A program made the translations under genes and the position numbers. Below are positions 1-64,000 of a stretch of 64,000 bases of DNA, one piece after another. Positions within the stretch are counted from its first letter, which is position 1, and every line of letters begins with the position of its first letter. A model generated the notes under the pieces. That model ran no database searches and had not been told where the DNA came from. It saw nothing but the letters and a program-made list of their open reading frames with translations. The DNA is from Candidatus Gastranaerophilales bacterium (GTDB taxonomy: Bacteria; Cyanobacteriota; Vampirovibrionia; Gastranaerophilales; Gastranaerophilaceae), in contig CALUTG010000004.1 in the NCBI GenBank assembly GCA_944323615.1, positions 1 to 64,000 on the forward strand, read 5' to 3'.

Positions 1-29
1 ATGACTATTTTTAACAATCAATTTGACTA

Positions 30-332
30 TTAAAATATTGAACAAATATCCTGATAAGTCGTTAGAACTCTTAATATCCTTAAGACTTTATTATCAATTA
101 TTCTATAAATAACCAAATATTTCTTTTTCAGAATATAAAATTTAACATCTAAATATGTAAAATCATCTCTTGTTTTTCCAAGATTGGGATGTTTGCATAA
201 AGTTTTAAATGTTTTATAAAATAATTTCACAAATTTTATTGCAGCACTTTTGTTATCCTTAGCAATATAATCAGAAATTATTTCAATGTCATTATATGCT
301 TTACTTGTAATTTCAAGTTTTAAATTATTCAT
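30..332 (-). CDS. parE: RelE/ParE-family toxin
   Basis: A 100-residue basic protein with the small RelE/ParE fold pattern: an N-terminal helical hairpin (YNDIEIISDYIA, then FVKLFYKTFKTL), the HPNLGK turn, and C-terminal beta strands ending YLVIYRIIDNKVLRILRVLT. In this superfamily ParE members poison DNA gyrase and RelE members cleave mRNA; the sequence alone favours ParE because its partner is a ParD-like antitoxin. It overlaps the upstream antitoxin gene by 8 bases, so the two are translationally coupled. Which target it hits is inference. Confidence 0.85.
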   Translation of the reverse strand: MNNLKLEITSKAYNDIEIISDYIAKDNKSAAIKFVKLFYKTFKTLCKHPNLGKTRDDFTYLDVKFYILKKKYLVIYRIIDNKVLRILRVLTTYQDICSIF

Positions 333-561
333 ATTTTTTAATTAACTTTTCCATAGCAGAATGACCGTCGAAGATTTCAGTATCATTCCATCCCTCTTCA
401 ATATCGTTATTTAATTGTGCTAATCTTTTTTGAGAGATACCTTCTTTTAATGCAAGCAATCTTAAAGCTTCTCTAATAACTTCGCTTACAGAATTGTAAA
501 GTCCGGATGCGACCTTATCCTGTACAAATTTTTCTAATGTTGGTGTTAAAGATATGTTCAT
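325..561 (-). CDS. parD: ParD-like ribbon-helix-helix antitoxin
   Basis: A 78-residue protein beginning MNISLTP, a beta strand followed by the two helices of a ribbon-helix-helix DNA-binding domain (SVSEVIREALRLLALKEG). The acidic C-terminal tail (WNDTEIFDGHSAMEKLIKKYE) is where ParD antitoxins wrap their toxin. It is first in the two-gene unit, preceded by AAGAGG nine bases before ATG, and probably autorepresses through the inverted repeat immediately upstream. Family membership is clear; pairing with the downstream toxin rests on overlap and gene order. Confidence 0.87.
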   Translation of the reverse strand: MNISLTPTLEKFVQDKVASGLYNSVSEVIREALRLLALKEGISQKRLAQLNNDIEEGWNDTEIFDGHSAMEKLIKKYE

Positions 562-573
562 AAAATACCTCTT

Positions 574-615
574 TTATAGCAATTTATATCAATAGAATAA
601 CAAAAATTGCTATAA
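574..615. promoter_or_regulatory. Inverted-repeat operator of the parDE unit
   Basis: TTATAGCAATTT (574-585) and its exact reverse complement AAATTGCTATAA (604-615) are separated by 18 bases directly upstream of the antitoxin start. Perfect 12-base arms at this position fit a ParD autoregulatory operator overlapping the promoter. The regulatory role is inferred from position. Confidence 0.65.
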
Positions 616-723
616 ATTTCAACTGTATCAATAAATATTATTAAATATTTCTACGTGAGCATCAAATGAGTAATCTGAGTAATTTGAAATTGAGATAGCC
701 AATTAACTACCGCCTAAAAGCTT

Positions 724-758
724 GATTGCTTCGGGCTGTTCGTCCTCGCAATGACAGG
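724..758. repeat. Dispersed CATTGCGAGG/AAGCAATC-type repeat
   Basis: On the minus strand this reads CATTGCGAGGACGAACAGCC followed by CGAAGCAATC, the form of the dispersed intergenic repeats with outer GATTGC/GCAATG pairing seen in many bacterial genomes. Only one copy is present here, so family membership is by resemblance. Confidence 0.35.
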
Positions 759-793
759 AAAACTTCTGGCAAAATTACTCAAACAAATACACT

Positions 794-1185
794 CACAGCC
801 ACAATTTTTTAACAAAAAATTCGGAGAAGGCGGGATTGTCTTGGTCGCTCGCGTTAGACGAGTCTGCGGTTTTTGCTTCAAAGAATTGCATTCTTTTCGC
901 AAAAAACCTTCGCTCTCTGCTCGCTTCCGCTCAAACCCGGAAATGCTTCGCATTGGGGTTCGAATCCCACAGCCACAATTTTTTAACAAAAAATTCGGAG
1001 AAGGCGGGATTGTCTTGGTCGCTCGCGTTAGACGAGTCTGCGGTTTTTGCTTCAAAGAATTGCATTCTTTTCGCAAAAAACCTTCGCTCTCTGCTCGCTT
1101 CCGCTCAAACCCGGAAATGCTTCGCATTGGGGTTCGAATCCCACAGCCACAATTTTTTAACAAAAAATTCGGAGAAGGCGGGATT
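794..1185 (-). repeat. Tandem 174-bp T-loop element downstream of tRNA-Ser
   Basis: Two perfect 174-bp units (794-967, 968-1141) run into a partial third that merges with the 3' end of tRNA-Ser. Each unit, in tRNA sense, holds an A/T hairpin, a T-arm 5' half (CCGGGTTTGA), a 94-nt core (1105-1012 and 931-838) and a copy of the last 15 nt of the tRNA (997-1011 and 823-837). The core folds as GGTTTTTTGC pairing with GCAAAAACC around an inner AAGAAT/ATTCTT stem, and ends CGCGAGCGACCAAGAC. Open frames across this region on both strands are repeat artefacts. The stretch from 562 to 1170 holds no gene. Confidence 0.93.
1151..1169 (-). terminator. A/T-rich hairpin after tRNA-Ser
   Basis: AATTTTTT and AAAAAATT form a perfect hairpin beginning two bases after the tRNA-Ser 3' end. 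It would serve as a weak terminator or processing site and is copied with each 174-bp repeat unit. Confidence 0.5.
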
Positions 1186-1256
1186 CGAACCCGCGGAGGG
1201 CTTTCACCCTCACAAATTTTCGAGATTTGCACCTTAAACCGCTCGGACACTTCTCC
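1171..1256 (-). tRNA. tRNA-Ser(CGA)
   Basis: An 86-nt class II tRNA. The acceptor GGAGAAG pairs with CTTCTCC; the anticodon stem CAAAT/ATTTG carries loop CTCGAAA, giving anticodon CGA; the long variable arm is GAGGG/CCCTC-like as expected for serine; the T-arm is GCGGGTTCGAATCCCGC. CCA is not encoded. The copy is intact although its last 15 nt recur twice downstream in tandem repeats. Confidence 0.95.
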
Positions 1257-1371
1257 TTAATATTGATTATATCAAAAACAGTAAAACAGATTTATTATCT
1301 TTTACTTCAGGCGCTTAAAACTTTTTTTATTGTATAATTATCTCAAAGATTAGAATTGGAGAAATATAAAT

Positions 1372-3363
1372 ATGAGCAAATACCTGTTGGAAGTCGGAGT
1401 GGAAGAATTGCCGTATAAGTTTATTCCGATGGCAATTTCCCAACTTAAAGAAGGATTTAAAAACTTTTTAGAAACAAACAAAGTTGAATACAAAAATATA
1501 AAAGTTATGGCAACCCCAAGGAGATTAGCTGTTATTGTTGACGGTCTATCTGCTTCACAGCCGGATGTAGAAAAAGTTATCAAAGGTCCTATTGCTACAG
1601 TTGCCTATGACGAAAATAAAAACTTAACAAAGGCCGGTGAGGGTTTTGCCAAGAAAAACGGGATTGATTCTAAAGACTTATACGTAGAAGATAATTACCT
1701 TTATGCAAAAATTTCCATCAAAGGTAAAAATACAAAAGACTTATTGCAGGAAAATGTTCCTCTGATTTTCTCCAAACTTCAAGGTCCTCACTTTATGAGA
1801 TGGGGTTCTAATGATGTTAAATTCTCCCGTCCTATAAGATGGGTGCTCTCTATTTTAGACGGCGAAGAAGTTAAAATTAAGATTATTGATAAAGAATCTT
1901 CTAACATCACAAACGGACATCGATTCTCAAAACAAAATATTGTTATAAATAATCCTGATGAATATGTAAGTAAACTCAAAGATGCCTATGTAATAGTTGA
2001 TCAGGATGAAAGAAAATCAAAGATATTAGAACTTACTAAAATTGAAGCTGATAAACTCAATGCAGTGACAAAAATTTCCGATGATTTATTGGAAGAAGTA
2101 ACATTTATCTGTGAATACCCGGTTGCGGTTACTTGCAGCTTTGATGAAGAATTTCTTACAATCCCGCAGGAAGTCTCGGTTACCGTTATGGAAACCCACC
2201 AGAGATATTTTGCCCTCTATACAAAAGAAGGCAAGTTAATTAACAAATTTGTCACTATAACAAATTATATCGGTAACGATTTTGAAAACATCAAAGCCGG
2301 AAACCTGAGAGTAATAAAAGCTCGTCTTGATGATGCGGTATTTTTCTTTAAAGAAGATACCAAAAAACCGCTGGAAAGTTATGTGGAAAACTTAAAAGGC
2401 ATGACCTTCCAAAAGGGCATGGGCTCAGTTTATGATAAAACCCAGAGAATTATTAAACTCTCTGAAAAAATTTCTTCTGCTCTTAACGTATCCAAACCGT
2501 CAATTAAAAGAACAGCAGAACTCTGCAAAGCTGACTTAGCAACAAACCTTGTATTTGAATTTACGGAACTTCAAGGATTTATCGGGGCAGATTATGCAAG
2601 AGTGTCAGGAGAATCCGCCGAAGTTGCGGAAGGCATAAAAGAGCACTATTTCCCTCTCAATGCTGATAGTGAAACCGCAAAATCAATTGAAGGGCAAGTC
2701 GTCGGAATCGCTGATAAAATAGATACAATCTGCGCCGTTTTTGCATCAGGAAGAAAACCAACAGGTTCATCTGACCCGCTCGGTGTAAGGCGTGCAGCCC
2801 TTGGTATTATTAAGACGATTCTTGAATATAATTTGAAACTTGATTTGTCGGAATTGATTTCGGAAAGTCTTTTGCTTCTTCCAATTCAAGCTGATTGCAA
2901 GAAAGATGTAGAAGAATTCTTTGTCCAAAGATTAATCATTTTCTTGAATAATGATTACAAAAAGACAGTTCTTGAAGCATGCGCGGATAATAATCCTTGC
3001 AAAGACCTCTGTGATTATGCTGCAAGAGTTCAAGCCGTATCGGAACTTGATAATCCGACCTTGCTTGAGAATGCTAACCGCGTCTTAAGAATCTTAAAAG
3101 AAGAAGTGAAGACAGAGGTTAATGAATCACTCTTTACTTTTGATGCCGAAAAGAGTTTGTATAACGAAGTTAAAAAGGTTAATTTTACAGGTGATTACAA
3201 AAAATATCTGACTGATTTAATTAATCTTAACCCTGTTGTTACAAAATTCTTTGAAGATGTTCTCGTCATGGATAATGATGAAAGGATAAAAAATAACAGA
3301 CTAGCACTATTGAATGGTTTGAAAAATAAGTATATAATATTAACAGATTTTTCCAAATTGTAA
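1372..3363 (+). CDS. glyS: Glycyl-tRNA synthetase beta subunit
   Basis: A 663-residue protein starting MSKYLLEVGVEELPYKFI, the hallmark N terminus of the GlyRS beta chain, with MATPRRLAV, FMRWGSNDVKFSRPIRWVL and PQEVSVTVMETHQRYF blocks typical of the family. The length is close to the usual 680-700. The beta chain binds tRNA-Gly in the alpha2beta2 enzyme; the catalytic alpha chain (glyQ) is not in this window, so the two genes are unlinked here. A TATAAT at 1333-1338 and a GGAG ribosome site precede the ATG. Confidence 0.96.
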   Translation: MSKYLLEVGVEELPYKFIPMAISQLKEGFKNFLETNKVEYKNIKVMATPRRLAVIVDGLSASQPDVEKVIKGPIATVAYDENKNLTKAGEGFAKKNGIDSKDLYVEDNYLYAKISIKGKNTKDLLQENVPLIFSKLQGPHFMRWGSNDVKFSRPIRWVLSILDGEEVKIKIIDKESSNITNGHRFSKQNIVINNPDEYVSKLKDAYVIVDQDERKSKILELTKIEADKLNAVTKISDDLLEEVTFICEYPVAVTCSFDEEFLTIPQEVSVTVMETHQRYFALYTKEGKLINKFVTITNYIGNDFENIKAGNLRVIKARLDDAVFFFKEDTKKPLESYVENLKGMTFQKGMGSVYDKTQRIIKLSEKISSALNVSKPSIKRTAELCKADLATNLVFEFTELQGFIGADYARVSGESAEVAEGIKEHYFPLNADSETAKSIEGQVVGIADKIDTICAVFASGRKPTGSSDPLGVRRAALGIIKTILEYNLKLDLSELISESLLLLPIQADCKKDVEEFFVQRLIIFLNNDYKKTVLEACADNNPCKDLCDYAARVQAVSELDNPTLLENANRVLRILKEEVKTEVNESLFTFDAEKSLYNEVKKVNFTGDYKKYLTDLINLNPVVTKFFEDVLVMDNDERIKNNRLALLNGLKNKYIILTDFSKL

Positions 3364-3455
3364 AAAATTGTAACAACTTGGCGAAAAAGAGTAAATTTTC
3401 ACCTTGAGGATACTTTAATAGTGTACAAAGTGAAGGAAAGTGAAAAGAGGTCGTT

Positions 3456-3758
3456 ATGTTTAACCCTAAATCATTTATAAAATCCTTAAAACAAGCATTA
3501 GATCCCAAAGCTAACTTGTTAACATTTTCAAGCGGGCAAAGGGAAGCTAATGAAGCATATATTGAGTCTCTGTCAAGTACAGAACTGAAAATCAAGACTG
3601 ACGAACAAAGGTTGGAAGCAATGGTCAGACAACAATTGAAGGAGGAATTCCCGAACATCGAGAAAAGTTCTTCATACGATTTACTTGTGGATGCAGTTAT
3701 CCATAACTACAAATCAAAACAGCTTCAAGCCACAGATGACGCTGAAATTAATAACTAA
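3456..3758 (+). CDS. Conserved-looking small protein of unknown function
   Basis: A 100-residue soluble, mostly helical protein (MFNPKSFIKSLKQALDP...) with a good AGAGG ribosome site. The middle (ELKIKTDEQRLEAMVRQQLKEEF) looks like a charged amphipathic helix. It lies about 90 bases after glyS on the same strand and before the rubrerythrin promoter, so it could be the last gene of the glyS transcript. No recognised family; no membrane segment or signal peptide. Confidence 0.65.
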   Translation: MFNPKSFIKSLKQALDPKANLLTFSSGQREANEAYIESLSSTELKIKTDEQRLEAMVRQQLKEEFPNIEKSSSYDLLVDAVIHNYKSKQLQATDDAEINN

Positions 3759-3827
3759 AAGTCATCACAACTAAAAAACAAAAACTGGCTGTCTGAAAAA
3801 CGGGCGGCTTTTTTGTTGTAATTACAA

Positions 3828-3856
3828 TTGAGAATGTTAAGCACGCATGTTATAAT
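3828..3856 (+). promoter_or_regulatory. Sigma-70-type promoter of rubrerythrin
   Basis: TTGAGA (3828-3833), 17-base spacer, TATAAT (3851-3856), 49 bases before the rubrerythrin ATG. Confidence 0.75.
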
Positions 3857-3905
3857 TAACAGGTAAATAAGTTTGAGTAGATGAGTTAAAAGAAAGGAAT
3901 TAATT

Positions 3906-4451
3906 ATGGCAAAATATGTATGCACTGTATGCGGTTACACAGCAGAAGGTGAAGCTCCTGAAAAATGCCCTATCTGCGGAGCTGGAAAAGAAGCTTTTGT
4001 AAAAATGGAAGAAGGAAACAAAAACTACGCTGATGAACACAGAATCGGTGTTGCTAAAGATGTTGATCCTGAAATCCTTGAAGGTTTAAGAGCAAACTTT
4101 ATGGGTGAATGTACAGAAGTCGGTATGTATATTGCAATGGCAAGACAAGCTGACAGAGAAGGATATCCTGAAATTGCAGAAGCATTCAAAAGATATGCTT
4201 TTGAAGAAGCTGATCACGCATCAAGATTTGCGGAACTTCTTGGCGAAGTTGTTACAAATTCAACTAAGAAAAATCTTGAACTCAGAGCTGAAGCTGAATT
4301 TGGCGCTTGCGACGGAAAGATGAAAATTGCAAAACGTGCAAAAGAATTAGGTCTTGATGCTGTTCATGATACAGTTCATGAAATGGCAAAAGACGAAGCT
4401 CGCCATGGCAGAGGCTTCGATGGTCTTCTTGCAAGATATTTTGGTAAGTAA
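3906..4451 (+). CDS. rbr: Rubrerythrin (rubredoxin-first type)
   Basis: A 181-residue protein. The N-terminal rubredoxin-like Fe(Cys)4 domain has C6xxC9 and C21xxC24; the following four-helix ferritin-like domain has paired diiron ligands ([29 protein letters not shown]). Rubrerythrins reduce hydrogen peroxide to water in anaerobes. Having rubredoxin at the N terminus is the so-called reverse arrangement, opposite to the classical order. It has its own strong promoter and a strong terminator, so it is monocistronic. The rubredoxin fusion at 45029 could belong to the same electron-transfer chain; that link is inference. Confidence 0.95.
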
Positions 4452-4472
4452 ATATTTTTGTTGTTTAAATGT

Positions 4473-4510
4473 GAGGGCGGCGGAATTTTAATTCCGCCGC
4501 CCTCATTTTT
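4473..4510 (+). terminator. Rho-independent terminator of rubrerythrin
   Basis: A GAGGGCGGCGGAATT stem and its exact complement enclose two bases, followed by ATTTTT. Perfect 15-bp stem, directly after the rubrerythrin stop. Confidence 0.9.
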
Positions 4511-4523
4511 GAAATTCTTTTAA

Positions 4524-5018
4524 TTATCCAAGTACTAAATCGCCGTTTTTCTTGATATGTTCAATTAATCCGCCGTCTTCCAGAAGTCTTATCATAACAT
4601 CCGGAAGCGGTTCTATCATAATGGTTGTTCCTTTAGTAAGGTTTTTTAAGGTTCCTGCTTTTATGTCCAAATCTAATTCGTCTCCGGCATCAATTCCGTC
4701 AGTGTCGCATTCTATAGCCAGAAGTCCGATATTTATTGCGTTACGGTAAAAAATTCTTGCAAAAGATTTTGCAATAACCGCTCCGACTCCGGCTATTTTG
4801 ATAATTTGCGGGGCATGTTCTCTTGATGAACCGAGTCCGAAATTGTTTTCCGCAACGATAAAATCTCCCTTGTGCATATTTTTTGCAAAATTTTCATCCG
4901 CATCTTCAAGTACGTGTTTTGCAAACTCATTTAAATCAGAACGCAGGTGAAACAATCTTCCCGGTGCAATGTGATCTGTTGAAATATTATCTCCGAATTT
5001 AAAAGCTTTTCCTCTCAT
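4524..5018 (-). CDS. leuD: 3-isopropylmalate dehydratase small subunit (LeuD-like)
   Basis: A 164-residue aconitase swivel-domain protein. Characteristic blocks are GDNISTDHIAPGR near the N terminus and FGLGSSREHAPQ around residues 60-70, which forms part of the active site over the [4Fe-4S]-bearing large subunit. With LeuC it isomerises isopropylmalate in leucine synthesis. The short sequence also fits homoaconitase-type small subunits, so the exact substrate is not proven. No leuC, leuA or leuB lies in the window. The AAGAAGG site supports the start. Confidence 0.88.
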   Translation of the reverse strand: MRGKAFKFGDNISTDHIAPGRLFHLRSDLNEFAKHVLEDADENFAKNMHKGDFIVAENNFGLGSSREHAPQIIKIAGVGAVIAKSFARIFYRNAINIGLLAIECDTDGIDAGDELDLDIKAGTLKNLTKGTTIMIEPLPDVMIRLLEDGGLIEHIKKNGDLVLG

Positions 5019-5074
5019 TTGTTTTTCCTTCTTGTATTGCTCCGGCGGAGTCGTTGGGCGCGTTACTCCTAACT

Positions 5075-5110
5075 TTCATTTACCCCTTCATTTACCCCTT
5101 CATTTACCCC
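5075..5110 (-). repeat. Three tandem GGGGTAAATGAA repeats after dnaN
   Basis: The 12-bp unit GGGGTAAATGAA is repeated three times, directly abutting the dnaN stop codon (TAG, 5110-5112). The GGGGTAAA motif recurs at other gene ends in this window. Confidence 0.8.
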
Positions 5111-6231
5111 TACCCCCTTAGTTGTACCGGCATGACGAGATAGAGATAATCTTCATCAGAGCACGGTACAAATACTGTTGCAGAAAGAGGTGTATTTAGT
5201 TGAACTTTAATTTCTTCTGATTCTGCAATCTTTAAGAATTCAAGAATAAACTTGTAGTTAAATGCAATAGTCAGCGGCTCGCCTGTGTATTTGATATCAA
5301 TTGTATCCTGCGAATTACCGGCTTCCGGAGAATCACCGGAGAGCTTGAGGGCACCATCTGTAAACTCAAATTTAACAATACTGTTCTTTTCGCTTACCAT
5401 AACTGCAACTCTTTCAAGCGCTGAGATTAAATTATTTTTATCTACAACTGCTTCTTTAGGGAAAGATTGCGGGATAAGCTGATTGTATTTAGGGAACTGT
5501 CCCTGCATAAGTCTTGTAATAATCTTTGTTTTATCAACCGTAATTACAATTTTTTTGAGTTCTTTACAGATTTTTATTGTATCTGATTCTGTAAGCAGGG
5601 AAATTTTTGATAATTCTGCCAGAACTTTTGATGAAATCAACATTTCAAAAACTTTTTCGGAATCAGTTGAATTATTTTTAACAACTTCTCTGACCCTTGC
5701 AAGTCTGTTTCCGTCTGTTGCTGCCATTTCCAGAATATTTTTATTAACTTCGCAGACAACACCTGAAAGCAGATTATTTGTTTCGTAACCTGCTGCGGCT
5801 GATACAACCTGTCTAATTGCTTTTATAAAAGGTCTTGTTTCAATTTCTACGGTATCTTCTTCGGATATATTTTCTTCAACAGGCGGAAATTCATTTGCGG
5901 AAATACCTATAATGTCAAATTTGGAATTTTTGCAGGTAACTGTAACCACGGAGCCGTTTAATTCCATCTTAACCAGTTCGTCCTGTAATCTCGAAATAAT
6001 TTCACCGAGTTTTCTGGCAGGAAGAGTAAATTTTCCTTCTTCTTCAACATTAGCGTTAATAAGAGTTGTAATAGATAAATCAAAATCGGTAGCTGTTAAT
6101 TTAATTCTGTTATTGTCTACCGTTTCTATTAAAACATTTGCCAGTACAGGCTGCAAACCTTTAACAACAGTAGCTCGTTCAACAATTCTGATACCATTTA
6201 ATAGATCTTCTTTTCCTGCAACAAATTTCAT
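5110..6231 (-). CDS. dnaN: DNA polymerase III beta sliding clamp
   Basis: A 373-residue protein starting MKFVAGKEDLLNGIRIVERAT, with the three-fold repeated clamp architecture and the C-terminal YLVMPVQLRG that ends nearly every DnaN. Dimers encircle DNA and tether Pol III. I chose ATG at 6231 rather than the in-frame TTG five codons earlier, because MKFV is the family N terminus. dnaA is not adjacent, unlike the common dnaA-dnaN order; separated genes are also usual in cyanobacteria. Confidence 0.97.
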   Translation of the reverse strand: MKFVAGKEDLLNGIRIVERATVVKGLQPVLANVLIETVDNNRIKLTATDFDLSITTLINANVEEEGKFTLPARKLGEIISRLQDELVKMELNGSVVTVTCKNSKFDIIGISANEFPPVEENISEEDTVEIETRPFIKAIRQVVSAAAGYETNNLLSGVVCEVNKNILEMAATDGNRLARVREVVKNNSTDSEKVFEMLISSKVLAELSKISLLTESDTIKICKELKKIVITVDKTKIITRLMQGQFPKYNQLIPQSFPKEAVVDKNNLISALERVAVMVSEKNSIVKFEFTDGALKLSGDSPEAGNSQDTIDIKYTGEPLTIAFNYKFILEFLKIAESEEIKVQLNTPLSATVFVPCSDEDYLYLVMPVQLRG

Positions 6232-6462
6232 ATATCTACCCCGCAAATTGTCCTTTTTACAAAGAATATTCTAGTACAAAACCCCTAAAAGTACAAGAGT
6301 AATATAAATTTTGACTTATTAAAAAATATCATTAAAGAGCTATGTGTAAATTTTTGTAACAAACATTCTCAAAACTCTAAAGTTTTTCAAAAAAATGCCG
6401 ATATAAAAGTCGTAAGCAAAAACTAAACGGTCAGAGAATGAATGCAGGAAAGGATTTAGAAT

Positions 6463-6621
6463 ATGCGTATTGAAAATGAAATGTTATCAAGATTTAAAAC
6501 AGAAGATCTATCACTTTCTATGGAAAACAACCTTTCAAAAGAGCTTGATTTTTTCTTTGACAACGTAATGGATACAGTGGTTGATTATTTCCAGTCACGT
6601 GAAGAATTACTCGTAAGATAA
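6463..6621 (+). CDS. Small acidic protein, 52 residues
   Basis: An ATG frame of 53 codons preceded by AGGAAAGGA and closed by TAA, then a strong terminator. The protein (MRIENEMLSRF...EELLVR) is acidic and amphipathic with an aromatic patch (LDFFFDNVMDTVVDYF) and no membrane span. Its own ribosome site and terminator, in a gap of more than 700 bases between dnaN and dnaK, argue for a real small gene. No family recognised. Confidence 0.62.
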   Translation: MRIENEMLSRFKTEDLSLSMENNLSKELDFFFDNVMDTVVDYFQSREELLVR

Positions 6622-6655
6622 GCAAACTCAAAAATAATAAATTTACCCCAATGGG

Positions 6656-6690
6656 GCGGGCCGGTCTAAAAAACCGGCCTGCTTCGTTTT
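6656..6690 (+). terminator. Rho-independent terminator of the 52-residue gene
   Basis: GGGCCGGT and ACCGGCCT enclose an A-rich loop and are followed by GCTTCGTTTTTG, 35 bases after the small gene's stop. Confidence 0.8.
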
Positions 6691-8823
<2,133 letters not shown>

Positions 8824-8848
8824 TTGAGTAAAACCATAAATTCTTAAC

Positions 8849-8888
8849 AAAACGAGTGCGGCGGGCTAAAGCCCGCCGCATTCGTTTT
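8849..8888. terminator. Bidirectional terminator between dnaK and higA
   Basis: A perfect stem (GCGGCGGGC/GCCCGCCGC extended by AAAACGA/TCGTTTT) with loop TAAA. A tracts on one side and T tracts on the other let it serve both convergent genes. Confidence 0.88.
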
Positions 8889-8902
8889 GTTATTCAAAAT
8901 AA

Positions 8903-9190
8903 TTAAGCACTCAAAGGATTAACTTTATTAATCTCATCTTGTTTTTTTTCATAAACTGTATAAAGATCATAATAAACTTGAGCATTAAGCCAAAATTCCG
9001 GAGTGGTGCCGAATAATCTTGCAAGTTTGTGTGCCATTACAGGGCTAATTCCGCGTTTTTGGTTATAAATTTCACTTATTGTTTTGACTCCAACCCCCAG
9101 CAGTTTACATAATTGTTCCTGGGTAAGACCATAAGGTTTAACAAATTCTTCAACTAATATTTCTCCCGGGTGAGTATATGGACGATTCAT
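8903..9190 (-). CDS. higA: HigA-family antitoxin
   Basis: A 95-residue XRE-type helix-turn-helix protein with the HigA signature: MNRPYTHPGEILVEEFVKPYGLTQEQLCK leading into the DNA-binding helices, then RLFGTTPEFWLNAQVYYDL. It neutralises the toxin encoded just upstream and represses the pair. It is second in the operon (toxin first), which is the usual higBA order, with a 14-base gap and an AAAGGA ribosome site. Confidence 0.92.
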   Translation of the reverse strand: MNRPYTHPGEILVEEFVKPYGLTQEQLCKLLGVGVKTISEIYNQKRGISPVMAHKLARLFGTTPEFWLNAQVYYDLYTVYEKKQDEINKVNPLSA

Positions 9191-9204
9191 AGTTTTATCC
9201 TTTC

Positions 9205-9483
9205 TTAATGGTAATCAGTTATCTGTACTTCTTTTGCAAAACTATCTTGAAATTTAAAAATAATTCTGTATTGATCATTTATCCTTATTGAACAATATCC
9301 CTTTAGATCACCTTTTAAACGTTCAAATCTTTTAGCGGGAGGGACGGTTAAATCTTGTTCCTGGAAGGCATAATGAATCATATCCAGTTTACGTTTTGCA
9401 ATTTTTTGGATAGCTGAGAATTTTTTTGAATTTATGCCGTTAAAAATCTTTTCGGTTTCTTTATCTTTAAAAGATTTTATCAT
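9205..9483 (-). CDS. higB: HigB/RelE-family toxin
   Basis: A 92-residue protein of the HigB type: IKSFKDKETEKIF at the N terminus, then PPAKRFERLKGDLKGYCSIRINDQYRIIFKF, the core of ribosome-dependent mRNA interferases of this family, and a final EVQITDYH strand. It is first in the toxin-antitoxin operon. The start sits next to an operator-like inverted repeat and lacks an obvious Shine-Dalgarno, which would keep toxin synthesis low. Confidence 0.92.
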   Translation of the reverse strand: MIKSFKDKETEKIFNGINSKKFSAIQKIAKRKLDMIHYAFQEQDLTVPPAKRFERLKGDLKGYCSIRINDQYRIIFKFQDSFAKEVQITDYH

Positions 9484-9512
9484 ATTATCATCATATCACC
9501 ATATGATAAGTT
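9484..9512. promoter_or_regulatory. Operator-like repeat of higBA
   Basis: On the minus strand TATCATATGGTGATATGATGATA forms overlapping ATCAT/ATGAT dyads immediately upstream of the toxin start; the expected place for HigA autorepression. Confidence 0.55.
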
Positions 9513-9542
9513 TGTAAAGTATAGAAGTATGAAAGAATGTTT

Positions 9543-10337
9543 TTACAATATTCCCCATCTTTTTCTGAGGCGGGGGATAACGTTCTTTTGTTTTAGATCC
9601 ATAATTGCATAATCAAGGTTTTCTTTTAGCCGGATTGTTGAATTTCCTTTTTTGAACGCTATGCCGTATGGTTCGCGGGAATACCTTTTGGGAAGAAGTT
9701 TTACGGATTTATCATCATAAGCAAATCTGTTCAGAATTGTATCATCGGACGTAATTGCGTTGATTTGTTTTTTCTTCAATGCTTCATAAGCATCTGCATA
9801 GCTTCTAAAACCAATAATATTTGCGGTAGGGACGAAATTTTTTATATTATGTTCGGCCGTTGTACCAAAGATTACACCTACACTTTGCTCGGCTAAATCG
9901 GCAAGCGACTTAATTTGGCTGTCTGATCTTACAAGTATTGCCTGCCCTGCATAATCGTAAGGGATAGAGAAACTTATAATCTCCTGTCTTTGGGGAGTAA
10001 TTGTAACAGTTGAGATAACGATGTCTACTTCGCCTGTTGAGGCTTTAATCAGCCTGTTGGAAGGGTTCACCGGAACAAATTCTACTCTATCAGGGTCTTT
10101 TAGAAGGTATTGGGCAATATATTTTGCCAAATCAATATCGTATCCAACAAGCATACCGTTAGGATCTACAAATGCAAACGGTTTGGAATCCGTATTTACT
10201 CCGACTTTGATAATTCCGCGGTTAACAATTTCGCGGTACAAATCACCTTCTGCAAATTCATCTTTGGAAAAAAATGAGATGTAAACTGCCGCTGCAGCGA
10301 TAATTGCAAGAACAAGTATAAACCCGAGTTTTTTCAT
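9543..10337 (-). CDS. Amino-acid ABC transporter solute-binding protein (family 3)
   Basis: A 264-residue protein: N-terminal signal/anchor (GFILVLAIIAAAAVYISFF), then a family-3 periplasmic-binding fold with IIKVGVNTDSKPFAFVDPNGMLVGYDIDLAKYIA and DIVISTVTITPQRQEIISFSIPY, the blocks that bind polar amino acids. Its start overlaps the thyX stop by one base (TAATG). No permease or ATPase gene lies next to it, so it is either an orphan binding protein serving a distant transporter or a sensor-like protein. The ligand cannot be read from sequence. Confidence 0.88.
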   Translation of the reverse strand: MKKLGFILVLAIIAAAAVYISFFSKDEFAEGDLYREIVNRGIIKVGVNTDSKPFAFVDPNGMLVGYDIDLAKYIAQYLLKDPDRVEFVPVNPSNRLIKASTGEVDIVISTVTITPQRQEIISFSIPYDYAGQAILVRSDSQIKSLADLAEQSVGVIFGTTAEHNIKNFVPTANIIGFRSYADAYEALKKKQINAITSDDTILNRFAYDDKSVKLLPKRYSREPYGIAFKKGNSTIRLKENLDYAIMDLKQKNVIPRLRKRWGIL

Positions 10338-11041
10338 TATACTCCTTGTTTTTCTCTTGTCGGCATTCTTCCGCAGGATTTGTCTTCATCACAATAACCA
10401 AGACGTTCGCATTTCGGTACCAAGTAAGGTTTAAGCCATGGTTCTTCTGCGACAAGTGCTTCGCACATCATTTTAATCATTGTCCTAATTTCGTATTGAG
10501 CTCTTGTACAGAGTCTCAAGTTAGCCAGGTGAATCATTTCTCTAAGATTTAAACTTGCTACGATAGAAGAAGCAGCTGCATTTGGAAGAACGGCTCTTGC
10601 ATCTTCGGCAGGGATGCCGGCTTCTGTAAATTCGCAGTACAGTTTTGAAATTTCTCCCATAAAATTGAGGAATTTTTCTTTTAATTCAGGATTCCTCTCA
10701 ATTGTCGGCGGGATAATAAAATCAAATTGGCCTTTTTCTTTTACATATCTTTGTGATTTCTGAGAAAAAGACATGTGTCTGTGTCTTACGAGCTGGTGTG
10801 TACACGCTCTTGAAACGTTAGAAATTGCAAAAGTCACCTGGATATGTTCAATAGTTGAATAATGGCCTGAAGAAATTACGCGCTCAATCAGCTTAAGCAT
10901 TTTTTCTTCATCATCAGTGCTGTTATAAATATTTATCGGAATATCAGCGCTATAGCAGGTTCTGCATGCTGTGTAAATCGTCTTAATCATGTTTTCCGGT
11001 TTAGAAATTAAATGAACAACCGGCTTGTTATTTCCATCCAT
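10337..11041 (-). CDS. thyX: Flavin-dependent thymidylate synthase ThyX
   Basis: A 234-residue protein carrying the diagnostic RHR-x7-S motif (RHRHMSFSQKS), which binds FAD and dUMP. It methylates dUMP to dTMP using methylene-tetrahydrofolate and NAD(P)H, the alternative to ThyA. The C terminus has a Cys-rich extension (PKCERLGYCDEDKSCGR). It is translationally coupled to the downstream binding protein, a link without obvious functional logic. The dCMP deaminase at 14164 supplies the same pathway. Confidence 0.97.
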   Translation of the reverse strand: MDGNNKPVVHLISKPENMIKTIYTACRTCYSADIPINIYNSTDDEEKMLKLIERVISSGHYSTIEHIQVTFAISNVSRACTHQLVRHRHMSFSQKSQRYVKEKGQFDFIIPPTIERNPELKEKFLNFMGEISKLYCEFTEAGIPAEDARAVLPNAAASSIVASLNLREMIHLANLRLCTRAQYEIRTMIKMMCEALVAEEPWLKPYLVPKCERLGYCDEDKSCGRMPTREKQGV

Positions 11042-11076
11042 TCTTAGTCTCTCTCCCTAATAAGTTTTTTAATTTT

Positions 11077-11409
11077 TTATATAGAAGTTGTTGAAAAAGC
11101 AGCAGCTTCTTCGTATGGGTTTTCAGCTCCGTTATCTTGAGCAATTTTGTATGCAGCATCAAACATTTTGTCGGAATTTTCTGCAATTTGAGGGTTTTCC
11201 ATAAGTACTTTTAAGTCGTTATTAATATTGTCAGTTCCTTTAAACAACATGGAACGCCCTAGAGCTTCTGCCTGCATGTTGGAAAAATCTGTAAGCTGCT
11301 GTTTTCCGGATTCTGCCGGTTCTGCCACTTCAGGTTCCGGATTCTGCTTTTGTATTCCGCTGTAATTAAACTGATTAGCACTAATTTTGGGACCATTTAC
11401 TTCGCTCAT
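11077..11409 (-). CDS. Small acidic protein of unknown function
   Basis: A 110-residue hydrophilic protein (MSEVNGPKISANQFNYSG...) with a Pro/Glu-rich stretch (PEPEVAEPAESGKQQ) and a helical C-terminal half rich in Asn, Ala and Glu. There is no signal peptide or membrane span. It lies 35 bases upstream of thyX on the same strand and could share its promoter. No family recognised. Confidence 0.6.
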   Translation of the reverse strand: MSEVNGPKISANQFNYSGIQKQNPEPEVAEPAESGKQQLTDFSNMQAEALGRSMLFKGTDNINNDLKVLMENPQIAENSDKMFDAAYKIAQDNGAENPYEEAAAFSTTSI

Positions 11410-11658
11410 GCATTACCTCGCTTTATATATTCTTTTTTCATTATATCACTTCTCGTGTTTTATCAACCATCCATTTGTTCTAAAACTTATAATAAAATTT
11501 TTTTGCTAGTAAATGCAAAAAAATTTACATTTTTTTACTAATCTTTAAAAGACATTTAGTCTTAAATAAAAATCTTATTATTTACCTCTTATGCAAAATA
11601 TGATAAACTTAAAATTAATATTGAATTTTATATAATAACAATTAAGAGGGTTTTATAA

Positions 11659-12477
11659 ATGAAAAAAATAGCATTTACACTTGCAGAAATGCTTTTCACA
11701 CTAACTATTGTGGGAATAGTTGCAGCAATTACTATTCCTACAATAGTAAGTTCTTCCCAGAATCAAAAAAATGCAGCAGCACTTTCCGTTGCAGTTTCAG
11801 ATTGGGAAAGCGCAATGGCTGCTATGATGTCAAAAAACGGGGCAACGGACATATTGGAAACTTCTGTATGGAAAGAAATGCCGGATAAATTGGATAATTC
11901 CAGTTCTGATGCTGATATACAAAAATTTGTTGCAGGAATATCTGAGTATTTGACAATAGTAGATTATTATAAAGATTATGAGACTCTTTACGGAAGCAGT
12001 TCTTTACCAAAAGAGATAAATGGTACAGATGCTCCTAGTTTACAACCTGACGGTGTATTATTGGTATCCAAAAAAGGATTCGTCTATTGTATAGAAGTAC
12101 TCGACTCAAAAAACGGGTATAAAACAGGTATTCATTTAATTAAAGATGAAGAAGGTCGTCCATTTGACTCTGAACATGTTGAAAATACCGAGGCTTCTGT
12201 ATTAGAAGCAGGGGGAAGATTATACAATATTGCTGCTACTGTAACCATTGATACAAATGGAATCAATAAGCCAAATATGTGGGGAAGAGATTCGTTTCCG
12301 TTTTATCTAGGTTCTGATGGTATTTTATATCCAGAAGGCGGATTTGATGCTTCTGTTTTCTTTAGAGGAGATGACAGTGCAACCTGGAAGAATAATCGGT
12401 GTACTGATTCAAAACTCTTGACTGGACGAGAGTGTACGGCACGGCTTATTGAAAACGGATATAAAGTAGATTATTAA
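11659..12477 (+). CDS. Pilin-like protein with type IV N terminus
   Basis: A 272-residue protein with a class III signal: MKKIAFTLAEMLFTLTIVGIVAAITIPTI. Prepilin peptidase would cut before the Phe of FTLAE; the preceding residue is Ala where Gly is usual. After the hydrophobic helix comes a variable globular domain with one conserved patch shared with the next gene (VTIDTNGINKPNMWGRD, then CTARLIENGYKVDY). An AAGAGGG site and a TATAAT at 11631-11636 precede it. It is probably a minor pilin or pseudopilin; no assembly ATPase is nearby. Confidence 0.88.
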   Translation: MKKIAFTLAEMLFTLTIVGIVAAITIPTIVSSSQNQKNAAALSVAVSDWESAMAAMMSKNGATDILETSVWKEMPDKLDNSSSDADIQKFVAGISEYLTIVDYYKDYETLYGSSSLPKEINGTDAPSLQPDGVLLVSKKGFVYCIEVLDSKNGYKTGIHLIKDEEGRPFDSEHVENTEASVLEAGGRLYNIAATVTIDTNGINKPNMWGRDSFPFYLGSDGILYPEGGFDASVFFRGDDSATWKNNRCTDSKLLTGRECTARLIENGYKVDY

Positions 12478-12497
12478 TATAGAAAGGTATTTATTTT

Positions 12498-13250
12498 ATG
12501 AAAAAACAAGGTTTTACTCTGGCAGAGGTTCTGATAACGCTTAGTATAATAGGTGTAATTGCAGCATTAACAACACCTACTCTGGTTACTTCAGTTCGAA
12601 ACCAAACTAATGCGTCTAAGTTAACCTCAGCTATTTCTAATTTGGAAAATGCTTTTACATCAATTGTCGTAAATGAGGGGGTTGACGATATTAGTGATAC
12701 AGAACTCTGGAGCTATTGGGGAAATGTTGACAATTTTGCAGGAGAAATCGGCAAGTATTTAAAAGTAATCAGCTATGACAGTGCTGAAGAAGCATCAATA
12801 CCTTCCGGCTATACAAACGGAGTAAAAACAATAAGCGGAACGGCTCTTACTTCCATGCCAAATATAACAGGTGCATATATTTCTCTTACGCTTCCTTCCG
12901 GTGCTGTTGCTTATATTGCATCTGATGGCACTACTAAGACCACCGCTGAAGAAGAAACAATCCAGAAAGCAGGCGGAGCTTTATTCTCATCACCGGCTTA
13001 TGTAACAATTGATGTTAATGGGGTCGAAGCTCCTAATAGAGTAGGTCGCGATATTTTCTGTTTTATAATGGGACAAGAAGGGAAATTCTATCCATTTGGC
13101 GGTAAGGATGTAGCCATATTCAAAGGTAAGGAGGCAAATTCAGTTTGGAACAACAATGACGGAATCTATCCTTGTACAGATACAACAAAAGGAAATGGTG
13201 AGGGCTGTACTGCGCGTTTAATAGAGGAAAATTTCAAAATGAATTACTAA
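12498..13250 (+). CDS. Pilin-like protein, paralogue of the preceding gene
   Basis: A 250-residue protein with the canonical prepilin signal KKQGFTLAEVLITLSIIGVIAAL, where Gly-Phe is the cleavage site. The C-terminal half repeats the pattern of its neighbour (VTIDVNGVEAPNRVGRD, then GCTARLIEENFKMNY), so the two arose by duplication. The gap is 20 bases. Together they suggest a two-component minor pilin set whose variable middles may bind something outside the cell. Confidence 0.9.
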   Translation: MKKQGFTLAEVLITLSIIGVIAALTTPTLVTSVRNQTNASKLTSAISNLENAFTSIVVNEGVDDISDTELWSYWGNVDNFAGEIGKYLKVISYDSAEEASIPSGYTNGVKTISGTALTSMPNITGAYISLTLPSGAVAYIASDGTTKTTAEEETIQKAGGALFSSPAYVTIDVNGVEAPNRVGRDIFCFIMGQEGKFYPFGGKDVAIFKGKEANSVWNNNDGIYPCTDTTKGNGEGCTARLIEENFKMNY

Positions 13251-13251
13251 T

Positions 13252-14097
13252 ATGTTAAAAAAAATTTTCGGGAAATTTTTAATACATACAGTTTTAATAA
13301 TAATTTCTTTGTTGTCGGTATTTCCGTTTATTTGGCTTACCTCAACATCTTTTAAAGGAATTAACGAAGATATTTTTGCATATCCGCCTCAGATAATCCC
13401 GCAAGATTTTACTTTTATAAACTATATTGATGTCTGGCAAAAAGTAAATTTTATAGGATACTTTGTAAACAGTATGATAGTTGCGGCACTTACCGTGCTG
13501 CTAAATCTCATTCTATCATCTCTTGCGGCATACCCGCTTGCTAAAATGAGTTTTAAAGGGAAAAAGTTTGTATTCTTTTCTATCCTTGCCACAATTATGA
13601 TACCATTTCAGGCAATAATGCTTCCGGTTTATATTATTACATTAAAGCTTCGTTTAATTGATAGTGTTAATAATGTTATGGGTTATATCGGACTTGTCAT
13701 GCCTTTTGCAGTAAGTGCTTTTGGAATTTTCTTTATGAGACAAGCGTTTTTAAAGGTGCCTAAAGAGGTTGAAGAAGCTGCGATTGTGGATGGCTGCAAT
13801 GTTTTTCAAATGTTTTGTAGGGTTGTTCTCCCTATGGTTAAACCGACCCTTGCTGTCTTAGCCGTATTTACTTTCATTGGCTCTTGGGGAGAATTTTTAT
13901 GGCCAAGCATTTTGCTTACTAAGGATTCAATGTATACCCTGCCGGTCGGAATCAATAATCTGCAGGGAATGTTTTCTGCTAACTGGAGATTTATTGCTGC
14001 AGGTTCGATTATTGCAACGATTCCTATTATCATATTTTTCTTGTTTATGCAGAGATACTTCATTTCCGGAGAAAACGACGGGGCTGTCAAGGGGTAA
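13252..14097 (+). CDS. Carbohydrate ABC transporter permease (MalG/UgpE type)
   Basis: A 281-residue membrane protein with six predicted spans and the EAA loop that docks the ATPase (VEEAAIVDGCNVFQMFCRVVLP, around residues 165-190), followed by GSWGEFLWPSILL. This is the second permease of CUT1 sugar transporters. The MalF partner, binding protein and ATPase are missing from the window. The gene begins one base after the pilin stop, so it is co-translated with the pilins, an odd pairing. Confidence 0.92.
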   Translation: MLKKIFGKFLIHTVLIIISLLSVFPFIWLTSTSFKGINEDIFAYPPQIIPQDFTFINYIDVWQKVNFIGYFVNSMIVAALTVLLNLILSSLAAYPLAKMSFKGKKFVFFSILATIMIPFQAIMLPVYIITLKLRLIDSVNNVMGYIGLVMPFAVSAFGIFFMRQAFLKVPKEVEEAAIVDGCNVFQMFCRVVLPMVKPTLAVLAVFTFIGSWGEFLWPSILLTKDSMYTLPVGINNLQGMFSANWRFIAAGSIIATIPIIIFFLFMQRYFISGENDGAVKG

Positions 14098-14163
14098 AGT
14101 GGAAAAGGGGTAAATCAAGAATTGTATTTGATATACCGTAAAGGCGGGCTGATTCTGTATGTA

Positions 14164-14616
14164 CTACAATACAGGATTTTCCAGCTCGCGTTTAATATCT
14201 TCTACTGAAACATGAACAATAGGGGAATTATCATCTTTTTTAAGGTATACATCTACAATTCCTGCCTGTACGATAAATCTCTTACATAGAATGCAAATAA
14301 AATCATGTCCGTAAATATACATTGTAGCCCCCATGGATCTATCCTGACCGGCCTGTATAATAGCATTTTGTTCTGCATGAATTGAACGGCAAGTTTCGTA
14401 TCTTGTACCTGAAGGTATTTTATTTTCTATTCTGTAGCATTTGCCTCTTTCATAACAAGATTCGACACCGGAAGGAGTCCCATTATATCCGGTGGCCTTA
14501 ATTTTTTTATCCTGTCCTACTATAACTGCACCAACCTGTGCACGTAAACAATTTGAACGAGAAGCACAGGTTTTTGCCATATCTAGAAAATAATCTGTCC
14601 AGGATTTTATAGCCAT
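14164..14616 (-). CDS. dCMP deaminase-family protein
   Basis: A 150-residue zinc deaminase with SIHAEQNAI (catalytic His-Ala-Glu) and a downstream CILC pair in place of PCxxC, plus an additional Cys/His cluster (SCYERGKCYR) typical of the ComEB/dCMP deaminase type. It converts dCMP to dUMP, the substrate of ThyX encoded 3.3 kb away. Proline of the PCxxC motif is replaced by Ile, which I read as conservative. GGAG precedes the start. Confidence 0.88.
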   Translation of the reverse strand: MAIKSWTDYFLDMAKTCASRSNCLRAQVGAVIVGQDKKIKATGYNGTPSGVESCYERGKCYRIENKIPSGTRYETCRSIHAEQNAIIQAGQDRSMGATMYIYGHDFICILCKRFIVQAGIVDVYLKKDDNSPIVHVSVEDIKRELENPVL

Positions 14617-14823
14617 TTTTCTACTCCAACTTTTTTAAATCTGCTTATATTATACAGCGAATAAATAATTAAGTAAGTAATGAGGAAATAATGAACGATG
14701 AGTGCTCTAACTTTATTTCCTATGTTACACAAAAATTATTGTGGATTATAAATCAAGTAAAATATTTTCTAAATAGAAGCTACAATAATAAAGCATGTAC
14801 TAGAACTAAATTTTCAGGAAAAA

Positions 14824-15978
14824 TCAATATGTAATTTTCCCAAGCACGGTTCTTTTTCCCGCCCCGGTGCAGCAAGGAAGATTGTTCGGAATATTATAAT
14901 AAGTACAATAGCCAAGGAGGGCAAAAGCCATAACTTCTTTAAAGTTATTGGAAATTCCGTACTCTTCATGAGTTTTAAGTTCTATCCTTTTAGGAAGATG
15001 ACTTCTCAAAAACTTCATCATTGTTTTATTATACGCTCCGCCTCCGCCTATAACAGCTGTATCTATATGGATTGAGGGATAAATAAATCTTTCGTATGCC
15101 TGTGCAATTGTTTTTGCGGTTAATGCAGTAAGAGTTGCAATAATATCTTTAGGGTCAGCCGGTGCGGTTTTTAGAATATTTTCTATATACTTATTAGAAA
15201 AATACTCTCTTCCGGTTGTTTTGGGCGGTTCAATAAAATAGTATTCATCCTGTAAAAGACAATCAAGCCAGCTTTCACAAACCTGCCCCGCAGCGGCAAT
15301 TTCTCCGTCTTTGTCGTATTTTTGTCCGAAGAATTTTTGTACACAGTAATCAATCATAATATTTCCGCATCCTGTGTCAAACCCGAATGTATCGCACTCA
15401 TCGGAGACAACGGTTACATTTGAGATTCCGCCGATATTCTGTATTGCAAAGTTCTTGGAATTTTGGGATTCATCATGTGCCCATATTCCTCCTTTACCCC
15501 ACCACTTTTCATCTGCAAAACACACAAGCGGAGCTCCTTGACCGCCGTAAGCGATATCTTTCTCACGGAAATTAGAAATCACCATACATCCTGTTTCTTT
15601 TGCAATAACCGAGCTTTCACCTATTTGAAGGGTGCTTTTCAAAGAAATATTATCAAGTTTTTCGTCATAAGGATAATGATAAACCGTTTGTCCATGAGAA
15701 GAGATAAAATCAGGTTTTCCAAACTCCCCTATTAAAATATTGGCAGCATCTGCGAAACATTTTCCGACAGCAAAATTCAGCTGGCAGAGTTCTTTAATAT
15801 TTATCTCTCCGCGAAAAGCCTGAAAAAGTTTGGCTCTTATATGTTCGGGATAAGGATGATTTATTCCCTTAAGGAGTTTTACGCTCATATCAGGCGCAAC
15901 TTCGCAAATCCCCGCATCAATTGAGTCGCAGGAGGTTCCTGACATTAGAGCTATAACCGTTTTTGATTCTTTTTCCAT
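14824..15978 (-). CDS. anmK: Anhydro-N-acetylmuramic acid kinase
   Basis: A 384-residue sugar kinase of the ASKHA fold: IALMSGTSCDSIDAG (phosphate loop), SHGQTVYHYP, NIGGISNVTV, FGFDTGCGNIMIDY and GGGGAYNKTMM are AnmK blocks. It hydrolyses and phosphorylates anhydroMurNAc to MurNAc-6-phosphate in peptidoglycan recycling. I start at ATG 15978, whose first base is shared with the mnmE TGA; the GTG one codon earlier is an alternative. murQ is not in the window. Confidence 0.95.
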   Translation of the reverse strand: MEKESKTVIALMSGTSCDSIDAGICEVAPDMSVKLLKGINHPYPEHIRAKLFQAFRGEINIKELCQLNFAVGKCFADAANILIGEFGKPDFISSHGQTVYHYPYDEKLDNISLKSTLQIGESSVIAKETGCMVISNFREKDIAYGGQGAPLVCFADEKWWGKGGIWAHDESQNSKNFAIQNIGGISNVTVVSDECDTFGFDTGCGNIMIDYCVQKFFGQKYDKDGEIAAAGQVCESWLDCLLQDEYYFIEPPKTTGREYFSNKYIENILKTAPADPKDIIATLTALTAKTIAQAYERFIYPSIHIDTAVIGGGGAYNKTMMKFLRSHLPKRIELKTHEEYGISNNFKEVMAFALLGYCTYYNIPNNLPCCTGAGKRTVLGKITY

Positions 15979-17312
15979 CACTTACCTATACAGAAATTAT
16001 CAAAAATATTATTTAGAATATCATCCGTAATCAATTCGCCCGTAATCTCGTCCAGTGCAAGAATCGCGGATTTTACATCAATTGAGATTAAATCCTGCAG
16101 CTCTTTCAATTGAGCACCCAAAAGCGCTTGTTCAAGGGCAGTTTTTGCTCGGGCAAGGCAGACTTGCTGGCGGGAATTGGTTACAAATTCAAGATTATCC
16201 GGTTCAATATCACAAACCTGTTTTGTAATAAGTTCTTTAAGCTCGTTTATTCCTTCGCCTGTCTTTGCGGAAATATAATGAAGCCCCCCCTGTCTTTCTG
16301 ATACCAAATCACACTTGTTTGCGATTACAATATGTTTTTTATCTTCCGCAAGTTCAAGAATCTCTTCGTCTTCTTTAGTCATACCGGCTTGAGCATCATA
16401 AACAAAAATTACCAGATCAGCATCTTCCAGTGACTGTTTAGAGTATTCAATCCCGATTTTTTCCACCTTGGAAACATCTTCATCTTCTCTTATTCCCGCT
16501 GTATCAATGAGTGTAACAGGGATTCCCAAATCAAGAGTTTCCTTAAGTACATCTCTGGTTGTGCCGGCAATATCGGTTACTATTGCGCGGTCGAGGCTTA
16601 AAAGTGCATTAAAAATTGAAGATTTGCCGACATTCGGGCGCCCTGCAATTGTGACAGAAATCCCTTGTCTTAGTATGTTTGAAGTATCGGCATCCAGAAG
16701 CACGGAATCAATTTGGGAAATTATTTTGGTAAATGTTTCCGTAAGATAAGAATACTCCGGCTCTTTAACATCCTCCGGAAAATCAATTCCCGCCGTGATT
16801 CTTGATAAAACCTCAAAAATCTCGTTTCTTATATCATTAATTTTTTCTTTCAAAACCCCGGAAAGGTTTTTCATTGAAACCTTTGCAAACTCTTTGGTTT
16901 TAGAATGGATAATATCTGCCACGGCTTCTGCCTGAGATAAATCCATTCTTTTGTTAAGGAAAGCTCTTTTAGTGAATTCTCCCTTCTCTGCCATTCTTGC
17001 TCCGTTTTTGAGTACGAGATTAAGAATATTTCTTACAACGTTAACCCCGCCGTGGCACTGGATTTCTATAACATTTTCTCCGGTATAACTGTTTGGGGCG
17101 AAAAACGGAAGAACAATAACTTCGTCTATTTTAACTTCACCGTCTACAATCCATCCGTGGTTAAATTTTCTGGGCTCAAAGTTTGGATTTGAAAATATTT
17201 TTTCGATAATTTCAAACGCTTTTTCGCCGGAAATTCTTATTACTCCAACCCCGCCTGTGCCGAGCGGAGTTGATATTGCAGCAATTGTGTCAAATTCTTC
17301 TAAAATATTCAT
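15978..17312 (-). CDS. mnmE: tRNA modification GTPase MnmE
   Basis: A 444-residue GTPase: N-terminal formyl-THF-binding domain (DTIAAISTPLGTGGVGVIRISG), helical domain split by a Ras-like G domain (GRPNVGKSS, DTAGIRE, ANKCD), and the C-terminal FCIGK whose Cys is conserved. With MnmG it builds cmnm5 at U34 of tRNAs. It is first of a two-gene unit with anmK, sharing one base at the junction. Confidence 0.97.
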   Translation of the reverse strand: MNILEEFDTIAAISTPLGTGGVGVIRISGEKAFEIIEKIFSNPNFEPRKFNHGWIVDGEVKIDEVIVLPFFAPNSYTGENVIEIQCHGGVNVVRNILNLVLKNGARMAEKGEFTKRAFLNKRMDLSQAEAVADIIHSKTKEFAKVSMKNLSGVLKEKINDIRNEIFEVLSRITAGIDFPEDVKEPEYSYLTETFTKIISQIDSVLLDADTSNILRQGISVTIAGRPNVGKSSIFNALLSLDRAIVTDIAGTTRDVLKETLDLGIPVTLIDTAGIREDEDVSKVEKIGIEYSKQSLEDADLVIFVYDAQAGMTKEDEEILELAEDKKHIVIANKCDLVSERQGGLHYISAKTGEGINELKELITKQVCDIEPDNLEFVTNSRQQVCLARAKTALEQALLGAQLKELQDLISIDVKSAILALDEITGELITDDILNNIFDNFCIGK

Positions 17313-17344
17313 AAATTAATTATACAGGAAAAGCAAGAAATATG

Positions 17345-17430
17345 GGAGTCGTGCTTAAGTGACTAAGTGATTAAGTGATTGAATGACTAAGCCCCCCTCT
17401 CCTTACAGGAGAGGGCAGGAGTGAGGTGTC
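17345..17430. repeat. Low-complexity and palindromic intergenic repeats
   Basis: Irregular TAAGTGAC/TAAGTGATT iterations (17345-17390) followed by the perfect palindrome CCCTCTCCTTACAGGAGAGGG without its last base (17395-17415). Related copies occur near 6740, 57589 and 57737. Confidence 0.7.
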
Positions 17431-17508
17431 AATAACTCGTGAGCAAACCAGATTCAGGCTCGGGGGTAAATGGAGGGTCAGAATACCTGCTGCGGTGTCA
17501 ATTTGAAA

Positions 17509-17838
17509 TTATTTTCTGTGGTTAACAATTACTTCTGCAATCTTATAAAACAAAGCCAATTCTTCATCAGAGGCGCAGGAAATAAGTCTTGTAAGCTTAT
17601 TTCTCACCGGATTTGGAGCGGGGGTATTTTCTATACCGAAATCTTTGATATCAATAGGCAGTACACTTATAATCTTGAGAAACGTAGGCAGAGACGGGAT
17701 ATAGTCGCCTGTTTCAATACGGGATAATTGTTTTGAACTTATACCGATTTTTTCGGACAATTCTGCCTGGGTAAGCCTGGCTTCTTTTCTGGCTAACCGG
17801 ATTTTCTTGGCAATAAAATATTTGTCATCGAAAGCCAT
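17509..17838 (-). CDS. XRE-family transcriptional regulator
   Basis: A 109-residue protein with an N-terminal helix-turn-helix (IRLARKEARLTQAELSEKIGISSKQLSRIETGDYIPSLPTFLKI) and a C-terminal helical region (SDEELALFYKIAEVIV). ATG at 17838 has AGGAG five bases upstream; the GTG two codons earlier is less well placed. It faces away from the glycan locus that starts at 18012 and shares that intergenic region, so control of that locus is possible but unproven. Confidence 0.88.
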   Translation of the reverse strand: MAFDDKYFIAKKIRLARKEARLTQAELSEKIGISSKQLSRIETGDYIPSLPTFLKIISVLPIDIKDFGIENTPAPNPVRNKLTRLISCASDEELALFYKIAEVIVNHRK

Positions 17839-17942
17839 CGCCACTCCTACCCCTTAATCTGTCTTATTTGTTAAAAATACTATGTCAGCATAGATTAATA
17901 AACACTGTATATATTGAATATTACAATATTTCTATTTTTACA

Positions 17943-17971
17943 TTGACAAAACTCCTAGGCTAAACTAAAAT
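17943..17971 (+). promoter_or_regulatory. Sigma-70-type promoter of the glycan locus
   Basis: TTGACA (17943-17948), 17-base spacer, TAAAAT (17966-17971), 40 bases before the first glycosyltransferase. Confidence 0.8.
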
Positions 17972-18011
17972 CCATGGTATGCTTGCATGGAATATTTTAG
18001 AAAGGTAACGC

Positions 18012-18890
18012 ATGGAAAGAGATTTAAGCTCTGTTAAAGTATCTGTAATCGTTCCTGTTTATAATGCTGAAAAGTATGTTTCAAAATGTTTTGATTCACT
18101 GGTAAATCAATCTTTAAAAGATATTGAAATTATAGTTATTGATGACGGTTCAACCGACAAAACCCCGGAAATAGTAAAAGATTATGCAAACAAAGATGAA
18201 AGAATCAAAATAATAACTCAGACTAACCAAAAACAGGGTGCGGCAAGAAACAGGGGATTAGAAATTGCACAGGGTGAGTATGTAACCTTTGTAGATGCGG
18301 ATGACTGGATTGACGGGGATTATTTGGAAAAAATGTATAATGCCGTTAAAAAGTATAATGTAAATTCTGCTATTTCCTCTATGCGGCGTGAAAAAAAGAA
18401 TAGGTCAAGATGGCATATAAAATTCAATGAAGAAAAGTTATGCTATGGTCTAAATGAAATTTTAGAGGCTATAAACCTGCATTTGGAAGCAGGCGGCAGA
18501 TTATATAAATTTTCAGAAATAAAAGATTTGCGTTTTGCGGAAAACAGCTATTGGGAGGACGGATTTTATACAATACAGGCTTTGTATAAAGAGAAATCTC
18601 TTATAATTGTTCCGGATGCAGTTTACCATTATTTTTCAAATCCTGGCTCCACAATCAAAAAGAAACAAACTATTAAAAGCATAAAAGACTTAATCACAGC
18701 CAGAATGAATATAATAAACTTTGCTGAAGAAAAAGGTATAAAATTGTTAAATAAGGTTATATACAAGGAGCGGAGAGGATTATTTACTATAAAGCATTTT
18801 AAGCACCGTAAAGATTACTATTTTGGCGGAATAAAAATCTTTTCGAGAGAAAAAGTCTTTAATGAAGAGGATTTAAAACTATGCGAATAA
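18012..18890 (+). CDS. Glycosyltransferase family 2
   Basis: A 292-residue GT-A enzyme: KVSVIVPVYNAEKYVSKCFDSLVNQ, VIDDGSTDKTPEI for nucleotide-sugar binding, and FVDADDWI with the DxD metal motif. It opens the surface glycan locus behind a clean promoter and an AAAGG site. The donor and acceptor are not predictable. It overlaps the next gene by 10 bases, so the two are coupled. Confidence 0.93.
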   Translation: MERDLSSVKVSVIVPVYNAEKYVSKCFDSLVNQSLKDIEIIVIDDGSTDKTPEIVKDYANKDERIKIITQTNQKQGAARNRGLEIAQGEYVTFVDADDWIDGDYLEKMYNAVKKYNVNSAISSMRREKKNRSRWHIKFNEEKLCYGLNEILEAINLHLEAGGRLYKFSEIKDLRFAENSYWEDGFYTIQALYKEKSLIIVPDAVYHYFSNPGSTIKKKQTIKSIKDLITARMNIINFAEEKGIKLLNKVIYKERRGLFTIKHFKHRKDYYFGGIKIFSREKVFNEEDLKLCE

Positions 18891-19726
18891 ATTTTGTTCA
18901 AGAAATAATTGATTTATTTAGGCATAAAATTCCGACTCTTAAGACCCTTGTTAATAAAAAACAAGGATATGAACAAAAAGATTCTAAATATATAAATACA
19001 CTAATTCTTGGTTCTTCTCATTTAGCTTGCGGATATCGGGCAAAAGCCGGAGAGTTTAATTTTGCCTCCCCTTCTCAAGATTTGTACTATGCCTATAATC
19101 TCTACCGCACTTTTAATACCGCATCCGTCAAAGATATAATCCTTTCATTTTCTGTTTTTACCCCGGGACATATTTTGATTATGACGCGTATGGCAAAATT
19201 TTGTGTTTTGTACAAAATTATTTTTGGAATTGAATATCAAGATGTTAAAATCGCGGAAAAGAAGGGGCTTATAAAGCTGGAAAAACGATACAGAAAAGAA
19301 ATCAATAGATATATAAAGAAGGAAATGCCGGATTTAAAAAATTATTATGGCAATCTTCAGACCTATCCCAAAGACGAATTTGCAATAAAAAAAGTAAGAG
19401 AAATAGCATTAAAACATTATAAAAATAATCAAAGAAACAATAATCAGATGGATTATTTAATAAAACTTCTGGATGATGCCAGAAATTGCAATCAAAAAGT
19501 ATGTATAGTTATCCCTCCCGTAACCGAAGAATATAGATCCTTTATTCCATCTGAAGACGTTTTGTTCTCTAAACTTTATAAGGCATGTGAAGGATATAAT
19601 AATGTAAAGATTTTAAATTTTTACAATAGTAAGGATTTTGAACACTCGGATTTTTGTGACGGAAATCATGTCAAACTAAAAGGTGCGGAAAAATTAACAA
19701 ATTTAATACGTGAACAAAAATCGTAA
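18881..19726 (+). CDS. SGNH-hydrolase-like glycan-locus protein
   Basis: A 281-residue protein without a signal peptide. LILGSSH (residues 42-47) fits the block I Ser of SGNH/GDSL hydrolases and DFCDGNHVKLKGA (257-269) fits the block V Asp-x-x-His. Such proteins in polysaccharide loci usually act as O-acetyl transferases or esterases. The sequence between is poorly conserved, so the assignment rests on two motifs. Its position between glycosyltransferases supports glycan decoration. Confidence 0.65.
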   Translation: MRINFVQEIIDLFRHKIPTLKTLVNKKQGYEQKDSKYINTLILGSSHLACGYRAKAGEFNFASPSQDLYYAYNLYRTFNTASVKDIILSFSVFTPGHILIMTRMAKFCVLYKIIFGIEYQDVKIAEKKGLIKLEKRYRKEINRYIKKEMPDLKNYYGNLQTYPKDEFAIKKVREIALKHYKNNQRNNNQMDYLIKLLDDARNCNQKVCIVIPPVTEEYRSFIPSEDVLFSKLYKACEGYNNVKILNFYNSKDFEHSDFCDGNHVKLKGAEKLTNLIREQKS

Positions 19727-19754
19727 ACTGTTTGAATTTTAAATAATCTTTATA

Positions 19755-19783
19755 TTTACTCTTTAGCTATTTTCCTGTAAAAT
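19755..19783 (+). promoter_or_regulatory. Internal promoter before the GT9 gene
   Basis: TTTACT (19755-19760), 17-base spacer, TAAAAT (19778-19783), 24 bases before ATG. It would let the distal part of the glycan locus be transcribed independently. Confidence 0.6.
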
Positions 19784-19806
19784 ATAGACACTATTTTGAG
19801 GTTAGG

Positions 19807-20721
19807 ATGGCTGAGAGTAAAGTTTTTTTAGTGTTTAATACCGCATATTTTGGAGATGTACTGCTTTGCAATACCCTCTGCCAGAATATTAAACTTATTT
19901 ATCCTGATTCAAAAGTTGTTATGATTGTGGATAAGCCTTTTTACGAGGTTGCAAAATACCAAAAAGATGTAGATGATGTTGTAATCTTCGATAAAAAAGG
20001 AGAACAGAAAGATTTTAAGGGCATTTTGGAATTTATACTTAAATTCCCTTACAAAAAGCCTTACTGCTCATTTATCACCTATACAAATGTAAGAAACAGC
20101 ATAATCTCAAAATTTATCGGGACAAAAAAAGTTGTATGTTTGCCTAAACACAGCCCGATAGAGCCTGTTCAGAAAAGGTCTCTCGGGCTTTTGTCAAGGA
20201 TTACGGATAAATCGCTTAAAAACCTTCCGATAAGATATATCGTCTCTGATGAGCCGCCTGCAAAATTGGATTTAGACCTGACAAAAAAATATGTCGGGCT
20301 TTGCACTTTGAGTAAACGCAAGGAAAAAGACATGCCGATTGAGACAGCGGTTGAACTTATCAAAAAGCTTAATAATACGGAATATGAAGTAATTTATTTT
20401 GGCGCAGGCACTGCGGCGGAAGATTATGCAAAATCTCTTGAGGGCGCCGGATGCAGGTTTGTGAATCTTGTTAATAAAACAACGATTTATGAAATGGCAT
20501 GTGTGCTGAAAAAATGTAAGGCTCTGATAAGTATTGATACGGGAACAATGCATCTTGGATGTGCCTTAGATATTCCGCTGATTTCTGTGTTTTATGAAAA
20601 CAATATGACTTATTATTGGGCGCCGGATGATAGAATTTATAATTGTAAATTAATAAAAGAAAATCAATCTTCGGATAATATTTGTGATAAACTGTTTGAG
20701 TTATTAAGCAGGAGTAAGTAG
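19807..20721 (+). CDS. Glycosyltransferase family 9 (heptosyltransferase-like)
   Basis: A 304-residue GT-B enzyme with the family-9 pattern: FNTAYFGDVLLCNTLCQNIKLIYPDSKVVMIVD at the N terminus and, in the second Rossmann domain, YFGAGTAAEDY and LISIDTGTMHLGCALDIPLISVF. GT9 enzymes add heptose or related sugars in lipopolysaccharide cores, which agrees with a diderm envelope. SD GAGGTTAGG. The next gene starts at the following base. Confidence 0.92.
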   Translation: MAESKVFLVFNTAYFGDVLLCNTLCQNIKLIYPDSKVVMIVDKPFYEVAKYQKDVDDVVIFDKKGEQKDFKGILEFILKFPYKKPYCSFITYTNVRNSIISKFIGTKKVVCLPKHSPIEPVQKRSLGLLSRITDKSLKNLPIRYIVSDEPPAKLDLDLTKKYVGLCTLSKRKEKDMPIETAVELIKKLNNTEYEVIYFGAGTAAEDYAKSLEGAGCRFVNLVNKTTIYEMACVLKKCKALISIDTGTMHLGCALDIPLISVFYENNMTYYWAPDDRIYNCKLIKENQSSDNICDKLFELLSRSK

Positions 20722-21609
20722 ATGCCAAAAGTTTCAATAATTACACCGGTTTATAACGGTGAACGCTTTCTGGAACGGTATTTTAATATGGTTCTTGCTT
20801 TTACTTACAAAAATTTGGAGCTAATCATTGTTAATGATGCATCGACCGATAGAACAGATGAGATTATTGAACAAAACCGCCAAAGAATTGTGGAAAACGG
20901 AATTGAGCTTAAGTATATAAAACTTGTAAACAACGAAGGTCCGGCAGGGGCGCTGAATCACGGATTACTGGAAGTTACGGGAGAATATCTTTCCTGGCAT
21001 GATGTGGATGATATTTATTATCCTGAATGTATCTCAAAAAGTCTGGAAATTTGTCTGAAAAATCCGGAAATTAAGACTGTTTTTAGTAAGTTTGCAATAG
21101 TAAATGAAGAAAATCTGGATAAGATTCTTGCAGAAAAACCTAAAAGAGGATTTAAGCATAAAAATATGCTGTGGGATTATATTTGGGAAAAAAATATAAT
21201 CCTGACACCAATGAGATTTGTGGAAACAAAAGCGCTGTTTTCTGTTCTTAAAGACAGGTCAATATATATTTCAAGAGGAGGGCAAAACTGGCAGCTTTTA
21301 ATGCCTATAACATATGTTTACAAATGGGGATATGTTGATGAAGTGCTTTCAAAATATATGATTCGCAAAAATTCTCATTCTCATGTGGTTGACTATGGCA
21401 GGCATTTTAAAATGCATGAAGATATCTTGCTTAATACAATCGAGAGAATGGATATTCCGAAAACTAAGAAACTTTTCTATCAAAATGCGGTAAGATTTAA
21501 ATACCTTATCAAAAGAATAAATAAGTTATTCAGAATAAGTATAAACTTCAAAACACGAACATTGTTCATAATTATTTTGGGTCATAGTTTCAGCCGGAGG
21601 TTTCAATGA
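20722..21609 (+). CDS. Glycosyltransferase family 2
   Basis: A 295-residue GT-A enzyme: KVSIITPVYNGERFLERYFNMVLAF, IVNDASTDRTDEI, and SWHDVDDIYYP in the metal-binding position. The C-terminal end is basic (RFKYLIKRINKLFRISINFKTR), suggesting peripheral membrane contact. It abuts the GT9 gene and overlaps the next by four bases (ATGA), placing it firmly in the locus. Confidence 0.92.
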   Translation: MPKVSIITPVYNGERFLERYFNMVLAFTYKNLELIIVNDASTDRTDEIIEQNRQRIVENGIELKYIKLVNNEGPAGALNHGLLEVTGEYLSWHDVDDIYYPECISKSLEICLKNPEIKTVFSKFAIVNEENLDKILAEKPKRGFKHKNMLWDYIWEKNIILTPMRFVETKALFSVLKDRSIYISRGGQNWQLLMPITYVYKWGYVDEVLSKYMIRKNSHSHVVDYGRHFKMHEDILLNTIERMDIPKTKKLFYQNAVRFKYLIKRINKLFRISINFKTRTLFIIILGHSFSRRFQ

Positions 21610-23855
21610 AAGAAGTAACTGTTCCTGAAAAATGTACGGGCTGCGGTGCATGTTATAATATTTGCCCGTCTGCTGCCATAGAAATGAAAGAAAACAATGA
21701 AGGCTTTCTTTTTCCGGTGATTAATCAGGAAAAATGTACTGACTGCGGACTCTGCGCAAAAACATGTTTTGTATCAAAACCGAAAAATTTTCCTTCGGAG
21801 ACTCCGGACAAAGTTTATGCCTTGAGTGCTTCTGATGAAATAAGAGAAAAAAGTTCTTCAGGCGGAATATTTACTCTTATTGCAGAATATATCATAAGCT
21901 CAGGCGGTTATGTTTGCGGGGCGGCTTTCAGTGATGATTTTTTGAAAGTTGAGCATATTCTGATTAATAAAATGGAGGATTTACATAGACTTCAAACTTC
22001 AAAATATGTACAAAGTAATACCGGCAATATTTATAAGAAAATAAAAGAATTACTGCAAAATGATTTTCCGGTATTTTTTACGGGAACACCTTGCCAGGTA
22101 GAGGGATTAAACCGATACCTGAATAAAAAATACGACAATTTATTTACGGCAGATATCTTATGCCATGGTGTTCCGTCATCAAAGGTATGGGCGAAATATT
22201 TGGAAGAAATTTCCCGCGGTAAAAGAATAAGCAGTGTAAATTTCAGGGATAAAACTAACGGCTGGAAATCACCTCTATTACTTACTATTCAATATGAGGA
22301 TGGTACTTGTTTAAGTGAACATTCAAAAGAGAATTTGTATTACAAATCATTCCTGCAGAATATTAACCTGAGACAAAGCTGTGCTTCCTGTGAATTTACT
22401 AATCTTAAGCGTGCTGCGGATATAACTCTGGGTGATTTTTGGAAAATAGACAGATATAATAAAAAATTTAATGACAAAAAGGGAGTCTCTCTTGTTCTTG
22501 TAAATTCTTCAAAAGGACAATCTCTGCTGCAAAATATAAAATCAAAACTCAAGGCTTGTAACGAAGTTCCCGTAAAATATGCGATAAGAGGGAATTCTGT
22601 TCTGGTCAAGCCGCATAAGTTAAACAAAAACAGGGATACGTTTTTTATTCAGGCGGGAAATAAGACTGTATGCGAAGCCATTCTTAATAGTTTAGACGAT
22701 AAATATGACGGTGTCATTGCTAATCTTTGGGATTGCAATTATAACTACGGAGCAATATTGACTGCGTATGCCCTGCAGCAGTTTTTTAAAGATAAAAATC
22801 TGGATTTCAGGATTCTAAATTGTAATCCTAAAAAAAATTCAAAAAAATACAGGCATTCTTTTGTAAAAAAATTCGCAGACAAAAACCTTATTTTAACGAA
22901 TTATATTAAAAATCCAAAAGCATTACAGGAGCTGAATTATTCTGCTGAAACTTTTGTGGTAGGTTCGGATCAGGTTTTTAAAGACCATTGTATGAAAAAA
23001 TACTTTAATCAATTTCTGCTTCCTTATACGGATTTTTCTAAGAAAAGAATTGCTTTTTCTGCAAGTTTTGGGAAAGAAAATTTTGATGCCGATGACAAAG
23101 ATAAATATGTTATTTCAAAATATTTGAAGCGTTTTGACGGAATTTCGGTAAGAGAAACTTCCGGAGTCGAGCTATGCAAACGAGAGTTCGGGGTTAGGGC
23201 GGAACATATTCTTGATCCGGTCTTTTTGACAAAAAGAGAAAATTTCTTGAAATTCGTTGATAAAAATAATACAAAATATCAGGATAAAATCGTTTGTATG
23301 TTTTTGGATTCATCCGAAAAAATCAAAAATTCCGTAAAAAAACTTTCCCAAGATTTATCGGCGGAAGTTGTTAATATAACCGGCAAAAATCTCCCGGTTG
23401 AAGAATTTCTTACTGCGATTTATTCATCAAAATACTTTGTTACAGATTCATTCCACGGAACATGTTTTGGAATCCTCTTCCATAAAAACTTTGTCACATT
23501 AAGAAATGAAGATCGCGGAAATGCGCGTTTTGATTCTCTTATCCAAACTTTCGGGCTCAAAGATTGTTTTGTTACATCGCCGGAAAATATTACCCCGCCA
23601 GTATTTAATCAAAGTATTGATTGGAATAGTATTGAAAATATTATTTCTAAAGAGAAAGAAAAAGCAAATCTATGGGTAGAAAATATTCTGAACAATCCGC
23701 ATCCGTACGGAGTAATTGAAAACGAATTTGATATTCAAAAGTATGCAAAATACAAATTGTTTAAAAATACTTGGGCATTCTTTTCAATAACAAAAAACAA
23801 TGTCAGAACAACAATCCAGATTCTTGGAATAAAATTCAAAATTAAAAGGAAGTAG
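21606..23855 (+). CDS. Ferredoxin/FrhB/polysaccharide pyruvyl-transferase fusion
   Basis: A 749-residue three-part protein. Residues 1-60 hold two [4Fe-4S] motifs (Cys 10,13,16,20 and 44,47,50,54). Residues about 65-340 resemble the coenzyme F420 hydrogenase/dehydrogenase beta subunit (GTPCQVEGL, DILCHGVPS). From about 365 the sequence fits polysaccharide pyruvyl transferase (YNYGAILTAYALQQF, FVVGSDQVF, VTDSFHGTCFGILF). Elsewhere these occur as neighbouring genes in surface-glycan loci. It probably adds or reduces a ketal-type substituent on a glycan; the exact chemistry is inference. Confidence 0.9.
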   Translation: MKEVTVPEKCTGCGACYNICPSAAIEMKENNEGFLFPVINQEKCTDCGLCAKTCFVSKPKNFPSETPDKVYALSASDEIREKSSSGGIFTLIAEYIISSGGYVCGAAFSDDFLKVEHILINKMEDLHRLQTSKYVQSNTGNIYKKIKELLQNDFPVFFTGTPCQVEGLNRYLNKKYDNLFTADILCHGVPSSKVWAKYLEEISRGKRISSVNFRDKTNGWKSPLLLTIQYEDGTCLSEHSKENLYYKSFLQNINLRQSCASCEFTNLKRAADITLGDFWKIDRYNKKFNDKKGVSLVLVNSSKGQSLLQNIKSKLKACNEVPVKYAIRGNSVLVKPHKLNKNRDTFFIQAGNKTVCEAILNSLDDKYDGVIANLWDCNYNYGAILTAYALQQFFKDKNLDFRILNCNPKKNSKKYRHSFVKKFADKNLILTNYIKNPKALQELNYSAETFVVGSDQVFKDHCMKKYFNQFLLPYTDFSKKRIAFSASFGKENFDADDKDKYVISKYLKRFDGISVRETSGVELCKREFGVRAEHILDPVFLTKRENFLKFVDKNNTKYQDKIVCMFLDSSEKIKNSVKKLSQDLSAEVVNITGKNLPVEEFLTAIYSSKYFVTDSFHGTCFGILFHKNFVTLRNEDRGNARFDSLIQTFGLKDCFVTSPENITPPVFNQSIDWNSIENIISKEKEKANLWVENILNNPHPYGVIENEFDIQKYAKYKLFKNTWAFFSITKNNVRTTIQILGIKFKIKRK

Positions 23856-23857
23856 GA

Positions 23858-24484
23858 ATGTTCAGAGGGAATAAAATCTTTAAAGTTGATAGAAAAGGAA
23901 ATAAAAAAAGGGTGTTTTTCATTCCGGGTCTTTTTGTTCGTTTTAAGGGGAAAAATGCTGCCGTAACAGTTTCAGAACCTTATCCGAAATTTGATAGATG
24001 TACCGTGAGATGCGGGGATAATGCCGATGTAAGAATCGGCTCTTCCGGCAGACTTTTTAGAAGACTCAATATTTATGCAGACGGAGAATCTTCTGTTTGC
24101 CATATAGGAGACGACTTTTCTACCCATGCGTGCTCTATATTTATCAGATCAAAGATACCTACTAAAGTTGTAATCGGCACCAGCTGTATGTTTGCAAGAA
24201 ATGTTACCCTGAGGACATCTGATTCTCATTCCGTTGTGGATATTGAAACAGGTGAAACAATCAATACCTGCAAGGATATCATTATTGGAAATCATTGCTG
24301 GCTGGGAGATAATACGACCGTTCTTAAGGGGGTAAATATTGCGGATAATTGTATTATAGGTTACGGAAGTCTTGTAACAAAAAATTGTGAGCCAAACTCA
24401 GCCTACGGAGGGGTTCCCGCGAAACTTCTTAAATCAGGGGTTAACTGGGAGCGGCAAATGCCCGGCGAACAAAGGAGATATTAA
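23858..24484 (+). CDS. Hexapeptide-repeat acyltransferase
   Basis: A 208-residue left-handed beta-helix protein. The repeats start near residue 60 and end with NHCWLGDNTTVLKGVNIADNCIIGYGSLVTKN and GGVPAKLLKSG, the WcaF/maltose-acetyltransferase type end. It likely O-acetylates a sugar of the surface glycan. It begins two bases after the fusion gene and shares one base with murF (TAATG). Confidence 0.9.
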   Translation: MFRGNKIFKVDRKGNKKRVFFIPGLFVRFKGKNAAVTVSEPYPKFDRCTVRCGDNADVRIGSSGRLFRRLNIYADGESSVCHIGDDFSTHACSIFIRSKIPTKVVIGTSCMFARNVTLRTSDSHSVVDIETGETINTCKDIIIGNHCWLGDNTTVLKGVNIADNCIIGYGSLVTKNCEPNSAYGGVPAKLLKSGVNWERQMPGEQRRY

Positions 24485-25788
24485 TGAAACTTAGTGAAAT
24501 TGTTGAAGCAGTTAAGCCTGAAATTTTAAACGGAAGCGGTAAAGATTTAGATGTCAATATTTCTACTGACACCAGAACTATAAAGCCCGGGGATTTTTAT
24601 TTACCCCTTAAAGGCGCTTCTTTTGACGGTGAAAAATTTATTCCGCAGGCAATAGAAAAAGGTGCTGTCGGATGTTTTACAACCTATGCTTCTGTATACG
24701 GAATAACTTTTCAAGTACCTGATACTCTGGAAGCTTATCTTAAACTTGCAAATTACAGAAGAAGGAAACTTAACTTTACTGTGGTTGCAGTTACCGGAAG
24801 TTCGGGAAAAACTACAACTAAAGAACTTGTGTCATCCGTTTTGTCAGAAAAATTTAAAACATTTAAGACCCCTTTAAATCACAATAATGAAATCGGTTTA
24901 TGCCAGACAATTTTTGAAGCGCCTGATGATACCCAGGTTCTTGTGCTGGAAATGGGAATGCGCGGGTTGGGCGAAATCGAACTTCTTTCTAAATATGCCG
25001 AACCGGATATTACGATCATATCTAATGTCGGAACTGCTCATATAGGAAGACTCGGTTCAAGAGAAAATATTGCGAAAGCCAAGTGCGAGATAGTTAAGCA
25101 CCAGAGAGGGGATACTTTTATTGCGCATGACGACGATTTAATCAAAAGAACAGTAGATTTCTCGGGTGATAAAGTATTTTATTCAATAAACGATATAAAA
25201 ATTCTTGAAAAGGATACAAATTATTCTAAATTTGAATATAAAGGAACGATTTATGAACTGAATGTCGGCGGGGATTATAATATTGAAAACTCTCTTGCGG
25301 CAATTAATACGGGTTTAAAACTCGGAATGACAGAAGAAGAGATTCAAAAAGGGCTAAAAAGATACCATCCGATAGAAAAGCGCTGGGAAGCGGTAAATGC
25401 CGGCGGGTTTGAGATTATAAACGACAGCTACAATGCAAATCCTGAATCCATGAGGGCTTTTGTAGATACAGTTTTTGAGCTTTATAAAGACTATGCCCTC
25501 GTTCTTGCTGATATGGGAGAGTTAGGGCAAGATGAGACTCGTTATCACAGAGAACTTGGAGAATATATTAATAACCATCCGAAACTAAGCTCTGATGCGG
25601 ATATTATTTCTATCGGAACTCTTTCCGTATATATAACGAATGAAGTTAATAAGGCTAACAGCAAACATTTCCAGGATATAAAAACGGCGGCAGATTATAT
25701 AAAAAATAATGTTTCGAAGGATAAAACCTTATTTTTAAAGGGCTCCAGAAGTATGAAGCTTGAAGGCTTGATAACCGCTCTAAGCTAA
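24484..25788 (+). CDS. murF: UDP-MurNAc-tripeptide D-Ala-D-Ala ligase
   Basis: A 434-residue Mur ligase: N-terminal UDP-binding domain (DTRTIKPGDFYLPLKG), ATP-binding P-loop VTGSSGKTTTKE, EMGMRGLGEIELL and INDSYNANPESM, all MurF blocks. It adds D-Ala-D-Ala to complete the peptidoglycan precursor in the cytoplasm. It is the last gene of the glycan locus and apparently cotranscribed with it, which ties wall synthesis to surface glycan production. Confidence 0.97.
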   Translation: MKLSEIVEAVKPEILNGSGKDLDVNISTDTRTIKPGDFYLPLKGASFDGEKFIPQAIEKGAVGCFTTYASVYGITFQVPDTLEAYLKLANYRRRKLNFTVVAVTGSSGKTTTKELVSSVLSEKFKTFKTPLNHNNEIGLCQTIFEAPDDTQVLVLEMGMRGLGEIELLSKYAEPDITIISNVGTAHIGRLGSRENIAKAKCEIVKHQRGDTFIAHDDDLIKRTVDFSGDKVFYSINDIKILEKDTNYSKFEYKGTIYELNVGGDYNIENSLAAINTGLKLGMTEEEIQKGLKRYHPIEKRWEAVNAGGFEIINDSYNANPESMRAFVDTVFELYKDYALVLADMGELGQDETRYHRELGEYINNHPKLSSDADIISIGTLSVYITNEVNKANSKHFQDIKTAADYIKNNVSKDKTLFLKGSRSMKLEGLITALS

Positions 25789-26088
25789 ACCATGCCAACA
25801 TCTTTACAAAACTTAATCACAAAATCAAGACATGAAAACATGCTTCCGGCATGGGTTTGCATGACAAAATTTATCGCAAACCATGTAGGCATGGGAGTTT
25901 TAATTGCCTTAAAACAGCTTAAAGTCAGTAAATACAGGGGTTTAGATATATGTAAAAAAGTGTTTACAATTGGGTTTTGATGGGTTGTAAAAGCTTTCTT
26001 AAGCCATATAATAAAAGAGTAGTTGAAATTAAATTATTCGACATTGGGGAATATAAAAAGCACTGGATGTGTATTTTTGGAGGAATAA
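25789..26088. other. Intergenic region after murF
   Basis: Holds a 62-codon open frame (25792-25980) with no ribosome site and CATGC/GCATG mini-palindromes, which I do not take as coding, and the promoter at 25985-26012. Nothing else recognised. Confidence 0.5.
25985..26012 (+). promoter_or_regulatory. Promoter of the Cys-rich small gene
   Basis: TTGTAA (25985-25990), 16-base spacer, TATAAT (26007-26012). Confidence 0.6.
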
Positions 26089-26304
26089 GTGTTTAAAAGT
26101 CGTGATATGGGAAGAGCTATTGCTGTAAAAAGGTGGACACCGACAGCATTGGAGTGTTATAAAAGAGGTTGTAATTGTGTAGGCTGTTTTTACAGTGATT
26201 TTTTCAGCGCAACAGCACAAAAATGCCAGATGAAAGCTGCAGTTCTTGAGTTAGTCAGAACTATTGGCGCTCCGGACGTTGAACTTCCTCAGATTTTAGA
26301 GTAA
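26089..26304 (+). CDS. Cys-rich small protein, GTG start
   Basis: A 71-residue protein starting at GTG with GGAGGA five bases upstream, the best ribosome site nearby. Cysteines at 23, 28, 30, 33 and 46 (CYKRGCNCVGC, then QKCQMK) could bind a metal or Fe-S cluster or form a redox centre. ATG at codon 7 is an alternative start without a ribosome site. It has its own promoter. No family recognised with certainty. Confidence 0.72.
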   Translation: MFKSRDMGRAIAVKRWTPTALECYKRGCNCVGCFYSDFFSATAQKCQMKAAVLELVRTIGAPDVELPQILE

Positions 26305-26420
26305 TCTTTGCCTTCTATTTATGGTTTATCAAGGTTTTTAAAGTAAAAAAATGAAACAAAGCACTTTAAAAATCTGCTGACATGGTGTACAATAGAAAGG
26401 TAGCACATTAGGAGGTGTAA

Positions 26421-26780
26421 ATGTATATACACGTAAATGGTAAAAACATTGAGATTACTGACGCTATCAAGGCTTACGTCAAGGAAAAACTCGGTAAAGT
26501 GACTAATCACTATGATCAGATTACAGGTATTGATGTAATGCTTTCGGTAATCAAAAACCCTGCTGCGACAGGCAGACACGTTGCAGAAGTTTCTTGCAAA
26601 ATGAATACGGGTGTTCTTCGCTGTGAAGAATCTGCCGAATCAATGTATGCAAGTATTGACCTTCTTGCAGACAAACTTGACAGACAGGTTAAAAAATTCA
26701 AAAACAAAGCTTTGTATTCTGACAAGTCTACTATCCGTAACTCGGAAGAACCGGCTGCTGAGGAGGCAGTAGAAAGTTAA
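26421..26780 (+). CDS. hpf: Ribosome hibernation-promoting factor
   Basis: A 119-residue protein of the HPF/RaiA fold: MYIHVNGKNIEITDAIKAYVKEKLGKV, then the second strand-helix half ending YASIDLLADKLDRQVKKFKNK. It binds the 30S decoding region in stationary phase. It is the short form, lacking the roughly 60-residue dimerisation domain of long HPF; the last 20 residues are a Glu/Ala-rich tail. AGGAGGTG precedes ATG and TACAAT lies upstream at about 26389. Confidence 0.94.
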   Translation: MYIHVNGKNIEITDAIKAYVKEKLGKVTNHYDQITGIDVMLSVIKNPAATGRHVAEVSCKMNTGVLRCEESAESMYASIDLLADKLDRQVKKFKNKALYSDKSTIRNSEEPAAEEAVES

Positions 26781-26835
26781 TAAACCGGATTTTTCAGCTT
26801 GTGCAGACAATATACTAACTGAGAAATAAAATAAA

Positions 26836-27630
26836 ATGATTAACGGTAAAAAAATAGTAGTAATAATGCCTGCATATAATGCGGAAAAGACTTTAGAAAA
26901 GACATATAATGAGATTTATCAAAATTTCGTCGATGAGGTTATTCTTGTCGACGATTTCTCTTCTGATGAGACTAAAGAGATAGCCAAAAGGCTTGGGATA
27001 ACAACTATTGTCCATGAAAAAAATCTGGGCTACGGCGGGAATCAAAAATCCTGCTATCGTGCAGCACTAAAAGCCGGTGCGGACATCGTTATTATGCTTC
27101 ATCCGGACTATCAATATACACCGAAGCTTATTCCGGCTATTGCTTCTATGATGGCATTCGGAGAATATGATGCTGTTATTGCATCCAGAATGCTAGGTAA
27201 TTCTGCCCTAAAAGGCGGAATGCCTTTGTATAAATTTATTTCAAACAGGTTTTTAACAGAGTTCCAAAATCTTGTAATCGGAGAAAAATTATCTGAATAT
27301 CATACGGGATTTAGAGGGTTTACAAGAGAAATTCTGGAAAATTTACCTTTGGAAGATTGCAGTGATGATTTTATCTTTGATAACCAGATGCTTGCTTTAA
27401 TTTTATTTAACGGATATAAAATTGGTGAAATATCTTGCCCTACCAAGTATTTTAAGGAAGCTTCATCAATAAATTTTATACGTTCCTGCAAGTACGGGTT
27501 AGAGGTTTTGCTTGTGAGTTTGTATTATCGCTTGGCAAAATGGAAATTCCCTATAAGGTTATTTAGCAAGTCGGGTCGAAAATTGGAGTTAGGCAAAAAA
27601 TTAAATTATTACAACAAAAAAGATTCTTGA
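26836..27630 (+). CDS. Glycosyltransferase family 2 (polyprenyl-phosphate type)
   Basis: A 264-residue GT-A enzyme: [58 protein letters not shown] and [12 protein letters not shown]. This is the pattern of dolichol/undecaprenyl-phosphate sugar transferases without the C-terminal membrane spans found in some members. It probably charges a lipid carrier for surface glycans. It stands alone about 1 kb after the glycan locus. Confidence 0.9.
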
Positions 27631-27684
27631 TTTTTAATTATTAGGTAGTAAGATTATTTGTACCAGTCGAAAAGGAGTACAATA

Positions 27685-28533
27685 ATGAAAGTAACTTTCA
27701 CCAATCAATCAACAAACAATTACTATGCAAACGCATCGTTTAAAGGTTCTTTAAGGAATGCATTACGACCTAGACCGATAGAAGATAAGTTTGTGAAAAC
27801 AGCAACGAAAACATCAGAAAAAGCAACAGCTGGATTTTTGGGCTCTCTGTTATTATTCTTGGGCTGCCGTTCTGAAGCTAAAGAAAGCAAAGAAATGCAA
27901 AATATTATTCATCAGCAGACTTCACGCGGATTATACGGCGAGCTGTATATGCACCATCTGGAGTTGCCGGCTATGAAGCAAGCGCATGAACAGTTAAAAG
28001 ATTATCCTAAAGTTTTAAAATACATACATCTTACTCAGAATGATGAGGGGAAACTCCCTATGCATTATGCGCGTGAGGGTGAGGCTGCGGAAATAGGAAA
28101 GGTGTTTAAAGATTCTCCAGGGGTTATGAAAAGAATTTATTTAACCAAGAATTATAAGGGCAAGACTCCGTTATTTTATGCTACGTCGGATATGATAGAA
28201 AATGTTTTTGAAACTTTTGGAAATGATCCGAAAACACTGAAGAAAATATTTCTTGTGAAGAACAAGAGGGATAAATATCCAATTCATGATATGAAATTAA
28301 ACGCAATGGATATTCTTTGTGAGAAACTGGTAGATTATCCGGATATTTTGGCTGAACTTCTTTCGCCGAAATCTCTTGATAAATTTAAGTTTCAAACCGA
28401 CGAAAATTCCGGTCTGACTACTTATGATATTGTTTTATCAGGGATAGATACGCTTTTATCAAATAATCTTCTTACTCTAAAACAATATAAACGGATTAAA
28501 GAAAGTGAAAGCAAGCTTTCAAGTGTCCAATAA
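27685..28533 (+). CDS. Ankyrin-like repeat protein with N-terminal FKG motif
   Basis: A 282-residue protein. The N terminus (MKVTFTNQSTNNYYANASFKGS) belongs to a signature found on several proteins in this window. Residues about 100-240 contain roughly four units of 36 residues (LTQNDEGKLPMHYA, LTKNYKGKTPLFYA, LVKNKRDKYPIHDM, FQTDENSGLTTYDIV) resembling degenerate ankyrin repeats. A hydrophobic stretch near 52-62 (GFLGSLLLFLG) could be a short membrane segment. ATG 27685 follows AAAAGGAG. Function unknown; repeat proteins of this type bind other proteins. Confidence 0.75.
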   Translation: MKVTFTNQSTNNYYANASFKGSLRNALRPRPIEDKFVKTATKTSEKATAGFLGSLLLFLGCRSEAKESKEMQNIIHQQTSRGLYGELYMHHLELPAMKQAHEQLKDYPKVLKYIHLTQNDEGKLPMHYAREGEAAEIGKVFKDSPGVMKRIYLTKNYKGKTPLFYATSDMIENVFETFGNDPKTLKKIFLVKNKRDKYPIHDMKLNAMDILCEKLVDYPDILAELLSPKSLDKFKFQTDENSGLTTYDIVLSGIDTLLSNNLLTLKQYKRIKESESKLSSVQ

Positions 28534-28560
28534 ATTTTAAAAGGAATACAGGTATAAGAA

Positions 28561-29133
28561 ATGAAAATAGTCCTCGCTACATCAAATCCGAACAAAGTTC
28601 ACGAAATTAATGAAATGATTGCAGGCAGAGGTATAGAATTTATACTGCCTCCGGAAGGGTTTGATCCTGTAGAAAACGGTGAAACTTTTGAGGAGAATTC
28701 TCTGATTAAAGCAAAGGCTGCTTGGGAGATATCTAAAACTTGGACACTGGCTGACGATTCCGGTTTATGTATTGATGCTCTGGGAGGAAAACCCGGTATT
28801 CATTCTGCCAGATACGCGGAAACTCCGCAAAAACGTATAGACAGAGTTCTGCGGGAATTAGTCGGAGTTGAGGACAGAACGGCTCATTTTGAGTGCTGTA
28901 TGACTTTGATTAATCCGCAAGGGAATGTGGAAAAAGTTGTTAAAGGTATTTGTGAGGGTTCGATTGCTTATGAGCAAAGAGGAGAACACGGTTTTGGGTA
29001 TGATCCGGTTTTTCTGCTGAAAGATTCGGATAAAACTATGGCAGAACTCACAGATGATGAGAAAAATAAAATTTCTCACCGTTCAAAAGCCCTTAGAGGA
29101 ATTCTTGAATACCTCTCAATCAATGCTAGATAA
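28561..29133 (+). CDS. rdgB: XTP/dITP diphosphatase (RdgB/HAM1)
   Basis: A 190-residue house-cleaning pyrophosphatase: VLATSNPNKVHEI at the N terminus (nucleotide binding), FEENSLIKAKAAWE, ADDSGLCIDALGGKPGIHSARYA and the end block GFGYDPVF..SHRSKALRGI. It hydrolyses ITP, dITP and XTP to prevent incorporation. The family length is about 190-200. It precedes efp but efp has its own promoter. Confidence 0.96.
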   Translation: MKIVLATSNPNKVHEINEMIAGRGIEFILPPEGFDPVENGETFEENSLIKAKAAWEISKTWTLADDSGLCIDALGGKPGIHSARYAETPQKRIDRVLRELVGVEDRTAHFECCMTLINPQGNVEKVVKGICEGSIAYEQRGEHGFGYDPVFLLKDSDKTMAELTDDEKNKISHRSKALRGILEYLSINAR

Positions 29134-29148
29134 AGGATTATGGCGGGC

Positions 29149-29177
29149 TTGCCCTAATTTCCTGTTTGTGGTAGTAT
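29149..29177 (+). promoter_or_regulatory. Promoter of efp
   Basis: TTGCCC (29149-29154), 17-base spacer, TAGTAT (29172-29177), 40 bases before the ATG. Confidence 0.6.
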
Positions 29178-29217
29178 CAAGGAAAACAGATAGTAATTAC
29201 GTAGTTAAGGAGCAAGT

Positions 29218-29775
29218 ATGATTTCAGTAAACGATTTAAAGAACGGCTTAACACTTGAATTAGATAACGGTCTCTGGACAGTAGTTGAGTTTCTTCATGT
29301 TAAACCCGGTAAAGGTGCGGCTTTTGTAAGAACAAAGCTTAAAAATGTAGAATCAGGCAACGTTATTGAAAGAACTTTCAGAGCCGGTGAAAAAGTTGCA
29401 AAAGCAATGCTTAACCGTAAAGAAATGCAATATTTATATAAAGAAGGTAAAGAGTTTGTTATGATGGATATGGAATCATACGAACAGTTACAATTGACAG
29501 AAGATCAGGTTGGCGACGGAGTTAAATATTTGAAAGAAAATATGATAGTTCAAGTCCTGACACATGATTCACGAATCATCGGTGTTGATATTCCTGCGCA
29601 CGTTGAACTGGAAGTTGTTGATACACCTCCTGCAGAAAAAGGAAACACAGCTCAGGGCGGTACAAAACCGGCTACATTAGAAACCGGTGCAGTTGTACAA
29701 GTTCCGTTCTTCGTACAAAACGGAGATGTAATCAGAGTTGATACCAGAAGCAACGAATATTTGGATAGGGTTTAG
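29218..29775 (+). CDS. efp: Elongation factor P
   Basis: A 185-residue three-domain EF-P. The N-terminal KOW-like domain carries the tip loop HVKPGKGAAFVRTKL, with Lys in the position that is modified in many bacteria; the end NGDVIRVDTRSNEYLDRV is the signature. EF-P relieves ribosome stalling at polyproline. It heads a likely efp-accB-accC unit, the gene order commonly seen in Firmicutes and cyanobacteria. Confidence 0.97.
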   Translation: MISVNDLKNGLTLELDNGLWTVVEFLHVKPGKGAAFVRTKLKNVESGNVIERTFRAGEKVAKAMLNRKEMQYLYKEGKEFVMMDMESYEQLQLTEDQVGDGVKYLKENMIVQVLTHDSRIIGVDIPAHVELEVVDTPPAEKGNTAQGGTKPATLETGAVVQVPFFVQNGDVIRVDTRSNEYLDRV

Positions 29776-29856
29776 TTCGTGAATCGTGCATAATGAGCCG
29801 TGAATCGATGTTTTAAAGATGATTTGGGCGCATAAAACATGATTGAGGAGAAAAAG

Positions 29857-30315
29857 ATGAAATTTGAAACAGATTATATAGAAAAATTAGCAAAAATAAT
29901 TACAGATAACGGACTTACAGAGATTTCTCTTGAGGATGGAGAACAGGCAATTACAATCAGAAAAGATTTGCCTGAAGTAGTAGCGGCAGCAGCTGTTCCT
30001 GCGGCTCCTGTTGCAGCAGCTCCGGCTGTATCTGCTGCGTCTGCGCCTGCTGTAACTGCTCAGGAAGCTGAAGCACCAAAAGGTAAAGCTATTACTTCTC
30101 CAATGGTTGGAACATTCTATTCTGCACCTTCACCGGATGCAGAGCCGTTTGTAGAAGTAGGTAAAACAATTTCTGAAGGCGATGTTGTTTGTATTATAGA
30201 AGCAATGAAGCTTATGAATGAAATTAAGTCTGAATATTCAGGTAAAATTATTCAGATATGTGTGAAAAACGGCGACCCTATTGAATATGGTCAAACGTTA
30301 ATGTATGTTGAATAA
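29857..30315 (+). CDS. accB: Biotin carboxyl carrier protein of acetyl-CoA carboxylase
   Basis: A 152-residue protein: N-terminal helix region, an Ala/Pro-rich linker (residues about 42-80), and a biotinyl domain with the acceptor Lys in EAMKLMNE. Carries CO2 for malonyl-CoA synthesis. I start at ATG 29857 preceded by GAGGAG; the ATG six codons upstream lacks a ribosome site. It sits between efp and accC. Confidence 0.96.
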
Positions 30316-30388
30316 AGTGAATAGTGAACAGTGAGCCGTGGATAGAATTGAAATTCTATTCACTGTTGTTTTTAAGGAAATAATAAAT

Positions 30389-31744
30389 ATGTTTAAAAAA
30401 GTTTTAATAGCAAACAGAGGTGAGATTGCAGTAAGAGTTATCAGAGCTTGCAGAGAGCTCGGAATTCCTACTGTAGCGATATATTCACAGGCAGATGCAA
30501 CATCTTTGCACGTAAGACTTGCAACGGATGCATATTGTATCGGGCCGGCACCGAGTTCTGAAAGTTATTTAAACATACCTGCTATAATTTCGGCAGCTTT
30601 AATGACCGGAGCTGATGCAATTCACCCGGGGTATGGTTTTATGTCAGAAAGAGCTGATTTTGTAGACATTTGTACAAAACACGGAATTAAATTTATTGGT
30701 CCGTCTGCGGAAGCTATGCGCAAGATGGGTGATAAAGCTACTGCAAGAAGAACAATGATAGAAAATGATGTTCCTGTAACACCCGGAACAGGGATTTTAA
30801 ATTCAGTTGAAGAAGCAAAGGAGTTTGCACATAAGGCAGGCTATCCTATTATTTTAAAAGCAACGGCAGGCGGCGGCGGAAAAGGGATGAGAATTGTCCG
30901 CAGCGATGAAGAGCTTGCTGTAAATATGGAATTATGCCAGCAGGAAGCTGAAAAATTCTTTGGCAATCCCGGGGTTTATGCTGAAAAATTCCTTGAAAAC
31001 CCGAGACATATTGAGGTTCAGATTCTCGGAGACTCTTTCGGAAATGTAATCCATTTAGGTGAAAGAGACTGCTCTATCCAAAGAAGGCACCAGAAACTTT
31101 TGGAAGAAGCTCCGTCTCCTGCGATTGACGAAAAAACAAGAGCTGCGATGGGTGCTGCTGCCGTAAGAGCTGCAAAAGCTATCGGATACGAAGGTGCAGG
31201 AACTTGTGAATTCTTACTCGACCATGACGGAAAATGGTATTTTATGGAAATGAATACAAGAGTTCAGGTTGAGCACTGCGTAACGGAAATGATTTCTCAA
31301 ATTGATATTGTAAGAGAACAGATTCTTGTAGCTTCCGGAGAAAAACTCGGATACGAACAAAAGGACGTACTGTTAAGAGGACATGCTATTGAGTGCCGTA
31401 TCAATGCGGAAGATCCTGATAACGGATTTATGCCTTGTCCGGGTAAGATTGACGGCTATTTTGCTCCGGGCGGATTCGGAATCAGAGTGGATTCGCATGT
31501 TTATCCGGGGTATTCAATACCGCCTTATTATGATTCTATGATAGGAAAATTGATTTGTTGGGGCGAAAACAGAAATGAAGCCAGAAGAAGAATGTATCAG
31601 GCTTTGAAAGAATATGTTGTAACCGGTATCAAGACGACTATTCCTTTCCATCAGCAGATTGTTGAAGACGAAGTCTTTATGAGCGGGAATTTTAATACCG
31701 GATTTATTGAGGATTTTTATAAACGCAAAGGGGGACAAATATAG
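30389..31744 (+). CDS. accC: Acetyl-CoA carboxylase biotin carboxylase subunit
   Basis: A 451-residue ATP-grasp enzyme: KVLIANRGEIAVRVIRACRELGI at the start, GGGGKGMRIV (ATP loop), the HIEVQ and ERDCSIQRRHQK blocks and MEMNTRVQVEHCVTEMI in the active site. It carboxylates biotin on AccB. ATG at 30389 with AAGGAA upstream is the family start; a 17-residue upstream extension is not typical. accA and accD are not in the window. Confidence 0.97.
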   Translation: MFKKVLIANRGEIAVRVIRACRELGIPTVAIYSQADATSLHVRLATDAYCIGPAPSSESYLNIPAIISAALMTGADAIHPGYGFMSERADFVDICTKHGIKFIGPSAEAMRKMGDKATARRTMIENDVPVTPGTGILNSVEEAKEFAHKAGYPIILKATAGGGGKGMRIVRSDEELAVNMELCQQEAEKFFGNPGVYAEKFLENPRHIEVQILGDSFGNVIHLGERDCSIQRRHQKLLEEAPSPAIDEKTRAAMGAAAVRAAKAIGYEGAGTCEFLLDHDGKWYFMEMNTRVQVEHCVTEMISQIDIVREQILVASGEKLGYEQKDVLLRGHAIECRINAEDPDNGFMPCPGKIDGYFAPGGFGIRVDSHVYPGYSIPPYYDSMIGKLICWGENRNEARRRMYQALKEYVVTGIKTTIPFHQQIVEDEVFMSGNFNTGFIEDFYKRKGGQI

Positions 31745-31884
31745 GAGTGTGAAAGGGTAATCAGAATTCAATTCTTTGGTATTAAAAGGATTGATAAATG
31801 AATTGCTCTAATTGTGTATTTCTCCCCCTGAAATGAAAATTAAATAACGATTCACGACTTTCGGGTCACGAATCACAAAAGTAA

Positions 31885-31956
31885 GCGGATGTAATTCAGT
31901 GGTAGAATGCAACCTTCCCAAGGTTGACGTCGCGAGTTCGAGTCTCGTCGTCCGCT
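31885..31956 (+). tRNA. tRNA-Gly(CCC)
   Basis: A 72-nt tRNA: acceptor GCGGATG with CGTCCGC (one T-G wobble), D-arm with GGTAGA, anticodon stem CAACC/GGTTG with loop TTCCCAA giving CCC, T-arm GCGAGTTCGAGTCTCGT. CCA is not encoded. It is followed immediately by two T-loop elements carrying degenerate copies of its 3' end. Confidence 0.95.
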
Positions 31957-32316
31957 AATACAAAACACTCATCGCTAGATGAGTGTTTTGTATTAGCGTG
32001 ATGATAGTGACACGACTAGCTTTAAGCGAGTTGCGAGAGCGAGCTGAGGCTGGAGCATTTTGCGATGTGTTGAAAACACAGAAGCAAAATGCGGAATTGC
32101 CGTTAAACGCGAGCGAACAAGACGCGAGTCTCGTTGTCACTCATCACTAGATGAGTGTTTTGTATTAGCGTGATGATAGTGACACGACTAGCTTTAAGCG
32201 AGTTGCGTGAGCGAGCTGAGGCTGGAGTAGTTTTGCGATGTGTTGAAAACACAGAAGCAAAATGCGGAATTGCTATTAAACGCGAGCGAACAAGACACGA
32301 ATCTCGTTGTCCGTTG
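31957..32316 (+). repeat. Tandem 172-bp T-loop element downstream of tRNA-Gly
   Basis: Two units of about 172 bp follow the tRNA. Each has a long hairpin (ACTCATC/GATGAGT with flanking AATACAAAAC/GTTTTGTATT in the first), the sequence GTGACACGACTAGC, a T-arm 5' half GCGAGTT, a core (32036-32123; 32208-32296) and a degraded copy of the tRNA T-arm 3' half (AGTCTCGTTGTC at 32127-32138; AATCTCGTTGTCCG at 32300-32313). The core stem-loop is GCATTTTGC/GCAAAATGC around TGTGTT/AACACA and the core ends CGCGAGCGAACAAGAC. No coding gene; the 60-codon frames here are artefacts. Confidence 0.92.
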
Positions 32317-32421
32317 ATAAAAAAGGAATATTATTAAATTTTTAGTTTTTTAATGATTTTTTTATCTAAATAGTTTATTATGAAAATATAAAAAAATTAT
32401 ATAAAAATAAAGGGCAAATTT

Positions 32422-33627
32422 ATGAATGAAATAATAGGACAATATAACAGCGCAAGGATTTTTACGGATAATATTGATAAACTTTCTCAAACTCAAATTA
32501 AACAACTCTGTGATTGTGACTTTATTAAAGGTTCTAAAATCCGTATTATGCCGGATGTTCATGCGGGAGCCGGATGTACAATCGGTACAACTATGACAAT
32601 TACGGATAAAGTTGTTCCAAATCTTGTCGGGGTTGATATTGGCTGCGGGATGGAAACTATTTTAATAAACGAAAAGACCATTGATTTAGAAAAGGTTGAC
32701 AGAACTATTTATGAAAACATTCCGGCAGGCAGAAATATAAGAAAATCTCCGCATAAATATAGTTCAGATGTTGAAATTGAAAAATTAAAATGCTTTCACT
32801 ATATAAATCGTGAGCGTTCAGTACGGAGTATCGGTACACTCGGAGGCGGTAATCACTTTATTGAAATAGACAGGGACGATGACGGGAATTTATATCTTGT
32901 AATTCATTCCGGAAGCCGTCATTTAGGGAAAGAAGTTGCGGAGTATTATCAGGAAGAAGCTTATAAACAACTTAACCATTGTTCTAAAAAAATTCTTGAT
33001 GAAGTTATAGAAGACTTAAAAAAACAGGGTAAGCAAGCTGAAATCCCGATTACAATTGCTAAAATGAGAGAGCAGGTTCTGACGGATATTCCTCAGCCTC
33101 TTGCTTATGCAAGCGGATATCTTTTTGATGAATATATTCATGATATGAAGATTGTACAAAAATATGCTGTATTAAACAGAAAGGCCATTGCAGATGAGCT
33201 TATTCAGGGTTTGGGTTTAACTGTTAGAGAGGAGTTTACGACTGTTCATAATTATATTGATACGGATTCAATGATACTCAGAAAGGGAGCAGTTTCAGCT
33301 CAAAAAGGAGAAAAACTTCTCATCCCGATTAATATGCGTGACGGCAGTTTAATATGTACCGGCAAAGGTAATCCGGATTGGAATTATTCGGCTCCTCACG
33401 GCGCAGGTCGTTTGTATAGCCGGGGACAGGCTAAAAAGAACTTTACGGTTGAAGAGTTTAAAAAATCTATGGATGGAATTTTTACTACTTCTGTCAATCA
33501 GGAAACACTAGATGAGTGTCCTATGGTTTATAAAGCGATGGATGAAATTGTAAATAATATATCTCCTGCGGCGGAGATAATTAAGGTTATAAAGCCGATA
33601 TATAACTTCAAAGCCGGAGGAGGATAA
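32422..33627 (+). CDS. rtcB: RtcB family RNA ligase
   Basis: A 401-residue RtcB: MPDVHAGAGCTIGTTMT and GVDIGCGM hold the first metal ligands, GTLGGGNHFIEI and HSGSRHLG further ligands, and APHGAGRLYSRGQAKK contains the His that forms the guanylylated intermediate. RtcB joins 2',3'-cyclic phosphate or 3'-phosphate ends to 5'-OH ends with GTP and Mn, for tRNA or ribosomal RNA repair. The usual companion archease gene is absent. It lies directly downstream of the tRNA-Gly element array. Confidence 0.95.
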   Translation: MNEIIGQYNSARIFTDNIDKLSQTQIKQLCDCDFIKGSKIRIMPDVHAGAGCTIGTTMTITDKVVPNLVGVDIGCGMETILINEKTIDLEKVDRTIYENIPAGRNIRKSPHKYSSDVEIEKLKCFHYINRERSVRSIGTLGGGNHFIEIDRDDDGNLYLVIHSGSRHLGKEVAEYYQEEAYKQLNHCSKKILDEVIEDLKKQGKQAEIPITIAKMREQVLTDIPQPLAYASGYLFDEYIHDMKIVQKYAVLNRKAIADELIQGLGLTVREEFTTVHNYIDTDSMILRKGAVSAQKGEKLLIPINMRDGSLICTGKGNPDWNYSAPHGAGRLYSRGQAKKNFTVEEFKKSMDGIFTTSVNQETLDECPMVYKAMDEIVNNISPAAEIIKVIKPIYNFKAGGG

Positions 33628-33753
33628 ATTATAATCAAAATGAAGTATTTGAGTAAGTGGGTGATAGTATAAATTTCGAGTCTGAAAAAATATATCAAAA
33701 CCGGCAAAAAAATATTTTAGAGTTTTTAAATAATTAATTCGGGAATTTGATAT

Positions 33754-34542
33754 ATGATACTTGGAATAAACTATATAGATACAAAACAGTCTCATTACGG
33801 CAAAATTGGTTTTAAAGCGCATCCTGATTTTAGCAGATTAAAACAACATTATAATGTAACAGCCTCCAGTTATTTTCGCAGAGGAATGCGATATGGAACT
33901 CCGGATGAAAAGTTTGCGGATATTGTAAGAGTTTTCTCAGACATTTTTACAGGTAAGATTAAAAAAGCAAAAAATATGCTTATTGCAGGGATTGCAGATT
34001 CACAGGAGCCTTTTTCTTATCTTGCTGTTATTCAAAATATTCTGGGGAAAAAGTCTCTGGACAAAGCTGTGGACTTGCATATAATAGACTTGCAATCAAA
34101 GCCTGATGAGGTTAAGTTGTTTGGAGATTCTTTTTTGGATGATCCTTTTGAGCCGTTGTTTGCTAAGGATAGTTTTGTAAAGGATGAGGTTTGGGTGTAT
34201 GGTTTTAAAGATAAGACATACAGATCATACAGAGTAAAAGATGAGATTTATAATTATTTAAATAAAACTTATAATAATCCTAAAAAGTCCATATGGGATG
34301 CAAGGGTTCAGGATGCTATTAAGGAATTTCCGGATGAAAGTCTCGATGTTGTTTCTATCAATAACACATTTATGTATATAGAAGATTCAGAAGAACTTCA
34401 GGCTACGCTTGATAATGTTTTTCGGACTTTAAAAAAGGGCGGGTATTTTATTACAGATCCATATAAAAACAATTCTTTTGAAGCATCTAAGATTTTTGAT
34501 AATATGGATGATATTTATATGGGAATTTATAAGAAGAAATAA
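33754..34542 (+). CDS. CheR-like SAM methyltransferase, divergent
   Basis: A 262-residue protein. ADSQEPFSYLAVI (about residues 83-95) matches the position of the CheR GCSTGEEPYSLAM motif, and SLDVVSINNTFMYIEDSEELQATLDNVFRTLKKGGYFIT matches the CheR post-motif ending in KPGGYL. The Gly-rich SAM loop is degraded (AGIADSQEP), so activity is uncertain. The N terminus carries IGFKAHPDF, a variant of the FxG signature seen on neighbours. No chemotaxis genes are nearby. Confidence 0.65.
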   Translation: MILGINYIDTKQSHYGKIGFKAHPDFSRLKQHYNVTASSYFRRGMRYGTPDEKFADIVRVFSDIFTGKIKKAKNMLIAGIADSQEPFSYLAVIQNILGKKSLDKAVDLHIIDLQSKPDEVKLFGDSFLDDPFEPLFAKDSFVKDEVWVYGFKDKTYRSYRVKDEIYNYLNKTYNNPKKSIWDARVQDAIKEFPDESLDVVSINNTFMYIEDSEELQATLDNVFRTLKKGGYFITDPYKNNSFEASKIFDNMDDIYMGIYKKK

Positions 34543-34594
34543 GCAGCCGGATTTATAATTAACAAAAATTTACATTCTAAATATTATAAAATGC

Positions 34595-34600
34595 TATAAT
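34595..34600 (+). promoter_or_regulatory. -10 element six bases before a start codon
   Basis: TATAAT at 34595-34600 lies six bases before ATG 34607, which has no Shine-Dalgarno; a transcript starting there would be leaderless. The -35 region is weak (TTTACA 20 bases upstream). Confidence 0.4.
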
Positions 34601-34606
34601 AAAACT

Positions 34607-35035
34607 ATGAAGAAATATTTATTGATTTTTGCGTTTTTATTGTCACTTCCTGTTTATGCCGATGAGCTGCAGGATTTCGGTGTGACTGTCCCGGAGTGGA
34701 AAGATTTTGCGCCGTCTGCCTATGTTGATGTGGAAGAACCTAAAGGCTTGGGTAAATTGAATGAAATCGTAACATACTGGTATCAGAGAAAGACTGATTT
34801 TGAAGCAGGTTTGGAAGAATGCAAAGCTCTTGAAACTAATGATGACAGATTTAATTGCTATGATAGGCTGAAGGTTAAGCAGTATAAAGAAAACAGTGAT
34901 TATAATGCAAGAATGGAAGCCCGCCAGAGAGCAGGCGCTAATATCAAAGAAATGAACAGCATGCAGGATAATATGCTTCCAATCAACAATTATATAAACA
35001 ATTTTACCCGTTTCCAGCCTAACGAAATAAGATAA
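34607..35035 (+). CDS. Secreted protein of unknown function
   Basis: A 142-residue protein with a clear signal peptide (MKKYLLIFAFLLSLPVYA, cleavage before DE). The mature part is acidic then helical, with two Cys in LEECKALETNDDRFNCYDR that could form a disulfide. The ECK..NDDRFNCYD spacing resembles small periplasmic proteins with a Cys-x-Asp-x-x-Cys type helix pair, but I cannot name a family. It is followed 14 bases later by coaBC. Confidence 0.72.
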   Translation: MKKYLLIFAFLLSLPVYADELQDFGVTVPEWKDFAPSAYVDVEEPKGLGKLNEIVTYWYQRKTDFEAGLEECKALETNDDRFNCYDRLKVKQYKENSDYNARMEARQRAGANIKEMNSMQDNMLPINNYINNFTRFQPNEIR

Positions 35036-35049
35036 ACACCGGGGGTGTT

Positions 35050-36225
35050 ATGTTAGAGAATAAAAATATACTTATCGGAATTACAGGCGGAATTGCTGCA
35101 TATAAAATATGTACTTTAATCAGGCTTTTTAAAAAATCTGGTGCAAATGTGAGGGTTGTTTTAACCCCTAATGCACTGAATTTTGTAACCAAGCTTACTC
35201 TGCAGACTTTAAGTAATAATGAAGTTTATGTGGATAATTTTGATGTGGATAATTTCAAGCCGGAACACATCTCTCTGTGCGATGAAGCGGATATTTGCGT
35301 GGTTGCACCTGCTACTGCCAATACTATTTCAAAAATTGCAAACGGAATTTGTGATAATCTTTTGACATCAACTGTTTGCGCATTCTCTAAACCGATTTTA
35401 CTTGCTCCTGCAATGAATACAAATATGTGGGAAAATCCTTTTGTGCAGGAAAATATGGAAAAGCTCAAAAAAGCCGGATACTATATTGTTGATCCGGGGA
35501 TTGGTTTTCTTGCCTGTGGAACTTCCGGTGAAGGCAGAATGGCAGAGGTTGAGGATATTTATGACTCTGTTGTTAAAATTTTTAGCGAAGGACAGAAACT
35601 TAAAGGAAAAAGAATCCTTATAACTGCAGGAGGGACAAAAGAAAAAATTGATCCGGTGAGATATATTTCAAACTGTTCATCCGGGAAAATGGGGCTTGCT
35701 CTTGCGGATACGGCTTACAATATGGGAGCGGAAGTTACTCTTGTTTCAACATTTAAGGCGGACAAACCGTATAAAAATATTGTGACTGAAACTGCGCTTG
35801 AAATGGAAAAAGCCGTGAAGGAGAATCTTCAAAACAAAGATTGTGTAATTATGGCAGCTGCAGTTGCGGATTATAGAGTCAAGGAACCGGCAAAAGAAAA
35901 AATGAAGAAGGGAGAAGATGATTCATTAACCCTTGAGCTGGTTAAAAATCCGGACATTTTGCGAGGTATTCCTAAAGGTCAGTTTATAACAGTCGGTTTT
36001 TGCGCGGAAAGTGAAAATCTTCTTGAGAATGCGAAAGAAAAAATTCAAAAAAAAGGGTGCGATTTTCTTGCGGCAAATGATATTTCAAGAAAAGATATCG
36101 GATTTTCAAGCGATATGAACGAAGTTTATCTTCTGGATAAAAGTTTGAATATTATGCATTTTGAGAGAGACACAAAACAAAATATCGCAAAACAAATTTT
36201 GGAGAAAGTTTTTGAACAAGTATGA
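35050..36225 (+). CDS. coaBC: Bifunctional PPC decarboxylase/PPC synthetase
   Basis: A 391-residue CoaBC. The N-terminal flavoprotein domain has GITGGIAAYK and PAMNTNMW, plus the CGTSGEGRMA lid whose Cys is the catalytic acid; the C-terminal synthetase has ITAGGTKEKIDPVRYISNCSSGKMG and VKNPDIL. It makes 4'-phosphopantetheine for coenzyme A. It overlaps the start of the Nif3-like gene by 14 bases. Confidence 0.97.
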   Translation: MLENKNILIGITGGIAAYKICTLIRLFKKSGANVRVVLTPNALNFVTKLTLQTLSNNEVYVDNFDVDNFKPEHISLCDEADICVVAPATANTISKIANGICDNLLTSTVCAFSKPILLAPAMNTNMWENPFVQENMEKLKKAGYYIVDPGIGFLACGTSGEGRMAEVEDIYDSVVKIFSEGQKLKGKRILITAGGTKEKIDPVRYISNCSSGKMGLALADTAYNMGAEVTLVSTFKADKPYKNIVTETALEMEKAVKENLQNKDCVIMAAAVADYRVKEPAKEKMKKGEDDSLTLELVKNPDILRGIPKGQFITVGFCAESENLLENAKEKIQKKGCDFLAANDISRKDIGFSSDMNEVYLLDKSLNIMHFERDTKQNIAKQILEKVFEQV

Positions 36226-36877
36226 AATAACACGGAAGATAGAAAGCTTTGCACCTCTTGAAACTCAAGAGAGCTGGGACTCAAGCGGCTGGATTGTTGA
36301 TCTTGAAAAGCCGGAAGCAAGCAAAATAATGTTTGCGCTCACAGTAACTAAAGATGTTTTTCAGCAGGCGTTAGCTCAAAACTGCGATATGATTATTTCT
36401 CATCATCCCTTGTTTTTTGTTCCGTTAGAATATCAAAAAATTAATATGTATTGCGCTCATACTAATCTTGATAAAGCAAAAGGCGGAACAACGGATTTAA
36501 TTCTTGAGAAATTAGGCTGGCAAGGTAAAGAATACGGGGATTTTGTCAGGATAGTTGAATTTGATTCTCCGATAAAGGTTGAATATTTGAGAGAAAAACT
36601 TTTAAATATTTCGCCTAATTTAAGATATGTGAACAACTGCGGCGCAAAAACCGTCCGCAGGGTCGGTTTTTGCGCCGGCTCAGGCAGCGAGTTTATAGAG
36701 GAAACTCCTTGTGATGCTTTTGTAACAGGAGATTTAAAATACCATACCGTATGTGAAACCGAAAAAGTTGTTTTTGATATTGGACATTTTGAAAGCGAAA
36801 TTTTTGCAAAAGAGCTTTTAATGAAAATTTGCGGAATAGAAGGAGTTTTGGCAGATGAAAAAAGTCCTTTTATTTAG
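36212..36877 (+). CDS. Nif3-like dinuclear metal-centre protein
   Basis: A 221-residue protein of the Nif3/YbgI family: IISHHPLFF and CAHTNLDKAKGGTTDLI give His and Asp metal ligands, and GDLKYH plus DIGHFESE the second half of the site. I start at TTG 36212, with GGAG eight bases upstream inside coaBC; the upstream ATG (36161) would overlap coaBC by 65 bases and add non-family sequence. Function of the family is unsettled (proposed hydrolase or metallochaperone). Confidence 0.9.
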   Translation: MNKYEITRKIESFAPLETQESWDSSGWIVDLEKPEASKIMFALTVTKDVFQQALAQNCDMIISHHPLFFVPLEYQKINMYCAHTNLDKAKGGTTDLILEKLGWQGKEYGDFVRIVEFDSPIKVEYLREKLLNISPNLRYVNNCGAKTVRRVGFCAGSGSEFIEETPCDAFVTGDLKYHTVCETEKVVFDIGHFESEIFAKELLMKICGIEGVLADEKSPFI

Positions 36878-37403
36878 TTTGTTTCTTCTTTCTACTTTGA
36901 GTGTTTTTGCTTATGAGACGGTTATTATAAAATATCCGCCGGAAGAATTGTGGCAAAAGGTTTATTACAGAAAAGTCGGAAATGAAGCAATATTGCAGCT
37001 TGTTCCGAAAGGACAGTCATATCAAAATTGGACAAGGACTATTATTGTACATGCATATAATTTTGCTGAATATCCTATCGGGGTTTTTATGGCGAATAAT
37101 ATTGCTAAAATGCAAAAAAACAATCCCAGCGGTAAATATAAATATTTACGGGTTCGGGATAATGATATGATTGCCGGCAGATGTACGGAAAATTATAACG
37201 GAATACAGGCTCAATGTGAAATTTTCAGAGCATCAAGAGCCCATGAGGGTATAATAAGCATACACTATATCAACAGGAATAAAAGTGAATTTATGCGGGA
37301 ATATAACAAGTGGTACGACATTATTCGCAAAGCTAAATATTATAACAGTTACTACAGGGATGAGAGAATTCTTGATAAAGCAGAATTTTATGAGCTCTGG
37401 TAG
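36855..37403 (+). CDS. Secreted protein of unknown function
   Basis: A 182-residue protein with a signal peptide (KKVLLFSLFLLSTLSVFA, cleavage before YE). The mature protein is basic and Tyr-rich with a C-terminal aromatic patch (KAKYYNSYYRDERILDKAEFYELW) and two Cys (RCTENYNGIQAQCEIF) that may pair. It overlaps the Nif3-like gene by 23 bases, so the coaBC to here block is probably one transcript. No family recognised. Confidence 0.72.
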   Translation: MKKVLLFSLFLLSTLSVFAYETVIIKYPPEELWQKVYYRKVGNEAILQLVPKGQSYQNWTRTIIVHAYNFAEYPIGVFMANNIAKMQKNNPSGKYKYLRVRDNDMIAGRCTENYNGIQAQCEIFRASRAHEGIISIHYINRNKSEFMREYNKWYDIIRKAKYYNSYYRDERILDKAEFYELW

Positions 37404-37513
37404 TTAAAATCTACATTGCGTAATAAAACTTTACAAATTCCCTAATTCAGGCAATTTTTTCCATTCATTAACGTTACCAAAAATGTGAAGTAATTAAGAA
37501 GGATAATTTTAGT

Positions 37514-39241
37514 ATGAAAATTTTACCCTCAAACCAATATTATTCAAGTAGAGAATCCCATCCGGCATTTGGTGCAAAAGTAAATAAAAAAGTTGTTACT
37601 GGTGTTACGGACGGACTTTTTCAAGAATTATCCGGTGCGGTACAGGCAGATGGTTTGGCGCAGAAAATCCGTGAACAAATAACAAATCCAAAGCAAAAGA
37701 ATATATTTTTTGCGACGGTTGCATCCTTGATAACAGCTACAGCTGCACAGCTTACAGGTATTTTAACAGGAGAAGCCCCGGCAGAAAATACTTCAGATTC
37801 AGACATAATTGAGACTAAAAAAACTCCTAAAAAAGTTGAAAATTCCGACGGGGATGTTTATGAGGCTGCAGTTAAGAATGAGGACTCAAAGGAAACCAAA
37901 ACAGAACTTAGGTTATCCAAACATAAAGGAATTTTGACGAAAGTTGAGACAGATTTAATTGCAACAGTAAATCAAATTTCAAAATCAATGAAGCTTCAAG
38001 AAAATGTAAATGCCAAATTGGCAGAGATTTATAATAAGTTTTGCGGTGCAAATTACAAAGGAGCGCATTATTCTGCTGAGAATGAACTGAGACAAAATAA
38101 AGATATTGCGCAGGATTTAAATAAAGAACTTACACAATGCGGGACAATTGAAGATTTAAACAATGTAATTTTTAGGTATAATAAGTACTCTCTTGAACCT
38201 GATAATACCAATTCTGAGACAATAAAGGTTATACAGGATTATAATAAATTTACAAATGCTTATATATCTTTAACCAGAGACAAAAAGAATGAAACAAAGC
38301 AGCACCTTGTTGAAGAGTTTGTAAAAGATATTAATGCTTTACCTTTGCCAAAAAGCATTAAACAAATGCGCTTAAAAAGTATTAATGATGAGTATAGCGA
38401 TAATCTGCCTCAACTGGTATCTGTTTATTATGAAATAAAGAACAATTCTGCTGATTTAGCAGAAAAATTTCTGACACTCATTAACAGTAAACGAATTTCA
38501 AATACAGCTTTGCAAGACTGGAACGGGTTTGCTTATAAAACTTATTTAGATTTTTTTGAATATAATTCTATGGTCAAAAATGGAATAGATGAAGCTTCTA
38601 TTAAAGAAATTGCAATGCAAAAAAGAAATACAAAAATGGAAGATTCAATAACTGTTACAGATAAGGAAAACTTTGCTTTAACACCACCGGCTAAATTTAT
38701 TGATAAAAATTTCCGTTTTATAAATACTATTTTTAAGTTGGTACATAGTAAGGAAAATTATGCTTCGCTTAATGTAAAAGAGCCTGAGACATATACAATT
38801 GCTGATATTGAATCTGAAATTCTAAAACGTTCCGATTCATATCCGAACCTGATAAAACATCTTACAGTAACAGACAAAACATATTTGAATCAGGGTAAAA
38901 TGCAGAATCTTTTAAATCTGTATTATGGTAACAAGGTAAATACAAATATGTTTACAATACATAGCTACCTGAGATTTATTGAAAGAGTGGTATTTCCAAC
39001 TATTAATGAATATCAGGGGCTTGAAGATACTAACTGTAACATAATCAACACGACATATATCAATAAAATGAAGGATTTTAGATGTATATTGCGTGATGCT
39101 TTCAAACAACCTTTGGAAATCCAGACATATATGCACAATGATGTTAAGGCCCCTCAATTTGAAATTCCGATGGCTAATTCCGAGGGTAATAATTTTGTTA
39201 TTACTATTAATGCTGCGAATAAAATTCATACTATTTTCTAG
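37514..39241 (+). CDS. Large lineage-specific protein with N-terminal FGAK motif
   Basis: A 575-residue protein. The first 25 residues (MKILPSNQYYSSRESHPAFGAK) belong to the recurring signature. A hydrophobic segment at about 60-80 (IFFATVASLITATAAQLTGIL) is a likely membrane span; an acidic, charged linker follows, then about 450 residues of mostly helical, Asn/Lys-rich sequence ending IPMANSEGNNFVITINAANKIHTIF. No enzyme motif recognised. Ribosome site AAGAAGGA. It precedes the AAA-like cassette and may be functionally linked. Confidence 0.72.
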   Translation: MKILPSNQYYSSRESHPAFGAKVNKKVVTGVTDGLFQELSGAVQADGLAQKIREQITNPKQKNIFFATVASLITATAAQLTGILTGEAPAENTSDSDIIETKKTPKKVENSDGDVYEAAVKNEDSKETKTELRLSKHKGILTKVETDLIATVNQISKSMKLQENVNAKLAEIYNKFCGANYKGAHYSAENELRQNKDIAQDLNKELTQCGTIEDLNNVIFRYNKYSLEPDNTNSETIKVIQDYNKFTNAYISLTRDKKNETKQHLVEEFVKDINALPLPKSIKQMRLKSINDEYSDNLPQLVSVYYEIKNNSADLAEKFLTLINSKRISNTALQDWNGFAYKTYLDFFEYNSMVKNGIDEASIKEIAMQKRNTKMEDSITVTDKENFALTPPAKFIDKNFRFINTIFKLVHSKENYASLNVKEPETYTIADIESEILKRSDSYPNLIKHLTVTDKTYLNQGKMQNLLNLYYGNKVNTNMFTIHSYLRFIERVVFPTINEYQGLEDTNCNIINTTYINKMKDFRCILRDAFKQPLEIQTYMHNDVKAPQFEIPMANSEGNNFVITINAANKIHTIF

Positions 39242-39289
39242 CCTTAATCCTATATTGAAGCAACAAAAAAAACGAAATTTACTTTTATA

Positions 39290-39317
39290 GTTATTATTCC
39301 CGAACGGGAATAATAAC
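39290..39317 (+). terminator. Hairpin after the 575-residue gene
   Basis: GTTATTATTCCCG and CGGGAATAATAAC form a 13-bp perfect stem with a two-base loop. No long T tract follows on the plus strand. Confidence 0.55.
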
Positions 39318-39657
39318 TTGGCAATCTACGGAAAAAGTATATAATATTCCTGTACGGTAATATTTAGGTGAATATAATAATAAAATCGGCTCAAGATATA
39401 GGAAAAATAGTAAAGTAAGCCCGCAAAAAACAAAATTTTACACAAGTGCAGCTTGCCCGGCTTTCTAATACCGGAACACACTTTTTTGTCTGACTTAGAA
39501 AATGATAAACCGACTTGCATAATTAATAAAGAAATAAAAGTTCTGCCCAAATATAGCTAATCTATCGAAAATAATAAATCTATTATTTTAATAATACTTA
39601 ACAATATATTGTATAATTTAATATGAAATGGTATCCTCTTGCTAAAAAGGAGTACAT
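39318..39657. other. Intergenic region before the AAA-like cassette
   Basis: AT-rich. A -10-like TATAAT at 39612-39617 and AAGGAGT before the next ATG are the only signals seen. A 74-codon minus-strand frame (39326-39550) lacks a ribosome site and family features, so I do not call it. Confidence 0.5.
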
Positions 39658-40647
39658 ATGTTAATTCAACCAATTGCAAAAACAAATTTTATTAGTGGCA
39701 AATGTTTAAATCAAGCAAAAGTTAAAAATATTTCTTTTGGAGATGGTCCCGGTATGGCACAAAATGCCTTAAGAACAACTACATATTACCCGGATTATGA
39801 AAAACTAAATATTTTAGGTAGGACGAAAAGTCAATTAAAAGATTTAGCTGAATATTTTCATAAATCATCTCAGTCTGAAATTGAATGGTATTGTGGAAAA
39901 GAAAAATTCTTTTTATCAAAAAGTATTTTTAAAAAACGAGTGGCAGTTTTAACCGCTGCTATAGCACCTGTTGTTGCAAACAGATTAGCAATGGAGAAAA
40001 GAATTTCCGAATTGCAGGGGAAGAAAACTGTCGGTGCAGCAACAGTAAGTGATCATCAAGAAAGATTAACATCATTATTTACAAATTTAGTAAAAGCCGA
40101 AAAATCCAGAATCAAGGATGTTCCAATCACTAATGGTATTTTGATTCATGGAGAATCTAAAAATAAAAAAGAAATAACAAATTGGTTAGCTAATACTTCT
40201 GGTGCTACATACAAAAAAATATGTTTTGATAAATATAATCCATTAAGTACTATTCAAAAGATTGTAGATATCTCAGAAAATGCAGAAGCAAGTTTTAAAC
40301 ATTCCGGTCAAAGAACCTTACTAGAGGTGGAAAATTTAGATGAAATGTTAACTAATAAATCATCTCGGGATGGTATTTTAATGATAGGTAGGTTCAAAGG
40401 TTTGGCAGAAAGATTATCAAAAGACTATCACACTACATTATTAATGACTACCGAGAAACCTCTTGAACAATTTGAAGCAGCTTCTATTGCTCCGCATAGA
40501 TTTGGTATCCAGTTGGAAATGAAAAATGGACTAACCGGTTCTGAAGAAAATGAATTAAAAACATTACAAAAAGAAGTTGCCAGATTAGATGAAAAAGCTG
40601 AAAATTTAAATAATGAATTCCGTAAAATCAATTGGTTTGCATCATAA
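39658..40647 (+). CDS. AAA-like pseudo-ATPase, cassette gene 1
   Basis: A 329-residue protein. N-terminal signature MLIQPIAKTNF, then ISFGDG. Residues 95-110 are hydrophobic (AVLTAAIAPVVANRLA). The C-terminal half resembles an AAA module with lost catalysis: NGILIHGESKNKKE (159-172) at the Walker A position lacks GKT, TLLEVENLDEM (220-230) replaces Walker B, and KPLEQFEAASIAPHRFG (268-283) matches the end of the module. Its last 120 residues closely resemble the end of the next gene. A coiled coil closes the protein. Function unknown. Confidence 0.72.
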   Translation: MLIQPIAKTNFISGKCLNQAKVKNISFGDGPGMAQNALRTTTYYPDYEKLNILGRTKSQLKDLAEYFHKSSQSEIEWYCGKEKFFLSKSIFKKRVAVLTAAIAPVVANRLAMEKRISELQGKKTVGAATVSDHQERLTSLFTNLVKAEKSRIKDVPITNGILIHGESKNKKEITNWLANTSGATYKKICFDKYNPLSTIQKIVDISENAEASFKHSGQRTLLEVENLDEMLTNKSSRDGILMIGRFKGLAERLSKDYHTTLLMTTEKPLEQFEAASIAPHRFGIQLEMKNGLTGSEENELKTLQKEVARLDEKAENLNNEFRKINWFAS

Positions 40648-42439
40648 TAATTCTTTATTGTCATCCGATTTTTGTCAGACTACATTTAAGCAAAAATCAG
40701 ATAATAAACAAGACAATAGATGCACAAATAGTCTTTTATATAGCTCCTTGGCTGCATTAGGTGCAGTTTCTTTAGGGGTGTTGTTTATAAGAAGGAAAAA
40801 ACAAAATTCTCAAAACAAAAAGCTTAGTGTGAATGAAATTTTAAATAGTTTACCGGCTAATATAGCAGAAAAAGTTCGATATGATTATGATAATCCGATG
40901 CATAAAAATATTATCGAGCATATTATTGACAAAGAAGAGTTTAATAAAATCAAATTATTTTTGGCTCTTTTAAAAAATAATTGTTTTAATACTGCCCCCC
41001 CTCCTAACATAATTAAAACCAACCTGGACGAAACAAATTCTAAAATGTTGAGTAACATTCTATTCCGTGATTGTGGTCAAAGTGTCAAAAATTTAAAGTA
41101 CACAAAAGATCCGGATAAATTTGTGCAGGCTTTAGATATAACCGCTGATAATCTTGAGAGTTCAAATAAGTTTTTGGGCATTTATATTGAAAACTATAAG
41201 GAATTTATTAAAGATTTAAATAATTTTTCCGATAAAAGTGTAAAAAATAGGTTTCAAAATTTATTGGAACATGTAAAAGATAAAAATGTAACTTTTTGGG
41301 TTAAAGATGATTTAAATAATAACAATCACGATTTCAGTAATATAGTATTAAATTTTGATAATAAAATTGATTTAAAAAATATAAAGGATGCTTATGAAAA
41401 TTCTAATACTCGTGAGGTATTAAAATTCTACACTGTTGCTGATTCAAAATTACAGGATTTTGTCGGAGACAAAAAAACATTAGCACAAATTGATTGTATA
41501 TCGAGTTTGTATGCTCATGAGCCTGTTAATACAAATTTTTTAATGGTTAATCAAGATAAATCAATGGTAAACACATTTCTGCAAACCTTGACCTCTGATA
41601 CAAAGAATAACATAACAGAGATAGACACTTCTAAACCAAAAGACGAGTTGTTAAAACAGTTAAAAGCAGTTGAGGCAAAGGCAGAAAAAGATTTTTATTG
41701 TACCGGCAAACTAACTGTTTTACATTATTCAGATTTTAAATTAATTAATAGCGTTAATGAAATACAAGACCAAATAAAATGTATGCAAAATAAAGAATAT
41801 ATAATTAATGTCTCGGAAACAGCAAACATTAAAGAAATACCTAATAGTTTATTAGATAAAAATTATGTATTTTTTATTAATCAAACTAACGATGATTCCG
41901 GTTCAATTCTCAATGAAATTATTGAAAAAAATATAGAACAACCTTTCAAATATATAGGTGATAACGGTAATCATTTTATTAAAACATTTTTAAAACCATT
42001 GGCTTATGAAAAAGCCGGAGAATCGTATTACGAAATTCCCAATGGCATATTATTTTATGGTGAAAATAGAGAGCATCTATTATCAACTATCGATTCTTTA
42101 AAACACTGCTGCGGTGTTAATTATAAAAAAATACACTATTTCGATGAACAACCATTGAATGTTATTAATGAATTAGTAAAAGCTGCAGAAGAAGCAGAAG
42201 AAGTTTTTAACCAAACTGGTGTAAGGACAATAGTGGAAATTGAAAACTTAGATTCAATGCTAATTAACCAAAAGAACCGGAATGACATAATAATGATAGG
42301 TCGGTTTAAAGGCTTGACAGAAAGATTATCAAAAAATTATCATACTACAATTGTTACTGCAACAACCAAACCGTTGGAATTATTTGAACCGGCAAGCATT
42401 GCCCCCCATCGATTTGGAATACAAGTGAAAATTGACTAA
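40613..42439 (+). CDS. Membrane-anchored AAA-like pseudo-ATPase, cassette gene 2
   Basis: A 608-residue protein. A TTFKQK motif at residues 23-28 resembles the shared N-terminal signature; a membrane span follows at 41-59 (LLYSSLAALGAVSLGVLFI, then RRKK). The middle has a first weak nucleotide-fold-like segment (FLMVNQDKSMVNTFLQTL), and the C-terminal 140 residues repeat gene 1 (NGILFYGENREHL, IVEIENLDSML, IGRFKGLTERLSKNYHTT, ASIAPHRFG). No intact Walker A. It overlaps gene 1 by 35 bases without a visible ribosome site, so it is probably coupled. Confidence 0.7.
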   Translation: MNSVKSIGLHHNNSLLSSDFCQTTFKQKSDNKQDNRCTNSLLYSSLAALGAVSLGVLFIRRKKQNSQNKKLSVNEILNSLPANIAEKVRYDYDNPMHKNIIEHIIDKEEFNKIKLFLALLKNNCFNTAPPPNIIKTNLDETNSKMLSNILFRDCGQSVKNLKYTKDPDKFVQALDITADNLESSNKFLGIYIENYKEFIKDLNNFSDKSVKNRFQNLLEHVKDKNVTFWVKDDLNNNNHDFSNIVLNFDNKIDLKNIKDAYENSNTREVLKFYTVADSKLQDFVGDKKTLAQIDCISSLYAHEPVNTNFLMVNQDKSMVNTFLQTLTSDTKNNITEIDTSKPKDELLKQLKAVEAKAEKDFYCTGKLTVLHYSDFKLINSVNEIQDQIKCMQNKEYIINVSETANIKEIPNSLLDKNYVFFINQTNDDSGSILNEIIEKNIEQPFKYIGDNGNHFIKTFLKPLAYEKAGESYYEIPNGILFYGENREHLLSTIDSLKHCCGVNYKKIHYFDEQPLNVINELVKAAEEAEEVFNQTGVRTIVEIENLDSMLINQKNRNDIIMIGRFKGLTERLSKNYHTTIVTATTKPLELFEPASIAPHRFGIQVKID

Positions 42440-42448
42440 GAGGAAAAG

Positions 42449-43543
42449 ATGTTAATTCAACCTATATCAGCTACTTTGATAAACCCAAACAATTATCAAC
42501 AAAATAAAAAAAATTATGCTAAAACCAATCTTACATTTGGCAATACAATTCAGGCAAACCGAACGCGTTTGAAGAACCTGCTCAAGGAAACTTTAACCAA
42601 TTCAAGTACTATTTTGAGCGGAGATTCCCAGTATATTATGCTGCATAAAATAATTCAATACAATAAGCAGCTAGTATACTTGGAGCAAGAGTTCAATAAG
42701 CTCAATGAAATTCTTTTTAAAGTAAAAAAAGAAACCGATCTTGCTAATATTGAAAAATTTTTATCAAAAATGACTGAACTAAATAAAGACAGGGGGTTCG
42801 GAAGACTAATTGGTTATGATGATATTAAAGTATTATTAACAAATAATTTTATATTTGACTCTATGATGAAAGATAAAACTTCTATCGCCACAAAAGTTCC
42901 CAATGCAGTTTTATTTTTTGGACCAAATAGCAATGGCAAGTCAACGTTTGCAATTGCTCTTGCAGAGCAATCATTAGCAAATCTAAAAATCTTAGATGCC
43001 GCAAATCATAGCGAAGCAGAATCTATAAATATACTGAAGATTTTTTTGCAAAAATCAAGACAAGACTATTTGCTAAGTGGTTGTGAAAAACAAAGAACGA
43101 TAATTTTAATAAATGAAGCTGAATTTATAGAAAATCCTGAATTTGAATCAATCGCAAGTACTTGTTCTGAGAAATACAATGCGACCTTATTCCTTACAAC
43201 TAATCATCCGGAATTTATAAATAAAAATTTATTGGACAATCAAATAACACCAATTAAAGTTGGGATTGCCCCTCCAGACAAAGATACAGCTTATGCCATA
43301 TTAAATAAAAAAATAGGAACAAAAGATGGTATTGAAGAAATTATTAGTTTATTATTTGCAAATCCTAATAAAAGATATTCAAATGGAATGATATGTAAGT
43401 TAATTGAACACGCACTCATGGATAATTCCAAAGATATTGTTAGAGGTATAAAAAAGAATATTAACAGGGATTTTTCACCAAATATTACAGAAGAAGAAAT
43501 GAATTTGTTTAATCAGTACAAAACACTGTTAAAAGCTTATTAG
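42449..43543 (+). CDS. AAA ATPase with intact Walker motifs, cassette gene 3
   Basis: A 364-residue protein. N-terminal signature MLIQPISATLI then LTFGNT. A coiled coil (70-110) leads to LIGYDDIKVLLTNNFI, the start of an AAA module, with Walker A GPNSNGKST (158-166) and Walker B-like TIILINEAEF (217-226). A sensor-like FLTTNHPEF follows. It is the only catalytically plausible member of the three-gene set, whose two partners keep the fold but not the P-loop. AGAGG ribosome site, nine bases after gene 2. Substrate unknown. Confidence 0.78.
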   Translation: MLIQPISATLINPNNYQQNKKNYAKTNLTFGNTIQANRTRLKNLLKETLTNSSTILSGDSQYIMLHKIIQYNKQLVYLEQEFNKLNEILFKVKKETDLANIEKFLSKMTELNKDRGFGRLIGYDDIKVLLTNNFIFDSMMKDKTSIATKVPNAVLFFGPNSNGKSTFAIALAEQSLANLKILDAANHSEAESINILKIFLQKSRQDYLLSGCEKQRTIILINEAEFIENPEFESIASTCSEKYNATLFLTTNHPEFINKNLLDNQITPIKVGIAPPDKDTAYAILNKKIGTKDGIEEIISLLFANPNKRYSNGMICKLIEHALMDNSKDIVRGIKKNINRDFSPNITEEEMNLFNQYKTLLKAY

Positions 43544-43741
43544 AAAGATATAAACATTAGCGAGTTATATGTTTGAACTAGCTCTCTAGCAAACAAAGGA
43601 TTTTATTATAAATAAACACTAAAAAGCAGAGAATTAATCCAAGGTTATTATGCCTACAAATAGCACTAACAGCGTATCGTGTGCTTGATAGAATTAGCCT
43701 CGTCTCTCTAAAGAAAACTGAAATCTGGAGATGGCGGGAGT
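43544..43741. other. Region between the AAA cassette and the tmRNA element
   Basis: No gene. The last 16 bases (43726-43741) are an exact copy of the tmRNA 3' end, lying 290 bp beyond the genuine one. AGCGAGTTATATG/GAACTAGCTC-type partial inverted repeats occur near 43560-43590. Confidence 0.6.
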
Positions 43742-44015
43742 GTCTTGGTCGCTCGCGTTTAACGGCAATTACGCGATTTGCAGCGGAGATTGCCTCCTTG
43801 CAAATCGCTCCAGCCTCAGCTCGCTCCCGCTCGAACCCGTTGACGAGGCTTCGCCTTGTCGGCAGGTTTTTTGCTTCTACAGCTACATGCTAGTCGTTTT
43901 ATCTATAAGGGTGACAAGAAGTTATTATATTAGATTATAGAGTATATCTTATGTCACCCGTCAAAATAATCTTTTCTTTTTGATTACTTTTTCTTTTTAG
44001 TAAAGAAAAAGTAAT
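43742..44015 (-). repeat. T-loop element downstream of tmRNA
   Basis: In tmRNA sense: an A/T hairpin, a GGGTGACA/TGTCACCC hairpin region, ACGACTAGC, a T-arm 5' half (CGGGTTCG), the 90-nt core (43831-43742) and then the 16-nt copy of the tmRNA 3' end. The core begins AGCGGGAGCGAGCTGAGG, has stem GCGATTTGC/GCAAATCGC around GGAG/CTCC, and ends CGCGAGCGACCAAGAC. It shares ACGACTAGC with the tRNA-Gly elements. The 69- and 70-codon frames here are repeat artefacts. Confidence 0.9.
43983..44015 (-). terminator. A/T hairpin after tmRNA
   Basis: ATTACTTTTTCTT pairs with AAGAAAAAGTAAT (with an A-rich loop) right after the tmRNA 3' end. It lacks a U tract, so processing or partial termination is as likely as full termination. 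Confidence 0.45.
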
Positions 44016-44407
44016 TGGAGATGGCGGGAGTCGAACCCGCGTCCATCGTGGATAAAAACGAACTTCTACGAGTGTAGTAACTTATTATCTCGTCCTGATA
44101 CGGAAAGTTACCTAACCTGAATCAGGACAAAGCTTTTTTGCAGAAAGCTAACTTCCAATGGCAAATCTTGATACGCATACCATCATTTGCGCACTGCAGC
44201 TTGCATAATCCTCATTCGGCCAAGCGGCAAGCTGGCCTGACCGAAGGGCTGAACTGCTATAATTAAGCAGCGAGTCTTTGTGCTCTGTAATCAGCTAATG
44301 AAACAACTTTGTTGTCATTTCTTTTGTTTGCTCGTTGATAAACGGGAACAGCGCCCGTACTCGCAATCCGGATCTACCAATCACGGCGTCAAAACCATTA
44401 CATCCCC
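44016..44407 (-). ncRNA. ssrA: Transfer-messenger RNA
   Basis: A 392-nt one-piece tmRNA. The 5' end GGGGATGTAATGGTTTTGACG pairs with 3' CATCTCC to form the acceptor; the T-arm is GCGGGTTCGACTCCCGC. The tag frame after AACGA starts GCA AAC AAA AGA and reads ANKRNDNKVVS... ending AQRLAA before TAA, 22 codons. The ALA-type end is the usual ClpXP/ClpAP degron (LAA). It rescues stalled ribosomes. The tag is longer than the 8-15 residues common in most bacteria. No CCA beyond the discriminator A. Confidence 0.95.
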
Positions 44408-44609
44408 ATGGAATTATTTAGAGAGAAGACGGCTCCGCTCGAAAAACCTGCTTGCATTTGCTTTCGCAAACGCAACTCCGTTTTTCTCGACTCCACCTCG
44501 GCGGTTTAACCGCCTCGGCTTGCCCATTGCCCTCGCCGGGCAGGCGTCAAAACCATTACATCCCCATGGAATTATTTAGAGAGAAGACGGCTCCGCTCGA
44601 AAAACCTGC
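44385..44609 (-). repeat. Duplication of tmRNA promoter and 5' end
   Basis: A 67-bp segment comprising the first 23 nt of tmRNA and 44 upstream bases (44385-44451) is repeated exactly at 44543-44609. The 91 bases between (44452-44542) contain a GAGGCGGTTAAACCGCC palindrome and, in tmRNA sense, the stem GCGTTTGC-GAAA-GCAAATGC. The upstream copy would start a second, truncated transcript. The 79- and 99-codon frames here are artefacts. Confidence 0.92.
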
Positions 44610-44793
44610 ATATTCTAAGGAATATCCATCTTGCTCCAATTCTTTGATCCTGGATTTCTCTGTTTTTTCAATGTTCGCAGATACAGTATAAGCTATTTTT
44701 CCTTCCTTTTCAAGCCTTCTAATTTTTGCTATCTTTCAAAGTCTGACTTTTCCTTATCTGCACTTGAAAATTTCCAAAAATAGGTTAAAATAA
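44610..44793. other. AT-rich intergenic segment before the small-peptide locus
   Basis: No gene or strong structure seen. TTTTAACC direct motifs near 44780 resemble those around the small-peptide gene. Confidence 0.4.
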
Positions 44794-44964
44794 GAATACA
44801 GGCATGGGTGACGCTAACACCCATACCCGCATCCCTAAATAAGGGATTTGGTTATGAGAACTAATACAATAATAAGTATTAGTTCTTCTTCGTTGATTTT
44901 AACTATCATTTTAACCTCCTTTCTTGATAGTTAAAATGCGTGTTAAAATCTTTAGCCTGTATTC
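44794..44964. repeat. GAATACAGGC inverted repeats bracketing the small-peptide gene
   Basis: GAATACAGGC (44794-44803) and its exact reverse complement GCCTGTATTC (44955-44964) enclose the 24-codon gene, its terminator-like hairpin (GGTATGGGTG/CACCCATGCC) and its ribosome-site hairpin. Confidence 0.65.
44835..44909 (-). CDS. 24-residue hydrophobic membrane peptide
   Basis: A 25-codon frame with a near-perfect ribosome site AAAGGAGGT four bases before ATG. The peptide is MIVKINEEELILIIVLVLIT plus KSLI: a charged start then one membrane span, the layout of type I toxins and other bacterial small membrane proteins. ATTTTAACTATCA and TGATAGTTAAAAT form a 13-bp stem that puts the ribosome site in the loop and buries the first codons. 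A GGTATGGGTG/CACCCATGCC hairpin follows the stop. No antisense RNA promoter was identified. Real translation is likely; function unknown. Confidence 0.62.
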   Translation of the reverse strand: MIVKINEEELILIIVLVLITKSLI

Positions 44965-45028
44965 CATTTCAATGTATAAAATAAATTATACATAATACAG
45001 GATTTTAAAGAATCATTTTTTTAATATA

Positions 45029-45634
45029 TTATCCAACCGGCTCAAAATCAATTGCGCCATGTTTACATATCGGGCAGATGTAATCAGGAGGTAAAACTTC
45101 GCCTTCATATATATATCCGCAAATCTTGCAGCGCCAGCCTTTTTTATTGGTTTGCTGCGGCTTTGGCTTAACATTATTCTGATAAAAATCGTATGTCATC
45201 GTAGGCTTATCAGTCAGGCTTTGTGCTTCTACCAGTTGTGCAATAAATAATGTATGGGTTTCCAGATCAATTTCCTGTTTCACATACGCAGAAATAAAAG
45301 CATTTGCACCTTCTGTCACATATAAAACACCATTGGGGCTTCTTTTTGCCTGTTCAAAAGATTCAAACTTATTAACATTTTTTCCGCTCTGATATCCGAA
45401 GTGTTTAAATTCAGCAAAATCAGCTTCTTCAGATAAAATAGAAAGATTAAATTTTTTTGTTCTTTGTATCATTCCGTTTGTATAATTCTTTTTATTAACC
45501 GCTATGGCAATCTGCAATGGATCAGATGTAACCTGCATAACGGTATTGATAATGCATCCGTTGTCTTTTTCATCCTCTTTTGCTGTTAATACATACAATC
45601 CGTAGCCAATTTTAAATAAAACGCTTGTATCCAT
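45029..45634 (-). CDS. Flavin reductase-rubredoxin fusion (Hrb-like)
   Basis: A 201-residue protein. Residues about 1-150 form an FMN-binding split-barrel flavin reductase domain (GCIINTVMQVTSDPLQIAIAVNKKNYTN, FEQAKRSPNGV); residues about 165-201 are a rubredoxin with two CxxC pairs (CKICGYIYEG, CPICKHG). This arrangement matches high-molecular-weight rubredoxin of acetogens, which passes electrons from NAD(P)H to flavodiiron oxygen reductases. I start at ATG 45634 after GAGGG; an upstream ATG lacks a ribosome site. It may also feed rubrerythrin (3906). Confidence 0.92.
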   Translation of the reverse strand: MDTSVLFKIGYGLYVLTAKEDEKDNGCIINTVMQVTSDPLQIAIAVNKKNYTNGMIQRTKKFNLSILSEEADFAEFKHFGYQSGKNVNKFESFEQAKRSPNGVLYVTEGANAFISAYVKQEIDLETHTLFIAQLVEAQSLTDKPTMTYDFYQNNVKPKPQQTNKKGWRCKICGYIYEGEVLPPDYICPICKHGAIDFEPVG

Positions 45635-45844
45635 TCTAATCCCTCTTTTTGCTTGTACCATTTTAATTAATATATGTTTATATTACCACATAAAGTGCCA
45701 AAACTGTTACATTTTAATTTAAACAATATTGACTGATAGCTGCTCTAAAGTTATATAATTTTAAATATAGGAGAAAAAGTATGAAATAATTAAAATTTAA
45801 ACTGTAAAGAAATTGTAACAATAATAGCAAAATAATTTTTGTTT

Positions 45845-45886
45845 AACCTTTCTTACAAATACTACTAACAAGAAAGGTTTTTTTTT
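45845..45886 (+). promoter_or_regulatory. Terminator-like hairpin containing the ribosome site
   Basis: AACCTTTCTT (45845-45854) pairs perfectly with AAGAAAGGTT (45870-45879) and is followed by an unbroken T run that ends at the ATG (45887). The 3' arm is also the only Shine-Dalgarno (AAGAAAGG). The hairpin can therefore both terminate transcription and hide the ribosome site. Confidence 0.75.
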
Positions 45887-47104
45887 ATGTTTATTAATCC
45901 TATTTCTATGAATCACAAATCAACAACCCCGGCTTTTCAAAAAGGTCTAAATCCTGAAGTTGCCAGAAATCAGTATAAAATACTTTTAACTCAGGATATT
46001 TGGGCTGAAAAATTAAAAGTTAAACAACCGGAAAATTCTCTGGAAAAAGAAGTTTTGCTTGAAATATTACAAAACAGATTAAGACTTGATAGATTTGCAC
46101 GTTTAAATAATTTGCTTGCTAAACTAAAAACACAAGTAAGTTATATTAACTCTCTTTTCGAGCAAGATCCTTCTAATCCCGAATTACCATCTTTAATACA
46201 GGAAGTAAAAAAACAGGGAAATTTAGATTCAATATATAAAACTCTGCATAAACAAATTGAACGTGAAGCATCTAAAAATAAACCTTTTTTAGACTATTTT
46301 AAAAATATAGAGAAATTGGAAGATGATTATTTAGAAAAACATTTGATGAAATATTCAAAAATGGAAAAATTCTGGTATCAAATTAATAAAAATAATATCA
46401 ATAAAGATGGGAATTATATGACTCAAGATTTAATAGATATTGTAACACAAGATAAGCTTCCTGTCGTAAAATCCGTATCACAACCGCTTTCTAAAAAACA
46501 ATTACTGGAAAAAATAACAACGCAATACGAAAATATTCTATTAGAAAATTTAAATATATACTCTGAAGTGGAAAACCATACCAGAGAAGCGTATAAAGCA
46601 AAACAAACCCTGGCTGAACTGAATATTAAAGATTTAAAAAGATTCCCTGATATTGCTAAACAAGTGGGGAAAATATGTACTTTTATAGAAAATAAGATTA
46701 CATATCAAGCTGATAAACTCGGAGATATTGATATTTATCCTATTGGAACAATTATGGAGGATATGAAACGTATTAAATTTGGTATTAAAGAAATGAAAAA
46801 AGATATCGTAATATTAAAAAATAAAATTATCGCTAATCCCGATAATCAGGCACTAAAAACAGAACTTGCAACTAAAGAAAAAGATCTGGAAGAAGCAAAA
46901 TGTGATTGGGAACAAGGACTCAAAGCCTATGTAGAGTTTGAAAAGATTAATCATCAAAGAATGACTGATGGCGGATACGAAAAAGAATATAGCTACTTGA
47001 CAACTAAAAGCAAAGAACTCAATAAATTTAAAGACCTTTATAATACAATGAAAAATTCAAATAATAAGATACCTGAAAATTTATGGGATGAAATTCTTTT
47101 ATAA
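45887..47104 (+). CDS. Coiled-coil protein with N-terminal PAFQKG motif
   Basis: A 405-residue protein with MFINPISMNHKSTTPAFQKG at the start, the recurring signature. The remainder is largely helical and charged, with coiled coils at about 60-90, 210-260 and 300-350 (MEDMKRIKFGIKEMKKDIVILKNKI). No membrane span or enzyme motif. It is monocistronic: a terminator-like leader upstream and a strong terminator downstream. Function unknown; possibly a structural or scaffold protein. Confidence 0.72.
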   Translation: MFINPISMNHKSTTPAFQKGLNPEVARNQYKILLTQDIWAEKLKVKQPENSLEKEVLLEILQNRLRLDRFARLNNLLAKLKTQVSYINSLFEQDPSNPELPSLIQEVKKQGNLDSIYKTLHKQIEREASKNKPFLDYFKNIEKLEDDYLEKHLMKYSKMEKFWYQINKNNINKDGNYMTQDLIDIVTQDKLPVVKSVSQPLSKKQLLEKITTQYENILLENLNIYSEVENHTREAYKAKQTLAELNIKDLKRFPDIAKQVGKICTFIENKITYQADKLGDIDIYPIGTIMEDMKRIKFGIKEMKKDIVILKNKIIANPDNQALKTELATKEKDLEEAKCDWEQGLKAYVEFEKINHQRMTDGGYEKEYSYLTTKSKELNKFKDLYNTMKNSNNKIPENLWDEILL

Positions 47105-47118
47105 TAAATAAACGAGTT

Positions 47119-47153
47119 GGGGGCAGATAATTGAAAATTATCTGCCCCCTTTA
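47119..47153 (+). terminator. Strong terminator
   Basis: GGGGGCAGATAATT and AATTATCTGCCCCC form a perfect 14-bp stem, followed by TTTACTC. It also lies just beyond the end of the convergent hydrolase gene. Confidence 0.85.
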
Positions 47154-47168
47154 CTCTATTTGTAAAAA

Positions 47169-48197
47169 TTATTTTAAATAAGTTCTAAAGAAAGTTTCCA
47201 ATTTATCAAACGGTATTTTATCTAAATTGTCATACAAATCAACATGACTTGCATCCGGAATTATAAGCAATTCTTTATTATCACCTTTGAGTTTCTTGAA
47301 AGCATCTTCCGAAAAATATCTGCTGTGAGCTTTTTCACCGTGCATTACAAGAACTGCGCTTTGAATCTCATCGCTGTACTGTAATATCGGCATATTAATC
47401 AGAGAAAGAGTAGAAGTCATATTCCAATTCCTGTTAGAGTTAATAGAACGTTTATGGAATCCTCTTTCGGTTTTGTAATAATCATAATAATCTTTAACAA
47501 ACTGAGGTTCTTCGCCCGTTAATTTTTCTGGAAGCCCTGCTGCCGGAGCATAAGAACCTTTTTTAAAATCTTCCGTTCTCTGTTTATTCAAATTTTGTTT
47601 AAGTTCATATCTTGCTTTTTCGTCCATTGAATCAAAGTAACCTCTTGCACTAACTCTTGTCATATCATACATTGTGGATGCAACAGTTGCTTTTATTCTT
47701 GTATCCATAGCGGCAGCATTAATACCAAACCCGCCGAATCCGCATATACCTATAATCCCGATTTTTTCAGGATCAACATCCGGACGGTTTGATAAATAAT
47801 CTACAGCTGCCGAAAAATCCTCGGTATTAATATCAGGAGAAGAAACATTTCTCGGTTCCCCGCCGCTTTCTCCGGTATAAGAAGGATCAAATGCAAGAGT
47901 TATAAACCCTCTTTCTGCCATTGTCTGGGCATATAATCCTGATGCCTGCTCTTTTACAGCACCAAAAGGGCCAGCTACTGCAATTGCAGGTAATTTTGAG
48001 TCAGACTTGTCTTTTGGAGTATACAAATCTCCCGCTATGGTAATTCCGTATCTGTTTTTAAAGTTTACTTTTTGGACATTAACTTTATCGCTTTTTTTGA
48101 AAGTCTTATCCCAATCCGTATTTTTTGCCATACTCATAGTTGTTCCTCCTACAGTTAACATAATTGCTATTAAAAAAAATATAAAATTTTTAAACAT
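47169..48197 (-). CDS. Secreted alpha/beta hydrolase with Cys nucleophile
   Basis: A 342-residue protein with a signal peptide (cleavage about residue 24, TMSMA/KN). The nucleophile elbow is GICGFGG, where Cys replaces the usual Ser as in dienelactone hydrolases; an acid (around HGEKAHSRYF) and HVDLYD supply the triad. Domain order and length fit the dienelactone-hydrolase-like family of exported esterases. It is the last gene of the operon facing the lysR gene and starts directly after the acetyltransferase stop. Confidence 0.88.
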   Translation of the reverse strand: MFKNFIFFLIAIMLTVGGTTMSMAKNTDWDKTFKKSDKVNVQKVNFKNRYGITIAGDLYTPKDKSDSKLPAIAVAGPFGAVKEQASGLYAQTMAERGFITLAFDPSYTGESGGEPRNVSSPDINTEDFSAAVDYLSNRPDVDPEKIGIIGICGFGGFGINAAAMDTRIKATVASTMYDMTRVSARGYFDSMDEKARYELKQNLNKQRTEDFKKGSYAPAAGLPEKLTGEEPQFVKDYYDYYKTERGFHKRSINSNRNWNMTSTLSLINMPILQYSDEIQSAVLVMHGEKAHSRYFSEDAFKKLKGDNKELLIIPDASHVDLYDNLDKIPFDKLETFFRTYLK

Positions 48198-48776
48198 TTA
48201 AACTTCTCCTTCTTTTATATGTTTCATTTTTCTGGCCGGATTTCCAGCAACAATTGTATTTGCAGGAACATCCTTTGTAACCACACTTCCCGCACCGATT
48301 ATTGCACCGTCACCAATTGTTATTCCAGGTAAGATAGTGCTATCAGAGCCTATCCAGACATTATTTCCGATTCTGACAGGTTTGGGGTAAATAGCTGCTC
48401 GATTATCCGGGTTAAAATCATGATTCAGCGTTGCAAGAGTTACGTTATGTCCGATAAGGCAGTTGTCACCGATTCTTATTCCGCCCTGATCCTGAAACTT
48501 GCAGCACGCATTAATAAATACGTTTTTGCCTACCCTTATATTTTTTCCGCACTCTGAATAAAAAGGAGGGAAAAGTCTGAACGACGGGTCAACTTCTACT
48601 CCCGTAAGCTTGGAAAACAATTCAACCAGCTCCTCAGGAGTATGATACTTATTATTAATTTCCATTGTAATCTTAAGAGCTTCCTGAGCAAGCTCATAGA
48701 ACATACACTGGATTTCTGAGCCTGGGATTACAATCTTACCGCTTCCCATATATTCAAAAAATTCATTCATTTCCAT
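48198..48776 (-). CDS. Sugar O-acetyltransferase (LacA/Maa/NodL type)
   Basis: A 192-residue trimeric left-handed beta-helix enzyme: N-terminal helices with [43 protein letters not shown], then hexapeptide repeats with catalytic His in ATLNHDF and end block [14 protein letters not shown]. It acetylates a sugar hydroxyl with acetyl-CoA. Part of the lysR-linked operon. The substrate is unknown. Confidence 0.92.
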
Positions 48777-48943
48777 TTTTTATAACCTTCTGTCGGGAGA
48801 CATTCCATCTCCATTACTCACTTATTTTGTTTTTTCGGGTCTCCCTCTTTCGTTTTCCTACCAGAGGGTTCGCGCCTGTTTTTTAACCTTTTATCGGGAG
48901 TTCTTATATTTACCCCGTTCAGGATGACATTCTATTTCACAAG

Positions 48944-49819
48944 TCACACCACAGCCGGCATAAAGTGATTTACCACGCAGTCTAACAAAGTTTCCGCATA
49001 CTCTCTGTGCTTGCCGTAGAAAATATGAGAAGCATCCGGAACTACAATGACCCGATTCTTTTCCGGATGTTTGCAATAAGAATTTATTTTTTCCATAAAT
49101 CCCTTTGGGTCACCTTCCGTTAAACTGTCTTTTTCTCCGATAACAAATGCGCCGTTGACTTTTATAGAATTGAGTGAATTTGTTTCCCCTTCGCCGCTTA
49201 TTACAGGACAGTTTTTGAGATTAAAAGCATTATAAAATCCCAAAACCGTATCGGCACACATCGGAGAAAACCCGCCGAAGAGTATTGGTAAAATATCCTT
49301 GCCTCTGCCTTCGGATACAAATTTTTCCGCAAGTTTTATACATTCCTGCACTCCCGGCATAACCTTAAACCAGTACGCTAAATCAACAGGTGAAGATACT
49401 ATGAAATAATCTACCAGGTTATCATCTGTGTTTCCCAAATAATTAATAATTTTATTTGAGCCTAAAGAATGCCCTGCAAGAACTATATTCTTGAATCTGA
49501 GTTCTTTAGCATATTTAACATACGCTTCCGTATCTTCATAAACAAGACTGAAATCATCATTCACTACACCTGTATTTTTTTGTTTTCCGGTAGAAAAATC
49601 CGAATACGCAATAAACGAAAATGCATCCATTGCATGCCCCGCAATACAGGCAATATTATTAGCACTCAAAAGTTCTCCCGCTGCAACCAGTAAGTCATTT
49701 TGAAAAACATTGCTGCATATTCCGCTCATTATAATAACAACAGTGTCCATACTGTTATCGCCCCACATGGCGCCCTTGAGCTCAAGACCTCTCGGTGTAT
49801 TAACTCTTATTATTTCCAT
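48944..49819 (-). CDS. Alpha/beta hydrolase
   Basis: A 291-residue cytosolic hydrolase. The nucleophile motif is AGHSLGSNK (Ser in GHSLG), with an acid in GEKDSLTEGDP and catalytic His in PDASHIFYG. The N terminus RGLELKGAMWGDNSMDTVVIIMSGI is the oxyanion region. It resembles small-substrate esterases of the DUF1749/serine aminopeptidase type. In the lysR-linked operon, 18 bases after the beta-helix gene; the 167-base gap to the acetyltransferase holds no gene. Confidence 0.87.
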   Translation of the reverse strand: MEIIRVNTPRGLELKGAMWGDNSMDTVVIIMSGICSNVFQNDLLVAAGELLSANNIACIAGHAMDAFSFIAYSDFSTGKQKNTGVVNDDFSLVYEDTEAYVKYAKELRFKNIVLAGHSLGSNKIINYLGNTDDNLVDYFIVSSPVDLAYWFKVMPGVQECIKLAEKFVSEGRGKDILPILFGGFSPMCADTVLGFYNAFNLKNCPVISGEGETNSLNSIKVNGAFVIGEKDSLTEGDPKGFMEKINSYCKHPEKNRVIVVPDASHIFYGKHREYAETLLDCVVNHFMPAVV

Positions 49820-49837
49820 TTTTTATTATCCTTTCTT

Positions 49838-50719
49838 CTATACACATTGTTTTAAACATTCTGCCGGTTTATTTAAACCGCGCAGAATAACTTTACCCTG
49901 ACATTTCATTATTGAATCCTCAGAGATAATTTCACCCACACTGTCAGCCATTATCACACCTGATTTAGGATTTTTAACGGAAACTATATGTCCTTTTATA
50001 TCAGCTTCTACATCAGAATATTCAAAAGACAAATCCGTATCTTCCATAGTGCAGTTAATAAGTTTTAAATTCTTGCAATAGCATAACGGCTGTGTGCCGA
50101 TAATTTTGCAGTTAATAAAGGTCAAGTTTTCACTAAACCAGCCCAAATATTCACCCTTGACGACAGAATTTTCAACTATAATATTTTTGCTGTGCCAGAA
50201 GGCATCTTTTGTATCAAGTTTAGAATTTTTGATATGCAGATTTTTCATATACTGAAAAGAATATTTACCCGTCATATTTAAATTCTCTATCTCAACATCT
50301 TTTGATTCAAATAAAAAATACATAGAATCAATTGTTGAATTATTAATTTTTACCTCTTTGCATCTCCATCCGAATTCGGGAGATACAATATTACAGTCTT
50401 CTACCGTAATATTTTTACACTCTCTTAAGCATTTTATCCCGTCAATTTTACAATCCTCAATTCTTCCGTCGTTTGAATACCAGAGCGGAGCACGGGTTTT
50501 CTCGTCCATAGATGAATCCTTAAGCAAAAATCCTTTTGCATGCCAGAGCGGATATCTTAGTGAAAATGAGCAGTCAATTACATTAATTTTACGGCATTCT
50601 TTCAGAACGGATTCCCCATCTGCCGGACCTTCAAATTTACAATTAATAACTTCTGTATTTTTCAGATTATACAGCGATCTTTCTTCATCAAATATTTGAT
50701 TTTCAACTCTGTTTTGCAT
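49838..50719 (-). CDS. DUF3737-type beta-helix protein
   Basis: A 293-residue protein of repeated short strands (VINCKFEG, VIDCSF, IEDCKIDG, VEDCNI, INNSTID, IKNSKLD, VENSVVKG, FINCKIIG, LINCTMED): a right-handed beta-helix. The Trp-rich FSLRYPLWHAKGFLL and DAFWHSK segments match the DUF3737 family common in Clostridia and Bacteroides. No signal peptide, so likely cytosolic. Function unknown. Second gene of the lysR-linked operon. Confidence 0.85.
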   Translation of the reverse strand: MQNRVENQIFDEERSLYNLKNTEVINCKFEGPADGESVLKECRKINVIDCSFSLRYPLWHAKGFLLKDSSMDEKTRAPLWYSNDGRIEDCKIDGIKCLRECKNITVEDCNIVSPEFGWRCKEVKINNSTIDSMYFLFESKDVEIENLNMTGKYSFQYMKNLHIKNSKLDTKDAFWHSKNIIVENSVVKGEYLGWFSENLTFINCKIIGTQPLCYCKNLKLINCTMEDTDLSFEYSDVEADIKGHIVSVKNPKSGVIMADSVGEIISEDSIMKCQGKVILRGLNKPAECLKQCV

Positions 50720-50735
50720 AAGTTTACCTCACTTT

Positions 50736-50942
50736 TTAAACATTTTTTGTCTGCTCCAGATTAAAAATCAGATAGTCAAGACAGTCCAGTTTTTTCTGGC
50801 AGACATGCAGATTATCCAAAAGGATCTTTCTGTAACGATTGAGCAAACTAACCCGTTCTTTATCCCCTGCTTTAAGAAATTTTTCTATAAAACATGAATC
50901 ACAATCAGCATCTTTAAGGTTTTGGATAATAGCTTCATTCAT
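50736..50942 (-). CDS. Small helical protein at the head of the lysR-linked operon
   Basis: A 68-residue protein (MNEAIIQNLKDADCDSCFIEKFLKAGDKERVSLLNRYRKILLDNLHVCQKKLDCLDYLIFNLEQ). The pattern, two helices with a CLDYL end, recurs in small proteins found next to MerR or LysR regulators in Firmicutes; I recognise it without a formal name. Cys at 14, 17, 48 and 54 could sense redox state or metal. GAGG ribosome site. It is first of five genes. Confidence 0.8.
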   Translation of the reverse strand: MNEAIIQNLKDADCDSCFIEKFLKAGDKERVSLLNRYRKILLDNLHVCQKKLDCLDYLIFNLEQTKNV

Positions 50943-51021
50943 AATCTATCTGCCTCTTATATTTATATTATTTACCCATTTTTGAAAATAGCAAATACTT
51001 ATATTACATACTTAAATATAC

Positions 51022-51050
51022 TTGACAGGCATATTTAAAAACCATATCAT
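51022..51050 (+). promoter_or_regulatory. Promoter of lysR giving a leaderless transcript
   Basis: TTGACA (51022-51027), 17-base spacer, TATCAT (51045-51050). The ATG at 51057 begins six bases after the -10, where transcription itself should start. There is no Shine-Dalgarno. Confidence 0.75.
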
Positions 51051-51056
51051 AAATGT

Positions 51057-51947
51057 ATGGAAATAAGAGTGCTCAAATATTTTTTAACAGTTGCAAGAGA
51101 AGGGAGTATAACGGGAGCCGCAAACTCGCTTCATCTTACTCAGCCGACCTTGTCCCGCCAGCTTCAGGATCTGGAAAAAGAACTGGGGCAAAAGCTTCTT
51201 GTAAGAGGTAAATACAAAGTCTCTCTGACTCCGGAAGGGATGATTCTCAAAAAAAGGGCGCAGGAAATTGTTGAGATGGTTGAAAAAACGGAAGCTGAAT
51301 TCAGCTCTCTTACGGATGTCTTAGCAGGAGACATTTATATCGGCTGCGGAGAAACAGATTCTATGAAATACGTAGCAGCCGTAATAAAAGAGGTACAGGA
51401 AACCTATCCCGAAATCAAGTTCCATATCCACAGCGGAAATGCGGAAGACGTAACGGAAAAGCTTGATAAAGGCTTGTTGGATTTTGGTGTTCTTATACAA
51501 CCGGTAGATTTATCCAAGTATGACAGTATGCCGCTTCCCGACAAAGATGTCTGGGGTGTTATTATGAGAAAGGACAGTCCGCTTGCTAAAAAGGATTATA
51601 TTGAACTTGAAGATTTAAAAGGTTTACCGTTAATTAATTCAAGACAGGCAATGAGAAAAACCACTAATAAAAATGAATTTATTGAATGGTTTCAGGGCGA
51701 GTTTGAAAATCTGAATACCGTTGCAACAATAAACCTCGTCTATAATGCTACAGTGATGGTAAAAGCCGGTATCGGATACGCCATTACACTGGATAAACTT
51801 GCGGATACATCAAAGGAAAGTCTTCTGTGCTTCCGCCCTTTAAGACCTAAGCTTGAATCTGGATTGGATATTGTCTGGAAAAAGTATCAGGTATTTTCAC
51901 CGGCAGCAAAAATGTTTTTGGAAAAACTCCGGTCAAGACTGGGTTAA
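51057..51947 (+). CDS. LysR-family transcriptional regulator
   Basis: A 296-residue protein: N-terminal winged helix (LKYFLTVAREGSITGAANSLHLTQPTLSRQLQDLEKELG, then LTPEG) and a periplasmic-binding-like effector domain from about residue 90. It is divergent from the five-gene operon 50942-47169 and shares its intergenic region, so it very likely controls that operon. The effector is unknown. It overlaps the convergent gene at 51944 by four bases. Confidence 0.95.
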   Translation: MEIRVLKYFLTVAREGSITGAANSLHLTQPTLSRQLQDLEKELGQKLLVRGKYKVSLTPEGMILKKRAQEIVEMVEKTEAEFSSLTDVLAGDIYIGCGETDSMKYVAAVIKEVQETYPEIKFHIHSGNAEDVTEKLDKGLLDFGVLIQPVDLSKYDSMPLPDKDVWGVIMRKDSPLAKKDYIELEDLKGLPLINSRQAMRKTTNKNEFIEWFQGEFENLNTVATINLVYNATVMVKAGIGYAITLDKLADTSKESLLCFRPLRPKLESGLDIVWKKYQVFSPAAKMFLEKLRSRLG

Positions 51948-52732
51948 TTTTCTACAAACAGGTTCATAAACTCTATATCATCATAGTCTATATAAGCTGT
52001 TTGCATCAGGTTACGTCCGGTCTTAATTGTAACTTCGTTCGGCTGATTTTTCTTTATAAGCTCATTAGGAATTCTTATCCGCTGCCCGTCTCCGTTAATC
52101 TGGATTTCAGAAATTCTATTCCCGTTAAAATACACTTCCGGAGGAGAAGCAAAAGCATTTGCAATCTGGTTTTGTCCGATAGAACGCGCCATCTGGGTAT
52201 CTATACCTATGATTGAGCCTATTACAAGATAAATCGGTTTATTAAATTTAACGTTCTTCATCTGAAACTTTTTCGTATAAAAAGGTCCTATGCTTGCCAT
52301 TCTGAACTCTCCGGCATTTGCGGATAAATCAGAATAGTTATTATCACCCAAATGATACATATTATTATCCAGAACCATTGCATCGCCGTTAGATTTTTCT
52401 ATCCCGATTACAATAGGTGCGGAAACAGTCCTGTCAGTAATTGTTACGGAAAAAGGTTTATAGTTTTCCTTCTGAACGGACATAATACTTGTGCCGTTTA
52501 TGGCGGTATCAAGTTCAAAATACCCTTCCTCGTCTGTTGTTGTAGAATACCTTTCTTTAGGCAATGTTACTTTAGCCCCATCAATTCCGGCTCCGGTCTT
52601 TTTATCTACTATTCGGCTTGAATTTCCTCTTCCCTGCGCTGAAACACCGCCCTCAAAAGTCGCCTCAGCAAGTGAAGGCAGGGTAACGGTTAAGTATAAA
52701 ATAAGAATAGTTAAACTCAATAATTTTTTCAT
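51944..52732 (-). CDS. Exported protein with carboxypeptidase-regulatory-like domain
   Basis: A 262-residue protein with a signal peptide (MKKLLSLTILILYLTVTLPSLAEA, without the last residues, cut before TF). Residues about 38-100 (VDKKTGAGIDGAKVTLPKERYSTTTDEEGYFELDTAINGTSIMSVQKENYKPFSVTI without its end) form the beta-sandwich of CarboxypepD_reg-like modules. The C-terminal half, ending DYDDIEFMNLFVEN, is unassigned. It is probably periplasmic or surface-attached. The plus-strand frames over it are shadows. Confidence 0.82.
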   Translation of the reverse strand: MKKLLSLTILILYLTVTLPSLAEATFEGGVSAQGRGNSSRIVDKKTGAGIDGAKVTLPKERYSTTTDEEGYFELDTAINGTSIMSVQKENYKPFSVTITDRTVSAPIVIGIEKSNGDAMVLDNNMYHLGDNNYSDLSANAGEFRMASIGPFYTKKFQMKNVKFNKPIYLVIGSIIGIDTQMARSIGQNQIANAFASPPEVYFNGNRISEIQINGDGQRIRIPNELIKKNQPNEVTIKTGRNLMQTAYIDYDDIEFMNLFVEN

Positions 52733-52887
52733 ACAATAATTATTTTTCCTTTAGTTGTGAATAAGTATCCGTCATATTTTCTTTTATAAGGATAATTTTT
52801 CGGAAGTAAAAATAATATTTTTTATTTGGACTTTTCTTGTATTTTTATTATTTTTCTGTTTTAATTGGTTTATTGACAATCCAATAT

Positions 52888-52971
52888 GCCGATGTGATGG
52901 AATTGGTAGACGTGCCAGACTCAAAATCTGGTGTAGGCAACTACGTGCCGGTTCGACCCCGGCCATCGGCA
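52888..52971 (+). tRNA. tRNA-Leu(CAA)
   Basis: An 84-nt class II tRNA: acceptor GCCGATG/CATCGGC, D-arm with GGTAGAC, anticodon stem CCAGA/TCTGG with loop CTCAAAA giving CAA, a short long-arm (GTAGGCAACTAC) and T-arm GCCGGTTCGACCCCGGC. CCA is not encoded. Unlike the other RNA genes here, its T-arm is followed by a normal terminator with no T-loop element. Confidence 0.95.
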
Positions 52972-53007
52972 AATAAAAAATACCTGATACTCAGGTATTT
53001 TTTATTT
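52971..53007. terminator. Terminator of tRNA-Leu
   Basis: AAATAAAAAATACCTGA pairs with TCAGGTATTTTTTATTT across loop TAC, immediately after the tRNA. It is symmetric, so it can act in both directions. Confidence 0.85.
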
Positions 53008-53033
53008 GCTTTATGTAAAAGTTTAGCTTGTTG

Positions 53034-53163
53034 CCTTAAACAGGCATTTTCCTTTTGGAAAATGCAGCAATGCGGGTTTTTCTTTCTTTGGGAGCATTTC
53101 TTTCTTTTTTCCTCGCAAAAAAAGAAAGAAATGCTCAAAACCGCCTGACAACTGCCTGTAAAA
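53034..53163. repeat. Nested inverted-repeat region before thrS
   Basis: Outer arms ACAGGCA (53040-53046) and TGCCTGT (53153-53159), an inner hairpin GCATTTTCC/GGAAAATGC, and an 18-bp hairpin AGCATTTCTTTCTTTTTT (53093-53110) with its complement at 53118-53135. No open frame of note. The thrS leader itself (53164-53302) has GGGGTAAAT/ATTTACCC arms and no recognisable T-box. Confidence 0.7.
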
Positions 53164-53302
53164 ATAAAAAGGTTTGATTTTCTTTTTGTGCTAAACTGGT
53201 TTTGTAGTAGTTAGGGGGATCCGCCCCGGGGTAAATATATAGGCTGGTAGATGTGACTACAGGCTTGGAAGAAAATTTACCCGTAAAAGAAAGGATAAAA
53301 TA

Positions 53303-55078
53303 ATGGAAAAAAACAACGAAACTTTGGGTGTATTAAGACACTCCGCATCCCACATTATGGCACAAGCCGTTCAAAAGCTGTTTCCGAGTGCAAAGTTAGC
53401 TATAGGACCGGCTACAGACACAGGATTTTATTACGATTTTGACCTGACAGACGGACATGCTTTCACCCACGACGATTTGGAAAAAATTGAAGAAGAGATG
53501 AAAAATATCATCAAACAAAACCTGACGTTTGAAAGATATGAGATTCCTAATGTGGATGCACAAATTGCGGAATTTAAGGCAGAAGGCGAGATTTACAAGG
53601 CAGAACTGCTGGAAGAACACAGAAACGATAATCCGACACTTTATCTTACAAAAGATAAAGACGGAAATGTACTTTTCAACGATCTTTGCGCAGGTCCGCA
53701 TATTCCGAACACCTCATTTATCAAAGGAAATGCCATTAAGCTTTTGAAGGTTGCAGGAGCTTACTGGAGAGGAAACGAAAAGAACAAAATGCTTCAAAGA
53801 ATTTATGCTACAGCATTTTGGAACAAAGAAGATTTACAAGATTATCTGAACTTCCTTGAAGAAGCAGAAAAAAGAGACCACAGAAAACTCGGCACCCAGC
53901 TTGATTTGTTCTCCGTAAGAGAAGAAATAGGCGCCGGACTCGTATTGTGGCACCCTAATCTTGCAATAGTCAGAGAAGAAATTGAAAACTATTGGAGAAC
54001 GGAACACAGAAAAAGAGGTTATGTAATCGTTCACTCACCTCAAATTGCTAAATCAAGACTCTGGGAGCTTTCAGGACACATTGACCACTACAGGGAAAAT
54101 ATGTTCTTTATCCAGAAAGATGATGATTCAGATGACCAATATATAGTAAAACCTATGAACTGTCCGTTCCATATCCTGATTTATCAGGCAAACAGACATT
54201 CATACCGCTCATTGCCGCTTAGAATGGCAGAATTGGGTACCGTTTACAGAAAAGAAAAATCAGGTGCGCTATCAGGTTTAACCCGTGTTCAAGGCTTTAC
54301 ACAAGATGATGCACACGTATTCTGTACTCCAGAGCAATTGGTTGATGAAATTAATGAAATTATCGACTTTGTCGCAGATACAATGAATATCTTCAATATG
54401 TCATTTGAAGTTGAACTTTCTACCCGTCCTGAAAGCTTTGTCGGCGAAATCGAAAACTGGGACAGAGCAGAAGCAGGTTTGAAAGCTGCAATGGACAGGC
54501 GCGGTATGAAATACGAAATCAACGAAGGCGACGGCGCATTTTACGGACCAAAAATTGACTTCAAAATTAAAGATGCAATCGGAAGAACATGGCAGTGTGC
54601 TACAATCCAGCTTGACTTTAACCTCCCTGAAAGATTCGGTATCAAATATCAGGATAGAGACGGCTCAATGAAAACACCTGTAATGCTTCACAGAGTTATT
54701 TTCGGCTCTATGGAAAGATTCCACGGTATCTTAATTGAACACTATGCCGGCGCATTCCCGACATGGCTTGCTCCGACACAGGTTGCCATTGTTCCGATTT
54801 CAAATGAAAAACATATTGATTTTGCGGAACAGGTATACAAAAAGATGCGCGATGCAGGTTTGAGAGTAAAACTCGACGACCGTTCCGAATCAATGAACTA
54901 CAAGATTCGTGAATCTTTGCAGGATAAAAAGATTCCTTACGTTTGCGTAATCGGCGATAAAGAAATTGAATCAAATTCCGTTGCCGTAAGAAAACGCGGT
55001 GTAGGTCAGATTGGAACATTCGGGGTTGATGAATTTATTTCTAATATAGAAAAAGAAATAAAAGATAAAGCTCAATAG
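53303..55078 (+). CDS. thrS: Threonyl-tRNA synthetase lacking the TGS domain
   Basis: A 591-residue class II synthetase. It opens directly with the editing domain (VLRHSASHIMAQAVQKLFP, the HxxxH editing motif) and lacks the about 60-residue TGS domain at the N terminus of many ThrRS. The catalytic core has MNCPFHILIYQ and RMAELGTVYRKEKSGALSGL; the anticodon domain (from about 490) ends in VAVRKRGVGQIG. Full editing and charging are expected. AAAGAAAGG precedes the ATG. Confidence 0.96.
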   Translation: MEKNNETLGVLRHSASHIMAQAVQKLFPSAKLAIGPATDTGFYYDFDLTDGHAFTHDDLEKIEEEMKNIIKQNLTFERYEIPNVDAQIAEFKAEGEIYKAELLEEHRNDNPTLYLTKDKDGNVLFNDLCAGPHIPNTSFIKGNAIKLLKVAGAYWRGNEKNKMLQRIYATAFWNKEDLQDYLNFLEEAEKRDHRKLGTQLDLFSVREEIGAGLVLWHPNLAIVREEIENYWRTEHRKRGYVIVHSPQIAKSRLWELSGHIDHYRENMFFIQKDDDSDDQYIVKPMNCPFHILIYQANRHSYRSLPLRMAELGTVYRKEKSGALSGLTRVQGFTQDDAHVFCTPEQLVDEINEIIDFVADTMNIFNMSFEVELSTRPESFVGEIENWDRAEAGLKAAMDRRGMKYEINEGDGAFYGPKIDFKIKDAIGRTWQCATIQLDFNLPERFGIKYQDRDGSMKTPVMLHRVIFGSMERFHGILIEHYAGAFPTWLAPTQVAIVPISNEKHIDFAEQVYKKMRDAGLRVKLDDRSESMNYKIRESLQDKKIPYVCVIGDKEIESNSVAVRKRGVGQIGTFGVDEFISNIEKEIKDKAQ

Positions 55079-55095
55079 TTTTTAATGAAATTTCA

Positions 55096-55136
55096 GCGGG
55101 GTCGGAACACATTGTGTTCCGACCCCGCTTTTTTTA
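55096..55136 (+). terminator. Terminator of thrS
   Basis: GCGGGGTCGGAACAC and GTGTTCCGACCCCGC pair across an ATT loop, followed by seven T. Confidence 0.92.
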
Positions 55137-55195
55137 CTAGCAAAAAAAATTTTTACAAGGTTTTAGTTAAACATTAGAATAAAAAAGGTGTGTGT

Positions 55196-57418
<2,223 letters not shown>

Positions 57419-57462
57419 AATCTCTCCTAACTATAATCAATACCTCTATTAGAGCACAAAAG

Positions 57463-57510
57463 GGGGTAAATGTAAACTGGTAGACTTTAATACCAGTTAG
57501 TCCGCATGGT
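57463..57510. repeat. 48-bp direct repeat, copy 1
   Basis: Begins GGGGTAAATGTAA, holds an ACTGGTA/TACCAGT hairpin and ends AGTTAGTCCGCATGGT. A matching 48-bp copy lies at 61222-61269. A truncated third copy (GGGGTAAATGTAAACTAGTA) starts at 57515. Confidence 0.85.
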
Positions 57511-57540
57511 GAAAGGGGTAAATGTAAACTAGTAGGCGTG

Positions 57541-57770
57541 AATCGTGAATCGTGAATCGGGAATTGATGATTGAGTAACTAAGTAACTCCCTCTCCTATT
57601 AGGAGAGGGAAAAGTTTACCAGCACGTATTGCTTGATATTCTCGGGAATTGTTCACGAAACGATAGCGGGAGGCGAAGCCGAGAGCGTGTTTGAGTGAAT
57701 AATTCCCGATGGATAAAACTCAACACCTCACCCCACCCCTCTCCTCTTAGGAGAGGGAGTCACTAGTCAC
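57541..57770. repeat. Composite palindromic intergenic repeat
   Basis: GTGAATC iterations, then CCCTCTCCT/AGGAGAGGG palindromes at 57589-57609 and 57737-57757, enclosing an inverted repeat CGGGAATTGTTCAC (57643-57656) with GTGAATAATTCCCG (57695-57708). The stretch 57419-57890 has no gene. Confidence 0.8.
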
Positions 57771-57890
57771 TAATCATGACTTTTCAAAAACCATCCTTAT
57801 AAAAATATCATACAAACGGATGAATTTTTATCAAACAATTAAAAATCTCTTTAAATATACCGATATTACTAAAGGAAGGACGGTTACGAA

Positions 57891-59582
57891 TTGTTTAACA
57901 CAATGAACACAATACGCCCGAGACCCTATCCTCAAAGGGGAACAGGCAATTATAACGCAGGCAGTGACGGTACTGACAAGGACGGTCATAATCAACAGGG
58001 GCAAGATCCGAGAGAGCAGAACCATCAGGTAATCGCACGCGGACGGGCGGAAGATGTTCAACAAGGGCAGCAAGTTCAGCCGGTACCGATAAGACCGGCA
58101 ACTTATTCACCTGCCTCCAATCCTTACCCTCAAAGATATCCGGTTCATACCCCGCCGCCTATCAGATACAACAATGTCGGAACTCATCAGATTAATCCGC
58201 AGCAATATCAAGCTGCTCAGGCAGGATATCATCAAATTCAGGAACAGCCGGCACAACATGCGCAGCCGCAGCCGCCGGTACAGGAACGTCCGCGCCAGAG
58301 AAGCAATAAAATTAATATTGCCCAGATTTTAAAAGATTTTAGAAACACAATAAAAGCTATTGCAACACCGGAAGATATTGAAGAACAGGTTAACCAATAT
58401 CTTATAACCGTTGAAGAACAGGTAAGAAGCCCAAAACCGCAGGTTAACTTAATCCAGAGTAACCTGAAAATTGCAGCTTCATTATTAGACAGATATATTT
58501 CCGAAACTTTAAACAAAGATTCAAAAGTTGTTCAAAATTGGCTGGACGCTCTGTTTTTACAGAGAATTAATTACAGCTATGATGATAATGAAATTAATCC
58601 GAACTTTCTGGTAAAATTTCCGGACAGCGCCCCAAAACAAAAGCCGGAAGCCCCTCAGCCGCAAGAAGAAGCTCAAATTCAGCCGGAAGAAGCTGTTGCA
58701 ATTGAAGAAGCTCCTCAGGAAGGAGTAATTGAGCTTGAAGAATACACACCAGAACTTACTGTAGAAGAAGAGTTTACGCAAGCACAGCAAAAAATTGCCT
58801 CCAAGCCTAATATCACTATTGTTCCGCAGGATACAAGACTTAAATCTTTGTTTATGGAAGCTAAAAAACATGCTTTCTCAAACAATCCGCAAAAAGCAAT
58901 GGCAATATTTAAAGAAGCATTTAACCGCGCAGGCGAAATTAAAGATACGGAAACACAATCAAGAATCTGCCTTGAAGTCGGAAAAATTTATGATGACAAT
59001 GATTTTGTTGTACAGGCTCTGAACAGCTATAACAAGTCTTTGCAGTACACAACAGATACAAACGTAAAATCAAGAGCACATTTTTCTATGGCACAGATTT
59101 ATGATGACGTAAACCAGATAGAACCTGCTTTGAATCATTATATGACATCAATTTCTTATGCAGGAAAATCTGATGATTTGATCGGGCAGTCAGATTCATT
59201 GACAAGAGTAGGAAATATTTTTACGGATAAATATGACGAAGGTGCTTTTGATTATTATGATGTTGCCAAAAAACTGGTTGAACAAACCGCAGATAGTAAT
59301 ATGAAAGGCTATGTCCTTTCAAACACTGCAGATGCCTGCGTTCAGTTCAGAAAAAATGATAAGGCTTTAAAATATTATGCTGAAGCTGTCAAGAATTACG
59401 AAAAAACAAACGCAGTTGAAGAGATTGCACAGAATTACAAATCTGCTGCAGAACTAATGATATCTTTTAACAGTCCCAACAAGGCAAAATCTTTACTTAA
59501 AAAAGCCATGATTAATGCGGTTAAGACTCAAAATGAAGATTTGATTTCCGAGATTAATCTTCTGCTTACTAGTGTAAGTTAA
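57891..59582 (+). CDS. TPR protein with Pro/Gln-rich N terminus
   Basis: A 563-residue protein. Residues 1-135 are disordered and Gln/Pro-rich; about 140-225 is a helical domain (KINIAQILKDFRNTIKAI); a second Pro/Glu linker follows; residues about 320-555 carry six or so tetratricopeptide repeats (AMAIFKEAFNRAGEI, ALNSYNKSLQYT, ALNHYMTSISYAG, ALKYYAEAVKNYEK). I keep the TTG start at 57891, ten bases after AGGAAGGA; ATG at 57903 is the alternative. A scaffolding role is likely. Confidence 0.85.
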   Translation: MFNTMNTIRPRPYPQRGTGNYNAGSDGTDKDGHNQQGQDPREQNHQVIARGRAEDVQQGQQVQPVPIRPATYSPASNPYPQRYPVHTPPPIRYNNVGTHQINPQQYQAAQAGYHQIQEQPAQHAQPQPPVQERPRQRSNKINIAQILKDFRNTIKAIATPEDIEEQVNQYLITVEEQVRSPKPQVNLIQSNLKIAASLLDRYISETLNKDSKVVQNWLDALFLQRINYSYDDNEINPNFLVKFPDSAPKQKPEAPQPQEEAQIQPEEAVAIEEAPQEGVIELEEYTPELTVEEEFTQAQQKIASKPNITIVPQDTRLKSLFMEAKKHAFSNNPQKAMAIFKEAFNRAGEIKDTETQSRICLEVGKIYDDNDFVVQALNSYNKSLQYTTDTNVKSRAHFSMAQIYDDVNQIEPALNHYMTSISYAGKSDDLIGQSDSLTRVGNIFTDKYDEGAFDYYDVAKKLVEQTADSNMKGYVLSNTADACVQFRKNDKALKYYAEAVKNYEKTNAVEEIAQNYKSAAELMISFNSPNKAKSLLKKAMINAVKTQNEDLISEINLLLTSVS

Positions 59583-59645
59583 CTTATCTTGAATTGTACA
59601 AAACCTTTTATGTTATAATTTTCCATATAATACGAGGGAAAAGAT

Positions 59646-61205
59646 ATGGAAAGATTTTATACAACAACAGCCATTGACTATGTTAACGGTGCGCCGCATA
59701 TCGGACACGCTTACGAAAAAATCCTTACTGACGTTATTTTCAGACATTTCACCCAGAGATGTGAAAATGCTTATTTCTTAACCGGTACCGACGAACACGG
59801 AATTAAGATTCAAAAAACGTCAGCAGCGCAGGGAATGACTCCGAAAGAACTTTGCGATATGAATGCCAAAAAGTTTCAGAACTGCTGGAAAGCTCTTGAT
59901 GTTAATTATTCACAATTTATCAGAACAACAGACAAAGAGCATGAAGAAATTGTACAAAAGATTTTCAAAAAACTTGTAGACAAAGGCGACATTTATAAAA
60001 ATTCTTATACAGGGCTCTACTGTTCCGGCTGCGAAGCATTTTTGAGCGAAAAAGATTTAACCGAAGACGGACTTTGCCCTGATCACCTCAAAAAACCGGA
60101 AGTTGTAAGCGAAGAAAACTATTTCTTTAAACTTACCAAATACAAAGATGCAATTATTAAACATATAAAAACCCATCCGGATTTTATTGTACCTGCATTC
60201 AGAGCTAACGAGGTTCTAAACCAGTTAGAAAATATTGAAGACATATCTGTTTCCCGGGCAAAATCCAACGTATCATGGGGAATTCCGGTTCTCGGCGACG
60301 ATGAACAGGTAATCTATGTTTGGATAGACGCTTTGTCAAACTACATTACAGCTCTCGGCTACAATCCGGACGGGGAAAGCGGAGAAAAATTCAATAAATA
60401 CTGGCCGGCAACAGTACAGGTTATCGGTAAAGACATTCTTAAATTCCACAGTATTTACTGGATTGCAATCCTTATGGCACTTGAGCTGCCGCTCCCTGAA
60501 CACATTCTTGCACACGGCTGGATTACAATTGACCAGACCAAAATGTCAAAATCATTGGGAAATGTAATCTCTCCTGAATCAATTTTAGAAGCTTTTAATC
60601 TTGAACATCCGGATGCCCTAAGATATTATATGGCTTCTGCCGCCCCGTGCGGAAAGGACGGAAACTATTCTGACGAAGATTTTAAAGAAAAAGTTAACGC
60701 ACACATTGCTAATTCTATGGGAAACCTTCTTAACAGAACTCTTTCAATGCTTGTAAAATACTTTGACGGCGATATTAAACCGGAATTTAAAGTACAATCA
60801 GAACTTTTTGACAAAGCGCTTGAAACTGTTAAAGCAGTAAAACATCACTTTGATTATTTTGAAGTTCAGGAAGCCTCCCAGAGAATTATTGAACTCGTTG
60901 ATATTACAAACAAATACGTAACAGACAACGCTCCATGGACTCTTGCTAAAGAAGGTCAAATGGATAAATGCGGAGAAGTACTTGCTTCCGTTCTGGAAGT
61001 TATGTGTGTAATTTCTTCTCTTATTTACCCGTATTGTCCGAATATTGCGCAAGCTATGGCTGAGCAGTTATCTTACGATTTGAATACAAAGCTTGATAAC
61101 GTAAGCTGTGACAATTTAAAACCGGGTCACTTAATTGACAAAGAAAATATTAAGCCTGTGTTCTTAAGAATGGATAGCGAGCTTGCAGACAAGAGCCGGG
61201 GGTAA
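59646..61205 (+). CDS. metG: Methionyl-tRNA synthetase
   Basis: A 519-residue class I enzyme: PHIGHAY for HIGH (near residue 17), a zinc knuckle YCSGCEAFLSEKDLTEDGLCPDH, WIDALSNYI and TKMSKSLGN for KMSKS. The helical anticodon domain ends the protein; the C-terminal EMAP/Trbp111-like domain of many bacterial MetRS is absent. ACGAGGG ribosome site. Its stop lies within GGGGTAAGGGGTAA repeats. Confidence 0.96.
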   Translation: MERFYTTTAIDYVNGAPHIGHAYEKILTDVIFRHFTQRCENAYFLTGTDEHGIKIQKTSAAQGMTPKELCDMNAKKFQNCWKALDVNYSQFIRTTDKEHEEIVQKIFKKLVDKGDIYKNSYTGLYCSGCEAFLSEKDLTEDGLCPDHLKKPEVVSEENYFFKLTKYKDAIIKHIKTHPDFIVPAFRANEVLNQLENIEDISVSRAKSNVSWGIPVLGDDEQVIYVWIDALSNYITALGYNPDGESGEKFNKYWPATVQVIGKDILKFHSIYWIAILMALELPLPEHILAHGWITIDQTKMSKSLGNVISPESILEAFNLEHPDALRYYMASAAPCGKDGNYSDEDFKEKVNAHIANSMGNLLNRTLSMLVKYFDGDIKPEFKVQSELFDKALETVKAVKHHFDYFEVQEASQRIIELVDITNKYVTDNAPWTLAKEGQMDKCGEVLASVLEVMCVISSLIYPYCPNIAQAMAEQLSYDLNTKLDNVSCDNLKPGHLIDKENIKPVFLRMDSELADKSRG

Positions 61206-61269
61206 GGGGTAAAGGGGTAAAGGGGTAAATGTAACCCAGTAGGCTTTTATACCAGTTAGTCCGCATAGT
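61201..61269. repeat. GGGGTAAA array and 48-bp repeat, copy 2
   Basis: Three to four GGGGTAAA units start at the metG stop codon and run into the 48-bp repeat (61222-61269) matching 57463-57510, including TACCAGTTAGTCCGCAT. Confidence 0.85.
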
Positions 61270-61291
61270 AAATAACCCGAAGCTCTCGACG

Positions 61292-62272
61292 CTAAACAAT
61301 CCTAGTATCTGATACAAGATTTTTTATAAGTTCCGGATTGTAAGAAATTTTCTTGTCGTCCGGAATTTTTGTAATAATTTTATCAATTTCTTCATCCGTA
61401 AACCCTTGTTTTACAAGGTATCCGGCATAGTTAGGATGGCAGGAATGAATTGCTGCAATATAATACGGAGTAGAGTATCCCCACGGAGTTTCTTCATAGA
61501 TTGTTTTTAAATCATCTATTATTTTTAAAAGCGGAGGAATTTTATAATCCTTCGCATAATTATCATTCAAATATTTTGTAATCAGTTCTGTACAAAGATT
61601 TCCAGCTCCTCGCCCCATACCGTATACACAGCTGTCTATTATGATTTCTCTTTGTATATTCATACCAAGAAGAGCTTTTGTATTAGAAAAAGAAAGCTGC
61701 AAGCTGTTGTGAGAGTGAAATCCAAGAGAAATATCAGAGTCCAAGTTTCCATCTATCAGCCTAAAAAGATTTATTACATCTTTTTCATACATGTTACCCA
61801 ATGTATCGACTATTGTAAGGACATACGGTTTTATTTCGTTAATTTCGTCAATAAGGTATAATAATTCATCTTCGGAATACAAATTTGTGTGCATCGGGTT
61901 TGCTATAACATCGTAGCCAAGAGCTTTAAGGGCGGAAATGTATTGTATAGCTTCTTGCTGCTGCCCTTTTTTAAAAGCAACTCTGACCCTGATTTTTTTA
62001 TTCTGGCAAGATTTAAAATTTTTTATTCCGTATTCACCAAAATTAACCATCAGAGTGTAGTTCCAATCGGGTCGATGTAATTTTTCCAACTCACCGATTG
62101 AATTAAAAAAAGTTTTCCCTCTAACAGGTTTTTCTTCTTTCAAAAACCCGCACTCAATATAATCAATTCCGGCATGGACAAGATTATTGACAATTTCAAA
62201 GATTCTATCTTCTCCGAAATTCCAATCTATAATATAGCCGCCGTCTCTTAAAGTACAATCGAGTATCTTCAT
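61292..62272 (-). CDS. HMG-CoA lyase/4-hydroxy-2-oxovalerate aldolase-like DRE-TIM enzyme
   Basis: A 326-residue TIM barrel: KILDCTLRDGGYIIDWNF (the DRE-type metal motif is LRDGG), YIECGFL, LTIVDTLGNMYEKDV, SLGFHSHNSLQLSFSN with metal-binding HxH, and CVYGMGRGAGNLCTEL. These proteins often lie in surface-polysaccharide loci as aldolase-catalytic-domain proteins of unknown substrate. It overlaps ompH by four bases. Confidence 0.88.
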   Translation of the reverse strand: MKILDCTLRDGGYIIDWNFGEDRIFEIVNNLVHAGIDYIECGFLKEEKPVRGKTFFNSIGELEKLHRPDWNYTLMVNFGEYGIKNFKSCQNKKIRVRVAFKKGQQQEAIQYISALKALGYDVIANPMHTNLYSEDELLYLIDEINEIKPYVLTIVDTLGNMYEKDVINLFRLIDGNLDSDISLGFHSHNSLQLSFSNTKALLGMNIQREIIIDSCVYGMGRGAGNLCTELITKYLNDNYAKDYKIPPLLKIIDDLKTIYEETPWGYSTPYYIAAIHSCHPNYAGYLVKQGFTDEEIDKIITKIPDDKKISYNPELIKNLVSDTRIV

Positions 62273-62703
62273 TTAATTACTTTAGAAATTTCATCTGTTA
62301 TATCATCACCGCCATATAGAACTACGCCTTTAGCGATAACCATATCATAACCCATAGCTTTTGCCTGAGCTACAATTGCGGCGGTAATATTTTTATCTAT
62401 GGCAGCGAGTTTCTGCTGGTATTGTTTTGCATTAGCCTGTCTCTTGGCAGCAAGTTCTTTATCATACTTTTTAACAAGTTCTTGCTTCTTGACCGGGTCA
62501 GTCTGCTTTTTTATATCTTCTTTGGCTTTGTTTACAAATTGAACAAGCTCTTTGCGTTTTGCCGTCTGCTCTTTCTTTAATGCCTGAACCTGAGCGGATT
62601 TATTTACAACCTTTTGGATATCAACAACAGCAACTTTCTCAATTGCTGTAGCAGAAAGGCATAACGAACAAAATATTGCCAATGAAAGAATTTTTTTAAT
62701 CAT
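62269..62703 (-). CDS. OmpH/Skp-family periplasmic chaperone
   Basis: A 144-residue protein with a signal peptide (LSLAIFCSLCLSATA) followed by VAVVDIQKVVNKS, the Skp/OmpH start, a long Lys/Gln-rich coiled coil (about 40-105) forming the tentacles, and the VIAKGVVLYGGDDITDEISKVI end. Skp escorts outer-membrane proteins across the periplasm, so this supports a diderm envelope. AGGAGT site. bamA is not in the window. Confidence 0.93.
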   Translation of the reverse strand: MIKKILSLAIFCSLCLSATAIEKVAVVDIQKVVNKSAQVQALKKEQTAKRKELVQFVNKAKEDIKKQTDPVKKQELVKKYDKELAAKRQANAKQYQQKLAAIDKNITAAIVAQAKAMGYDMVIAKGVVLYGGDDITDEISKVIK

Positions 62704-63060
62704 AAGATACTCCTGTTAACTATTCTAAAAACATGTTTATATTATACATTTTATTAACTTGAATTACAAATATTCTCTGTAAAATTTATTAAACGACTTC
62801 AGTTTTGCCCCACTTGTACTTAAATTCTTAAAAGGTTCTTTTTATATCGCGAGTTTTATTAGTATTTATTTTCGCAAAATAAAATACTAGATAACGTCTA
62901 TTATTTGTATTTTTAAGGTCGACCTTAATATACAATAAAACGCTTATTCTCCATCTAAAAATCTGAATTATTATTACACATTTTAGTGTGGCTTTTTTTT
63001 TGTACCTTTTTGCTTTTTAGAAAGATTTTCAAACTTTTTTCTTAAAAAGTGAGGATGCGG
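62704..63060. other. Intergenic region downstream of the DUF6876 leader start
   Basis: AT-rich. A weak ACAC/GTGT hairpin with nine T at about 62976-63001 could terminate plus-strand readthrough. Nothing else recognised. Confidence 0.45.
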
Positions 63061-63207
63061 AAAAACCCAAAAATTGATAAATTTTTGAGGTTTTTCAAAT
63101 CCGACCTTAGGTGTGTGAACCTCAGGTCGTGTGCGGGATAGCACACAACCTGAGGTGAAACCGTTCCAACGAGTTTGCGAGAAAAATTTTAATTTTTCCG
63201 CAAACTC
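63061..63207 (+). promoter_or_regulatory. Multi-hairpin leader upstream of the DUF6876-like gene
   Basis: Four hairpins in 147 bases: AAAAACC/GGTTTTT (63061-63095); GACCTTAGGT/ACCTCAGGTC (63103-63128, one mismatch); CCTCAGGT-GTGTGC/GCACAC-ACCTGAGG (63120-63155); and GAGTTTGCG/CGCAAACTC around AAATT/AATTT (63171-63207). The second and third share bases and cannot form together. Confidence 0.6.
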
Positions 63208-63280
63208 AAGTATTTACTTTCTGCAAAAATGATAAAAAATAAAATCAAACAAAATTAAGATTTTATACGGAGTATTGATT

Positions 63281-63601
63281 ATGCTTACCTATTCAGATGT
63301 GCAAGAAATTTACAGCCGGAATCACGGCACAACACAATATTTGAAAAGACCTTACAACAATAATTTACTTTATACTGACGGGATAATGGACTTTCAGCGG
63401 AGTTTAGATGCCTTTTGGGTTGTTGACAATGTAATCAGCTATATGCCGAAGATTTTAGAACGTTTTAGGAGTCATGATACAGATTTTTTCGTTATAGAAA
63501 TTTCTTTAGACAATGAACATAGCGGTCACATGGAAGTTTTTACAGAAGATTACAACATTGATGATATTTATGATGAGCTGGGGTTTATTTCGGACATTTG
63601 A
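63281..63601 (+). CDS. DUF6876-like protein
   Basis: A 106-residue protein: HGTTQYLKRPYNNNLLYTDGIMDFQRSLDAFWVVDNVISYMP matches the pattern of DUF6876 (GTxxYYRH, LLYTDGV, AGAYWLLDAI), small proteins frequent on phages, plasmids and mobile islands. C-terminal part acidic. ATG 63281 follows GGAG. Family function unknown. It may mark the edge of a mobile region beyond the window. Confidence 0.72.
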   Translation: MLTYSDVQEIYSRNHGTTQYLKRPYNNNLLYTDGIMDFQRSLDAFWVVDNVISYMPKILERFRSHDTDFFVIEISLDNEHSGHMEVFTEDYNIDDIYDELGFISDI

Positions 63602-64000
63602 ATTGTAATTAATTAGCCTCTGTTAGCCGACACGTTGGGGTTATATCGATTTCATACAAATTGACTGTAATGTAACGAAACTGCTCTTTTTGTCCACTTT
63701 CTGTCACCAAAAAGTTCGGTATAAATCCGAGCAAATCGCTACAATTTAAATGTACTCTATATTATGGCGATGACAAAATCAAGACACAAAAGTCCCATTT
63801 GAAATTACAATTTTTCAAGTCGGAAGTAAGCCGGAAGAGTTTATCACTTTTGAATAACAGTAAAATCAGTACTCAAAACACATTACAAAATAATAAAAAT
63901 TCGCTCTGAAATTTATTGTTTTCAGTCAAGTTATATAAATTTATATTAATTTATATTTATAATAACATTGTAATATGGACATAATCTATTCAATTGAAGC
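63602..64000. other. AT-rich end of the window with no gene seen
   Basis: No open frame or RNA gene. A possible TTGACT at 63660-63665 has no convincing -10. TATAAATTTATATTAA iterations lie near 63936-63960. Confidence 0.45.

Follow-up and report, generated by a model that had tools for sequence, protein, structure and literature searches.

Islands that target tRNA genes are usually recognised by their integrase. Palindromic insertions of ~100 bp or smaller, some of them within genes, are known as Rickettsia palindromic elements and as the small dispersed repeats of cyanobacteria, and neither is known to rebuild the 3′ ends of tRNAs. In the Islander survey (PMC4383910), islands in tRNA and tmRNA genes are defined by the restored gene together with its displaced fragment, and candidates without an integrase or shorter than 2 kb are discarded. 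The ssrA islands of Dehalococcoides (PMC3146451) have their insertion point midway along the T-loop of tmRNA, accrete in tandem and are marked by short direct copies of the ssrA 3′ end, with a conserved 15-bp motif beside the repeat. REPINs and REP elements (PMC3116915), for their part, are hairpin elements for which mobilisation in trans by RAYT has been proposed.

We analysed a stretch of 64,000 nucleotides (hereafter the window; contig CALUTG010000004.1, positions 1 to 64,000) from the 96% complete genome of a Candidatus Gastranaerophilales bacterium (G000), in which the DNA following a tRNA-Ser(CGA) gene probably belongs to a family of gene-free, non-autonomous mobile elements behaving like miniature tRNA-targeting islands. 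TRF reports a single array on the window, at 794-1185, with a period of 174, 2.3 copies and 100% matches. This bears out the two perfect 174-bp units that an earlier note on this DNA had seen at 838-1185, and adds a third, partial copy by which the array reaches 794. The core was rightly placed between the halves of a T-arm, its length being 93 nt by the limits of the covariance model and not 94, and the description of the unit holds as far as it went; overlooked were the inverted T-arm, the hairpin, the terminator-like spacer, and a 44-bp repeat, made up of the tRNA-Ser 3′ end and the spacer behind it, of which there are three copies around the two inserts, the third flanking the second core (Table 1). 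Read on the minus strand, each unit consists of AATCCCGCCTTCTCC - spacer - GGGATTCGAACCCC - AATGCGAAGCATT - GGGTTTGA - core - AATCCCGCCTTCTCC, where the copy of the tRNA end, AATCCCGCCTTCTCC, is exact over 15-16 nt, and the copy of the T-arm 5′ half, GGGTTTGA, has one mismatch to GGGTTCGA in the tRNA gene itself.

Table 1. Features of the tRNA- and tmRNA-linked units in the window
Feature	Position	Strand	Basis
tRNA-Ser(CGA), intact target gene	1170..1256	-	ARAGORN; Rfam RF00005, 51.3 bits
Unit 1, 174 bp: tRNA 3′ end, spacer, inverted T-arm, hairpin, T-arm 5′ half, core	1012..1185	-	sequence; TRF 100%
Unit 1 core, 93 nt	1012..1104	-	R1 covariance model, 86.1 bits, E 3.5e-20
Second T-arm 5′ half, GGGTTTGA	1105..1112	-	sequence
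Hairpin AATGCGAAGCATT, GNA-type loop	1116..1128	-	sequence; GNA loops common in such hairpins
Inverted T-arm, GGGATTCGAACCCC	1129..1142	-	T-arm reverse complement; counterparts in most tRNA-linked units
Exact second 3′ half, AATCCCGCCTTCTCC	997..1011	-	identical to 1171-1185
Unit 2, 174 bp, identical to unit 1	838..1011	-	TRF 100%
Unit 2 core, 93 nt	838..930	-	R1, 86.1 bits
Third partial copy, 44 bp: tRNA 3′ end and spacer, stops where the inverted T-arm would begin	794..837	-	
tRNA-Gly(CCC), target of two further units	31884..31957	+	ARAGORN
Core 1 behind tRNA-Gly, split T-arm GCGAGTT / CGAGTCTCG	32033..32123	+	R1, 98.6 bits
Core 2 behind tRNA-Gly	32205..32296	+	R1, 97.6 bits
tmRNA, target	44013..44407	-	Rfam RF00023, 105.1 bits
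Core behind tmRNA	43742..43830	-	R1, 83.3 bits

Open reading frames in the units of the window are overlapping ones only, make no sense as known domains and include no integrase. The two units being 100% identical, they are most simply read as one unit that was recently duplicated in tandem; accretion by two insertions, as proposed in the earlier note, is a less simple history, yet arrays of unlike units do occur at single tRNAs elsewhere, and in one relative (G003) three units of two core types are stacked behind one tRNA. Two perfect copies could also be an artefact of assembly, as all genomes used here are draft assemblies, most of them from metagenomes, and their contigs are often broken at these repeats. 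The earlier note had named such an artefact as fatal to its reading. Against it argue the unlike units just mentioned and the equal-scoring pairs of units, with a spacing of ~184-187 bp, that recur in independent assemblies (e.g., G153, G233 and G241), which leaves an artefact highly improbable. Just past the array, at 30-561, lies a ParDE-type toxin-antitoxin pair (Pfam ParE_toxin and ParD_antitoxin). A dispersed repeat, TCATTGCGAGGA...GAAGCAATC, has one copy at 722-757 of the window, and at another locus (L130) a core lies inside such a repeat.

Sixteen cores were used to build the R1 covariance model, which detects 23 core copies in G000. In the window, the core linked to tmRNA is preceded by GGGTTCGA (43838-43831) and followed by a copy of the tmRNA end, ACTCCCGCCATCTCCA (43741-43726), and no such unit is present at tRNA-Leu(CAA) (52887). 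The model also finds cores in 31 of the 37 genomes in a set of relatives, and in 117 of 292 genomes sampled across the phylum, of which 116 belong to the family of the window and one elsewhere in the order; among the matches listed for this phylum sample none lies outside the order. Those core-bearing assemblies that are named are mostly ‘Candidatus Gastranaerophilales’ or ‘Melainabacteria’, and the number of copies per genome varies strongly among related genomes, from 0 to 30. Throughout, the units are protein-less and ~170-300 bp in size, with a core of 80-100 nt.

What links these copies is their junction with tRNA genes. In a census that took in same-strand tRNA and tmRNA genes only, within 500 nt upstream of the core, 98 of 154 distinct cores lie downstream of such a gene, and 78 of these 98 are directly followed by an exact copy (at least 9 nt, mostly 16-19 nt, beginning in the T-loop) of that gene's 3′ end, as against a 9-nt match in 2 of 98 with the flank reversed, which places the link far outside chance. 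The left junction is usually TTCGA, GTTCA, TTTGA, GTTCG or GAGTT (i.e., the matching T-arm 5′ half), and the targets comprise more than 20 kinds of tRNA plus tmRNA. The same junction is present at many of the other cores, which either lie at the edge of a contig or are parted from the tRNA by a larger element. Most tRNA-linked units also contain a counterpart of the inverted T-arm, so that the T-arm pieces follow one another in the order direct-inverted-direct, and a terminator-like hairpin often stands between tRNA and core. The suggestion of a miniature, gene-free, non-autonomous element in copied T-loops thus extends to many other tRNAs and to tmRNA, and the absence of this layout from any other RNA gene, which would have spoken against it, was not what we found. 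As the tRNA gene is left intact and a displaced copy of its 3′ end stands at the end of the unit, the unit acts like a tRNA-integrating island cut down to ~170-300 bp.

In G003, both 3′ copies agree with the host tRNA in their acceptor-stem part, so that the exact crossover point could lie in either the T-loop or the acceptor stem. Decay did not differ significantly between distal and proximal 3′ copies (p = 0.30), and an encoded CCA was dropped as a marker of polarity because its signal was mixed. At one locus of another genome (L121, 1858-2074, in G005), the T-loop of tRNA-Val(TAC) is itself interrupted by an inverted T-arm and a core, and no intact tRNA-Val(TAC) was found in this 98% complete genome. 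Such a direct interruption, like the position of the core in a copy of the T-loop, is what an intron-like insertion removed from tRNA transcripts would look like; nevertheless, removal of the core restores a full tRNA at none of the loci and the upstream tRNA is complete in nearly all cases, so that an intron is hardly conceivable.

Differences between relatives suggest that these sequences move. At tRNA-Ser(CGA) the site is filled in G000, G009 and G011 and core-less in seven other genomes (G062, G044, G051, G002, G012, G046 and G007), which supplies the empty sites that the earlier note had asked for. The gene rplV has a core near its 3′ end in G000 only, being free of it in 22 relatives; no target duplication is visible at this insertion, whose flanks meet directly, and no T-arm pieces accompany it, so that the core can move without them. 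Behind tRNA-Leu(GAG), G000 and G003 share an identical unit of 183 bp, in spite of a tRNA that is 88% and flanks that are 58-63% alike (their glyS DNA is 74% alike). The cores at tRNA-Asp are 97-99% identical across families, while the 45 nt on their left are 69-81% alike between families; cores at different tRNAs are much less alike, with a median identity of 75%. In two genomes (G005 and G018), cores stand head to tail (AAGAC|GCG) after terminator-like hairpins and without T-arm pieces, and at L124 (1726-2002, in G018) cores are inserted into 5S rRNA-like DNA. A target in the T-loop alone, as had been assumed, is not supported, as the core occurs also in rplV, in 5S rRNA-like DNA, after terminators, and joined to itself.

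These last cases raise the question of whether the tRNA-linked layout is secondary. The core could be a small palindromic insertion element (of the MITE or RPE type), around which duplicated and inverted T-arm pieces arose later, either by tandem duplication or when replication switched template at a hairpin, and were kept since the tRNA must stay intact. The lone core in rplV, the head-to-tail cores after terminators and the direct-inverted-direct order of the T-arm all lean this way, as do the direct repeats that extend at least 20 nt past the tRNA end, terminator included, in 20 of the 78 units; the latter are such as local tandem duplication would give, and fit either an island or a core that moves by itself. 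It is harder to see how this would produce one identical and precise layout at more than 20 kinds of tRNA and at tmRNA in many species, or how a whole unit would come to be shared between species as an identical 183-bp block, and we regard such a secondary origin as rather unlikely. The reading of the units as miniature tRNA-targeting islands accommodates the layout and the shared block alike.

The core itself is highly structured. It follows the scheme GCG - helix - GAGC/GCGA tandem G.A motif - inner stems - CAAGAC, with GCG-X-GAG-Y-GAGC pairing to GCGA-Y′-CGA-X′-CAAGAC, where X-X′ and Y-Y′ vary as Watson-Crick pairs and the G-A/A-G steps between the helices are either kept as tandem G.A pairs or swapped for ordinary ones. 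In an alignment from a separate collection (A4), which was fitted to the model and is hence somewhat favourable to it, two-sided changes are seen in 25 of the 29 modelled pairs and the covariation score is 0.337, compared to 0.090 when shuffled and at most 0.056 for slid versions; in another alignment (A2) the score is 0.425, compared to 0.153. The sense strand is the one that folds better in 148 of 149 cases with RNA parameters and in 142 of 149 with DNA parameters. No Rfam covariance model lies over a core at the gathering score in the window, and none does so convincingly in seven further loci.

Whether this fold acts as DNA or as RNA is a matter on which its details point both ways. GNA loops are unusually stable in DNA. 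By alignment columns, 39 of 62 rows have a GNA triloop at the apex, and GNA loops are frequent in the left hairpins of the units as well; this is a weak hint at single-stranded DNA. RNA could be indicated just as well by a G.U pair that is almost invariant (76 of 77). That pair and the strong covariation would also suit a host element for regulation or processing in the 3′ trailer of the tRNA, conserved for its structure, and so would the strand shared with the tRNA in the 78 copy-bearing cases (only same-strand tRNAs being considered). Such a role agrees poorly with the terminator-like hairpin that often separates tRNA and core, with patchy presence at the same tRNA, with the copies in rplV, in 5S-like DNA and in arrays, and with copy numbers of 0-30 among related genomes, all of which make it quite improbable.

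If the units are indeed miniature islands, their mobile part would be the 80-100-nt core, and a unit at a tRNA or tmRNA gene would consist of the tRNA 3′ end, a terminator or spacer, the inverted T-arm with its hairpin, the T-arm 5′ half and the core, further units being stacked in tandem. Being without a gene, the unit must have its enzyme act in trans. Such an enzyme would be a recombinase that recognises both the folded core and DNA resembling a T-arm, and that links the element to T-loops in tRNA genes. Its substrate could be a hairpin of single-stranded DNA, an idea weakly favoured by the recurrence of GNA loops and of tandem G.A pairs. In its fullest form, the proposal is that the element uses its own folded single strand as substrate, is specialised on tRNA T-loops, rebuilds the 3′ end and terminator of each host tRNA, and spreads between species by means of a recombinase from the cell or its resident phages, a combination that is, on balance, doubtful.

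Neither the mobilising enzyme, nor an excision product, nor an autonomous relative was found in the draft genomes examined, and no larger element with the same ends turned up. A tyrosine recombinase, to which the earlier note had looked, is possible, even though no autonomous partner with these ends came to light. In G000, an element of ~35 kb with a tyrosine integrase sits at tRNA-Leu(TAA) (contig C3, 14930-50128; L435 and L436), and was rejected as the partner, its end being without this core. Just past the end of that element is a 216-bp tandem unit with yet another type of core. Neither the integrase nor a serine resolvase that lies behind tRNA-Leu(TAG) could be tied to an element ending in this core. 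Two further candidates for a larger form, a prophage-like contig at a tmRNA end (L280) and an integrated element at tRNA-Asp (L115), were dismissed, as each lies directly upstream of an existing miniature unit.

Other repeats share these surroundings. A second type of core, of ~118 nt (GCGGATTT...AAATCCAAGAC), occupies the T-loop position at tRNA-Tyr, tRNA-Arg(TCT) and tRNA-Leu(GAG) (L049 and L147, C8; L156, C15) and alternates with the first type in head-to-tail arrays (L107 and L108). Mirror-image units are seen on the 5′ side of tRNA-Ala (L051, ~1435-1750), tRNA-Leu(GAG) (L049 and L119) and tRNA-Asn (L125), in the order partial copies of the tRNA 5′ end, a different hairpin (e.g., ACTCTGCCGAG...CGAGAGG) in the D-arm, inverted D-arm, spacer and intact tRNA. 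Another repeat, TGTACTTTTTTGTCC...GTACGGATA, breaks up cores or takes the place of distal units at several tRNA-Ser and other genes (L210, L222, L313 and L328).

A number of known classes can be set aside. The core lacks terminal inverted repeats (its ends being GCG... and ...CAAGAC) and left no visible duplication on inserting in rplV, which is not expected of a MITE; no Y1 transposase (RAYT or TnpA; PF01797) is matched in G000 despite its 23 cores, as would be needed for a REPIN or an element derived from IS200-IS605, and no reverse transcriptase (PF00078) is found there for a group II-like retro-element. An integron attC cassette is contradicted by junctions of AAGAC|GCG or TTCGA|GCG without GTTRRRY core sites, and a tRNA intron by the failure of core removal to give a complete tRNA. 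A literature search, missing most subscription journals, returned no published description of this family.

Should gene-free units of less than 300 bp be able to use the tRNA sites of such islands, surveys would have been screening out a class of mobile DNA. The more than 150 distinct junctions are also a natural set for asking how a mobile element can target essential tRNA genes and yet keep them whole, and the core is a structured element, covarying and with tandem G.A pairs, for which Rfam has no entry.

Among described systems, tRNA and tmRNA islands come near in having a whole target gene, a displaced 3′ fragment at the far end and tandem arrays, and an intact tRNA with a displaced direct 3′ fragment is what 78 of the 98 tRNA-linked cores have. 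The known islands encode an integrase, whereas the present units, which are gene-free, combine a conserved hairpin core with an inverted T-arm, and at ~170-300 bp have neither an integrase nor a length above 2 kb, which is why a survey like Islander would not contain them. With the Dehalococcoides ssrA islands they share the point of insertion in the T-loop, direct repeats of the 3′ end, tandem accretion and the likeness of a conserved 15-bp motif by the repeat, but those islands bear genes, use a serine recombinase and occur only at ssrA, instead of at many tRNAs without genes. Rickettsia palindromic elements and cyanobacterial repeats, compared by description only, are alike in size, palindromy and insertion within genes. 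REPINs are also miniature, gene-free hairpins with compensatory changes and a proposed mobilisation in trans, but their REP doublets are tied to RAYT, in contrast to a genome in which no Y1 transposase was detected and an element found mainly at tRNA genes. The family is a proven member of none of these classes; it works like the tRNA/tmRNA and ssrA islands, and looks like the REPINs.
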